Source: Burkholderiaceae bacterium (GTDB taxonomy: Bacteria; Pseudomonadota; Gammaproteobacteria; Burkholderiales; Burkholderiaceae_C). Taken from it: a stretch of DNA of 46,272 nt. The first letter of the stretch is position 1; each line of letters starts with the position of its first letter. Both the position numbers and the translations under genes were made by a program. This document shows positions 1-46,272 of this stretch, piece after piece. The notes under the pieces are model-generated. The model searched no databases, was not told the origin of the DNA, and saw only the letters and a list, made by a program, of their open reading frames with translations. The stretch spans positions 1 through 46,272 of the forward strand of contig JAFMFB010000018.1 in assembly GCA_017856435.1 (NCBI GenBank), written 5' to 3'.

Positions 1-53
1 CCAGGGACCTACGGATTAACAGTCCGGCGCTCTACCGACTGAGCTATCGGGGA
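1..53 (-). tRNA. tRNA-Asn (GTT), 3' end cut by window edge
   Basis: Read on the minus strand, the segment starts with acceptor strand TCCCCGA, continues with a D-arm (AGCTCAGTCGGTAGAGC) and an anticodon stem-loop whose loop is CTGTTAA, giving anticodon GTT (asparagine). The sequence runs out in the T-arm at position 1, so the variable loop is complete but most of the T-arm and the 3' acceptor strand lie outside the window. A perfect TATAAT sits just upstream. Confidence 0.93.
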
Positions 54-63
54 TCAGCTTTAA

Positions 64-69
64 ATTATA
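64..69 (-). promoter_or_regulatory. -10 element of the tRNA-Asn promoter
   Basis: The minus strand carries a perfect TATAAT whose predicted start site lies a few bases before the 5' end of the tRNA. The hexamer 17 bases further upstream (CAAGAT) is a poor -35 match. The element also lies inside a small inverted repeat (CAGCT...AGCTG, 59-73) downstream of thiE, so the same bases might form a weak hairpin. The -10 reading is the better supported one. Confidence 0.5.
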
Positions 70-104
70 GCTGCGAATTGACGGAAATCTTGGTGACTCA
101 ATGC

Positions 105-1019
105 TTATGCACGCAGCGAGTCAGATCGATGTTGTTGCATCTGGGCTATGAGTAGGGCCGAAGCCTCCTCTGGATTTTGTGCTGCGGTAATCGCGCGTAC
201 TACGGCCACTGAGCCGACCCCGCTGGTCATGACCCGCGACAAGTTCTGTCCATCAATCCCACCAATGGCTACCAAGGGGTAGTCACGCATGAGGTGTGCA
301 TAGGCGTGTAGTCTGCCGGGACCCTGTGGCGCTGTTGGCATCTGCTTCAAGGTGGTTGGAAACACAGCACCCATGGCAATATAACTCGGGCCATATTGGT
401 CGGCGATCATCATTTCCGCATAACCATGGCTGGATAGACCTAGCCGAAGGCCAGCGGCTTGCAAAGCGGGTATGTCGGCCGATTGCAGATCTTCTTGACC
501 CAGGTGAACGCCATAGGCGTTGGCCTGTAGCGCCTCCTGCCAATGGTCGTTGATGAAAAGAAGGGATTGTGTACCCTGGACTGCACGAACCGCGGCTTGA
601 ACTTCGTTGCGCACAGCCTGTGGGTCGTCAGACTTGTAGCGTAGTTGCAGGGTGGGTACGCCGGCACGGGCCATTCGAGCGACCCACGCTGCGTTGGGCA
701 GCACTGCGTACAGTCCCAGTTCCTTGGGGCAAGCGGCGAAGCCCTCTGCGCGGGGTAATGGCTTCATACCAAAATCTACGCCGTCTGCGGGCCAGGACAG
801 CGGGTCAAAATGTTTTTTGCGCAGTGTCATGGCCAGCCAGGCCTGGGCTAGGCATTCCGCGTCGATCTCGATAAAGCCAAGTGCCAGGCAGGCTTGTTTG
901 GCATGTCGGTAGGTCTCTTCCGTACGGCTGAAACTCACGGTGGGGGCTCTGTCCATGGGGATGGCCAGGTCCTGATGGGCGTCAACAATGGCTTGAGCCT
1001 CGGGTGTCAATGTGATCAT
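105..1019 (-). CDS. thiE: Thiamine phosphate synthase with N-terminal extension
   Basis: Joins HMP pyrophosphate to thiazole phosphate to give thiamine phosphate in the cytoplasm. The recognisable ThiE (TIM-barrel) domain covers about residues 101-300: QLRYK at 125-129, IND at 156-158, GVHLGQ at 170-175, GAVFPTT at 217-223, and the phosphate-binding segments AIGGI (251-255) and GVGSVAVV (267-274). At 304 residues it is about 95 longer than single-domain ThiE proteins. Residues 1-95 match no domain I recognise, although I recall similarly extended ThiE proteins in Burkholderia. It is the last gene of the minus-strand thiO-thiS-thiG-thiE set, 89 bp after thiG. Confidence 0.9.
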   Translation of the reverse strand: MITLTPEAQAIVDAHQDLAIPMDRAPTVSFSRTEETYRHAKQACLALGFIEIDAECLAQAWLAMTLRKKHFDPLSWPADGVDFGMKPLPRAEGFAACPKELGLYAVLPNAAWVARMARAGVPTLQLRYKSDDPQAVRNEVQAAVRAVQGTQSLLFINDHWQEALQANAYGVHLGQEDLQSADIPALQAAGLRLGLSSHGYAEMMIADQYGPSYIAMGAVFPTTLKQMPTAPQGPGRLHAYAHLMRDYPLVAIGGIDGQNLSRVMTSGVGSVAVVRAITAAQNPEEASALLIAQMQQHRSDSLRA

Positions 1020-1108
1020 GAAAAATTTTGAACGGTATAGGAGGTGCGTATATCGAGCAGTTCAGCGCCCATAGATCAGGCGGTGCCAATACGTCGATTC
1101 ATTAAGAC

Positions 1109-1918
1109 TCAGTTTGCGGTGTGGTGCCAGAAGGGGGTTCCCAGAACCGGGGTGGAGGGTTGGGCGGACTCCTGTTCGGTCATGGTGCCCGACAGATAGG
1201 CTACCCGACCCGCCTGGGTAGCGCTGGCGAATGCGCCTGCCATGGCGACCGGGTCTTGGGCTAAAGCAACAGCCGTGTTGAGAAGCACTGCATCAAAGCC
1301 CCATTCCATGACGCTGCAGGCATGCGAAGGGCGACCAAGCCCGGCATCCACAATCAGCGGGACCGACAAGCGTTCGCGCAGCAGACGCATGGCGTAGGGG
1401 TTGATAGGACCTTTGCCGGTTCCAATCGGTGCAGCCCAGGGCATCACGGCCTGGCAGCCCACATCTACCAAACGCTGGCACAACACAAGATCATCAGTGG
1501 TGTAGGGCAAAACCTTGAATCCGTCCCTGATCAATTGTTCAGCTGCCGTGACCAGGTTCAGGGTGTCGGGTTGCAAGGTGTAGTCATCACCAATCACCTC
1601 CAGCTTGATCCAGTCTGTTTCAAACACTTCGCGCGCCATCTGCGCAGTTGTTATGGCCTCCTGAATCCCATGGCAGCCGGCGGTATTGGGCAGCACCGGT
1701 ACGTTCAGGTCCTTGAGGAGTTGCCAGAATGGCTTGCCTGTCTCTCCAGCCACAGCTGTTTGGCGCCGCAGGGAGGCTGTCACCATGGCAGGACTTGCGC
1801 GCTGCACAGCAGCAGCCAGTAGGGTGGGCGACGGGTAGCGGGAGGTGCCAAGCAAGAGTCTGCTTTCAAAGCGCTGGCCATACAGAAATAGAGGATCGTC
1901 GTTGGTCTGGGCTGTCAT
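1109..1918 (-). CDS. thiG: Thiazole synthase
   Basis: Builds the thiazole phosphate ring from deoxyxylulose 5-phosphate, dehydroglycine and sulfur carried by ThiS thiocarboxylate. The frame is open up to 2026, but I place the start at the ATG at 1918. It follows the thiS stop by one base and gives 269 residues beginning MTAQTNDD, the usual family length. Visible hallmarks are LLLGTSRYPS (21-30), the Schiff-base lysine K105 in WIKLEVIGDD, and the phosphate-binding stretch APIGTGKG (163-170). The segment MPWAAPIG differs slightly from the MPLGxPIG form I expect. The tight spacing suggests coupled translation with thiS. Confidence 0.93.
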   Translation of the reverse strand: MTAQTNDDPLFLYGQRFESRLLLGTSRYPSPTLLAAAVQRASPAMVTASLRRQTAVAGETGKPFWQLLKDLNVPVLPNTAGCHGIQEAITTAQMAREVFETDWIKLEVIGDDYTLQPDTLNLVTAAEQLIRDGFKVLPYTTDDLVLCQRLVDVGCQAVMPWAAPIGTGKGPINPYAMRLLRERLSVPLIVDAGLGRPSHACSVMEWGFDAVLLNTAVALAQDPVAMAGAFASATQAGRVAYLSGTMTEQESAQPSTPVLGTPFWHHTAN

Positions 1919-1919
1919 G

Positions 1920-2117
1920 TCAGCCTCCGGTGACTGGGGAAATGATTTCAATGTGATCGCCATCGTGCAAGAGGTGTTGATGGTACTGCGCACGTGGAAC
2001 AAAGTGCGTATTGACGGCAGCGGCAAAGGGTTGCTTAGCGTCTATGGCGTCAATGGCTTGCGCCAGGCACGCCCCTTCCGGCAGGTCATGGACAACCTGG
2101 TTGATCAATACCTTCAT
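1920..2117 (-). CDS. thiS: Sulfur carrier protein ThiS
   Basis: A 65-residue ubiquitin-like sulfur carrier. Its C-terminal Gly-Gly (SPVTGG at the extreme end) is adenylated and thiocarboxylated, and then donates sulfur to ThiG. Length, beta-grasp-like pattern and terminal GG all fit the family. The start overlaps the thiO stop by four bases (ATGA) and the stop is one base before the thiG start, so thiO, thiS and thiG are very probably one translationally coupled unit. Confidence 0.93.
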   Translation of the reverse strand: MKVLINQVVHDLPEGACLAQAIDAIDAKQPFAAAVNTHFVPRAQYHQHLLHDGDHIEIISPVTGG

Positions 2118-3205
2118 TGGGTAGCCCCAATTTCAAGTGAAAACTTGTTGGCCAGAGGAGATGCATTTTTAAGGACCAATTCGAGGGTGATATCGAGCAA
2201 GGCCGGTGCGATCATGAAGCCATGTCGATATAGGCCGTTGATTTGAAAAGATCTGGGACCAAGCCGCCGGATGGCAGGCAAATTGTCGGGCAGGGTAGGT
2301 CGGCACTGGGTATTGATTTCCAGAATGCGTGCCTCGGCAAAGCCTGGATCCACAGCATAGGCTGCACTCATCAACTCCAGCGTCGAGCGCACACTGGGCG
2401 GCGAGAAATCTTCACTCTCAATTTCTGTGGCCCCGATCACATACACCTGCTCAGGTTTGGGTGCAATGTAGATGGGATAGCGTGGGTGAATCAGACGGGT
2501 AGGGCGACTCAGCCGTACCTGTGGAGCCTGTACCCGTGCCACCTCACCACGCACACCGCGCAACTGCGGCCATTGCGGCTTGGCGCCCAGGCCCCGGCAG
2601 TCAAATATCCAGTCGGCTTCGGTTTCGTTATTGCCCGAAAAGTCCTCAGGTTCTCTGGATGAGTTCCAGTTCAATTCAATAGCCATTGATTCAAGTTCAT
2701 GGACCAGGGCTGAAAGCAGTTGCCGGTTATCAAGTTGGCCTTCAGCGGGTAAATACAAACCCTGCGAAAAGCGTGATTCCAGACTGGGTTCCAAATGCTG
2801 CAGGTCTGCGCTGCCAAGCGTTCTCATGGTGGGCAGATCCGGCAGCAATGTCTGGGTTTTACGCAACTGAGCTGCAAAGCGTTGGGCTTCAGCAGCGTCC
2901 TGGCGGTGCCACAAGACGAGCGTGCCTTCCTGCTGAAAATATACCGGCTGTTTTAACTGGCCCAGCAACTCCGGCCAGCGAACCAGGGAGTACTGTCCCA
3001 TCCGGACCACGCTGGGCTCGGTAATTGCCGATTCAGCCAGCGGGGCCAGCATGGCCGCGGCAACCCGAGCAGTGGCATTGTTGCCCTGTGCATCGCCAGC
3101 TTCATGAACGGTGACCTGGTGGCCTGCCCGAGCCAGTTGCCAGGCCAGCAATCGGCCCATTAAACCGGCGCCAATCACGATCGAGCGGGGTCGGGCTGAG
3201 GTCAT
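2114..3205 (-). CDS. thiO: Glycine oxidase ThiO (FAD)
   Basis: An FAD-dependent D-amino acid oxidase-family enzyme that oxidises glycine to dehydroglycine for thiazole synthesis. The 363 residues start with the dinucleotide-binding motif VIGAGLMG (10-17) and end with a GLYRHGFMIAP segment typical of ThiO. The start has GAGG nine bases upstream. Only 26 bp separate this ATG from the divergent thiD ATG, leaving almost no room for its own promoter. Its transcript may therefore originate at the TPP riboswitch beyond thiD, or from a promoter inside thiD. Confidence 0.93.
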   Translation of the reverse strand: MTSARPRSIVIGAGLMGRLLAWQLARAGHQVTVHEAGDAQGNNATARVAAAMLAPLAESAITEPSVVRMGQYSLVRWPELLGQLKQPVYFQQEGTLVLWHRQDAAEAQRFAAQLRKTQTLLPDLPTMRTLGSADLQHLEPSLESRFSQGLYLPAEGQLDNRQLLSALVHELESMAIELNWNSSREPEDFSGNNETEADWIFDCRGLGAKPQWPQLRGVRGEVARVQAPQVRLSRPTRLIHPRYPIYIAPKPEQVYVIGATEIESEDFSPPSVRSTLELMSAAYAVDPGFAEARILEINTQCRPTLPDNLPAIRRLGPRSFQINGLYRHGFMIAPALLDITLELVLKNASPLANKFSLEIGATQ

Positions 3206-3231
3206 TTCAAAAAGCCTCGATAATTTTTACC

Positions 3232-4062
3232 ATGAGCACCAAACCCCATTACCCCCGCGTTTTGTCGATTGCCGGTTCTGACAGCGGTGGCGGCGCAGGT
3301 ATCCAGGCCGACCTCAAGACCTTTAGCGCTCTGGGCTGTTACGGCATGACCGCCATCACGGCCATCACGGCACAAAACACCCAGGGCGTTCGGGCTATTC
3401 ATGGGGTGCCGATTGATGTCCTCAAGTCCCAGATCGAGGCGGTGCTTGACGATATCGGCACAGACGCTCTGAAAATTGGAATGCTTCATGCCCCTGAAGT
3501 GGTGGAGGTCGTGGCTTGGGCGATCCGCCACTATGGCATTCGTCTGGTAGTCCTTGACCCGGTCATGATTGCGACCAGCGGCGACCGCTTGATTGCTGAG
3601 GAAACGGTGGCCGTGCTGGTGAAGGAACTGTTTCCCCTGGCGAGCGTGGTCACCCCCAATCTGGACGAGGCCGAATTGTTGCTGGGCCATCCGATTTCTA
3701 ACCAGGCCGAACTGTTGCCAGCGGCACAGGCATTGCTCGCCCTTGGAGCCCCTGCAGTATTGCTCAAGGGGGGGCATCTGGCGGGTAACCAGGTGGTTGA
3801 CGTCTTGCAATTGGCCAGCGGAGAAACCCTCGAGTTGGCAGCACCACGCATTGATAGCGCCAATGTACATGGCACGGGCTGCACCCTGTCGTCGGCCATT
3901 GCCGCCAACCTTGCGCTCGGGCAAGAACTTAGCTTGGCTGTGAAGAACGCCAGAAGGTACATCCTGCAGGCAATCGAGGCGGGCCGTGCAGTGCGAACCG
4001 GTCTTGGCCACGGTCCGTTGAACCATGGGTTTGCACCAGTGGCCATGCACCTTATGCCTTGA
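3232..4062 (+). CDS. thiD: Hydroxymethylpyrimidine/phosphomethylpyrimidine kinase
   Basis: A ribokinase-fold kinase that phosphorylates HMP and HMP-phosphate to make the pyrimidine diphosphate used by ThiE. Visible motifs are the N-terminal substrate loop SIAGSDSGGGAG (12-23), LDPVM, VTPNLDEAELL, and the anion-hole/catalytic segment HGTGC (H213, C217). The 276 residues match the family. It is divergent from thiO, and there is no Shine-Dalgarno sequence in the A/T-rich 26 bp before the ATG, so initiation may be weak or the mRNA leader may start inside thiO. It lies on the opposite strand between the TPP riboswitch and the genes the riboswitch points to. Confidence 0.94.
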   Translation: MSTKPHYPRVLSIAGSDSGGGAGIQADLKTFSALGCYGMTAITAITAQNTQGVRAIHGVPIDVLKSQIEAVLDDIGTDALKIGMLHAPEVVEVVAWAIRHYGIRLVVLDPVMIATSGDRLIAEETVAVLVKELFPLASVVTPNLDEAELLLGHPISNQAELLPAAQALLALGAPAVLLKGGHLAGNQVVDVLQLASGETLELAAPRIDSANVHGTGCTLSSAIAANLALGQELSLAVKNARRYILQAIEAGRAVRTGLGHGPLNHGFAPVAMHLMP

Positions 4063-4082
4063 CGATCTACCCACTTGCATAT

Positions 4083-4106
4083 CTACGTTCTGCCCTACGT
4101 TCTGCC
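4083..4106. repeat. Tandem 12-bp direct repeat
   Basis: CTACGTTCTGCC occurs twice back to back between the thiD stop and the riboswitch. It is an exact duplication with no coding role that I can see. Confidence 0.8.
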
Positions 4107-4115
4107 GCTCTGTTT

Positions 4116-4126
4116 GGGCAAGCAGT
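4116..4126 (-). promoter_or_regulatory. Candidate anti-P1 strand of the riboswitch expression platform
   Basis: On the minus strand ACTGCTTGCCC can pair with GGGAAGCAGT (4155-4164), the 3' edge of the TPP aptamer, giving ten base pairs with one bulged base. Formation would compete with the ligand-bound aptamer. No U-tract follows, so if it works it is more likely to affect Rho access or RNA processing than intrinsic termination. This is my reading of complementarity only. Confidence 0.35.
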
Positions 4127-4151
4127 GGGGCGATGGGTGACCAAGGCTGAC

Positions 4152-4242
4152 TCGACTGCTTCCCTGCGTGAGCATTAACTCCATCAGGTTCAAAGGGTTT
4201 TTCTCAGCAACCGGCCAAGTTCAGGCAGGAAGCACCCCTAGC
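4152..4242 (-). promoter_or_regulatory. TPP riboswitch (THI element)
   Basis: Read on the minus strand, the segment has the THI-box landmarks in order: TAGGGGTGC, then GCTGAGA, then ACCCTTTGAACCTGAT, then a variable P4/P5 portion TTAATGCTCACG, and finally CAGGGAAGCA. These are the conserved thiamine pyrophosphate-binding core elements. It lies between the stop of the upstream ferredoxin reductase gene (4294) and the 3' end of thiD, and points toward thiD antisense and beyond it to thiO. No other gene in the right orientation lies closer than thiO at 3205. Confidence 0.93.
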
Positions 4243-4293
4243 GAATATTTTCAATAAATCACAAGCTGATTTTAGACTGCCAGCCTGGACCAA

Positions 4294-5397
4294 TCAGTCA
4301 AAGACCGGCGACTCCACGCCCAGTACTTTGTGCAATTTTGTGCTGGTTGTGGTGTATTGCAGATGAATCTTCCCTTTTTGCGGGTAAACCAGGGCTGCAG
4401 CCGCAAATGCCGCCAAGGCACACTCGTGAAAGCCTGAGAGGATGAGCTTTTTCTTGCCGGGATAGGTATTGATATCACCCACTGCAAAGATGCCCGGGAT
4501 GCTGGTGGAAAACTTTTCGGTGTCCACCACCAGTTGCTTACGCTCAATGTCCAAACCCCAGTGGGCTATTGGCCCAAGTTTTGGGCTAAGCCCGAAAAAT
4601 ACCAGCAGCATGTCCAGAGGAACAACCCGGGTCACGCCGTCACCGCCGGCAACCTTGACGGCGGAAAGCTGCCCCTGCTTTTCTTCATAGCCCGTGATCT
4701 GGCCCACGATGAACTGCATTTCAAATTTCTCACACAGTTCCTTCATTTTGGCCACACTGGCTGGAGCGGCCTTGAAGCCATCACGACGGTGCAGCAGGAT
4801 GACGCTTTCAGCTTTGTTCGGACCTTCGGCTGCGAAGTTCAGGGTCCAGTCCAAGGCTGAATCGCCACCGCCAACGACCATCAGGTTTTTGCCGGCAAAA
4901 TCTGCCGGGTTTTTGACCCGGTAAAACAGCTGAGACCCTTCAAACTTTTCGAGTCCATCTACCTTGAGCGTGCGGGGCTCAAAGGCGCCGACGCCGGCCG
5001 CGATGAAAAGGGTCTTGGTCAGAAAGCGTGTTCCCTTGCTGGTTTCAACCAAAAAGCGGCCATCTGGCTGCTTTTCTACTACCGTAACCGTTTGGCCCAG
5101 ATGAAAGGTTGCGCCGAATGGTTCGATCTGTTTGAGCAAGGCATCAGTCAGCTCCTTGCCAGTACATACCGGAATGGCCGGGATGTCATAAATAGGCTTG
5201 TCAGGGTAAAGCTCGATCGGTTGCCCGCCGGGGTAGGCCAGGGAGTCAATCACATGGGCCTTCATTTCAAGCAGCCCAAGCTCAAAAACCTGGAACAGCC
5301 CCACAGGTCCGGCTCCCACAATGACCGCATCGGTTTCAATGCCGGAGGTGCGTTGCTGTGCGGACAGGGTCTTGGTGGGGTGGGTACTAGGTTGCAT
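4294..5397 (-). CDS. Ferredoxin--NADP(+) reductase, thioredoxin reductase-like type
   Basis: A 367-residue two-dinucleotide-domain flavoprotein that exchanges electrons between NADPH and ferredoxin. The FAD motif VGAGPVGL lies near the N terminus, followed by the YPGGQP segment typical of the YumC-type FNR. A second GGGDSA motif marks the NAD(P) domain, and [12 protein letters not shown] near the C terminus is the FAD-contact region. There is no CxxC redox pair, which argues against a thioredoxin reductase. The frame is open to 5451, but the ATG at 5397 lies 11 bp after the ferredoxin stop and leaves a sensible N terminus. Pairing with the adjacent ferredoxin gene supports the assignment. Confidence 0.9.
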
Positions 5398-5408
5398 GGA
5401 TGCAGGGA

Positions 5409-5738
5409 TTAACGAAGAAGCTCCGAGAGCTTGCCAGTCTTGTCTTTCCAATCATCGGCATCAGCTGGCGGAACCTTGCGCTTGGTGATGCTCTTCCAGT
5501 TTGGAAGTTTGGCCAGTTCGGCGTTGAGTGCCGTCATATGTTGCTGGTCAGCGGGAACATCTTCCTCTGCAAAAATGGCATTGACCGGACACTCTGGGAT
5601 GCAAACAGCGCAATCTATGCACTCATCCGGGTCGATGGTCAGAAAGTTCGGGCCCTCGCGAAAGCAATCCACGGGGCAGACGTCCACGCAATCGGTGTAC
5701 TTGCAGCGGATACAGGATTCGGTGACAACGTGGGTCAT
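5409..5738 (-). CDS. fdxA: 7Fe ferredoxin (3Fe-4S + 4Fe-4S)
   Basis: A small cytoplasmic electron carrier of 109 residues. Cysteines at 9, 12, 17, 21, 25, 40, 43, 46 and 50 reproduce, shifted by one, the spacing of the Azotobacter seven-iron ferredoxin. C9, C17 and C50 would hold the 3Fe-4S cluster, and C21, C40, C43 and C46 the 4Fe-4S cluster. A roughly 55-residue C-terminal tail follows, as usual for the FdxA group. It sits 35 bp after mnmC and 11 bp before its probable reductase on the minus strand. Confidence 0.95.
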
Positions 5739-5773
5739 TTAGCGGTTCTTGGATTGGGTCAAAGCCCTCTATT

Positions 5774-7657
5774 TTATTGGGTTTTGGATCCCTTGGGGCC
5801 CATAGTGGATGCACCCGAGGTTTCAGTTGAATCATGGCCCTGGTTCTGCCGCGACAAGGATGACGGTTTTGAGGCCTTGCGTTCAAAGCGCCCAGCATCA
5901 ATCTTTTTGGCCAGGCTGGCTGGCACGGGCCAGGGCTCACCACCCAGCTGGGCAGCAAGCAACTCGGCGCACAGCAGAGAAAAATTCAGACCTCGTGACC
6001 CCATGGCTGCACTGATCCACAAGCCAGGGTTGGGTCCGCGCTCAAGGGCTCCCACCAGGGGCAGCCGGTCCGGGCTGACACATCGAACGCCCCGCCAACT
6101 TTGGGTTGTGTCTGGTGCAAAAGCGGGCCCCAGGGTTCTGGCGGCACTGGGCAAAAGACGGCTCAAGCGTCGAAAATTATCTTGCTCACTGCGGCCTGCC
6201 GAATCTTCGCTTCGCTGGCTGTCTTCGTAGGTAGCACCGGCATACCAGGCGGTGCGAACGCCCCCGCCTGACAACTGATCGGTTGGGACAGCAGGGATCA
6301 AACTGCCCAGACCATTGACCGGATAGGGCGGAAAGGAGGCCTCATCTCCTGGCTGACGCAGTCCATGATTGACGCAGCCTGCTACGGCCCTCAGGTCGGG
6401 CAAGGGAACTGTTTCTTGCATCCCAGTCAAAAGATGGTTAACACCGGCTGCGTTGGCGATCACCACATGGCTGGATTGGGCCAGCAACCGATCATCCGGA
6501 CCAAACAGCTGCCAGAGGTGTTTGTTGTTTTCAGAGTTTGCAAACTCGGATTTAGGTCGCTCTAGTCGCGTAACCGTGCACAAGCCACGAAAGGTGATGC
6601 CTGGATGACTGAGCCAGGCTCGAACCAGAGCCGCAGGTTTGACCCACAGGGCCTGCGGATGCCAAAGTTCATGGGCATGCTCCAGGTCTGCACGCCAGGC
6701 CGCCGGTTCAGACTGCACGGGATGACTCAGCCCAACATCCTGAGCAGGCCACCCGGGCGGCAAACCAAGGTCTCGATCAAGGCGGCGCTCCAGTACTCCA
6801 GGGTCAGCCCAATCGCGACCTCGAACAAGAAGCCTTTCAATATCGATCCTGGCAAGCCTCAACCCGGCGCGTGACAACTGAGAGCGCGGACTGTCATCGG
6901 ACGATACATGGGGCACCAAAAGGCCTACCGGCAGTCCGGAAGCACCGGCAGCCGGGGAGGCTGCTGAGTCCAGTACTTCAACTTGCCAGCCACGGCGGGC
7001 CAAAGCACTCGCCACACTTGCGCCAGATAGGCCAGCACCCAGGACGATGCAATCGCTGGCATGAACCGGGCCATGTCGGGGTTGTCGCCGGCGGATTGTC
7101 CAGGGCGGGTCATAGCGGCAGCCGTCATCGGTCATCAAAAATCCAGCCTGTTGCAGCTCGGGCAGAAGTTTTTGATTGGCCTGCGAAAAGACCAACGCAG
7201 TGCCGCGGCGACAGCAACGGGCCAAAGCCTTCACCGTCCAGCGGTTCCAGGGCAATTGATTCGCCATACAAATGCGGTCGGCAGCAAAGTTTTGCTCGAC
7301 CAACATAGGCTGTAGTTCGCCCAGACACAGGGTGAATTGAAACTGTCCTTGCGCCAGGCAGAAGCGGTGTAAACCGGGCAGAAGTCCGTGCCATTGGGCG
7401 ATCAATTCACCGATCAAGGTTTCATCGCCAGCGGTTGCCCACTTTTGCAACTCAGTCTTGATCTCGCTGGGTGACGGCGCCAATTGGGCGATGGCCACCA
7501 GATGCGTCACCGTTGGAGGGCGCGACAGCTTTTGCCTTGCCTGCCACAACGCCATCAGACGGGCGCCATCAAATTGGGTGTCCAGTACACGCCAGATAGG
7601 CTGTCCCTGACACTGCGTCGGGAGCAATTCGGACGCCAGGTGCATGGCGTCAAGCAA
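5774..7657 (-). CDS. mnmC: MnmC-like FAD oxidoreductase with degenerate methyltransferase half
   Basis: The MnmC C-terminal domain removes carboxymethyl from cmnm5U34 in tRNA, and the N-terminal MnmD domain then methylates the product. Here the oxidoreductase half is intact: GAGLSGAS near 207-214, the AASPAAGASG segment after it, and a C-terminal WRGVRCVSPDRLPLVG block. The N-terminal half (about 20-180) keeps traces of the MnmD fold (ALWQARQ, LLPGLHR). It lacks the GFGxGxN SAM loop (QFDGARL instead) and the DGFAPxxNP segment, and about 40-60 leading residues seem missing. The start is TTG 7657, two bases after the yggX stop, or ATG 7645. It probably acts only as the oxidoreductase. Confidence 0.83.
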   Translation of the reverse strand: MLDAMHLASELLPTQCQGQPIWRVLDTQFDGARLMALWQARQKLSRPPTVTHLVAIAQLAPSPSEIKTELQKWATAGDETLIGELIAQWHGLLPGLHRFCLAQGQFQFTLCLGELQPMLVEQNFAADRICMANQLPWNRWTVKALARCCRRGTALVFSQANQKLLPELQQAGFLMTDDGCRYDPPWTIRRRQPRHGPVHASDCIVLGAGLSGASVASALARRGWQVEVLDSAASPAAGASGLPVGLLVPHVSSDDSPRSQLSRAGLRLARIDIERLLVRGRDWADPGVLERRLDRDLGLPPGWPAQDVGLSHPVQSEPAAWRADLEHAHELWHPQALWVKPAALVRAWLSHPGITFRGLCTVTRLERPKSEFANSENNKHLWQLFGPDDRLLAQSSHVVIANAAGVNHLLTGMQETVPLPDLRAVAGCVNHGLRQPGDEASFPPYPVNGLGSLIPAVPTDQLSGGGVRTAWYAGATYEDSQRSEDSAGRSEQDNFRRLSRLLPSAARTLGPAFAPDTTQSWRGVRCVSPDRLPLVGALERGPNPGLWISAAMGSRGLNFSLLCAELLAAQLGGEPWPVPASLAKKIDAGRFERKASKPSSLSRQNQGHDSTETSGASTMGPKGSKTQ

Positions 7658-7659
7658 TC

Positions 7660-7932
7660 TCAGGCCGTTGGTGGAACGTAGCCGGCCGCAGCGTCTGCGC
7701 CGCTACCAAAGAAATGGTTTTCCATCTGACGAGCCAGGTATTGGCGGGCACGGGCATCCGCCAGGTTGAGCCGGTTCTCATTGACCAGCATGGTCTGGTG
7801 CTTGAGCCATTGGGCCCAGGCTTCCTTGCTGACGTTTTGCCAGATGCGTTTGCCGAGTTCGCCAGGGTAGGGGGGAAAGTCAAGTCCTTCGGCTTCCTTT
7901 CCCAGCTTGATACAGTTAACCATGCGTGCCAT
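7660..7932 (-). CDS. yggX: Probable Fe(2+)-trafficking protein
   Basis: A 90-residue YggX-family protein implicated in cytoplasmic iron handling and protection of Fe-S clusters. Recognisable features are the N-terminal [16 protein letters not shown] with its single conserved cysteine, the [11 protein letters not shown] segment, and the helical C-terminal part with LVNENRLNL. Length is typical. It leads the minus-strand series yggX-mnmC-fdxA-reductase and is divergent from dsbB across 79 bp. Confidence 0.95.
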
Positions 7933-8011
7933 ATTTCTTACTCACTTGGATTGATAATCGGCCAATTGTCCTAGTTTTTGGATCGCCCCATTCTTCCTGT
8001 TCTTTATTCCG

Positions 8012-8503
8012 ATGTTTCCTCGTCTTAGCTTTCGCCAGTGCATGGCCATCGTGGTGATGGTGTGTCTGGGTTTACTGGGTTTCGGACTGTATCTGCAGCA
8101 TGTAGTTGGTCTGGAGCCTTGTCCGATGTGCATTGTGCAGCGTTACGCGCTGATGCTGTCGGCTGTAGGCGCTGTTGCCGGGCTGATGGTTACTCCCACT
8201 GCCATCCAGCGGGTTGTGGCGAGCTACCTGTTTCTGATTACTGCAGCCGGGGCCTTTGTCGCGGCCAGGCAGAGTTGGCTGCAATGGTATCCGCCTGAGG
8301 TGCTGTCATGCGGTCGGGACTTCTACGGAATGATTGAATCGTTTCCCCTGCAGCGGGCCATACCCATGATATTCAAGGGAGGTGGCGACTGCACCGCTGT
8401 GGATTGGACCTTTCTGGGCGGCTCGATTGCAAACTGGTCGTTCCTCTTTTTTTGTGGTCTGGCGCTCCTTGCGCTGAGACTGATCCGCGCTGAATCCCGA
8501 TAG
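8012..8503 (+). CDS. dsbB: Disulfide bond formation protein B
   Basis: An inner-membrane quinone reductase that reoxidises DsbA. The 163 residues contain four hydrophobic segments, the first periplasmic cysteine pair CPMC (C37, C40) and the second pair C100/C127 (LSCGRD and GGDCTAVDW), with spacing close to the E. coli protein. No clear Shine-Dalgarno sequence precedes the ATG. The next gene begins 27 bp downstream on the same strand, so co-transcription is possible although the functions look unrelated. Confidence 0.95.
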   Translation: MFPRLSFRQCMAIVVMVCLGLLGFGLYLQHVVGLEPCPMCIVQRYALMLSAVGAVAGLMVTPTAIQRVVASYLFLITAAGAFVAARQSWLQWYPPEVLSCGRDFYGMIESFPLQRAIPMIFKGGGDCTAVDWTFLGGSIANWSFLFFCGLALLALRLIRAESR

Positions 8504-8530
8504 CAAACTTTTTCAATTCAGGAGAAATCA

Positions 8531-9466
8531 TTGGCTCAACTTGATCGCAGCGCCAAGGGCGTTTATCTGATAACTGTGACGCCCTTCACCGATGCCGGAG
8601 CGCTGGACCTTGCCAGCACGGACCGCATGGTGGACTTTTGCCTGGAAAAGGGTGTGACCGGACTGACAGTGCTGGGCATTATGGGCGAGGCTCCCAAACT
8701 CACGATCGAAGAGTCTCGCACGTTTGTCAAGCAGGTGCTCGCACGAGTGAACGGGCAGGTGCCGGTGATCGTGGGCGCCTCTGCCGCCGGCTTTGCTCCC
8801 ATGAAAGAGTTGACCCAAAGCGTCATGGACCTTGGTGCCAACGGCGTCATGGTGGCTCCACCCGCCACTGTGCGTACAGATGACCAGATCACGGCTTATT
8901 TCGAGATGGTCAACCAGACACTTGGCCCTCAGGTACCGTGGGTGCTGCAGGACCATCCCGTGGCGACTGGGGTCCAGATGTCCACCAGTGTGGTGATAAA
9001 GATTCTGAAAAATTCACCCACCTGTGTCATGCTTAAGGCTGAGGAGTGCCCAGGCCTGGCCAAGCTCTCTGCCATCCGCTCAGCCAGTGATAAGGGTGAG
9101 TTTCAGCGTATCTCTATCCTGACCGGCAATGGTGGCGGCTTGTTCCTGCCGGAGGAACTGTCTCGTGGTGCCGATGGCGCTATGACCGGATTTGCCTACC
9201 CGGAAATGATGGTTGATGTTTGCGCCGCCCATGCAAAGGGTGATGTGGAGCGGGCCCATGACCTGTTTGATGCCTATTTGCCCCTGGCCCGTTACGAGCA
9301 GCAGCAAAACATCGGACTGGCAGTCCGCAAGCATCTTCTCTACCAGCGCGGCGTTATTGCCAGTGAAGCGGTTCGCAAGCCTGGCCCTAAACTGTCGGCT
9401 CAGGACGTGGCGGATATCGATCGTTTGGTGCGCCGTCAGACCAAGCGATTGAACGATCTGGGTTGA
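8531..9466 (+). CDS. Dihydrodipicolinate synthase-superfamily lyase/aldolase, substrate unknown
   Basis: A 311-residue TIM-barrel protein of the N-acetylneuraminate lyase/DapA superfamily. The Schiff-base lysine is K169 in VMLKAEECPG. Other DapA active-site residues are altered. The GTTGE loop reads LGIMGE, and the YNxPxxTG segment reads LQDHPVATG, so the catalytic tyrosine is absent. It is therefore unlikely to be the lysine-pathway enzyme and more likely an aldolase or dehydratase for another oxo acid. The start is TTG, fixed by AGGAGA a few bases upstream. It is followed by a solute receptor and a hydrolase, suggesting a catabolic set. Confidence 0.85.
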   Translation: MAQLDRSAKGVYLITVTPFTDAGALDLASTDRMVDFCLEKGVTGLTVLGIMGEAPKLTIEESRTFVKQVLARVNGQVPVIVGASAAGFAPMKELTQSVMDLGANGVMVAPPATVRTDDQITAYFEMVNQTLGPQVPWVLQDHPVATGVQMSTSVVIKILKNSPTCVMLKAEECPGLAKLSAIRSASDKGEFQRISILTGNGGGLFLPEELSRGADGAMTGFAYPEMMVDVCAAHAKGDVERAHDLFDAYLPLARYEQQQNIGLAVRKHLLYQRGVIASEAVRKPGPKLSAQDVADIDRLVRRQTKRLNDLG

Positions 9467-9536
9467 TAGATACTAGCTACTAAATACGCAGACCCTGTCC
9501 AGCAGGCTGGGCTTACCAACAATTAGGAGACACATC

Positions 9537-10517
9537 ATGCCAATTAGCTTCAAGCGCCCAGCAATCTTTCTTTTGCTCGGGTTGGGGGTTTTGTTCAACC
9601 CGGTCCTGTCTTTGGGACAGGACTTTCCAGCCAAGCCGGTCCGAATTCTGGTCGGTTTCACGCCGGGTGGCGTCCCCGACATTACAGCGCGATTGATTGC
9701 ACAAGGTTTGAGCGACAAGTGGAAACAGCCGGTCACCGTTGAAAACAAACCTGGTGCCGGCAGCACGATTGCTGCCCATGCCGTGGCCAGCGCACCTCCT
9801 GACGGCCTGACCCTGTTGTCGGTGTCTTCGGCCCATGCCATTGGGCCGGCCCTCTACAACAAGTTGCCGTTCGACACCCTTAAAGACCTCTCTGGCATCA
9901 CACTCACTGCGACCGGCCCGGCGCTCGTGATCGTCTCACCGACATTGCCCGTCAAGAACATGGTCGAATTCATTGCCATGGCCAGAGCCAAGCCCGGGCA
10001 GCTGAATTATTCATCCGCCGGAACCGGAAGCGGTTCGCACTTTGCCGTGGAATTGCTGAAAAGTCAGGCTGGGTTGAATATCGTGCATGTGCCTTTCAAA
10101 GGCATTCCTGAAGCGTTGAACGAGACGATTGCCGGTCGGGTGGACATGTTCATCTCGCCGTACGCAAGCGCTATCAAGCTGGTTCAGAGCGGGCGAGCCA
10201 AGGCGATTGCAGTGACCAGCACTCAGCGCATGCCTGACCTGCCCGATGTCCCGACGGTGGCTGAATCTGGTGTTCCCGACTACAAATGGATCTTCTGGTA
10301 TGGCCTGCTGGCCCCTGCCAAGACACCGGCCAAGGTGATACAGCAAATCAACGCAGATGTCGGGGTCATTCTCAAAAGTCCTGAAATCGGCCAACGACTC
10401 AAACCATTGGGTACCCAGGCCCTGACCAGTACACCGGCAGAGTTTGACAAACTGATTGCTGAAGAGGTCGACAGTTTTGTGCGACTATCCCGTGCGGCAG
10501 GCATCAAATCGGAGTAG
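9537..10517 (+). CDS. Bug/TctC-family extracytoplasmic solute receptor
   Basis: A periplasmic binding protein of the tripartite tricarboxylate transporter type, a family greatly expanded in Burkholderiales. The 326 residues begin with a signal peptide (basic start, hydrophobic stretch to about residue 25, probable cleavage near SLGQ). The family signature PVRILVGFTPGG follows, then conserved SSAGTGSGSHFA and HVPFKG segments. AGGAGA lies seven bases before the ATG. No TctA or TctB membrane genes are in the window, so it would have to work with permeases encoded elsewhere. The ligand cannot be read from the sequence. Confidence 0.93.
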   Translation: MPISFKRPAIFLLLGLGVLFNPVLSLGQDFPAKPVRILVGFTPGGVPDITARLIAQGLSDKWKQPVTVENKPGAGSTIAAHAVASAPPDGLTLLSVSSAHAIGPALYNKLPFDTLKDLSGITLTATGPALVIVSPTLPVKNMVEFIAMARAKPGQLNYSSAGTGSGSHFAVELLKSQAGLNIVHVPFKGIPEALNETIAGRVDMFISPYASAIKLVQSGRAKAIAVTSTQRMPDLPDVPTVAESGVPDYKWIFWYGLLAPAKTPAKVIQQINADVGVILKSPEIGQRLKPLGTQALTSTPAEFDKLIAEEVDSFVRLSRAAGIKSE

Positions 10518-10521
10518 TTCG

Positions 10522-11325
10522 ATGGAAAAAAACAAAGTTCAACTGGGCGATATTGAAATTGCCTATACCGTTGAGGGCCATGGCCCCTGGATGACCCTGT
10601 CTCATTCGCTGGCCTGTGACAGCACCATGTGGGACCCCCAGATGTCATGGCTGACCCAGCGTTTCAAGGTGCTGCGTTTTGACACCCGCGGTCATGGTCA
10701 ATCAAGTGCTCCACCTGGGCCTTACACCCTTGAGCAACTGGCGGATGATGTCCATGGCCTGTTCAAGGCGCTGGGCGTTCAAAACACCCATTGGGTTGGC
10801 TTGTCCATGGGCGGCATGATTGGTCAGACCTATGCGCTGAAATATCCGGGCGTCTTCACAACGCTGGCGCTTTGTGACACGACCAGCCGCCGCCCGCCCA
10901 ATGCGCAAACCATGTGGAAGGAGCGCAGTCAGATGGCCCGTGATCTGGGCATGCAAGGCGTGCTGGAGAATACCCTGTCACGCTGGTTTGACCCGCCTTT
11001 TCGAGCCGCCAACCCTGCGGTCATCGATCGAATATCGCAAGGTATCCTGGCCACACCGGTCAATGGGTTTTGTGGGTGTTGCGATGCGATTTCGCAAATT
11101 GACACTCAGGATCGACTCAAGGAAATCAAGTGCCCAACCTTGGTGCTGGTGGGTGAGAATGACCATGGCACGCCACCCGCCATGGCCAAGCGCATTCACG
11201 AAAATCTGCCCGGTTCAGAGTTTGTGGTCATACCGGATGCCGGCCATATCTCCAATATTGAACAGACTGAAAAATTTGACGCGGCCCTCAAGGCCTTTTT
11301 AGACCGGCACGATCAGCACCCCTGA
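10522..11325 (+). CDS. Alpha/beta hydrolase, 3-oxoadipate enol-lactonase-like
   Basis: A 267-residue alpha/beta-hydrolase with nucleophile S95 in GLSMGG, acid D214 in GENDHGTPP and H242 in DAGHISNIE. The overall pattern (FDTRGHGQSS, GLSMGGMIGQ) is closest to PcaD-type enol-lactonases. No other protocatechuate-pathway gene is nearby, so the true substrate is open. The frame extends back to 10456 inside the preceding gene. ATG 10522, four bases after that stop, is the sensible start and implies coupling to the receptor gene. With the DapA-like enzyme it may degrade a lactone or ester whose product is then cleaved. Confidence 0.87.
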   Translation: MEKNKVQLGDIEIAYTVEGHGPWMTLSHSLACDSTMWDPQMSWLTQRFKVLRFDTRGHGQSSAPPGPYTLEQLADDVHGLFKALGVQNTHWVGLSMGGMIGQTYALKYPGVFTTLALCDTTSRRPPNAQTMWKERSQMARDLGMQGVLENTLSRWFDPPFRAANPAVIDRISQGILATPVNGFCGCCDAISQIDTQDRLKEIKCPTLVLVGENDHGTPPAMAKRIHENLPGSEFVVIPDAGHISNIEQTEKFDAALKAFLDRHDQHP

Positions 11326-11360
11326 AAATCGCAGAACAACCCGGCCAGACCGATGCCGGC

Positions 11361-11393
11361 CCAGCTTGATTCATCGCACGGCTGGCTTTTATT
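11361..11393 (+). terminator. Possible terminator after the lyase-receptor-hydrolase genes
   Basis: CCAGC (11361-11365) and GCTGG (11381-11385) can form a five-base-pair stem with a 15-base loop, followed by CTTTTATT. The stem is short and the T-run interrupted, so this is only a weak candidate in the 95-bp convergent gap between the hydrolase and argA. Confidence 0.3.
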
Positions 11394-11420
11394 GGACTGC
11401 AATTTCCCTGGCACGAGCCG

Positions 11421-12767
11421 TCACAGTTTTTTGACCAAGACCTGAGACTTGCGATCCCAGTTGTACTTGCGTTTGCGGGCTTCAGGCAGCCACTCCGGGT
11501 CAACCGACTTGAAGCCGTGCTTCAGGAACCAGTGCATGGCTCGGGTGGTCAAAACAAAAATACTGTCCAGGCCCATGGCCTTGGCACGGTGTTCGATGCG
11601 TCGAAGAATTTTTTCACCGTCGCCCTGGCCTTGAGATTCTGCAGAAACCGTAAGGGCTGCCATTTCACCTGCCCTGGATTCGGGGTAGGGATAAAGCGCA
11701 GCGCAGGCAAAAATCACACCGTCATGTTCAAGCAGGGTGTAGTTGCCAATGTCCCGTTCGATTTCAGTGCGATCTCGCTTGACCAGCGTGCCATCTTGCT
11801 CGAAAGGCTCGATCAGGCGCAGGATGCCGCCCACATCGTCGGGGGTGGCTTCGCGTAATTCTTCGAGTTTCTCGTCAACCACCATGGTGCCGATGCCATC
11901 GTGAACATAAATTTCAAGAAGCAGGGAGCCATCAGTGGCGAACGGAATTATGTGGCTTCGATCAACCCCCCCCTTGCAGGCCCTGACACAGTACTGAAGG
12001 TAGAAGGGTATGTCGGTGGGTTGACGGGCGGGAGGCAATTTAGCCAACAGCTTTTCCGCATCGGCAAGGGGCAGTTCGGTGTCGATCGGGTTGTCCTCGG
12101 TGTCTGGGCCCAGAGGCTCAACGCGGATTCCAGGGATTTCGGTAATGAAAACCAGTTTGTCGGCCTGTAGGGCTGTTGCTACCGAGGTGGCGACCTCTTC
12201 CATTGAAAGGTTGAAGGCTTCACCGGTGGGCGAAAAGCCAAATGGCGATAACAGGACCAGGGCACCCATATCCAGGGTTCGGGTAATGCCTGCCACATCT
12301 ACCTTGCGAACCAGACCCGAATGCTTGAAATCAACACCATCAAGAATACCCACAGGTCGGGCCGTGATGAAGTTTCCGGAGATCACCCGAACCGTGGCGC
12401 CTGCCATGGGCGTGTTGGGAAGCCCCTGGCTGAATGCTGCCTCGATTTCGTAGCGAAGCTGTCCCGCTGCCTCTTGCGCACAATCAAGTGCCACCTCGTC
12501 GGTAATGCGCATCCCGTGGGAGTACTTGGGCGTGTGTCCCTTGGCCAGCAGTTGCTCATTGACCTGAGGCCGGAAACCATGGACCAGGACAATTTTGACC
12601 CCCATGCTCTGAATCAGCGCGATGTCCTGGGCCAGGTTTTGCAGTTTGCCAGCAGCGATCGCTTCGCCGGCTATCCCCACGACGAAGGTCTTGCCCCGGT
12701 GCATGTGGATATAGGGCGCCACGGATCTGAACCAGGGCACAAACGTGAAATTGAAAACAGTGGACAT
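11421..12767 (-). CDS. argA: Amino-acid N-acetyltransferase (N-acetylglutamate synthase)
   Basis: First enzyme of arginine biosynthesis, acetylating glutamate with acetyl-CoA. The 448 residues have an amino-acid-kinase-like domain (about 20-290, with GIAGEAI and LVHGFRPQV near the N terminus) and a GNAT domain (about 300-448) with the CoA-binding motif SQGQGDGEK. This two-domain form is the classical ArgA, which is feedback-inhibited by arginine through the kinase-like domain. No purine-rich ribosome binding site precedes the ATG. It is divergent from hrpA with 61 bp between the starts and convergent with the hydrolase downstream. Confidence 0.94.
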   Translation of the reverse strand: MSTVFNFTFVPWFRSVAPYIHMHRGKTFVVGIAGEAIAAGKLQNLAQDIALIQSMGVKIVLVHGFRPQVNEQLLAKGHTPKYSHGMRITDEVALDCAQEAAGQLRYEIEAAFSQGLPNTPMAGATVRVISGNFITARPVGILDGVDFKHSGLVRKVDVAGITRTLDMGALVLLSPFGFSPTGEAFNLSMEEVATSVATALQADKLVFITEIPGIRVEPLGPDTEDNPIDTELPLADAEKLLAKLPPARQPTDIPFYLQYCVRACKGGVDRSHIIPFATDGSLLLEIYVHDGIGTMVVDEKLEELREATPDDVGGILRLIEPFEQDGTLVKRDRTEIERDIGNYTLLEHDGVIFACAALYPYPESRAGEMAALTVSAESQGQGDGEKILRRIEHRAKAMGLDSIFVLTTRAMHWFLKHGFKSVDPEWLPEARKRKYNWDRKSQVLVKKL

Positions 12768-12828
12768 TGCTAAGAGGAGATAGCTTTGTTGGCAGGGATA
12801 ATGACAGATTGTCTATGAAGATCACGCC

Positions 12829-15800
12829 TTGAGCTCTGTTCCACTGAAAATCGAGTTCCCGGAATCTCTTCCGGTGTCAGCCAAACGCGACGAAATCGCC
12901 GCAGCCCTGCAAAAGCATCAGGTCATCATCGTCTGTGGTGAAACCGGGTCGGGCAAAACTACCCAACTGCCTAAGATTGCGCTAGCTCTTGGACGCGGCC
13001 TGCCCCGAGTTGAGTCACCGGATGCTCAAGGGCCTGCAAGGCGAAGTTTGCGCCACCGCATGATTGGTCATACCCAGCCTCGCAGGATTGCAGCTTCATC
13101 TGTGGCAAAACGTATTGCTGAAGAACTGAAGACCCCCTTGGGTGAGGTGGTGGGTTACAAGGTGCGTTTTCATGATCGGGTCGGTAAATCGACCTCGATC
13201 AAATTGATGACCGATGGGATCTTGCTGGCTGAAACTCAGACTGATCCGCTGCTCAAAGCCTATGACACCTTGATCATTGATGAGGCCCATGAACGCAGTC
13301 TGAATATTGATTTCCTGCTGGGTTATCTGAAAAATATTTTGCCTCGCCGGCCTGACCTGAAGTTGATCGTGACCTCGGCGACGATTGATGCCGACCGATT
13401 TGCCAGTCACTTTGCCTCTCGCCACGGGTCGGCGCCGGTCATCATGGTGTCCGGACGGCTCTATCCGGTTGAGCAGCGCTGGCGCCCCTTTTCCGAAAGC
13501 AAGGATTACGACCTGAACGGGGCGATCGCTGACGCGGTTGATGAACTCTGGCGCGATCCGTCGCAACAGGGTGACATTCTGGTATTTTTGCCAGGTGAGC
13601 GTGAAATACGCGAGTCGGCTGACCACTTGCGCAAGCACCTGAGTCATCATGCGATAACGCGCAACGCCGATGTCCTGCCATTGTTTGCCAGGCTGTCTCA
13701 ATCCGAGCAGGACCGTATCTTTGAGACCCACCACCAGCGACGCATCGTGCTGGCCACCAATGTTGCGGAAACCTCACTGACGGTCCCAGGGATCCGCTAT
13801 GTGATTGATGCCGGTACAGCCCGGGTGAAGCGCTACAGCTTTCGCAGCAAGGTGGAGCAGCTTCTGATTGAACCGATAAGTCAGGCCGCAGCCCACCAGC
13901 GTGCCGGTCGATGTGGCCGGGTAGCCAATGGAGTTTGTATACGCCTGTATGACGAGAAAGACTTTTCAGCTCGAGATCGGTTCACTACCCCTGAAATCCT
14001 GCGCTCATCCCTGGCCGGTGTAATTTTGCGCATGAAGTCCTTGGGGCTGGGTATGGTGGAAGACTTTCCGTTCATCGAAGCACCTTCAGGCCGTGCGATT
14101 GCCGACGGGTACCAGTTGCTTTCAGAGTTGGGCGCGGTGGATGCCAGCAATGAACTCACACCCATTGGTCAGGAACTGGCCCGCTTGCCCTTGGATCCTC
14201 GTATCGGCCGCATGATTCTGGAGGCGCGCAGTCAGCAAGCCCTGGTGGAAGTCTTGATCATTGCCTCAGCCCTGTCGGTTCAGGATGTCAGGGATCGCCC
14301 CCTGGAAGCCCAGGCTCAGGCCGACCAGGCCCATGCCAAGTTTGATGATGAAAAAAGCGAGTTTGTTGGCTATCTCAAGTTGTGGCGGTGGATCAGCGAC
14401 TCACGTGGCGGGCAGCATGTGTTGCCAACAAATCAGACCTCGATCAACCCAACCGCTGCCAAAGCATCAAGTCCGACAAATACGTCCACCCACAAGCTGA
14501 GTAACCGGCAGTATGAGGGATTGCTGCGGCAAAACTTTATCAATATTCGACGGGTTCGCGAGTGGCGTGATATCCATAGTCAACTGTTGACAGTAGTCAC
14601 GGAACATCAATGGCGACTGAACGCCAAGCCTGCAAGCTATGAGCAGCTGCACCTGTCCATGCTTGCCGGTTTGTTGGGAAATATTGGCTTCAAGCTTGAA
14701 GAAACGACAACACCGGCCGGTTCGGGAGCTGGTGGCGAATATCTGGGAGCTCGCGGCATCAAGTTTTTCCGACACCCTGGTGCGCATCTGTCCAAGCGAC
14801 CGGGCCGCTGGATTGTTTGTGCCGAGCTGGTTGAGACCTCCCGCTTGTTTGGTCGTGGCATTGCCCAGATCGAGCCTCAATGGGTAGAACGATTGGCCGA
14901 ACATTTGCTGAAGAAGCAATTGCTTGATCCCCACTGGGAGAAAAAGGCCGCCGAGGTTATGGCCTTTGAGCGTGCCACTCTCTATGGTCTGGTGATCTAC
15001 AGTGGGAGGCGCATCAACTATGGCCGAGTTGATCCTGAGGCGGCCCGGGAAATTTTCATTCGTGAGGCCTTGGTAGCTGGTCAATGGGAAACGCGCCTGC
15101 CTTTTTTGAATGCCAACCAGAAGCTGATCCACGAGGTCGAAGATCTGGAACACAAGTCCCGACGACAGGATGTGCTGGTCGATGACGAATTGATTTTTGC
15201 CTTTTATGACAAGTTGCTTCCGTCCGACATCCATAACGGCTATGAATGTGAGCGCTGGTACCGGGATGAGAGCAAAAAGCAACCCAACTTACTTCGACTC
15301 ACGCGTGAAGAGTTGATGCGTCATGAGGCCGCAGGGATCACCACCGGAGCATTTCCCAGGACGGTGCGCCTGGGCGGTGTCGATTGCTCTGCTGGCTATC
15401 TCCATGAGCCCGGGGATCCCAAAGACGGTGTCACAGTCACCGTACCCCTGTTTGTGCTTAACCAGGTCAATGAACAACAGTGCGAATGGTTGGTACCCGG
15501 AATGCTCAAGGACAAGGTGCTGGCACTCCTCAAGAGTCTTCCGCAGAAACCTCGCAGTCGTTTTGTCCCCTTGCCAGAATCTGCGGCGCGTTTGTCAGCC
15601 CTGTTATCAGAGCCGCAAAGTTTTGGGCAGGGCAGTCTGACCGAAGCCCTACTGAAAATCGTCCGCGATGAAACCAGCCTGGATGTCAGACGCACAGACT
15701 TCAAGCTGGACATGCTGAGTCCTCACCTTTTCATGAATTTTCGTGTGGTTGATGAACATGGGCGCCAATTGGGGCATGGGCGAAATTTGTCATCCCTTAA

Positions 15801-16866
15801 GGCTGAGTTGGGGGCTCAAGCGCGTGGTGCATTTCAGGCGCTGGCCGGGCTCAAGCTTGGTTTGACGCCTGAGGGCTCGTCCAGCGTCGGGCCAGTTCCG
15901 GTCAGCGATAGCAACCCTGCCAAGCAGTCGTCCAACTCGGCCCGATCTGACAAGTCGACCGGTCAATCTGTCTCAGGGATATCGTCGTCTGGGTCGAGTG
16001 AATCCAAAATGCCCCCAGAGCACCGCTACACCGCCTGGACCTTCGGGGAAATACCGGAACTTATGGAAATCAGAAAATCTGGCCAAACGCTGGTTGGGTT
16101 TCCTGCGCTTATTGATCAAGGCGATGCTGTCTCGATCGAGGTCTTTGACGAGCCATCGATGGCACTGAGCAAACACCGGGCTGGCCTGCGACGGCTGTTT
16201 GCCTTGCAACTCAAGGATGCGATCAGGTATTTGGAAAAAAACCTTCCGGATCTGCAAAAAATGGCAATTGCTTACCTGCCTTTAGGCACGCTGGAGGAAC
16301 TTCGATCGCAGATGATCCAGGTGGCGCTGGAGCGAGCATTTCTGCTTGACCCCTTGCCGGCCAATGAGTCCGAATTCAAAGTGCGTCTTGAACAGGGGCG
16401 GGGACGGCTAACCCTGATTGCCAATGAGGTGGCTCGCCTCGCCGGCATCATTCTCACTGAGTATGCCAATGCGGTGCGCAAGATCAAAGACGCAAAGTAT
16501 GCAGCGGATGCTGTCGCTGATTGCAACCAGCAGCTTCAGCGTTTGATGCCTAAATATTTCATCGTTCAGACAGCTTGGCAAGCGTTGCAACACATTCCGC
16601 GCTATCTGAAGGCAATTTGTCTGCGCCTGGAAAAATACCGAGGTGATCCCTCGCGTGATGCAAGCCGTATGGCAGAGTTAAAGCCCTTGGAGCAGCGATT
16701 TTGGCGTTTGGTCGCAGAGCGCAAAGGCGTTATGGAAGAACGTCTGCTGGAATTTCGCTGGTTATTGGAGGAGCAGCGGGTCAGTTTTTTTGCCCAGGAA
16801 CTTCGCACGCCACAACCGGTCAGTATTAAAAGACTAGAGAAAACTTGGCAACAACTCAGCCTTTAG
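12829..16866 (+). CDS. hrpA: ATP-dependent RNA helicase HrpA (DEAH box)
   Basis: A 1345-residue DEAH-box helicase involved in RNA or ribosome-related processing in the cytoplasm. Walker A is GETGSGKTT at 37-45, Walker B DEAH at 151-154, motif III SATID, and motif VI QRAGRCGR. Helicase-associated and OB-like domains follow, then the long C-terminal HrpA-specific region. A short insertion lies between Walker A and motif Ia (GRGLPRVESPDAQGPARRSL). A Ser-rich, low-complexity linker covers about residues 1015-1060. The start is TTG; the nearest upstream ATG (12815) is out of frame and stops at once. Compared with E. coli HrpA, about 70 N-terminal residues are absent. Confidence 0.93.
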   Translation: MSSVPLKIEFPESLPVSAKRDEIAAALQKHQVIIVCGETGSGKTTQLPKIALALGRGLPRVESPDAQGPARRSLRHRMIGHTQPRRIAASSVAKRIAEELKTPLGEVVGYKVRFHDRVGKSTSIKLMTDGILLAETQTDPLLKAYDTLIIDEAHERSLNIDFLLGYLKNILPRRPDLKLIVTSATIDADRFASHFASRHGSAPVIMVSGRLYPVEQRWRPFSESKDYDLNGAIADAVDELWRDPSQQGDILVFLPGEREIRESADHLRKHLSHHAITRNADVLPLFARLSQSEQDRIFETHHQRRIVLATNVAETSLTVPGIRYVIDAGTARVKRYSFRSKVEQLLIEPISQAAAHQRAGRCGRVANGVCIRLYDEKDFSARDRFTTPEILRSSLAGVILRMKSLGLGMVEDFPFIEAPSGRAIADGYQLLSELGAVDASNELTPIGQELARLPLDPRIGRMILEARSQQALVEVLIIASALSVQDVRDRPLEAQAQADQAHAKFDDEKSEFVGYLKLWRWISDSRGGQHVLPTNQTSINPTAAKASSPTNTSTHKLSNRQYEGLLRQNFINIRRVREWRDIHSQLLTVVTEHQWRLNAKPASYEQLHLSMLAGLLGNIGFKLEETTTPAGSGAGGEYLGARGIKFFRHPGAHLSKRPGRWIVCAELVETSRLFGRGIAQIEPQWVERLAEHLLKKQLLDPHWEKKAAEVMAFERATLYGLVIYSGRRINYGRVDPEAAREIFIREALVAGQWETRLPFLNANQKLIHEVEDLEHKSRRQDVLVDDELIFAFYDKLLPSDIHNGYECERWYRDESKKQPNLLRLTREELMRHEAAGITTGAFPRTVRLGGVDCSAGYLHEPGDPKDGVTVTVPLFVLNQVNEQQCEWLVPGMLKDKVLALLKSLPQKPRSRFVPLPESAARLSALLSEPQSFGQGSLTEALLKIVRDETSLDVRRTDFKLDMLSPHLFMNFRVVDEHGRQLGHGRNLSSLKAELGAQARGAFQALAGLKLGLTPEGSSSVGPVPVSDSNPAKQSSNSARSDKSTGQSVSGISSSGSSESKMPPEHRYTAWTFGEIPELMEIRKSGQTLVGFPALIDQGDAVSIEVFDEPSMALSKHRAGLRRLFALQLKDAIRYLEKNLPDLQKMAIAYLPLGTLEELRSQMIQVALERAFLLDPLPANESEFKVRLEQGRGRLTLIANEVARLAGIILTEYANAVRKIKDAKYAADAVADCNQQLQRLMPKYFIVQTAWQALQHIPRYLKAICLRLEKYRGDPSRDASRMAELKPLEQRFWRLVAERKGVMEERLLEFRWLLEEQRVSFFAQELRTPQPVSIKRLEKTWQQLSL

Positions 16867-16973
16867 AGGAGGTGAGTTGTCTTGATGCATCAACAGCAGC
16901 TTGTCAGCGCCTGATTGACTTGACAGCGATTGGTTCAATCTCATAATTTGACGTATCAATTTCTGGAGTGGCC

Positions 16974-17678
16974 ATGGATCGTCGCGAGTTTGTTGAGTCC
17001 TGCACAAATGGGCTGGCTTGCCTGAGCGCGGCCTTGACCTTACCGGCGATTGCTTCGGATGCCAAGCCGCGCAATTACGAGAGAGTCTTGTTGACCGATG
17101 TTCGAGGTTACCCATTGCGGGCCAGTCAACTTAAGACCCAAACCAACTATATTTTTCATTACCCCTTTGTTGCCACCCCGGTCTTCCTTCTTGATCTGGG
17201 CGCACCCACCTTACCGCAGCAACTGAGCACCAAGCACCAAGGGTCTTATCTATGGCCAGGTGGAGTTGGACCCAAGCGTTCTATCGTGGCCTTTTCCGCT
17301 ATATGCGCGCATCAGCTGGTTTATCCAACCCAGCAGCTCAGTTTCATCAGTTTTCGCAAGAGCAAGTCATCCAAAGGGGTGGCTGACAACCTGATCCATT
17401 GCTGCGCAGAACACAGCCAGTACGACCCGGCCAAAGGTGCCAAGGTTCAAAGCGGTCCGGCTGAACAACCCTTGTGTGCAGTGTTACTTGAGCATGAGGC
17501 AAGCTCAGACACGCTGACAGCGTATGCCACCCTTGGCGGAGAGTTGTTTGATGCGTTTTTTAAAAAATATGAATTCAAACTTGGGTTGGAGGTTGGCCCC
17601 AAATCACGCGACACAGTCGTAGCGAAAAGCGCCGTGCACCCACTCGATAAATTCTGTCGAAATACAGTCCAGTGCTAG
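16974..17678 (+). CDS. Tat-exported Rieske-type [2Fe-2S] protein, role unknown
   Basis: A 234-residue protein with a short twin-arginine-like signal (MDRREF, then a hydrophobic segment to about residue 28), so probably folded before export. Rieske ligands are C111/H113 (CAHQ) and C144/H147 (CAEHSQYD). The spacer between H113 and C144 is 30 residues, about twice the usual 15-17, and neither ligand loop has the disulfide cysteine of respiratory Rieske proteins. It is not part of a bc1 cluster here. A GTG at 16968 is in frame, but GGAG at 16965-16968 is correctly spaced for ATG 16974. The next small gene starts one base after its stop. Confidence 0.8.
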   Translation: MDRREFVESCTNGLACLSAALTLPAIASDAKPRNYERVLLTDVRGYPLRASQLKTQTNYIFHYPFVATPVFLLDLGAPTLPQQLSTKHQGSYLWPGGVGPKRSIVAFSAICAHQLVYPTQQLSFISFRKSKSSKGVADNLIHCCAEHSQYDPAKGAKVQSGPAEQPLCAVLLEHEASSDTLTAYATLGGELFDAFFKKYEFKLGLEVGPKSRDTVVAKSAVHPLDKFCRNTVQC

Positions 17679-17679
17679 C

Positions 17680-17880
17680 ATGGACAGCTTCAAACTAAAG
17701 GTCGGCAGGCCGATCACCCCCGAACAATTTGATGGACTCAGCGATGAGCAACTTGAACGCCTGATTCCCAAGGCCTACCGGGAGTATTTTCCTGGCAAGG
17801 ATTTTTGTTCTGACGGGCATTTCTATCTGCACGACGGTACCGCCTGGAGTTTTTTCCGGGGCGGTTTCCTCGACGAGTAG
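17680..17880 (+). CDS. Small conserved-looking protein of unknown function (66 aa)
   Basis: I do not recognise this protein. It is acidic and aromatic-rich, without a signal peptide or membrane segment. The N-terminal half looks helical (PEQFDGLSDEQLERLIPKAY). The C-terminal half contains DFCSDGHFYLHDGTAW and one cysteine. The ATG is one base after the Rieske stop, implying translational coupling and perhaps a role linked to that protein, although it would remain cytoplasmic. Coding status rests on this tight arrangement and a protein-like composition. Confidence 0.65.
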   Translation: MDSFKLKVGRPITPEQFDGLSDEQLERLIPKAYREYFPGKDFCSDGHFYLHDGTAWSFFRGGFLDE

Positions 17881-17903
17881 GGTGCCAGCCCCTCAATTTC
17901 TTG

Positions 17904-17951
17904 ATCAGCACTGTTAGCACGGGAATTATCTCTGGCTGATGCCTACTTTTT
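17904..17951 (+). terminator. Weak candidate terminator after the Rieske pair
   Basis: ATCAGC (17904-17909) and GCTGAT (17935-17940) can pair across a 25-base loop, followed by GCCTAC and a run of five T. The long loop and the offset T-run make this doubtful. It is the only terminator-like structure in the 207-bp gap before the RpiR-type regulator. Confidence 0.25.
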
Positions 17952-18022
17952 AGGACCCCTTATCAACCCGCCGTGCTTGACTACCTTGGTCTTTCTTTTC
18001 CTTGTATATTGCTGCAAGATGA

Positions 18023-18032
18023 AACAATTGTT
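18023..18032. promoter_or_regulatory. Palindrome AACAATTGTT, candidate operator
   Basis: A perfect 10-bp palindrome 55 bp before the regulator start. AATTGTT is repeated at 18041-18047. Such sites in front of a DNA-binding regulator are often autoregulatory, but nothing here proves binding. Confidence 0.35.
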
Positions 18033-18058
18033 AAAATTCTAATTGTTCGAAAAGAATG

Positions 18059-18076
18059 TTTCTGAATAATCAGAAA
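18059..18076. promoter_or_regulatory. Inverted repeat TTTCTGA-ATAA-TCAGAAA, candidate operator
   Basis: Perfect seven-base arms with a four-base spacer, ending directly against the purine-rich ribosome binding region of the RpiR-type gene (ATG 18088). The position suits an operator or an RNA hairpin that masks the ribosome binding site. It could serve autoregulation. Confidence 0.4.
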
Positions 18077-18087
18077 GAGAGAATCAA

Positions 18088-18993
18088 ATGAGCGATACCA
18101 CAGAAACCTCTGGATCGGAAGATTTGGCGGTTGCAGACAGGGTCCGAAAAAATATCGCAACTTTGAGCCCTGAATTGCAACGCGCAGCCCGATGGGTCAG
18201 CGCCAATCCGGCCGTGTTGAGTGTTCAGTCCATGCGTCGAAGCGCCATGGCCGCTGGAGTTCTTCCAGTAACCATGACACGCTTGGCGCAAGCCCTGGGC
18301 TATCCAGGCTTTGAAGAGATGCGGCAGTCACTGCGCGAGGAATTGGTCAAATCAGCCGGTCAAAGTCACACGCTTCGCGCGCCCCGACAGCTTTCAGACC
18401 AATTTCCCGAAGATAGCGGCTTGCGCATGCTGGAACAAGCGCAACTGCGAAATATTTCCTCCGTTATCCGCCGCAATTCTGAGCAGACCATTGACCAGGC
18501 TGCTGACGCCATATTGAACGCGAAATCTGTCTTGATCATGGGTCTGCGAGCCAGTTACGGCATCGCTTTTCATCTTCATTATTGTTGCCAACTGCTGTTG
18601 CCCAATACCACCCTCGCGAGCAATCAGGCCGGCACGATTGCCGACCAGGTCTGGCGCCTGGGGGAAGACGATTTATTGGTGGTTGCCAGTTTGGCCCCAT
18701 ACACAAGACAAACCATTGATCTGGCCCAGCAGGCATCAAATCAGGGCGCCTCGGTGTTGGCATTGACAGATTCTGAACTGGGGCCCCTGGGTCAATGCGC
18801 CAATCTGACCCTGGTGTCCGAATGCGACTCACCGGCTTTCTTCCATTCAATGACCGGGGCCCTTGCCATGGGCGAGGCACTGGTTTCCAAAATTGCGCAC
18901 AGAGGGGGAGAAAAAACATCTCGCTATTTGCGTAAAAACAGGCAGCGACTGCGCCTGATGCAAGCCTACTGGGACCGTTTCCCATCTGAATAA
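18088..18993 (+). CDS. MurR/RpiR-family transcriptional regulator (HTH + SIS)
   Basis: A 301-residue regulator. An N-terminal RpiR-type helix-turn-helix domain (about 15-95, with SMRRSAMAAGVLPVTMTRLAQALGY containing the recognition helix) is followed by a SIS sugar-phosphate-binding domain (about 125-265). The ribosome binding region AGAGAG is seven bases before the ATG. Two palindromes upstream are candidate operators. RpiR proteins usually control nearby sugar or organic acid genes. Here the only thing downstream is the remnant of a TRAP permease, suggesting its former target has been lost. The remnant is in the same reading frame past the TAA stop. Confidence 0.88.
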   Translation: MSDTTETSGSEDLAVADRVRKNIATLSPELQRAARWVSANPAVLSVQSMRRSAMAAGVLPVTMTRLAQALGYPGFEEMRQSLREELVKSAGQSHTLRAPRQLSDQFPEDSGLRMLEQAQLRNISSVIRRNSEQTIDQAADAILNAKSVLIMGLRASYGIAFHLHYCCQLLLPNTTLASNQAGTIADQVWRLGEDDLLVVASLAPYTRQTIDLAQQASNQGASVLALTDSELGPLGQCANLTLVSECDSPAFFHSMTGALAMGEALVSKIAHRGGEKTSRYLRKNRQRLRLMQAYWDRFPSE

Positions 18994-19014
18994 AAAGACT
19001 TTCCTTTCCTTCTC

Positions 19015-19227
19015 TTGAGTGTGTTGTTGCAGGGGGACCATTGGCTCATTACGCAGGTCAAGTTCGGCAGTGCTGCCGACAAGATTGGCTTAGAACAAGG
19101 TTTTTTCATCGTTTTCGGTGAAAAGCCGGCTAACCGACCCGACAAGGAGTGGGTCTTTATCCCCGTCATGATGCTTCTATTCATAATCATTGGCCTGCAG
19201 CGCCGGCGACTGGCCAAGAACAGTTGA
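19015..19227 (+). pseudogene. C-terminal remnant of a TRAP-transporter fused permease (DUF3394-like)
   Basis: The 70 codons read QGDHWLITQVKFGSAADKIG, then a segment ending RPDKEWVFIPVMMLLFIIIG and QRRRLAK. This resembles the extreme C terminus of large TRAP permease proteins, where a PDZ-like 'V-x-FGSPAxKxGL' stretch precedes a last membrane helix and a QRRR tail. The rest of that roughly 800-residue protein is absent. Only a TTG could serve as start, with no ribosome binding site. I therefore read it as a deletion remnant. It continues the frame of the RpiR gene after its TAA. Family recognition is from memory and should be tested. Confidence 0.6.
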
Positions 19228-19414
19228 TTCTGTAACAAGCAGTTGCTGTAATTTTTCGTGACTGGCTTGTCTTGGCGCTGAGAAGCCTTTTATGCCTCGG
19301 TTGATGTTTTGATCCACCTGATAACCACGCCTTAAATCAAGCATCGAGGCTCAATGGTTCAGATGAATAACCGCGAGCACCTTAATGGGCCAGTTTTGTC
19401 ACAATCCATGAACC
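19228..19414. other. Intergenic stretch before the thioesterase-acetyltransferase gene
   Basis: This is a 187-bp gap with no reading frame of note. It contains one imperfect inverted repeat (19294-19350) and must hold the promoter of the following gene. I found no convincing -35/-10 pair. Confidence 0.5.
19294..19350. repeat. Imperfect inverted repeat
   Basis: GCCTCG plus TTGAT (19294-19305) pairs with ATCAA plus CGAGGC (19336-19350), eleven base pairs interrupted by an asymmetric bulge, around a 30-base loop. No T-run follows. It could be a structured RNA element, part of the decayed region, or chance. Confidence 0.4.
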
Positions 19415-20290
19415 ATGGAAAAAACTCTACCCCCTGACCGTTCTCATTTCCGATTCATGCATCGCCTGCGCGTTCGCTGGGCTGAGGTGGATCTGCAAAA
19501 GATCGTCTTCAATCCGCACTATCTGATGTACCTTGACACAGCCATGGCTGATTACTGGCGTGCCATGGCCTTACCCTATGAGTCGGCAATGCATCAGTTA
19601 GGCGGCGATTTGTATGTCAAGAAGTCAAGTCTTGAATTTTTCGCCTCGGCTCGTTACGACGATCTGCTGGACATCGGCTTGCGCTGCGAGCGCATTGGAA
19701 ACAGTTCCATGGTATTTTCCGGGGGCGTTTTTCTGGGCGAAAAACTATTGGTAACAGGTGAACTCATTTATGTGTTTGCTAATCCAGCCACTCAGACCTC
19801 GCTGCCCGTGCCCGACGCGTTAAGACAGACCCTACTGGGTTACGAAAAAGGCGAACCTGTATGCACGATTCAAACCGGAACCTGGGACGACTTGCAAAAG
19901 GAGGCCTGTCTTCTTCGTAGAGAGGTGTTTGTTGAAGAGCAGGGTATTCCAGTCGAGTTGGAATGGGACGAGCATGACGCACAGGCAATTCATGCAGTCA
20001 CCCTCAATCGACTGGGGATGCCAGTTGCCACTGGCCGACTGACCTCCCATGCGCCAGGGGTCTCGCGAATCGGCCGCATGGCCGTCGCGCGTGTTTTGCG
20101 AGGCACGAAACTTGGGAAAGACTTGTTAAGGGTTTTGGTAGAAAAGTCCAGATCGCGCGGAGACAGAAAGATTATTCTGCACGCCCAAAAAACCGCAGAG
20201 GGTTTTTACTCCCGAGAGGGATTTTTGTCTCAAGGCGAGCCATTCACGGAGGCTGGCATACAGCATATTGAGATGGTATTGGACTTGTGA
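19415..20290 (+). CDS. YbgC-type thioesterase fused to a GNAT acetyltransferase
   Basis: A 291-residue two-domain protein. Residues about 12-145 form a hot-dog (4HBT) thioesterase, with the catalytic-type aspartate D26 in WAEVDLQKIVFNPHYL aligning with the YbgC active-site segment. Residues about 153-291 form a GNAT domain with RREVFVEEQGIP and an acetyl-CoA-loop region RMAVARVLRGTKLG. The RxVFxxEQxI segment resembles the ElaA-like GNAT subgroup. The frame is continuous with no internal stop, so the fusion is not an assembly effect within this sequence. Substrates are unknown. It stands alone on the plus strand and is convergent with ygfZ. Confidence 0.85.
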   Translation: MEKTLPPDRSHFRFMHRLRVRWAEVDLQKIVFNPHYLMYLDTAMADYWRAMALPYESAMHQLGGDLYVKKSSLEFFASARYDDLLDIGLRCERIGNSSMVFSGGVFLGEKLLVTGELIYVFANPATQTSLPVPDALRQTLLGYEKGEPVCTIQTGTWDDLQKEACLLRREVFVEEQGIPVELEWDEHDAQAIHAVTLNRLGMPVATGRLTSHAPGVSRIGRMAVARVLRGTKLGKDLLRVLVEKSRSRGDRKIILHAQKTAEGFYSREGFLSQGEPFTEAGIQHIEMVLDL

Positions 20291-20360
20291 CTAACCGAAT
20301 TTTCTTCTCTGGGTTCAATTGATCTCAGGAAGTCATAAAAAAAGCCACGTTTGCATGGGT

Positions 20361-21266
20361 TTAGATATCCTCAATCAGCGGGTAGGGTAGAGGCAGCAGG
20401 GTCAGGGCTGGTCCGTTGGCCGCGCGCAAATGCAATGGGCCTTGGGCAGCACTGATCTGCAGAGATGCGATAGCGTCATAACCGCCGGCTGGGGCTGAAG
20501 CGCTCTGGGCAATGGTGCCACAGGGTTGATCCGGATCGGAGGGTTGGTAAATTTCATCACCGATATCAGGTTTGACCTCGCTGTGCAGCAGATAGCCTCG
20601 ACGTTTGAGGGTGCCTCGAAACTGGCTTCTGGCCACCACTTCCTGGCCCGGATAACAGCCTTTTTTGAAATTGACGCCGCCGACTGATTCATAGTTCAGC
20701 ATCTGGGGAACAAATGAATCAACCACCGGTGCAGTGATGCTTGCAATGCCACTTCGCACGTCTCCCCAGAGCCAGATGTCAGAGCTGAGGCTTAGGCCTT
20801 CCGGTCGCGTTGTCTTTGTTGGAGCCAGCCAAAGTGCCCGCGCGACGCCCTCTGCGGGGTAAAGGGAAATGATGCTGACAGAGCCACTATCGGTCTTGAC
20901 CCATGGCCGGGCGGAGGGCTGTGGAACAGCCTTGCCAGCCAATCCTAGGCAAATAAATTCATCGCTGGCATCGCTCAGCTTGACTTTGGCCCGCAGCACA
21001 AACATGGAAAGTCGCTTCAGGGTTGGTGCTAAAAGATCGCGACTGCAAAGCAACACGATGTCAGTGTGGCTTCGCTTGAAGGCAATGAAACTGGCCAGCA
21101 TGCGGCCCTTGGCGGAACAGAAGGCTGCAAGACGTGCCTCGGACAGGCCCAGCAAAGAGAAATCCTGGGTCAGCTGACCATGAAGAAACTTTGCAGCGTC
21201 CTCACCTTCAGCGCGAATGATGCCCAAGTGGGGGAGGTCGGCAATACCCTGTAGAGATTGATCCAT
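20361..21266 (-). CDS. ygfZ: tRNA-modifying/Fe-S cluster protein YgfZ (folate-binding)
   Basis: A YgfZ/GcvT-like protein that helps assemble or repair certain Fe-S enzymes such as MiaB, probably with a folate cofactor. The family signature KGCYPGQEVVAR is present with C204. The GcvT-like N-terminal domain shows FLHGQLTQD. I chose ATG 21266 (301 residues); an in-frame TTG at 21290 with AGGG nearby is possible. It is divergent from mltG with 39 bp between starts, the usual Burkholderiales arrangement. Confidence 0.92.
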   Translation of the reverse strand: MDQSLQGIADLPHLGIIRAEGEDAAKFLHGQLTQDFSLLGLSEARLAAFCSAKGRMLASFIAFKRSHTDIVLLCSRDLLAPTLKRLSMFVLRAKVKLSDASDEFICLGLAGKAVPQPSARPWVKTDSGSVSIISLYPAEGVARALWLAPTKTTRPEGLSLSSDIWLWGDVRSGIASITAPVVDSFVPQMLNYESVGGVNFKKGCYPGQEVVARSQFRGTLKRRGYLLHSEVKPDIGDEIYQPSDPDQPCGTIAQSASAPAGGYDAIASLQISAAQGPLHLRAANGPALTLLPLPYPLIEDI

Positions 21267-21305
21267 CCCCGAATTATCAACCTTGCGCAATGACCCTGTG
21301 ATAAT

Positions 21306-22295
21306 GTGGTTGTGCGTCGAATTCTGTTTTTTTGTCTAGTCGTAGTTGTTCTGACATGCGGTGCTACCGCCTGGTGGTTGCACCATCCCTTGACCCTGAA
21401 AAACACCCCTTTGGATTTGGCGATCGAGCCTGGAAGCTCGGCTCGTGCCGTGGCGCAGGCGCTTGCAGAAGCTGGAGTGGCCGTAGAACCATCCTGGATG
21501 CACCTGCTTTTTCGGCTGTCCGGTTCCGAGCGCATGATCAAGGCAGGAAACTACGAACTTGATAACCGAACGACTCCGCTGACCTTGCTGAAAAAACTGG
21601 TTCGCGGCGAGGAGTCACTCCTGGCGGTAACACTGGTCGAAGGGTGGAATATTCGTCAAGTGCGAGCTGCCTTGAGCACCGCCACTCTGCTACGCCCAGA
21701 CACCGCTGAATTGAGCCATGAAGCCCTGATGGAGAAACTTGGGCGGCCCGGTCTTCATCCTGAGGGCAGGTTTTTTCCGGACACCTACACCTACGCAAAA
21801 AACAGCTCGGATCTTGTGGTCTTGCAAAGGGCCATGCGTGCCATGAATAGGCAACTTGAGATAGCCTGGACACAGAGGTCTTCTGAACTTGCCTTGAAGA
21901 GTCCCGAAGATCTGTTGATTCTGGCCAGCATCGTTGAAAAGGAAACAGGCCGTGCAGCAGACCGCCAATTTGTCTCTGCGGTGTTCAACAACCGTTTGCG
22001 CTTGGGCATGATGCTGCAAACTGACCCCACGGTGATCTATGGCATGGGCGCGCAGTTTGATGGCAATTTACGAAAGGCTGATCTGCAAAGAGATACGCCC
22101 TGGAACACTTACACCCGGGCCGGGCTGCCCCCAACACCGATTGCCATGCCCGGAAAGGCATCCCTGCTGGCGGCAGGTCATCCAGCCCCCAGCAAGGCAC
22201 TGTATTTTGTGGCGCGCGGTGATGGAACCAGCGAGTTCAGCGCAACACTCGATGAACATAACCGCGCGGTCAACAAATACCAGCGTGGCAAATAA
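21306..22295 (+). CDS. mltG: Endolytic murein transglycosylase
   Basis: A membrane-anchored lytic transglycosylase that cleaves nascent peptidoglycan and is thought to set glycan strand length. The 329 residues have one N-terminal membrane helix (about 5-24), a LysM-like portion and the YceG domain with catalytic glutamate E211 in ASIVEKETG. Further conserved motifs are FFPDTY, LQTDPTVIYG and NTYTRAGLPPTPI. The start is GTG (another GTG lies two codons later), with no strong ribosome binding site. It is first in the run mltG-tmk-holB-tatD. Confidence 0.94.
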   Translation: MVVRRILFFCLVVVVLTCGATAWWLHHPLTLKNTPLDLAIEPGSSARAVAQALAEAGVAVEPSWMHLLFRLSGSERMIKAGNYELDNRTTPLTLLKKLVRGEESLLAVTLVEGWNIRQVRAALSTATLLRPDTAELSHEALMEKLGRPGLHPEGRFFPDTYTYAKNSSDLVVLQRAMRAMNRQLEIAWTQRSSELALKSPEDLLILASIVEKETGRAADRQFVSAVFNNRLRLGMMLQTDPTVIYGMGAQFDGNLRKADLQRDTPWNTYTRAGLPPTPIAMPGKASLLAAGHPAPSKALYFVARGDGTSEFSATLDEHNRAVNKYQRGK

Positions 22296-22345
22296 CACCA
22301 ATAATGATGCGTTGAGAGCTTCTGAGTTTTGAGCCTAAACACACA

Positions 22346-22978
22346 ATGAAAAACGGTTTATTCATCAGCTTTGAAGGAATTGATGGCGCAGGCAAATCAA
22401 GCCATGTTGACAGCCTGGCTGAGGCTTTTCGGGCACAAGGGCGCACGGTCACGATCACCCGGGAACCCGGGGGCACGCCGTTGGCCGAGAAATTGCGCCA
22501 GATCATTCTGAACGATGCGATGGACGCCATGACTGAAGCGCTGCTGGTCTTTGCCGCCCGTCGGGATCACCTGCAGCAGTGTATAGAGCCAGCGCTGGCT
22601 CGCGATGAGGTGGTGTTGTGTGACCGTTTTACCGATGCCACCTTTGCCTATCAGGGCGGAGGAAGAGGTTTTGACCCAGCAGTGCTGACTCAATTGGAGA
22701 AATGGGTTCAAGCGGGCCCCGACGGGATCCGTCAGCCTGATCTGACCCTCTGGTTTGATCTTGATCCAGCGATCGCCGCCAAGCGACTGACCAGCGCCCG
22801 CTTGCCAGACAAGTTTGAAGCACAGCCGGTTCAATTTTTCCGTCGTGTTGCTAGCGCTTATGAGCAGCGGATGAAGCAATCGGCCGATCGTTTTGCCCGC
22901 ATCAGGGCCGATCAGAACCGGGACGCAGTTTGGAACGATGTGCTTGCAGTGATCAGGGCCAGGGGCATGCTGCAATGA
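22346..22978 (+). CDS. tmk: Thymidylate kinase
   Basis: Phosphorylates dTMP to dTDP. The 210 residues contain the P-loop GIDGAGKSS (11-19), the [11 protein letters not shown] segment, and [16 protein letters not shown] for nucleotide and substrate binding. Length and motifs are standard. Its stop overlaps the holB start by four bases (ATGA), so translation is likely coupled. Confidence 0.96.
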
Positions 22979-23976
22979 ACGATCAGACCACGCCCCCCTG
23001 GATCAAGCGACAAGCGAAATCCTTGCTGCTTCAAAACGGTCATGCCTGGCTCTTGCATGGGGCCTCGGGACTTGGTCAGTACAGTCTCGCCCTGGAACTC
23101 GCCAAATCATGGCTCTGTGAACAGCCAGGCGAGGAGGGCGCCTGCGGGATTTGCCCTGCTTGTCACGCCATCGAAGTTCGTACGCATGCCGACCTGTTCA
23201 TGCTCATGCCTGAAGAGACCATGCTTGATTTGGCCTGGCCTCTGGGAGAAAAAGCGCAGTCCGAACTCGATGACAAAAAGAGAAAACCCAGCAAAGAGAT
23301 CCGCATTGATGCCATGCGTGAAGCGATTGAATTCACCCAACGAACCAGTAGCAGAGGGCGCGCCAAGGTGGTTCTGATCTATCCGGCCGAAAGCATGAAT
23401 ACCGTCACTGCTAACGCCTTGCTCAAGACACTGGAAGAACCCCCTGGGGATATGCGTTTCGTTCTAGCCAGCGAGGCGGTGCATCAACTCTTACCTACGA
23501 TCCGCAGTCGCTGCATGATGCATGGAATGGTTTGGCCGCAACCGTCAGAATCGATGGATTGGCTGCAAGGCCATGGACTTGGCGGTGAGGATGCCAGTGG
23601 GCTGCTCAATGCAGCCGGAAACCGGCCTGAAGATGCGTACCAGTATTTTCAGCAGGGTAGAAGCGCCAACGCGTGGTCAGTGTTGCCTAAGGCATTGATG
23701 CGTGGTGATGGCGAGCCTTTCAAGAACTTGACCGCATTGGAACTGCTCGACCTTCTTCAAAAATTGAGTTATGACCTATTGGCCAAAGCTATTGGGGCCG
23801 CCCCTCGTTTTTTTCAGCCTGATTCACTGCCAGCAGTGAGTAATTTGGCAATTCTCAGTGATTGGTCTCGAGATTTGATGCAGGCCCGTCGCACCATTGA
23901 GCACCCGTTCAATCCCGGCCTGCTGCAGGAAGATTTTCTGAGCCGCGCCAGACACGTCATGATGCGTGCGCGCTGA
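22975..23976 (+). CDS. holB: DNA polymerase III subunit delta'
   Basis: Clamp-loader subunit, 333 residues from ATG 22975 (the frame is open back to 22930 inside tmk). It has a AAA+ core with the zinc-binding cysteines C48, C57, C60 and C63 and the SRC motif (TIRSRC). The P-loop position reads [11 protein letters not shown], with glutamine in place of the catalytic lysine. That suggests no ATP hydrolysis and agrees with delta' being a non-ATPase member. Coupled to tmk by ATGA overlap and followed by tatD. Confidence 0.93.
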
Positions 23977-24002
23977 TATTGCGCCTTCAATTTCAATTCA
24001 CA

Positions 24003-24800
24003 ATGTTCACAGACTCGCATTGCCATCTTAATTTTCCAGAGCTATTGAGCGAATTACCCAAAATTCGCCAAGCAATGACGGCAGCTCAAGTTGACCGTGC
24101 TCTTTGCATTTGCACCACCTTGGAAGATTTTGAAGCGGTCCATCAACTGGCCTTGGATCATGACAATTTTTGGGCAACTGCTGGCGTCCATCCGGATAAC
24201 GAAGGCGTGCGAGAGCCTACGGTGGAAGACTTGCTTGGCCTGGGACGCCTGCCCAAGGTCATTGCCATCGGAGAAACGGGCCTGGACTATTACCGGCTTG
24301 GAGATCGAAGCATCGCCGATATGGCCTGGCAGAGAAATCGCTTTAGAGTCCATATCCGCGCCGCGCGGCAATTAAACAAGCCTCTGGTCATCCACACCCG
24401 AAGTGCATCAGCCGATACCTTATCTATCCTGAAGCAAGAGGGGGAAGACGGATCTACAGGCAGTGCAGGGGGGGTCTTCCACTGCTTTACCGAGACCCAG
24501 GAGGTTGCCAAGGCTGCCTTGGACATGGGCTTCTATATATCTTTTTCAGGTATTGTTACTTTCAAGAACGCCACAGATCTGCAGGACATTGCGCGCTGGG
24601 TGCCATTGGACAGGCTTTTGATCGAAACTGACAGCCCCTATCTGGCGCCGGTTCCATTTCGGGGCAAGGTCAACAATCCTTCCCTGGTTCCTTGGGTCGC
24701 CAAGCAGTTGGCCCAACTCAGAAACTGCTCGCTGGAAGCTATCGCTGAGGCCAGTAGCCATAATTTTGATGCCCTTTTCCGACCTCAATTCACATGTTAA
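24003..24800 (+). CDS. tatD: TatD-family metal-dependent deoxyribonuclease
   Basis: A 265-residue TIM-barrel metallohydrolase of the TatD/YcfH type. The metal ligands of the first strand are H6 and H8 (DSHCHLN). Further conserved segments are GVHPDN, IGETGLDYYR, VIHTRSA, HCFTET and ETDSPYLAP. The frame is open back to a TTG at 23979, but ATG 24003 gives the normal N terminus. Its stop overlaps the start of the ankyrin gene. Confidence 0.94.
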   Translation: MFTDSHCHLNFPELLSELPKIRQAMTAAQVDRALCICTTLEDFEAVHQLALDHDNFWATAGVHPDNEGVREPTVEDLLGLGRLPKVIAIGETGLDYYRLGDRSIADMAWQRNRFRVHIRAARQLNKPLVIHTRSASADTLSILKQEGEDGSTGSAGGVFHCFTETQEVAKAALDMGFYISFSGIVTFKNATDLQDIARWVPLDRLLIETDSPYLAPVPFRGKVNNPSLVPWVAKQLAQLRNCSLEAIAEASSHNFDALFRPQFTC

Positions 24801-25453
24801 ATAACTTTAAGTATATTCTTTATCTTATTGTCATTATTGGATTTTCATACTCATATGGTGGTTCTTATGAGGATTTTTTCAAGGCTATTCAATTTGACGA
24901 TGACCGTACCGTGCAGAATCTGCTGAATCGTGGATTTGACCCCAATACGCCAGATCCGAACCTTCAGCATCCTCTCTATCTGGCAATTCGTGAGCCAGCC
25001 CCAAAAATCACAAGGCTCCTAATTTCACATCCGTCCATCAAGGTTGACGTTCGAAATAAGGATGATGAAACGCCCTTGATGATGGCTGCGCTCAAGGGGC
25101 AACTTGAAGTCGCCCAAAGACTGGTTGACTTGAAAGCCGACATCAACAAGCCCGGATGGGCGCCGCTACATTACGCCGCCACCAGTGGAAACCCAGCATT
25201 AGTCCGCCTGTTGCTGGAGCATGATGCTTATCCGGATGCCGAGTCTCCCAACGGAAGTACGCCCCTCATGATGGCCGCGATGTATGGAACGCCGGCCACT
25301 GTGAAGGTATTACTTGAGGCTGGCGCCGATCCCACTTTGCGTAACAACCTGGATCTTTCAGCCCTTGATTTTGCACAGCGTGCAAGCCGCCAAGACAGCG
25401 CCATGCTAATTTCTGCCTTTTTACTGGGTTGGTCCAAGGACTCTCCAAAATAG
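24794..25453 (+). CDS. Exported ankyrin-repeat protein
   Basis: A 219-residue protein with a hydrophobic signal sequence (about 6-20, Tyr/Ile rich, ending YSYGGS), followed by about four to five ankyrin repeats from residue 30 to 210 (for example DETPLMMAALKGQLEVAQRL and STPLMMAAMYGTPATVKVLL). It is probably periplasmic and probably a protein-interaction module. The first 100 bases are clearly more A/T-rich than the surroundings. The ATG lies inside the tatD stop region, so translation is likely coupled. A downstream ankyrin gene in this cluster is familiar from Burkholderiales; its partner is unknown to me. Confidence 0.88.
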   Translation: MLNNFKYILYLIVIIGFSYSYGGSYEDFFKAIQFDDDRTVQNLLNRGFDPNTPDPNLQHPLYLAIREPAPKITRLLISHPSIKVDVRNKDDETPLMMAALKGQLEVAQRLVDLKADINKPGWAPLHYAATSGNPALVRLLLEHDAYPDAESPNGSTPLMMAAMYGTPATVKVLLEAGADPTLRNNLDLSALDFAQRASRQDSAMLISAFLLGWSKDSPK

Positions 25454-25483
25454 GCGGGGATGACATCCTTCAGTCCTTTTAAC

Positions 25484-25531
25484 GCCCCATTTTAAATTTA
25501 TACAATGTATATTATGTAAAGTTAAAGGGGC
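25484..25531. terminator. Possible hairpin in convergent gap
   Basis: GCCCC-AT-TTTAA pairs with TTAAA-GGGGC around an A/T-rich 26-base loop, between the convergent ankyrin and MFS genes. Neither strand has a clean T-run after the stem, so terminator function is uncertain. It is the only structure in this gap. Confidence 0.35.
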
Positions 25532-25539
25532 ATCGAAAA

Positions 25540-26775
25540 TCAGGCTTTGACCAGAGCAGCCATTCGGCGCGAATTAGCCACCAGCAATAGCTGGAGGGCA
25601 GCCAAACCAATAAACAAGGCTTTGTAGTGATGTGCATCCATGAGCCAGGCAAAAAGTAAAGGCGATAAGGCTTGTCCAATGTCCAGGCCGGAATAAATAA
25701 CTCCGTAGACCCTGCCACTGGCATTGGTGGGTGTGGCCTTTTTGATCAAAAAATCCCTGGCAGGACCCGCGAGTCCAATAAAAAATCCTAGGGCGCCAAA
25801 AAATACAGGAACTAGCAGACCCGGCAATGGCGCAAGGGCTAAAGAAAGAGAAATGGCTGCGGCAAAGCCAAAACCCAATGCCACAAGACGTTCAGAACGA
25901 ACAATATCGGAAGCAATGAATCCAGCAACGACCATGCCTCCGATAGCCAATAACATATATGCAGACAAGCACAGAGCAACCAATGGCACGGGTGTTCCAT
26001 GCAACTGACGAGCCGCCTCAGGCGCAAAAGCCTGAACAATTCCAAGTGCAATCCCAACCAGCAAAAAGAAACTTAAACAGATCCATACCGCTGGCAGCCT
26101 TAGAAAAGAAAAAACACTAGGCAGGGCTACATGCTTCGATACTTCCTGACTATCACTTTTAAATACTGAGACCTGAAGGTGCTGACGGAAAAACCAGAGG
26201 GCAACCAGCACAATCAATATGATGAGAGCGCCCACGAATAAAGCATGTCGCCAGGAGAAGGCAAGGGTTATGGGAACCAGAATAGCCGGTGCCGCCGCCC
26301 AACCCAAATTGCCAGAGATACCATGCGCACTGTAGGCATGGCCAAGACGACGCGAACTCACCCGACGATTGATCAAGGTGTAATCAACCGGGTGAAACAC
26401 GCCATTTCCCAGGCCGGCAACAAAGATAAAAAAAATCAGCATGGAATAGCTCTGGCTGAAAGAAAATCCAAATGCTGCAAAAACCAATAGGCTTAGACCG
26501 CTTAGCAATATTGGGCGCGGGCCCCATCGATCCACCAAAAAGCCAGACAAAGCCTGTACAACGCAAGACACAGAAAAAAATAAGGCCATCAGAAAGCCAA
26601 GTTCTGTGTACCCCGTATTGAAAGCATCTTTAAGCCAAGGGAAAAGAGGAGGTAGCAAAAGTTGGCTGAAATGGCTGATCATGTGCGCCGAACCGACCAT
26701 ACCGATCACAAGCGCATCTTCACGGATAGGAACAGCCGGCGAAGAATCTATCGATGCTGATGCAATCTGGCTCAT
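25540..26775 (-). CDS. MFS transporter, fosmidomycin resistance (Fsr)-like
   Basis: A 411-residue major facilitator with about 12 hydrophobic segments. The N-terminal GSAHMISHFSQLLLPPLFPWLK and the loop-2 motif GFLVDRWGPRP resemble the Fsr group of efflux proteins. The substrate cannot be read from the sequence, and the fosmidomycin label is family resemblance only. It begins 23 bp after the stop of the hydrolase gene and is probably the last gene of the minus-strand run from typA. Confidence 0.85.
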   Translation of the reverse strand: MSQIASASIDSSPAVPIREDALVIGMVGSAHMISHFSQLLLPPLFPWLKDAFNTGYTELGFLMALFFSVSCVVQALSGFLVDRWGPRPILLSGLSLLVFAAFGFSFSQSYSMLIFFIFVAGLGNGVFHPVDYTLINRRVSSRRLGHAYSAHGISGNLGWAAAPAILVPITLAFSWRHALFVGALIILIVLVALWFFRQHLQVSVFKSDSQEVSKHVALPSVFSFLRLPAVWICLSFFLLVGIALGIVQAFAPEAARQLHGTPVPLVALCLSAYMLLAIGGMVVAGFIASDIVRSERLVALGFGFAAAISLSLALAPLPGLLVPVFFGALGFFIGLAGPARDFLIKKATPTNASGRVYGVIYSGLDIGQALSPLLFAWLMDAHHYKALFIGLAALQLLLVANSRRMAALVKA

Positions 26776-26798
26776 GGGCCTGAGACTATAAGTGAAAG

Positions 26799-27908
26799 TT
26801 ACACAAGGTGCCGCAATGGATGGGCTCTTGCGGGCCAGACCGGATCAAAAAATCCGGCCACCATATCAGATGTGACCATCTCCAATTTTTCAGGATTCCA
26901 TTTTGGTTGGCGGTCCTTGTCGATGGCCAGCGCCCGGATCCCCTCCATGGTTTCCGTTTCTGTCATGAACCGCATGAGATGTCGGGTATTGAAACAGTGG
27001 CGAACCATGTCACGCTCCATTCGCAACTCGTCAGCCAAACTCATCGGGCCCCCGCGGCGTATCAGTTGCAGGCTGACTTCCTGCATCAGCGGAGAATGAC
27101 TGCGTAACTGGGCGGCACATGTTTTTGACCAATCACTGCCCTCCTCCATCAAGGCCTTTTCGATAGCGAAAACAGTGGGCTGATCAAAGCTCTTTTCAAT
27201 CAAAGCAAGTGGTAAAGAACTTGGCGGAGTTGGTACCTGGAAATGCTTCTGCCACTCATTGAGCTCCTGCGTGTCATAGCGACCCAGACGAGCTAATTCA
27301 TCCCAGGCACGATCAAGCTTCGCCGGGTCGAAGCAGGCATCGGCAAGATGGATTGCAATGGCATCGCCCGCACTGATCACTTCGCTGGTCAGGGCCAGCC
27401 ACTCGCCGGAATGTCCTGGGCAGCGAGCCAGAAACCATCCTCCGCCGACATCAGGAAATAGACCAATCTGAGTTTCGGGCATGGCCATCTTTGTGCGTTG
27501 CGTGACGATTCGCAGGCTGGCGCCTTGTGAAATTCCCATGCCACCGCCCATCACAATGCCATCCATAAAGGCAATATAGGGTTTGGGGTAGGTATGAATC
27601 AAATGGTTGAGTTCATACTCCTCGGTAAAGAAATCTTCCAGTTGAGCATCACCGTGCAAGACTGACTGATGAAAAAACCGGATGTCGCCTCCAGCGCAAA
27701 AAGCTCCAAAGGCGTGCTCCCTACCCATGCCACGGACAGCCACTGCCTTTACATTTGGATCGTTCTTCCATGCGATCAGCAAGGTTGCCAACGCGCGGAC
27801 CATCGGGAGGTTCAAGGCATTGAGTGCCTTGGGTCGATTCAGGGTGATCAAGCCGACTGAGCCCATAACTTCAGCCAGGATATCCGGGCATGTCTCGAAA
27901 GAAGACAT
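26799..27908 (-). CDS. Enoyl-CoA hydratase/isomerase family, 3-hydroxyisobutyryl-CoA hydrolase-like
   Basis: A crotonase-fold protein of 369 residues. Oxyanion-hole segments are AFCAGGDIR and DGIVMGGGMG. The motif MPETQIGLFPDVGGGWF, with E145 and D153 in the positions of the catalytic pair of HIBCH, points to 3-hydroxyisobutyryl-CoA hydrolase (valine catabolism). A related enoyl-CoA hydratase cannot be excluded. Three in-frame starts exist; ATG 27908 has AAGGA seven bases upstream and begins two bases after the EamA stop. No other valine-degradation gene is in the window. Confidence 0.87.
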   Translation of the reverse strand: MSSFETCPDILAEVMGSVGLITLNRPKALNALNLPMVRALATLLIAWKNDPNVKAVAVRGMGREHAFGAFCAGGDIRFFHQSVLHGDAQLEDFFTEEYELNHLIHTYPKPYIAFMDGIVMGGGMGISQGASLRIVTQRTKMAMPETQIGLFPDVGGGWFLARCPGHSGEWLALTSEVISAGDAIAIHLADACFDPAKLDRAWDELARLGRYDTQELNEWQKHFQVPTPPSSLPLALIEKSFDQPTVFAIEKALMEEGSDWSKTCAAQLRSHSPLMQEVSLQLIRRGGPMSLADELRMERDMVRHCFNTRHLMRFMTETETMEGIRALAIDKDRQPKWNPEKLEMVTSDMVAGFFDPVWPARAHPLRHLV

Positions 27909-27910
27909 TT

Positions 27911-28786
27911 TCATTTCCTTAGTTTCCAACCAATCAATTCATTGGTGACCAACGCGATCAGAACCAAAAGACCGCCTTCAAGTACGCTGGGGCTTGGGAC
28001 TTCGCCAGCGCCCAGCCAGACCAATAGGATGCCGAAAAGAATTTCAAGTTGACCGAGAAGTGATATTTCAGGGGCCTTCAGCACCTTGGCGCATACCACT
28101 AGCAAGAGGCAAGGTACAGCCAGCTGAAACAATCCCAGCAGGGCCAGGAGGCCGATGTCCATGGCTGTCGCTCGAAATGGCAATGCAAACGGCAAAGTGA
28201 TCAGTGTAGACAGAAGAGCCCCAATAAGGACTGAGGGCATCAGATCGATATCGGTCCCTTTCGAATGGACCTGCTGAACCAGGACCCAATTGGCGGCCGC
28301 ACTGAGTGGAACACAAAGTGCCAGAGCAGCCCCTATCCAACTGGCGCCAGTGACTTGGCCGCCGAACATCCAGACCATGCCCATCATGGCGAGTGCTATG
28401 GCAACCCAGGTATGCCCGCCAATGGTCTGTCGCAAAAAAATCCGGGCAAACAGGGCTGTGAACAAGGGGCTTAACGAAGAAATCACCAGCACTGTAGCCA
28501 CACTAGTCTGCGTTAAGGCTAACATGAAAAAAGTGAACATGGAGCTCCAGCACAAGCCGGACAACCATAAGACGACGCGCCCTTTACGAAATTCTTCCCA
28601 CACTGCCCTTCCCCGCCAAAAGATCAGGATCAGCAGGAGCGATACCGAGGTAAAAAAACTTCGCCAGTAGGTGACCTCGAAGCTCTGGGCCGTCTCCAGT
28701 TGTCGGGTCACCAAGCCAGCAATCGACCATAGAAATGTGACCAGCACCATCAGGGCGACGGCTTGGGCATGTGACAGCCTGATCAT
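27911..28786 (-). CDS. EamA-family (DMT superfamily) transporter
   Basis: About 291 residues with ten hydrophobic helices in two EamA halves, the layout of drug/metabolite exporters. A charged loop (WRGRAVWEEFRKG) lies after helix 2. The ATG at 28786 is chosen; a TTG at 28804 is possible. It lies 46 bp after typA and directly before the CoA hydrolase. Substrate unknown. Confidence 0.85.
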   Translation of the reverse strand: MIRLSHAQAVALMVLVTFLWSIAGLVTRQLETAQSFEVTYWRSFFTSVSLLLILIFWRGRAVWEEFRKGRVVLWLSGLCWSSMFTFFMLALTQTSVATVLVISSLSPLFTALFARIFLRQTIGGHTWVAIALAMMGMVWMFGGQVTGASWIGAALALCVPLSAAANWVLVQQVHSKGTDIDLMPSVLIGALLSTLITLPFALPFRATAMDIGLLALLGLFQLAVPCLLLVVCAKVLKAPEISLLGQLEILFGILLVWLGAGEVPSPSVLEGGLLVLIALVTNELIGWKLRK

Positions 28787-28832
28787 TTCCAGGGGAACGT
28801 TCAAGAAGCTCGATGACTCACAATCGAAATGC

Positions 28833-30656
28833 TCACTCCTTACTGGCTCTTTTACGTTCGTGTTCCTTCAAATAGCGCTTGCGAAGCCGTATGCTTTTGG
28901 GGGTGATTTCGACCAACTCATCGTCTTCGATGAACTCGACACCGTACTCCAATGTCAGTTCGATAGGTGGCGTGACCTTGATGGCGTCTTCCTTGCCGCT
29001 GACACGGAAATTTGTCAGCTGTTTGGTGCGCGTGGCATTGACCACCAGGTCATTGTCACGGTTATGTACACCCACAATCATTCCCTCATAGACAGGATCA
29101 CCAGCCTTGACGAACATACGCCCCCGGTCGTCGAGTTTGCCCAGAGCATAGGTGAATATTTCACCATCATCCATGGAGATCAGGACGCCGTTTTTACGAC
29201 CGCCAATATCTCCTCGATGGGGTTCGTAGCCATCAAAAATATTTGCGATCAGACCTGACCCCCGGGTCAAGTTCAGAAATTCATTGGAAAAACCAATCAG
29301 TCCACGCGCAGGGATACGGTATTCAAGTCGAACCCGGCCACGTCCGTCGGGCTCCATGTTCACCAACTCGCCCTTACGTTCTCCCAAGGCCTGCATCACA
29401 CCGCCCTGATGCCCTTCCTCGATATCCACAGTCACCAGCTCAATGGGCTCACACCGTTCGCCCTCCATATCCTTGAACACTACGCGGGGCTTGCCCACGG
29501 CCATTTCATAGCCTTCACGACGCATGTTTTCCAGCAGAATGGTCAAGTGCAGCTCACCTCGTCCTGAGACCTCAAAAATGCCATCTTCCTCGGTTTCCTT
29601 GACACGCAGCGCGACATTGGACTGAAGTTCTTTTTGCAGACGGTCCCAGATTTGTCGGCTGGTCACGAACTTGCCCTCACGCCCGGCCAGTGGCGAAGTG
29701 TTGACACAAAAATTCATGGTGAGGGTAGGCTCATCCACCTTCAGCATGGGCAATGCTTGCGGATTGTTGGGATCGGTCAATGTCACGCCGATGCCTATTT
29801 CCTCGATTCCGTTGATCAGCACGATATCGCCCGGGCCTGCCTGACTGGTCTGCATTCGGTCCAGACCCTGAAAGGTAAGGACCTGGTTGATACGCCCCTT
29901 GTAGGACTTTCCCTCCGGCCCTTCCATGACCAACACATCCTGAGCCGGCTTCAGGGTTCCGGCATTGATTCGACCTACACCGATTCTCCCGACAAAGGTC
30001 GAATAGTCGAGGGCTGAGATCTGCAATTGCAGTGGGGCAGCTGGATCCCCATTGTGAGCAGGCACATGTTCAAGAATGGTTTCAAACAGAGCTGACATGT
30101 CCGGCCCCCATGTTTCACCGGCAGGCCCTTCCTTGTGTGAGGACCACCCATTGATGCCGGAGGCATAAACCACCGGGAAATCGAGTTGCTCATCGGTTGC
30201 TCCCAACTTGTCAAAAAGGTCAAAGGCTGCATTGATCACTTTGTCGCAGTTGGCACCAGGCTTATCTACCTTGTTGACCACGACAATCGGACGCAATCCC
30301 AAAGCCAGGGCTTTCTTGGTGACAAAACGGGTCTGAGGCATTGGCCCTTCCTGAGCGTCGATCAACAGCAGCACGCCGTCCACCATCGAGAGTGCCCGCT
30401 CAACCTCACCGCCAAAATCTGCGTGCCCCGGGGTATCGACAATATTGATATGCGTACCCTTCCAGCTGACCGCACAGTTCTTGGCCAGAATGGTGATTCC
30501 TCGCTCGCGTTCGATGGCATTGCTGTCCATCACAGTGTCGACCACTTTTTCATGTTCTGCAAAAGTGCCCGACTGCCGCAGTAACTGATCAACCATGGTG
30601 GTTTTACCGTGGTCGACGTGGGCGATGATGGCGATGTTTCTAATTTGCTTGCTCAT
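28833..30656 (-). CDS. typA: Ribosome-associated GTPase TypA/BipA
   Basis: A translational GTPase acting on ribosomes in assembly and stress responses. The 607 residues from ATG 30656 match the family; the frame is open to 30743 inside truB, but those extra residues look non-native. G1 is [10 protein letters not shown]3 [13 protein letters not shown]4 NKVDKPGA. Domain II and the EF-G-like C-terminal domains follow, with a basic tail. It starts 13 bp after truB, extending the rimP-nusA-infB-rbfA-truB operon. Confidence 0.96.
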
Positions 30657-30669
30657 ATTTACGATAGGT

Positions 30670-31656
30670 TTACTTGGAATCTGTAATGACTGAAGACGCT
30701 CTGACCGGGTCACCCCCTGGGCAGAGAATCTGCTTGATCTCAACTGGATTTAACAGGCGACCCGGAATAAGCTCCGTGGCCTTGACATGTCCTGTGCCCA
30801 ACAATGTCTCTGGCTGTGCGTAGACCGAAACACGATCGGCATCTGCCCACGGTCCCCGTCGCCGCATACCACTCAGAAAGCGACCCCCCTCTTCCTCGTT
30901 CAAAATTATTTTTGGGTGATCCTGCAAAAGACAATCCAGAGGTAATAGCTGAGCCAGTCGCTTGGGCTCATCCATCGTCTCCAGTTCGGTTAGCGAAATG
31001 GACTGCTTCAAATGGAACGGGCCACTGCAAATCCGCCTGAGCATGGTCAGATGCCCGCCACAGCCCAGGGCTTCTCCAATATCCTCGCCCAACGTTCGAA
31101 TATAGGTTCCTTTGCTGCAACGTACCCGAAGGGTTAAGGACGCAGCGTCGGAACCAAGTTCCAGATCAAGCATCTCTATCTCATGGATGTTGACTTCTCG
31201 CGCCGTTCTTTCGACAGACTGCCCTGCCCGCGCATACTCGTAAAGTGACTTGCCGTCTTTTTTCAGCGCGCTGTGCATGGGCGGAATCTGCAAAATCCGG
31301 CCCGTGAATTTTTTCAATACCAGGCTGACATCCCGCTGATCGGCCCGCACGGGTCGCTTTTCGATGATCTCCCCTTCGGCGTCTGCTGTGCTGGTACGGA
31401 TGCCAAGCCGGATTGTGGTTTCATAGGTCTTGTCAGCATCCAGGTGAAGCTGGCTGAACTTTGTGGCCGCACCAAAACAGAGTGGCAAGACTCCTGTAGC
31501 CAGAGGGTCAAGCGTGCCGGTATGGCCCGCTTTCTCAGCGCGTAGCAGCCATTTGACGCGTTGCAATGCGTTATTGCTAGACAGGTTAATGGGCTTATCC
31601 AGCAACAACACCCCATGCACAGGGCGCCGTTGCACCCTGGTGCGTGGCGTTTGCAT
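30670..31656 (-). CDS. truB: tRNA pseudouridine(55) synthase
   Basis: Makes pseudouridine 55 in the T-loop of tRNAs. The 328 residues contain the catalytic aspartate D50 in GHTGTLDPLATG, the KTYE segment and SKGTYIRTLGEDIG, and end with a PUA-like domain. The start is two bases after the rbfA stop, suggesting coupling. Confidence 0.96.
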   Translation of the reverse strand: MQTPRTRVQRRPVHGVLLLDKPINLSSNNALQRVKWLLRAEKAGHTGTLDPLATGVLPLCFGAATKFSQLHLDADKTYETTIRLGIRTSTADAEGEIIEKRPVRADQRDVSLVLKKFTGRILQIPPMHSALKKDGKSLYEYARAGQSVERTAREVNIHEIEMLDLELGSDAASLTLRVRCSKGTYIRTLGEDIGEALGCGGHLTMLRRICSGPFHLKQSISLTELETMDEPKRLAQLLPLDCLLQDHPKIILNEEEGGRFLSGMRRRGPWADADRVSVYAQPETLLGTGHVKATELIPGRLLNPVEIKQILCPGGDPVRASSVITDSK

Positions 31657-31658
31657 AG

Positions 31659-32033
31659 TTAATCGTCGGTCTTGGAACGAGAAGCCACAGCACGCGCAAT
31701 CAAGGCGTTCATGTCCGCAGCTCGCTCAGTCGTTCGGTCAAATATGAAATGCAGCGTTGGCACCGTATGAATGTGCAGGCGCTTGAATAGGCCGTTGCGC
31801 AGGAATCCAGCGGCCTGGTTCAGGGCGTCCTGGGTTTCAAGCGGGTCACCTACCAACACACTGAAGAAGACTTTCGCATGCGCGTAATCGGCGCTGACCT
31901 CGACTCCCTGGATCGTGAGCATCCCCACGCGCGGGTCTTTCAACTCGCGAGAAATAAGCTCTGTCAAATCTCGTTGAATTTGGTCAGCGACCTTGAAAGA
32001 GCGATTGGGAGCAGAGGTTTTTTTGACCGCCAT
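31659..32033 (-). CDS. rbfA: 30S ribosome-binding factor A
   Basis: A small KH-type 16S rRNA maturation factor of 124 residues. Conserved segments include [18 protein letters not shown] and the [10 protein letters not shown] block, with the usual helix-rich N terminus. It lies three bases after infB and two before truB in the minus-strand operon. Confidence 0.96.
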
Positions 32034-32036
32034 GGC

Positions 32037-34868
32037 TTACAACGAGCGTGCAATTTCCTTCACCTCAAAGAATTCGAGTTGGTCGCCTTCCTTGATGTCG
32101 TTGTAGTTTTTCAATTTGATACCGCACTCGAAACCTTCTTTGACTTCCCGCACATCGTCCTTCATGCGTTTGAGGGAATCAAGTTCACCGGTGTAAATGA
32201 CCACGTTGTCTCTCAGCAGTCGGAAATGCGCATTACGGGTGACCTGGCCAGACGTGACCATACAACCGGCGACCGTACCAATCTTCGAGGCGACAAAGAC
32301 GGTGCGGATCTCGGCCATGCCAATGATCTCTTCTTTTTTCTCTGGTGCCAACATGCCTGACATCGCCGCCTTGAGCTCATCCACAGCGTCATAGATGATG
32401 TTGTAGTAGCGAATTTGAATATCGTTGGTCTCAGCCAGCTTGCGAGCGCCCGCATCGGCCCGGGTGTTGAAGCCAATGATGATGGCATTGGATGCAATCG
32501 CCAGATTGACATCGGATTCACTGATTCCACCAACAGCGGCATAGACCATCTGAACCTTGACTTCGTCGGTTGACAGTTTGAGCAGCGAGGCTGCCAGTGC
32601 CTCTTGCGAACCTTGGACATCGGCCTTGACGATGATAGGAAGCGTCTTCACTTCCCCCGCAGCCATATCGCTGAACATGTTTTCCAGCTTGGCTGCCTGC
32701 TGCTTGGCCAGCTTGGTATTGCGGAACTTGCCCGCCCGGTAGGTGGCAATTTCCCGGGCACGCCGCTCGTCGGCCAGCACCATGAACTCGTCACCTGCTT
32801 GTGGCACCTCGGTCAGGCCCTGGATTTCAACAGGAATCGAGGGGCCCGCAGAATCAACCTTATGGGCATTTTCATCCAGCATGGCACGGACGCGACCAAA
32901 GGTTTGCCCGGCCAGCACCGTGTCACCTGTCTTGAGGGTGCCGGATTGAACCAAAACAGTGGCGACCGGACCACGCCCTTTGTCCAGTTTGGCTTCGATC
33001 ACCAGGCCCTTAGCTGCAGCATCGACGGGTGCCTTCAACTCAAGCACTTCGGCTTGAAGCAGCACATGTTCGAGCAATTCGTCGATTCCAGCCCCGGTTT
33101 TTGAGGAGACAGCGATGAACGGTGATTCACCACCATATTCCTCTGGAACCACCTCTTCAGCCACCAATTCCTGTTTGACTTTCTCAACATTGGCTTCAGG
33201 TTTGTCGGCTTTGGTAATCGCTACCACGATAGGAACCTGAGCGGCCTTGGCGTGCTTGATGGCCTCCTTGGTTTGGGGCATGACACCGTCATCGGCGGCA
33301 CAAACAAGAATCACGATGTCAGTGGCTTGTGCGCCACGGGCACGCATGGCGGTAAAGGCCTCGTGACCCGGTGTGTCCAGGAACGATACCATGCCACGGG
33401 GAGTTTCCACATGGTAGGCGCCAATATGCTGGGTAATGCCCCCTGCCTCACCGGCCGCCACCTTGGTGCGGCGAATGTAATCAAGCAAGGAAGTTTTGCC
33501 GTGATCGACGTGTCCCATGACGGTGACCACAGGTGCCCTTGACATCGCTTCAGCGTGTTGTGCCTGAGACTCTTCCTCAGTGAACGCTTCCGGGTCATCC
33601 AGCGCCGCAATGATCGCCTTGTGACCCATCTCCTCCACCACGATCATTGCAGTATCCTGATCCAGCGGTTGATTGATCGTGACCATCTGTCCCAGTTTCA
33701 TCAATTGCTTGATGACTTCGGAAGCCTTGACCGCCATCTTGTGAGCCAATTCAGCCACGGTAATGGTCTCAGGGACGTGGACCTCGATGACCCGAGCCTC
33801 CACAGGTGCTGCAGGTGCCGGAGCTTCCTCCTGATCGCGGTTGCGCTTCCCTTTGGGGCCGCCACGCCATGACGATCGACCTACGCCACCGGTGGCATCT
33901 CCTCGTGTGGGGATGGCTTTTTTCTTGCCGACATCACCTGCCCAACTCGAAGACAACTTGGCAGATTTGACTTCCTTGCCAGCCGTTGTCGAGGGTGCAG
34001 AGGTTCCGGTCGTCGTCTTGCCAGTAGAAGCGGGTTTGTGCAGAGTACCCTTGACCCCAGGTTTGGCTTGCTCGGGAGTCTTGGCAGACTCAGGCTTTTT
34101 GGCGACCAGCACTTTTTTGGCGGGTGAGGCCATCATGGATCGAATGGCAGCAGCCTCAGCCTCCGCCTTTTGGCGACGCTTTTCAAGCTCAATGGCTTTA
34201 GCCGCGTCTTCGCTGGCTTGATCTTTTACTGGATGGATAGGCTCAGCCGGAGCTTTATCGCCCTGATCGGCCGCTTCGAGTTCGGTATCCTGAGGAACAG
34301 CATCATTATCAGTAGCGCCCTTCTTGCTCTTTTTCGCGAGCACAGTTTTTTCTGCGACCGCCTGGGCTGCCATTTCACGTTCTCGCGCTTCCTGCTCTTC
34401 ACGTTGGCGCTTGCGTTCGGCCAGTTCCTCTTCCTGTCGACGAATCAACTCGGCTTGACGTCGGGCTTCTTCTTCTCGACGAGCCAATTCTGCGACATCA
34501 ACGACAGGCGTGGCCACCTTGACCAGCGCGTCGGCCACTGGCGCTTCAGATTCAGCCTCCTGGGTCTCATCTCGTCGAACAAAAGTTCGTTTTTTGCGTA
34601 CTTCAACCTGAATCGTTCTGGCCTTGCCGGTGGCGTCAGCCTGTTTGATCTCAGTAGTTGACTTCTTGGTAAGCGTAATCTTCTTACGCTCGGTCGTTGA
34701 AGTTCCGTGACTAGCTTGCAGAAAATTCAGCAGGCTGTGCTTGTCGGCATCAGTCAGGGTGTCAGTCGCAGAGGACTTGGCCACACCGGCAGACTTCAGC
34801 TGCTCAAGTAGTGTGTCAGTGGATTTTTTGAGTTCTGTAGCAAACTCGGCTACTGTCGTACTGGTCAT
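32037..34868 (-). CDS. infB: Translation initiation factor IF-2
   Basis: Brings initiator tRNA to the 30S subunit. The 943 residues have an N-terminal IF2N domain (about 1-50), a long charged, coiled linker rich in EEEARRQAE-type sequence (about 130-250), a basic segment, a second IF2N-like domain (about 370-420), and the GTPase domain from about 445. G1 is [10 protein letters not shown]3 DTPGHEAF, G4 TKADKPEA, followed by the C-terminal fMet-tRNA-binding domains. An internal start giving a shorter isoform is known in some bacteria but is not evident here. It follows nusA by 24 bp. Confidence 0.96.
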
Positions 34869-34892
34869 GTTGATTTGGTCCTTCCATAACCG

Positions 34893-36389
34893 TTACGCTT
34901 GGGGTGCTTCATCATTGGTAAACCAATGCTCGCGCGCTTTCATGATGAGCGTCTTGGCCTCATCGTCGGATTGACCGGTAATTTCGGTCAGTTCGTCCAC
35001 TGCAAGGTCTGCCAGATCATCCAAAGTATGGACATCACTTTCAGCCAGCTTGGCGATCAGTTCAGGCGTCAGGCCCTCAAGATCGCGCAGGTCTTGCGAG
35101 GCCTCTTCAACGCTCTCCTCTCTGGCAATTTCCAGTGTGAGCAGGGCGTCCTTGGCGCGAGCGCGCAATTCGTTGACAGTGTCTTCGTCAAAGCTTTCGA
35201 TTTCCAGCATTTCATGAAGCGGCACATAGGCAACTTCCTCCAGACTGGTGAATCCTTCTGCGATGAGAATGTCAGCGATCTCCTCATCCACATCGAGCTT
35301 TTCCATGAAGAGATTACGAATAGCGCCTGATTCGCTGGCCTGCTTTTCAGCCGATTCGGCCGCATCCATGATGTTGATTTTCCAACCGGTCAAATCGGAG
35401 GCCAGGCGGACATTTTGACCGCCGCGACCAATGGCAATGGCGAGATTTTCCTCATCCACAACCACATCCATGGCGTGTTTTTCCTCGTCAACCACAATGG
35501 ACTCGACATTGGCAGGTGCCAGGGCACCAATCACAAACTGCGCCGGATCATCGCTCCACAAGACAATGTCAACCCGTTCACCAGCGAGTTCATTGGTGAC
35601 AGCATTGACTCGGGTTCCACGCACCCCAACGCAGGTGCCAATCGGGTCAACGCGCTTGTCATGCGAAAGAACGGCAATTTTTGCGCGCGAACCGGCATCC
35701 CTGGCGCAAGATTTGATTTCAAGAAGGCCCTGCTCAATTTCGGGAACTTCATGACGAAAGAGTTCAATCATAAATTCAGGCGCTGACCGCGACAGGCTGA
35801 TCGCAGGCCCGCGCTGCTCGGTATTGACTTCCATGATCATCGCGCGAACCCGATCACCGGTCCTCAGGTTTTCTTTGGGAATCATTTCGCCACGGCGAAG
35901 ACGGCCCTCGACACGGCCGTTTTCGACAATCAAATCGCCCTTGTCCATCCGCTTCACAGTTCCGACGAATATTTTTTCTCCACGAGACATGAAATCATTG
36001 AGCAGGGTCTCGCGCTCTGCGTCTCTGATCTTCTGGAGGATGACCTGTTTGGCAGCCATGGCGCCAATGCGTCCGATGGGAACAGACTCCACCGATTCCT
36101 CAATGTATTCGTCAACCTCAATATCCGAAATCTGCTCCTTGGCTTCGAACAGAAGAATTTCCTGGTCTGGAAGCTGCAATCCTGCCTCGTCAGGGACCAC
36201 ATGCCAACGGCGAAAGGTTTCGTACTCACCCGTATCACGATCGATGCTGACGCGAATGTCCACGTCCCCCTCGTAGAGCTTTTTGGTGGCTTGCGCAAGG
36301 GCGGCCTCAACCGCGCTGAACACCACATCTCGTTCAACGTTTTTTTCGCGGGAAATTGCTTCTACCAGCATCAACAGTTCACGATTCAT
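34893..36389 (-). CDS. nusA: Transcription termination/antitermination factor NusA
   Basis: An RNA polymerase-binding factor for pausing, termination and antitermination. The 498 residues from ATG 36389 carry the N-terminal polymerase-binding domain, S1 (about 135-200), two KH domains (about 230-345) and two C-terminal acidic repeats (about 360-490). GGAGG is nine bases before this ATG, which fixes the start although the frame is open to 36413. It lies in the rimP-nusA-infB order usual for Proteobacteria. Confidence 0.96.
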
Positions 36390-36409
36390 GTCTAATTCCT
36401 CCAGATCCC

Positions 36410-37000
36410 TCAATGTTCATTCGCTGCGGCCAATTCGGTGCCACGGCCCTTAAAACTCACGATTGGCGCAAGCCGCGCTTCGCGTAACTCTTCCAGCGCA
36501 AACCCCAGTACCTGCGTGGCAGCGGGCGGGCGCTTTTTGCTCACTCTCTTGCCCGGCATTGATGCCGGCTCATCACGCCAGACAATCTGCCAGTGTGAAA
36601 CGGGTCCGCTTTCTTTTCCATGCTCCAGCGTTCCACGAAACTTTTTCCGGTTGGCATGAACCTGACCAGAAGCTGCGCTACCCATGGGTTGCTTCAATGT
36701 GATATCGATCACCTGGCCGACAAAACGCTCAAAATCTTTCTCATGTCGCAATGGCCGGTCGATGCCGGGGGATGAAACCTCGAGCCTCTTGTAGTCAATG
36801 TTTTCAACTTCAAGGGCATACTGAAGTTGCCGAGTCACCTTTTCGCAGTCCTCGACGGTGACAAATCGCTCGCCAGAAACATTCGGGTCCCAGGGCAGAT
36901 CAATGGTGACACGCAGCAGGCCACCGGCAGAGCGCTCGATCTCCACCAGGTCATAGCCAAGTCCGGTCACGGTCTCGTCAACGATTTGCTGCAGTGCCAC
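36410..37000 (-). CDS. rimP: Ribosome maturation factor RimP
   Basis: Needed for 30S subunit assembly. It has about 196 residues with the family segments [24 protein letters not shown] and [12 protein letters not shown]. An extra basic C-terminal portion ([12 protein letters not shown] to [10 protein letters not shown]) makes it longer than E. coli RimP. No ATG start exists. GTG 37000 has AGGA about six bases upstream; TTG 37006 is the alternative. The gene begins 36 bp after an intrinsic terminator of the preceding operon, so its promoter must overlap that structure or lie before it. Confidence 0.92.
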
Positions 37001-37036
37001 CGTCAATCCTGTTCACCCTAAAAAAAAGAGACCAAT

Positions 37037-37066
37037 AAAAAAGGGCGGTTGGTATCCGCCCTTTTG
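37037..37066 (-). terminator. Strong intrinsic terminator, end of yej operon (or rimP leader attenuator)
   Basis: On the minus strand AAGGGCGG, a seven-base loop and CCGCCCTT form a stable eight-base-pair stem followed by a run of six T. It lies 35 bp after yejF and 37 bp before rimP, both on the minus strand. Confidence 0.85.
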
Positions 37067-37100
37067 GTCAAGATTTACGCGATTGTAACGGATAAATCAG

Positions 37101-38852
37101 CTAAGTGCCTTGATTTTCAAGGGAAAAATCGACCGCAGCTTGTGCCAGAGACTTTGTGTAAGGGTGCCGGGGGCGGTCCAGAATTTCGGCCACCGGACCG
37201 GCTTCAAGCACCAGACCGTCCTTCATGACCAACACTTCATGGGCCATGGCTCTAATTACGTCCACATCGTGGGTTATGAGCAGATAACTTAGTCCCCTCT
37301 CCTTCTGAAGCCCCTGCAAAAGTTGTAAAACCTGTTTTTGTATAGTGACATCCAGGGCGCTGGTTGGCTCATCCAGTACCAGCATCCGTGGCTGAACGAT
37401 CAAGGCGCGGGCAATGGCGATACGCTGACGCTGTCCCCCGGAAAATTCATGGGGGTACCGTGCCAGCAGTCCAGGATTCTGGGAGCTGTCCAGTCCAACC
37501 TCTTGCAGGGCCTTGATGACGCGTTCGCGTCGACTTTCCTGGTCCAGGCCGGGGTGGTGAATGGTCAAGCCCTCACCCACAATTTCCTCAATCGTCAAGC
37601 GGGGTGACAAAGAGGAAAAGGGGTCCTGAAATACCACTTGCAGTGCCCGACGGAGGACCTTGTCGGAGGATATCTGTCCGGTCCAGGATTGACCCGCGAC
37701 CAGCATGTCTCCTGAAAATGGCAACAATCCCAAAACCCCAAGAGCCAGGGTCGATTTGCCGGATCCCGACTCCCCGATCACGCCCAGCGTTCGTCCTTCA
37801 GGAACGCTGAAACTTGCGTCCTGCACAGCAACAAACTCCCCTTTTCGAAACCAGCCCCGAAACCCGGGCAACCCGGTAGGATAGGACACTCTGAGGTGTT
37901 CAACCTTCAACACTGGTAATGAATCAGGTTCAGCAGGGGTGTCAAGCACATCGCGCCTGGGGCGGCTGTCAATCAATTTTTCGGTGTAGGGATGCTTGGG
38001 ATGTGAAAAAACCTCGGCGACTTGGCCCTGCTCGACCAACAAGCCGTTTTCCATGACCAGCACACGGTCTGCAAAGCGGTGGACCAAATTGAGGTCATGG
38101 GTGATCAACAGCACCGCCATGCCGTTTTGCTTTTGCAGACTGGCTAACAATTCAAGAATCTGGCCACGCAAGGAAACATCCAGCGCCGTGGTGGGTTCAT
38201 CGGCCAACAGCAATTTAGGCTGGCAGGCCAATGCCATGGCAATCATGGCCCGCTGACGTTGCCCCCCGCTGAGCTGATGGGGAAACGCACTGGCCCGTCG
38301 TTGCGGCTCGGAAATTCCTGTGGCCGCCAGCAGTTCGATGGCTTTGTTCCAGGCTGCACCTCTGGATAGCCCGAGCTTAAGTTCAACAACTTCGGCAATC
38401 TGATCACCCACACTGAACAATGGGTTCAGCGCTGTCATCGGCTCCTGAAAAATCATGGCGATATCGCGTCCGCGGACGCCTCGCAAAGTTTGTTCCGGCA
38501 GTCCGAGTAGCTCAATCCTGCCCTCTGACCCGTGAAAATTTGCAGTCCCGGTGACCTGAGCGTCATGAAGCAGGCGCAAAAGACTTAGGGCGCTGACTGT
38601 TTTCCCAGATCCTGATTCGCCCACTAGGGCTATTTTTTCTCCCGGAGCGATTGAAAAGTTGATATTTTGGACAACGGATCTACCGGCAAAGGACACCCCA
38701 AGGTCCTTGACTTCAAGCAGGGGTATTAGATTAGTCTGACCTGACCCTGACCCATGCGCCGATTCCTGCGCCGTCACTGGCCTTGATGCTGTCGACTTCG
38801 TGCCATATTGATCATGGATAGTCGCGTTGCCAGGAAGATGAGCCGCAGTCAT
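37101..38852 (-). CDS. yejF: Peptide/microcin C-type ABC importer, double ATPase
   Basis: A 583-residue protein with two ABC ATPase domains in one chain (about 45-290 and 315-575). Each half has Walker A GESGSGKT and the signature SGGQRQR, followed by LLADEPTTALD and LVLDEPTSALD. This fused form is typical of YejF, which powers YejABE. About 40 N-terminal residues are poorly conserved and Ser/Thr/Gly-rich. Its start overlaps the yejE stop by four bases (ATGA). Confidence 0.94.
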   Translation of the reverse strand: MTAAHLPGNATIHDQYGTKSTASRPVTAQESAHGSGSGQTNLIPLLEVKDLGVSFAGRSVVQNINFSIAPGEKIALVGESGSGKTVSALSLLRLLHDAQVTGTANFHGSEGRIELLGLPEQTLRGVRGRDIAMIFQEPMTALNPLFSVGDQIAEVVELKLGLSRGAAWNKAIELLAATGISEPQRRASAFPHQLSGGQRQRAMIAMALACQPKLLLADEPTTALDVSLRGQILELLASLQKQNGMAVLLITHDLNLVHRFADRVLVMENGLLVEQGQVAEVFSHPKHPYTEKLIDSRPRRDVLDTPAEPDSLPVLKVEHLRVSYPTGLPGFRGWFRKGEFVAVQDASFSVPEGRTLGVIGESGSGKSTLALGVLGLLPFSGDMLVAGQSWTGQISSDKVLRRALQVVFQDPFSSLSPRLTIEEIVGEGLTIHHPGLDQESRRERVIKALQEVGLDSSQNPGLLARYPHEFSGGQRQRIAIARALIVQPRMLVLDEPTSALDVTIQKQVLQLLQGLQKERGLSYLLITHDVDVIRAMAHEVLVMKDGLVLEAGPVAEILDRPRHPYTKSLAQAAVDFSLENQGT

Positions 38853-39883
38853 CGGTCGGCCTTTCTAGGGTCAAGCGCATCACGCAGCGCATCCCCCATA
38901 AAGGTCAGCAGGAGCAGCGTGATCACCAGGACCGCGAATGTGGACAGCGAAATCCACCAGGCATCAATATTGTTTTTTCCCTGCGCCAGTAGTTCACCCA
39001 GCGAAGGGGTTCCCGGGGGTACGCCAAGACCCAAAAAATCCAGTGACGTCAGGGCCAGGATGGCAGCACTCATGCGAAATGGCAGGAAGGTGACGACCGG
39101 AGTCAGGCTGTTGGGAAGAATATGACGCCAGATGATCTGCCAATTGCTTAGGCCCAGAGCACGAGCTGCACGAACATAGTCCAGTTGTCGGTTGCGCAGA
39201 AACTCGGCCCTGACATAGTCAGACAAACCCATCCAGCCAAACAGGCTGAGCAGAACCAACAGCAGCGCCACGCTTGGGTCGAACATGGCCGAAAAAATAA
39301 TCAGAAGGTAGAGCTCGGGCATCGAGCCCCAGATTTCGATGAAGCGCTGAAACCAGAGGTCTGTCTTGCCGCCAAAAAATCCCTGGATTGCGCCGGTCAC
39401 GATGCCAAGCAGAACGCCAATTGCAGTCAAAGCCAAGGCGAATAAAACCGAAATACGAAAGCCGTACAGCAATCTGGCTGCAACATCACGGCCTCGGTCG
39501 TCGGTACCCAGCCAATTCTCTGCCGAAGGTGCAGATGGGTTGGGCTCCTTGGCGAAATAATTGATCGTGCTGTGGTGGTACGGATTGAGGGGGTAAATTG
39601 CAAAATTGCCAGGCCGACTGAATTGCTGCTGGATAAAGGGATCGAGGAAATCGGTGGGCGTCTGAAAATCGCCCCCAAAGCTGGTTTCGGGCTGGTTTTT
39701 GATTACCGGCACAGAAAGCTGTCCTTCATAGCGAGCCAGCAAGGGTTTGTCGTTTGAAATCAGTTCGGCGGCAAGGCTGAGAGCGAACAATGTGCAAAAC
39801 AGCAGCAGGCTCCAGTAACCCAGTCGGTTTCGCTTGAAGCGCCGCCAGGCGCGTTGGGAAGGCGATAGCGATAGCGTATTCAA
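38849..39883 (-). CDS. yejE: Peptide ABC transporter permease YejE
   Basis: A 344-residue inner-membrane permease. It has one N-terminal helix, a large periplasmic loop with SNDKPLLARYEG close to E. coli YejE, then five helices with the transport-permease EAA loop (ARALGLSNWQIIWRHILPNS). The start is TTG, fixed by a strong GGAGG six bases upstream and by alignment of the N terminus with E. coli YejE from memory. It lies 114 bp after yejB; that gap holds nothing I can identify. Confidence 0.94.
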   Translation of the reverse strand: MNTLSLSPSQRAWRRFKRNRLGYWSLLLFCTLFALSLAAELISNDKPLLARYEGQLSVPVIKNQPETSFGGDFQTPTDFLDPFIQQQFSRPGNFAIYPLNPYHHSTINYFAKEPNPSAPSAENWLGTDDRGRDVAARLLYGFRISVLFALALTAIGVLLGIVTGAIQGFFGGKTDLWFQRFIEIWGSMPELYLLIIFSAMFDPSVALLLVLLSLFGWMGLSDYVRAEFLRNRQLDYVRAARALGLSNWQIIWRHILPNSLTPVVTFLPFRMSAAILALTSLDFLGLGVPPGTPSLGELLAQGKNNIDAWWISLSTFAVLVITLLLLTFMGDALRDALDPRKADR

Positions 39884-39997
39884 CAGCCGCCTCCACGTAT
39901 GGGTGTTGCCTGCTCCGATCGATGTCCGCCAATTGACCTCCGAGCGCCAGTTCTGACACCTAAAGTGGAAAAGCTGTTGGGGAAGACAAAAAATGGC

Positions 39998-41032
39998 TTA
40001 ATCAAATTTGACACGAGGGTCCACCCATACATAGCAAAGGTCCGAAATGAGCTTGGTCACCAGGCCGATCAGAGTGAAAAGATACAAAGTTCCGAGAACC
40101 ACTGGATAGTCACGCCGCATCACCGATTCGTAGGACAGCAGGCCCAGGCCATCCAGGGAAAAGAGGGTCTCGATGAGGAGTGATCCGGCAAAGAAAGCAC
40201 CGATGAATGCTGCAGGAAAACCGGTCACGATGGGAATCAGGGCGTTACGAAAAACATGCTTGAACAACACTCTTTGTTCACTAAGACCTTTGGCTCGCGC
40301 GGTCAAGACATACTGCTTTCGAATTTCCTCCAGAAAGGAGTTCTTGGTCAGCATGGTGGTAACCGCAAAGGCGCCCAGGACGCTGGCCGTCACCGGCAGT
40401 GCAATGTGCCAGAGGTAGTCGATCATTTTGGCACCCCAGCTCAACGTCTCCCAGTTGCTGGAGGTCAATCCACGCAGCGGGAACCACTGAAGCTGGCCGC
40501 CAAATATCACCAGCAATGCAACACCCAGCACAAAACCTGGTATGGCATAGCCCACAAGTACCAGCAGGCTGGTCACTGTGTCAAAGCGACTTCCGGCGCG
40601 TACCGCCTTGGCAATCCCCAAGGGAATTGAAATCGAATAGCTCAGGAAAAAGGTCCAAAGCCCCAAGCTAATGGAAACCGGAAGCTTCTCCTTGACCAGT
40701 TCCCAGACACTTTTAGGATAAAAGAAACTCTTGCCCAGGTCAAAGCGGGCAAACTGGTTCACCATTTGCCAGAATCGTTCATGCGCGGGTTTGTCAAAAC
40801 CATAAAAAGCGCGAATTTCTGCAATACGCGCTGCATCTACGCCCTGGCGGCCACGGTAGCCAGCCCCGCTGGCAGCTGCACCCTCCCCACCCGTGTCGCG
40901 ACCTTGCAGCTGGGCTACCATTTGCTCGACGGGTCCACCGGGCACGAACTGGATCACCACGAAGGTCAGGAGCAAAATTCCGAACAAGGTGGGGACCATC
41001 AGCAGCAGGCGCTTGAGAATATAGGCGTACAT
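39998..41032 (-). CDS. yejB: Peptide ABC transporter permease YejB
   Basis: A 344-residue permease with six predicted helices. The first, MYAYILKRLLLMVPTLFGIL, is typical of DppB/YejB proteins. The EAA motif region is TARAKGLSEQRVLFKHVFRN, and the C terminus ends with YVWVDPRVKFD. It begins four bases after yejA. It pairs with YejE to form the channel for oligopeptides or microcin C-like compounds. Confidence 0.94.
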   Translation of the reverse strand: MYAYILKRLLLMVPTLFGILLLTFVVIQFVPGGPVEQMVAQLQGRDTGGEGAAASGAGYRGRQGVDAARIAEIRAFYGFDKPAHERFWQMVNQFARFDLGKSFFYPKSVWELVKEKLPVSISLGLWTFFLSYSISIPLGIAKAVRAGSRFDTVTSLLVLVGYAIPGFVLGVALLVIFGGQLQWFPLRGLTSSNWETLSWGAKMIDYLWHIALPVTASVLGAFAVTTMLTKNSFLEEIRKQYVLTARAKGLSEQRVLFKHVFRNALIPIVTGFPAAFIGAFFAGSLLIETLFSLDGLGLLSYESVMRRDYPVVLGTLYLFTLIGLVTKLISDLCYVWVDPRVKFD

Positions 41033-41036
41033 GGTT

Positions 41037-42881
41037 TTACCTGACCTCGGCCCTAACCTTGTCTCGATTGGCTTGTGATGCCCACCAGACTGATGTAATC
41101 CAAGCTTCAGGTTGGTAGTATCGAGGGGTTATCGAAGGTTGATCAAAGCGGCCGGCGCGCCATGCCACTCGATGGACGCTGCCAGTCCAGTGCGGCACTG
41201 CATAGTGGCCATGACGCAGCACTCGATCCAGGGCCTTAAGACGGGCGACCAGTTCAGGACGGGTTCGGGAGGAAATCACTTGCTCGAGCAGCGCATCAAC
41301 GGCCGGATTTTTTAGTCCAATCACATTGCTTGAACCCTCTATGTCGGCGGCACGGGACCCAAACCGTTCAAGCAATTCAGTTCCCGGCGCTTCACTACCC
41401 ACGATCCGATTGCTGATGATTTCAAAGTCAAAGACGTCCAGTCGTTTTTGCAGGATTGCAAAGTCGATCACCTTGTAGTTGACTTGGATGCCCAGCTTTT
41501 CAAGATTTTTGGCATAGGGCGTTACAACCCTTCCCATGGAGCCTGAATTGTCAAGAAATTCAATGGTGAAGGGCTCGCCCTGTGCGTTGCGTAACGCATT
41601 ATCTCGATAGGTCCAACCGGCGGCTGCCAGCAGATCACGGGCGCGGCGCAGGTTGTCACGCAGCGTATGACCTGAGGCAGGATCAAGACTGGTCATGGGA
41701 GGCAAAGGAGCCGGTTGGCTGAACACCTCGGGAGGCAACAGGCGTCGCAACGGCTCGAGCAAAGCTAGCTCGTCAGCATCTGGTAAGCCTTTGGCCTCGA
41801 AATCACTGCCGACAAAATAGCCTCGAACACGGGTGTAGGCATTGTAGAAAAGCTGACGGTTCAGCCATTCGTAATCCATGGCCAGTTCGATTGCTTCTCG
41901 GACCCGAACGTCCTGAAATTTTGGCTTTCTCAAATTGAACAGAAATCCCTGGAAATCACCCGCATTGCCATGTTGCAACTCTTTCTTGATGAGCTTGCCC
42001 TGGTCGAATTGTTTGCCGCTGTAGGCTCGCGCCCATTCCCGGGCAATAAATGCCTGGATGTAATCAAACTCACCCGCTTTAAAGGCTTCAAGCTGTGCGG
42101 TGCTGTCCTTGTAAATCTTGTAAGTGATGCGCTCAAAATTGAACATCCCGCGTCTCACATTCAAACCTTTGGCCCAGTAATCAGCATCGCGCTGATAAGT
42201 GATGTCTTTGCCAAAATTAACCTTGCCGATCCGATACGGGCCAGAGCCAATCGGAATATCCGTAATGATCTGGTCCAGAGGCTTGCCTTGTCCCCAGTCT
42301 CGGCTGAAGACAGGCATACTGCCAGCGATCAGAGGCAACTCGGCATTGGCCCGTTTGAAATCGAAACGTAACTTGCGATCGGCGAGGACGGAGACGCCCT
42401 TGATCTCACCGAAGATCGTCCGATATTGTGGCGCCGCCTCTTTGGATGTCAGTTTGTCAAAGGAATACTTGACATCAGCTGCCAATACTGGCTTGCCGTT
42501 GTGAAAGCGCGCTAACGGATTAAGCGTGAAGGTGGCAGAAAGTTGATCACCAGCCACACTCACATCAGCCGCCAGCAGGCCGTAAGCCGTGGTGGGTTCA
42601 TCCAGTGTACCGGTCAGGAGCGTCTCAAAAATCAGTCCTCCCAGGCCTGGGGGGGCGCTACCCTTCAGAGTAAAAGGGTTGTATTTGTCAAAATTGCTCA
42701 GCCGGGTCGGGGGGACCAGAATGATTTCACCCCCCTTTGGGGCAATTGGGTTGACATAGTCAAAATGGAGAAAATCTGGTGGGTACTTGATGTCGCCGAA
42801 CTGGGCATAGGCATGCGCTGCCAAGGCTGGCCCGTTGACTACCAGCCATAAAACAAAAAAAAGAAACTCACGACACCGCAT
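41037..42881 (-). CDS. yejA: Periplasmic peptide-binding protein YejA (SBP family 5)
   Basis: Extracellular solute-binding protein of the importer, about 614 residues from ATG 42881. The signal peptide is [17 protein letters not shown] with cleavage near ALAAHA. The SBP5 fold follows, with [20 protein letters not shown], the family AYSGKQFD region and a C-terminal [16 protein letters not shown] 42920 is an alternative and would give a longer basic n-region; neither start has a clear ribosome binding site. It is divergent from fabI with about 50 bp between starts. Confidence 0.93.
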
Positions 42882-42932
42882 GCGACAATTCTGCCGGGAT
42901 TTTTTACCAACACTTGCCATACGGGAAAAAAT

Positions 42933-43730
42933 ATGGGCTTTCTGACCGGAAAAAAATTTCTTATCACAGGCGTTCTCAGCAATCGATCGATTGCGTACGG
43001 CATTGCTCAGGCAGCGCATCGAGAGGGTGCCGAATTGGCCTTTAGCTATGTGGGTGAGCGCTTTAAAGGTCGAATTACGGAATTTGCCGCCGAGTTCAAC
43101 TCCAGTCTTGTCTTTGATTGCGATGTCGCTGATGATCAACAAATTGACAAACTATTTGCCGATTTGTCCCAACACTGGCCAAGATTCGACGGGTTTGTAC
43201 ACAGCATCGGTTTTGCACCCCGTGAAGCGATCGCCGGCAATTTTCTGGATGGACTCTCGAGAGAAAATTTCCGTATTGCGCACGACATCAGTGCTTACAG
43301 TTTTCCCGCCATGGCCAAGTCGGCCCTGCCCTACCTGAATGACCGGTCCTCCCTCCTCACGCTGAGTTACCTGGGAGCACTGCGGGCCATTCCCAACTAC
43401 AACACCATGGGCTTGGCAAAAGCCAGTCTTGAGGCCTCAGTGCGCTATCTGGCCCAGGCTGTCGGTAGCCTGCCAGATGGACGCAGCATGCGGGCTAACG
43501 GAATTTCTGCCGGACCCATCAAGACACTGGCGGCCAGTGGCATCAAGGATTTTTCAAAATTATTAAATGTTGTGGCTCAGGCCTCCCCCATCCGTCGCAA
43601 TATCACCATCGAAGATGTCGGTAACGTGGCAGCTTTCTTGCTGAGTGATCTCTCTGCCGGTGTGACTGCCGAAATTACCTATGTGGATGGCGGTTTCAGC
43701 CAGACCGCGATCGCCCTGGTAGAAGCTTGA
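42933..43730 (+). CDS. fabI: Enoyl-[acyl-carrier-protein] reductase (NADH)
   Basis: Last step of each fatty acid elongation cycle. The 265 residues show the FabI-type short-chain dehydrogenase pattern: [13 protein letters not shown] near the N terminus and active-site Y146, Y156 and K163 at the same numbers as in E. coli FabI. G93 in SIGFAP, the position where valine gives triclosan resistance in E. coli, is glycine here, so a triclosan-sensitive enzyme is expected. It is divergent from yejA and convergent with the decarboxylase, with a terminator between. Confidence 0.95.
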
Positions 43731-43753
43731 ATTCATTTCATTATGCAAACAAA

Positions 43754-43776
43754 AAAGCCCCAAGCTTTGGGGCTTT
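43754..43776. terminator. Bidirectional terminator between fabI and decarboxylase
   Basis: AAAGCCCCAA, loop GCT, TTGGGGCTTT forms a ten-base-pair stem. On the minus strand it is followed by six T, a strong terminator for the decarboxylase gene. On the plus strand the T-run is short (GGGGCTTTC) but may still stop fabI transcripts. Confidence 0.85.
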
Positions 43777-43795
43777 CAAACGAATTCAGCGGGAA

Positions 43796-46072
43796 TTACT
43801 GCTTCACGCAATCGGCAAAATAGTGCCTCTTACCATCTTCACTGACAACTTCAACCAGTCCGTGGATGTCTGTCTCAAACCCCGGGCACTTGGTATTGAA
43901 CTCGCGTGAGAACTTCAGGTAGTCAACGATCTTCTTGTTGAAGACTTCTCCTGGGATCAGCAAAGGAATGCCCGGAGGATACGGCGTAACCAACCCCACG
44001 GTGACACGACCTTCCAGATCATCAATGGACACCCGCTCGGTGGTTCGGTGGGCAATATGCGCATAAGCATCGCTGGGTTTCATGGCAGGCATCAGTTCGC
44101 TCAAGTACATCTCCGTCGTTAATCTTGCGACGTCATACTGGGCATACATTTCGTGTACAAATTGACAAAGGTCGCGTAAGCCCATGCGCTCATAGCGAGG
44201 ATACTTCTGACAGAATTCCGGCAAGATTCGCCACATCGGATGATTCCGGTCATAGTCATCCTTGAATTGTTGTAGGGCGGTCACCAAGGTGTTCCAGCGG
44301 CCTTTGGTGATGCCGATAGTAAACATGATGAAAAAGCTGTAGAGGCCGGTCTTTTCGACAACCACCCCATGCTCGGCAAGAAACTTGGTCACGATTGAGG
44401 CCGGGATTCCAGTTTTGTCAAATTTTCCGTCCAGATTCAGTCCCGGCGTGACAATGGTGGCCTTGATTGGATCAAGCATGTTGAAGCCATCGGCCAGTTG
44501 GCCAAAACCATGCCACTTGCTTCCATTCTTGATGCTTCGACCATCGCTGCGGATGATCCAGTCTTCCGCCTTGCCCAGCCCATCGCTAGTCTGAATTTCC
44601 GGACCCCAGACCTTGAACCACCAATCCTTGCCATAGTCGGCATCAACCTTGCGCATGGCCCGTCTGAAATTCAGGCACTCTGTAATGCTCTCTTCCACCA
44701 GCGCGGTTCCACCCGGGGGTTCCATCATGGCGGCTGCCACGTCGCAACTGGCGATGATGCTGTACTGGGGTGATGTACTGGTATGCATCAAGTAGGCTTC
44801 ATTGAAAAGATGCTTGTCCAGTTTGGTGTTCTGTGAATCTTGCACCAGCACGTGGCTGGCCTGGCTGATGCCAGCCAGCAATTTGTGGATGGACTGAGTG
44901 GCATAGACCACGCTGTTCTTGGGGCGAACACGTTTCTTGCCCATCGCGTGGTAAGCACCATAAAACGGGTGAAAAGCTGCATGGGGCAGCCAAGCTTCGT
45001 CGAAGTGTAGGTTGTCCACATAACCATCCAGCATGTTCTTGATGGTTTCTGTGTTGTACAAGACACCGTCATAAGTGGATTGGGTCAGCGTCAGGATTCT
45101 GGGCTTGATGGTCTCAGTATTGATGCCCTTCAATAGCGGGTTTGCCTTGATTTTGGCCTGGATCTTGGAAGGTTCAAACTCCTCTTTGGGAATCGGGCCG
45201 ATGATCCCATAGTGATTGCGAGTCGGCTTTAGAAACACCGGGATAGATCCCGTCATGATGATGCTGTGCAGCACTGATTTGTGGCAGTTTCGATCAACCA
45301 CCACCACATCACCCGGCGCCACCGTGTGGTGCCACACCATCTTGTTGGAAGTACTGGTTCCGTTGGTCACAAAGAAACAGTGATCGGCATTGAATATACG
45401 AGCCGCATTGCGCTCACTTTCACCGACAGCACCATTGTGATCCAGCAACTGCCCCAATTCCTCGACAGCATTGCAGACGTCGGCTCTGAGCATGTTCTCA
45501 CCAAAGAACTGGTGAAACATCTGACCCACCGGGCTTTTCAGAAACGCTACCCCGCCGGAATGCCCCGGGCAATGCCATGAATAGGAACCATCTTCGGCGT
45601 AATCCAAGAGGGCCTTGAAGAAAGGCGGTTGCAATCCTTCCAAGTAGCTCTTCGCCTCCCGGATGATGTGCCGCGCAACAAACTCAGGCGTATCTTCAAA
45701 CATGTGAATAAAGCCGTGCAACTCCCTGAGAATGTCATTGGGGAGGTGGTGACTGGTCTTGGTTTCACCGTAGATGTAGAGAGGAACGTCCGCATTTCTA
45801 AAGCGAACCTCTGCGATGAAATTTCGCAGATTGACAACAGCCGGGCCCAAGTCCGGGTCGGAGGTGAACTCTTCATCGTCGATCGAAAGGATGAAGGCAC
45901 TGGCCCGGCTTTGCTGTTGAGCAAACTGAGACAGGTCTCCATAGCTGGTCACGCCCAACACCTCAAAGCCTTCAGCTTCAATGGCTTGAGCCAGCGAACG
46001 AATACTCAGCCCGGAAGTATTTTCAGAGCGGAAATCCTCATCAATAATGACGATGGGAAAGCGAAACTTCAT
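43796..46072 (-). CDS. PLP-dependent Orn/Lys/Arg decarboxylase, large type
   Basis: A 758-residue fold-type I decarboxylase of the biodegradative group. It has a receiver-like 'wing' domain at about 1-130, then the PLP domain with HCPGHSGG, the cofactor-contacting LHFDEAW and the Schiff-base lysine K397 in QSIHKLLAG. The C-terminal domain contains TPYPPGIPLLIPGE. Motifs do not let me decide between arginine, lysine and ornithine as substrate. No antiporter gene lies beside it in the window, unlike many acid-resistance pairs. GGAG is six bases before the ATG. Confidence 0.9.
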   Translation of the reverse strand: MKFRFPIVIIDEDFRSENTSGLSIRSLAQAIEAEGFEVLGVTSYGDLSQFAQQQSRASAFILSIDDEEFTSDPDLGPAVVNLRNFIAEVRFRNADVPLYIYGETKTSHHLPNDILRELHGFIHMFEDTPEFVARHIIREAKSYLEGLQPPFFKALLDYAEDGSYSWHCPGHSGGVAFLKSPVGQMFHQFFGENMLRADVCNAVEELGQLLDHNGAVGESERNAARIFNADHCFFVTNGTSTSNKMVWHHTVAPGDVVVVDRNCHKSVLHSIIMTGSIPVFLKPTRNHYGIIGPIPKEEFEPSKIQAKIKANPLLKGINTETIKPRILTLTQSTYDGVLYNTETIKNMLDGYVDNLHFDEAWLPHAAFHPFYGAYHAMGKKRVRPKNSVVYATQSIHKLLAGISQASHVLVQDSQNTKLDKHLFNEAYLMHTSTSPQYSIIASCDVAAAMMEPPGGTALVEESITECLNFRRAMRKVDADYGKDWWFKVWGPEIQTSDGLGKAEDWIIRSDGRSIKNGSKWHGFGQLADGFNMLDPIKATIVTPGLNLDGKFDKTGIPASIVTKFLAEHGVVVEKTGLYSFFIMFTIGITKGRWNTLVTALQQFKDDYDRNHPMWRILPEFCQKYPRYERMGLRDLCQFVHEMYAQYDVARLTTEMYLSELMPAMKPSDAYAHIAHRTTERVSIDDLEGRVTVGLVTPYPPGIPLLIPGEVFNKKIVDYLKFSREFNTKCPGFETDIHGLVEVVSEDGKRHYFADCVKQ

Positions 46073-46272
46073 CAGGAACTCCAGCCAAGCACGCAGTTAA
46101 ACAAAAACAGGCCCGAAGTTTAAGGATTTCTAGCTATCAGAGCTTGTCATGACTCAATTTGAGACCGCAAGTGTGGTGCTTGTACCACTTTTTGTCTTTA
46201 GCAACCGGTTTCAGGAAGAGCCAAAGAGCCTGCGGATGCATATAGGGGTTCGCTGAGTGGGCTGCTAGAAAT
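46073..46272. other. Upstream region of the decarboxylase, no gene seen
   Basis: This 200-bp end piece should contain the decarboxylase promoter on the minus strand, but I see no strong -35/-10 pair. A small GTGGT/ACCAC stem followed by five T lies on the plus strand at 46173-46193 with no gene before it in the window. Confidence 0.4.

Follow-up and report, generated by a model that had tools for sequence, protein, structure and literature searches.

The window, that is, the whole stretch of DNA analysed, comprised 46,272 nt of the Burkholderiaceae bacterium assembly GCA_017856435.1 (contig JAFMFB010000018.1), and harboured a TPP riboswitch, an inverted thiD gene and the thiamine genes thiO, thiS, thiG and thiE (Table 1). 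The aptamer scored above the curated gathering score of its family, agreeing with it in sequence and structure, and was the single RF00059 match in the host assembly (2.57 Mb, 98.87% complete). As stated in a first-pass annotation of this DNA, the riboswitch was located on the minus strand, beyond the 3′ end of thiD on the plus strand, and thiO was the next thi gene on the minus strand, with 938 nt between the end of the aptamer (4144) and the thiO start (3205), the earlier figure being about 950 nt. The spacing of 26 bp between the starts of thiD and thiO was likewise borne out by family matches and coordinates. That annotation had missed a minus-strand ORF of 292 codons, which fills the gap between riboswitch and thiO and overlaps the thiO start codon. 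This was the sole long minus-strand ORF between the aptamer and thiO, and its stop codon TGA (3204-3202) overlapped the ATG of thiO (3205-3203) in the form ATGA. In thiE, the PF02581 match spanned residues 110-277 of 304.

Table 1. Features of the thiamine locus, given in window positions
Feature	Position	Strand	Evidence and remarks
Probable promoter of the riboswitch transcript, -10-like element TAAAAT	4269-4274	minus	~20 nt upstream of the aptamer
TPP riboswitch aptamer, RF00059	4249-4144	minus	63.5 bits, gathering score 54.3, E 3e-10
Leader from aptamer to antisense ORF, probable expression platform	4081-4143	minus	63 nt; C-rich in many relatives
Antisense ORF opposite thiD, 292 codons	4080-3202	minus	Start 63 nt past the aptamer; spans the whole of thiD
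thiD (hydroxymethylpyrimidine kinase), inverted within the unit	3232-4062	plus	PF08543 E 8e-94; TIGR00097 above cut-off
Probable thiD -10 element GATAAT	3219-3224	plus	Directly 5′ of the thiD start codon; sequence by eye
thiO (glycine oxidase), first thiamine gene on the far side	2114-3205	minus	PF01266; TIGR02352 254 bits, cut-off 250.8
thiS	1920-2117	minus	PF02597
thiG	1109-1918	minus	PF05690 E 2e-101
thiE, with ~90-110 extra N-terminal residues	105-1019	minus	PF02581; TIGR00693 145.9 bits, cut-off 145.1

Conservation of the layout and its signals

In the relatives, TPP aptamers were detected with our own covariance model (R1) and Rfam; a fuzzy text pattern for these aptamers was dropped, as it returned far too many matches. 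When the locus was compared across related genomes, a check proposed in the first-pass annotation, the order riboswitch, inverted thiD and thiO recurred in 16 of the 25 further genomes examined in the genus, with one more (G017) cut off by a contig end, and the layout is thus not due to chance. The opposite-strand gene that marks a non-contiguous operon, namely thiD inverted between the riboswitch and thiOSGE, was present in the 17 complete loci of the genus, all of which retained the aptamer. Within these 17 loci, the antisense ORF was 291-360 codons long, started with ATG, GTG or TTG at 22-63 nt past the aptamer and ended at the thiO start. In the 18 loci measured for it, the distance from the aptamer to the thiD stop was 54-85 nt. 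The starts of thiD and thiO were separated by 162-177 nt in three loci (L042, L054 and L055), compared to about 25-38 nt in the other complete loci of the genus. Despite this wider spacing, the ORF of those three still reached the thiO start.

Ahead of the aptamer, the motifs TAAAAT, TAGAAT or TACAAT were recognized by eye in 17 out of 17 loci in which the stretch from fpr to the aptamer was inspected, L035 falling outside this comparison for having no fpr to measure from. In most of these loci, a GC-rich hairpin followed by a T run, resembling a terminator of fpr, preceded the -10-like element (also by eye). A simple promoter scan of the window did not report TAAAAT at 4269-4274, and the scans for sigma-70 promoters and terminators gave no excess over shuffled sequence. 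Between the starts of thiD and thiO, ATTATC (the complement of the GATAAT of thiD; ATTATG in L039) was seen by eye in all 17 loci inspected. Regarding the leader (4081-4143), no terminator-like site was found in it and its folding in the window gave no excess of stability (z 0.14), while an alternative GCAGGG:CCCTGC pairing appeared in some of the 18 folded loci, a switch between aptamer and leader being only partly shared. Moreover, the Shine-Dalgarno energies at the start of the antisense ORF ranged from -3.8 to +1.4 kcal/mol in the genus loci, against a median of -2.6 at random places, and since a good match was not found at this start in those loci, the start codon of the ORF is not certain. 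In the window, thiO had a fair Shine-Dalgarno match of its own (-5.9 kcal/mol), and may thus recruit ribosomes otherwise than by coupling alone.

Stop codons and junctions opposite thiD

GC-rich genes frequently lack stops in antisense frame 0, and openness alone says little in high-GC loci; the comparison was therefore based on relatives of lower GC content and on control genes. The main sample consisted of 46 related loci in which an inverted thiD precedes thiO with no riboswitch separating the two genes. As controls, the thiD genes of loci having a riboswitch between thiD and thiO were taken, with 37 loci in the count below and in the fourfold-site test, and 40 in the frame count (L104, L106 and L121 being added). 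Twelve named loci duplicating those of other genomes were dropped before counting. The thiD codons that read as stops on the opposite strand (TTA, CTA and TCA) were counted over the BLAST-aligned part of the gene, resulting in a total of 9 compared to 129.1 expected, with none in 43 of the 46 loci. All nine fell in three loci, L041 (4), L051 (1) and L101 (4), and one further antisense stop was located in the thiD tail of L111, outside the counted part. In contrast, 31 such codons were found in the control thiD genes (34.5 expected), and the observed-to-expected ratios for thiO, thiG, thiE and fpr of the same 46 loci were 0.86-1.13. The counts were 24 vs. 21.0 expected where thiD was located elsewhere (5 loci), 1 vs. 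3.3 where it shared the strand of thiO (3 loci) and 3 vs. 3.2 among the loci too partial to place (12, four of them with a thiD count). In the window, thiD was alone among the 32 listed genes of at least 200 codons in having no antisense-stop codon (5.2 expected, P 0.004).

The avoidance was, furthermore, specific to one frame. In 42 loci, antisense frame 0 of thiD had 0 stops vs. 115.9 expected, although this set, also used for the fourfold sites, omits L041, L051, L101 and L149, which flatters the zero, the full count being the 9 vs. 129.1 given above. The other two antisense frames had 247 and 352 stops (262.2 and 333.9 expected, respectively), under a null model that is imperfect in frames depending on neighbouring codons (348 vs. 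233.0 in antisense frame 2 of the controls, and ratios of 0.62-0.85 in sense frames). For the 40 control loci, antisense frame 0 showed 37 stops vs. 36.6 expected. Among the 21 lower-GC loci of the 42, the leucine codons TTA and CTA accounted for 0 of 702 in thiD and 251 of 2417 in other genes, and the serine codon TCA for 0 of 278 and 133 of 1017, respectively, while CTT (5.3% vs. 6.9%), TTG (54.7% vs. 32.9%) and TCT (16.5% vs. 9.0%) were retained in thiD. The locus counts are not independent, because the loci share ancestry; fourfold sites differed by at least 0.3 in 780 of 798 binned locus pairs. The antisense frame is hence open beyond chance, as looked for in overlapping genes, and, judged from these codon counts, it is under selection to stay open.

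The first frame-0 stop past thiD met the thiO start in 40 of the 46 loci, while the other two phases gave 0 and 7, after reassigning the thiO starts of L042 and L053 to an upstream in-frame ATG. Of these junctions, 26 were ATGA, 8 TGANATG, 3 TGAATG and 3 TRATG; besides the three loci with a broken frame, L062, L064 and L149 lacked the junction. At the opposite end, where another upstream gene was present (27 loci), the ORF start overlapped the stop of that gene as ATGA or GTGA in seven loci and followed it by 2 nt in three (10/27), the junction being looser or not determined in the remaining 17. In G014, G019 and G022, the antisense ORF persists with no riboswitch ahead, which indicates a link to thiO rather than only to the riboswitch.

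Reading of the locus and its alternatives

The riboswitch and thiOSGE are likely to belong, together with the strand opposite thiD, to a single non-contiguous operon in which the antisense stretch is translated, a reading drawn from sequence comparison. Transcription would start at a promoter with the -10-like element about 20 nt before the aptamer. With TPP scarce, ribosomes would initiate on the long ORF just past the aptamer (about 4080), translate across the antisense of thiD, terminate at the TGA overlapping the thiO start and reinitiate on thiO, and then on thiS, thiG and thiE. The sequence of the ORF product would be irrelevant; ribosomes would cover about 900 nt of otherwise naked RNA, blocking Rho termination, and would be handed over to thiO at the end of the ORF. 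With TPP plentiful, the aptamer would form and, through ORF initiation, Rho access or both, close the whole unit. Antisense translation would in this manner deliver ribosomes to thiO and probably hold off Rho. As regards any effect on thiD, the rise of antisense RNA under low thiamine suggested previously would be a consequence of the layout, and pairing between the RNAs could be weakened if the antisense strand is translated. The single unit running from the riboswitch through antisense thiD to thiOSGE, also suggested previously, gains strong, albeit indirect, support from the conserved gene order and from the frame selection up to the thiO start, but the long untranslated leader that it implied is contradicted, as the leader looks translated (its frame is kept open and joined to thiO). 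The antisense ORF would probably represent a new coding element, selected only for readability, that ferries ribosomes through the antisense of an inverted gene and thereby lets an operon extend across that gene; its direct gating by the riboswitch in this genus is part of the same reading and equally probable.

An improbable alternative, considered already in the first-pass annotation, places a thiO promoter inside thiD, so that the riboswitch would only make antisense RNA against thiD or be the relic of a lost cytX-like gene. RNA polymerase is able to start inside genes, and the genus may have lost such a gene, since relatives (G040, G047, Limnohabitans T6-5 and Limnohabitans Baikal) carry a cytX-like permease gene between the riboswitch and thiD; the G006 gene used as query scored 243 bits with the CytX model TIGR02358, below its cut-off. 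However, the aptamer is retained in 17/17 complete genus loci and the -10-like element in 17/17 inspected, and an internal thiD promoter would have no need of an antisense frame kept open along the gene and would leave the selection upstream of it unexplained. No conserved synonymous stretch of thiD near thiO was found in the genus either, where the fourfold value was 0.35 in the first 30 columns vs. 0.29-0.42 elsewhere; that of the control group was higher in the bin near thiO (0.46). Just as doubtful is a functional antisense protein, from a true overlapping gene placed by coincidence within the thiamine unit, for which the frame kept open in various Comamonadaceae and in some neighbouring groups could speak. 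Against it, the fourfold sites of thiD, which correspond to first positions of the antisense codons, changed at the pace seen in control thiD genes, with median divergence ratios to other genes of 0.95 (365 pairs) and 0.92 (461 pairs), respectively, and of 0.85-1.01 vs. 0.88-1.04 by divergence class. This gives no sign of purifying selection on the product; Pfam had no match for the eight antisense products tested (0/8) or for the window ORF, and the ORF ends beyond thiD were dissimilar between groups (by eye). Openness, rather than amino-acid sequence, thus seems to be selected, given that thiD shows no slowing at synonymous sites.

An untranslated antisense stretch of the Staphylococcus menE-menC type, regulating thiD by pairing and with a frame open incidentally to GC content, would have the identical layout, and GC-rich genes do often have antisense frame 0 open. 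Nevertheless, it is very hard to reconcile with a lack of stops (0 vs. 115.9 in 42 loci, 9 vs. 129.1 in 46) that is frame-specific and absent in control thiD genes, or with the stop/start junction at thiO in 40 of 46 loci. There is next to no likelihood that the avoidance of TTA, CTA and TCA has a cause peculiar to thiD itself, for instance its expression level or tRNA supply. The neighbouring genes likewise use these codons sparingly, and the three loci with thiD on the thiO strand also show few of them (1 vs. 3.3), but control thiD genes do not avoid them (31 vs. 34.5 in 37 loci and 37 vs. 36.6 in 40), nor do those of the five loci with thiD elsewhere (24 vs. 21.0), and the affected thiD genes show no marked shortage of other A/T-ending leucine and serine codons.

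One would expect an operon either to be interrupted by an inverted gene or to traverse it as an untranslated antisense RNA, on which Rho should end transcription. The locus suggests a solution recognizable in sequence, i.e. an antisense strand free of stops whose end overlaps the next start, which would constrain codon choice in the inverted gene. Whole genomes could be screened in general with this signature for hidden operons and translated antisense RNA, and it could account for long antisense ORFs that are conserved but have no functional protein.

Comparison with known systems

Among the matches listed from the open-access literature, the titles and abstract openings did not describe a riboswitch-bearing non-contiguous operon, a translated antisense passage or the present locus. 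The S. aureus genes menE-menC-MW1733-ytkD-MW1731 are presented as a non-contiguous operon (Saenz-Lahoya 2019, as summarized in a review, PMC7154746), and the present locus resembles them in having a gene in the opposite direction inside the operon, whereby the transcripts of operon and gene would overlap. In the review's account, however, the internal stretch is a UTR pairing with the opposite mRNA, whereas here the evolutionary comparison does not agree with an untranslated pairing stretch, since the frame is selected to be open and joined to the next gene; moreover, a riboswitch heads the unit here, unlike the S. aureus operon as summarized there. The same review describes Listeria rli39/aspocR and the Clostridium S-box opposite ubiG, in both of which the riboswitch faces a convergent gene and governs RNA antisense to that gene, as would be the case in this locus; in those two systems, the regulatory product is described as the antisense RNA itself, whereas here it is read as a route to downstream genes. 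The TPP riboswitch of E. coli thiC, of the same aptamer family, is reported to control both translation start and Rho termination through mutually exclusive folds (PMC5234074), the controlled start codon being that of thiC itself, whereas in the present locus the start codon under control would belong to an antisense ORF with no conserved product. Finally, pop, opposite ompA, is also a long ORF opposite a known gene; its report (PMC7103648) argues that pop is a functional gene, has a promoter of its own and shares no mRNA with the neighbouring gene upstream. The antisense ORF of the present locus, in contrast, bears no sign of amino-acid selection and would serve to link the genes of one unit.

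Layout and conservation of the thiamine locus

The first-pass annotation had described the window as carrying a TPP riboswitch, an inverted thiD and thiO. Coordinates and protein families agree with its orientations and distances, with 26 bp between the thiO and thiD starts and 938 nt from the aptamer end to thiO. The match to the riboswitch family was the only one in the host assembly (98.87% complete). ThiC and cytX-like permeases are the usual partners of such riboswitches; neither ThiC (PF01964) nor the PF02133 permease family, which includes the cytX-like genes, had a match in this near-complete host genome (G000), and the organism may therefore need an external pyrimidine precursor of thiamine, imported by another route. 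The ThiE protein carries about 90-110 additional N-terminal residues outside the TMP synthase models.

Features of the thiamine locus in the window
Feature	Position	Strand	Basis and remarks
TPP aptamer	4249-4144	minus	RF00059, 63.5 bits
Antisense ORF	4080-3202	minus	292 codons, opposite thiD and codon-aligned with it; start 63 nt past the aptamer
thiD	3232-4062	plus	next after the aptamer; family models
thiO, thiS, thiG, thiE	beyond thiD, in that order	minus	family models
thiE	105-1019	minus	TMP synthase models

The aptamer, thiO and thiD were each searched in one set of 80 relatives. This comparison of related genomes, proposed earlier as a check, recovered the order aptamer, inverted thiD and thiO in 16 of 25 additional genomes from the genus, and one further genome (G017) presented the aptamer and thiD only, at a contig end. 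The aptamer lay 54-85 nt from the thiD stop in these 17 loci and the window. By eye, a -10-like hexamer was found just upstream of the aptamer in all 17 loci for which the stretch from the upstream gene fpr to the aptamer was printed, preceded in most of them by a terminator-like feature of fpr. In other genera, the aptamer could immediately precede thiO, with thiD facing away (e.g. L057, L059, L060, L063 and Acidovorax loci), or a cytX-like gene separated the aptamer from thiD (L062, L064, L111, L115, L119, L130, L131 and L150). Divergent pairs of TPP aptamers 46-187 nt apart were also observed (G033:C400:731-995, G046:C2:393749-394068 and G072:C11:385040-385445).

Depletion of antisense stop codons in thiD

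The antisense frame aligned with the thiD codons (frame 0) is closed by TTA, CTA or TCA in thiD, and the expected number of such codons was computed from the other genes of the same locus. Across 46 loci in which an inverted thiD closely precedes thiO without an intervening aptamer (affected loci), thiD contained 9 antisense stops against 129.1 expected, with none at all in 43 of them. Four other genes of these loci gave observed and expected values of 189 and 181.4 for thiO (45 loci), 109 and 126.2 for thiG (44), 117 and 103.5 for thiE (43), and 64 and 67.1 for fpr (29), while thiD of 37 control loci, having the aptamer between thiD and thiO, presented 31 against 34.5. Counted frame by frame, with four exceptional loci excluded from the affected set, frame 0 had no stops against 115.9 expected, and the other two frames had 247 against 262.2 and 352 against 333.9. 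The 40 control loci of this count gave 37 against 36.6 in frame 0 and 206 against 210.2 and 348 against 233.0 in the others, the last value reflecting a null model that is imperfect for frames spanning two codons, whereas frame 0 rests on single codons. Single loci of lower G+C content also lacked stops (L128, L119, L102 and L110, with 12.7, 10.6, 10.4 and 10.2 expected, respectively), and among the 32 listed window genes of at least 200 codons, called by a simple codon score, thiD alone had no TTA, CTA or TCA. Broken frames were found in L041, L051 and L101.

Such a frame could be kept open for its protein or for its openness alone. Each third position in a thiD codon serves as the first position of an antisense codon, so selection on the amino acids of an antisense product would be expected to slow synonymous change in thiD. 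No slowing was observed relative to control loci: the median ratio of synonymous change in thiD to that in other genes was 0.95 for 365 affected pairs and 0.92 for 461 control pairs, these pairs not being independent and CTN and TCN codons being excluded. Moreover, none of eight antisense ORF products from different loci matched Pfam, and the few ORF codons outside thiD differed in appearance between groups by eye. Selection for openness alone is the simplest reading of these sequences.

Boundaries of the antisense ORF and probable origin of the arrangement

In the window, the TGA of the antisense ORF overlaps the thiO ATG. All 17 complete loci of the same order had a frame-0 ORF of 291-360 codons, which started 22-63 nt past the aptamer and ended at a thiO start (in L042 and L053, an in-frame ATG upstream of the first-assumed one was scored). 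Fifteen of the 17 had an ATG 18 nt ahead of the thiD stop, and the other two were L040 (GTG, -21) and L054 (ATG, -21). In L042 (G012), L054 (G024) and L055 (G025), a dispersed repeat separates the thiD and thiO starts, there 162-177 nt apart, and the ORF crosses it in its final part with the frame intact and reaches a thiO start. Exact copies of the 21-base repeat core, AAGCCGGTTCCACGGCGTTCC, were searched in four relatives and the host, giving 2 in G012, 6 each in G024 and G025, 8 in G018 and 0 in G000.

Over the affected loci, the first frame-0 stop past thiD met a thiO start in 40 of 46 (ATGA in 26, TGANATG in 8, TGAATG in 3 and TRATG in 3), compared with 0 and 7 for the other two phases. 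The junction was missing in L062, L064 and L149, and L051 and L149 had no frame-0 stop from thiD through the first 90 nt of thiO. In L051 (G021), the antisense frame appears in frame with thiO, giving an open frame of 642 codons, possibly an antisense-thiD-ThiO fusion.

No aptamer stood directly upstream of the ORF in 27 of the 46 loci. In 10 of these 27, the ORF was tightly joined to an upstream cytX-like gene or short-chain dehydrogenase gene (PF13561 in the three tested, L102, L112 and L118): its start overlapped the stop of this gene as ATGA in L112, L116, L118, L125 and L129 and as GTGA in L130 and L131, and followed it by 2 nt in L102, L110 and L128. Looser junctions occurred among the other 17. 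Given these stop/start junctions, the antisense ORF often resembles a normal cistron within a closely packed operon. A short-chain dehydrogenase gene adjoined thiD, its end overlapping or abutting the ORF, in L102, L110, L128, L112, L116, L118, L125 and L129, and in L118, L125 and L129 it shared about 40 nt with the 3′ end of thiD.

Nineteen loci have the aptamer immediately preceding the ORF. A thiO tree built from 78 rows placed 18 of them in a single well-supported group of 21 (99/97), whereas L127 stood apart, beside two loci with a cytX-like gene; the aptamer-before-ORF label requires three changes over this tree. Two aptamer sub-types were distinguished by eye in the A2 alignment, one preceding either the antisense ORF or a cytX-like gene and the other directly before thiO. 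Since the genus aptamer looks closer to the pre-cytX-like one, the genus arrangement likely arose by loss of a cytX-like gene. G014, G019 and G022 had no aptamer at this site and retained the ORF and its ATGA junction behind fpr, which is what an ORF serving thiO would predict.

Proposed mechanism and known systems

Rho targets RNA that is not being translated, and adjacent cistrons are coupled when translation passes through a stop/start overlap. An antisense transcript from the riboswitch would have to cross thiD, and the ORF, as a conduit, would both shield this RNA from Rho and couple translation into thiO. Shine-Dalgarno matches were poor at the ORF start in the genus loci and at thiO in 16 of 17 loci, being fair at thiO in the window (-5.9 kcal/mol). 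The weak match at the ORF start, the broken frames and the missing junctions speak against this reading. By eye, the leader past the aptamer was C-rich in many genus loci, and no terminator-like site was found after the aptamer in the window leader. In several of the folded loci (L043, L048, L035 and L033), the leader could pair with the aptamer 3′ side when unconstrained and was released when the aptamer was forced. The predicted folds are only suggestive of an aptamer/leader switch controlling the ORF start or Rho. The TPP aptamer of E. coli thiC is able to govern the start of translation as well as termination by Rho (PMC5234074).

Among the matches listed from the open-access literature, no title or abstract opening described an antisense passage that is translated in this way. 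Closest among known systems are the non-contiguous operon and antisense RNA under riboswitch control, both covered by a review (PMC7154746) that terms the internal stretch an untranslated region.
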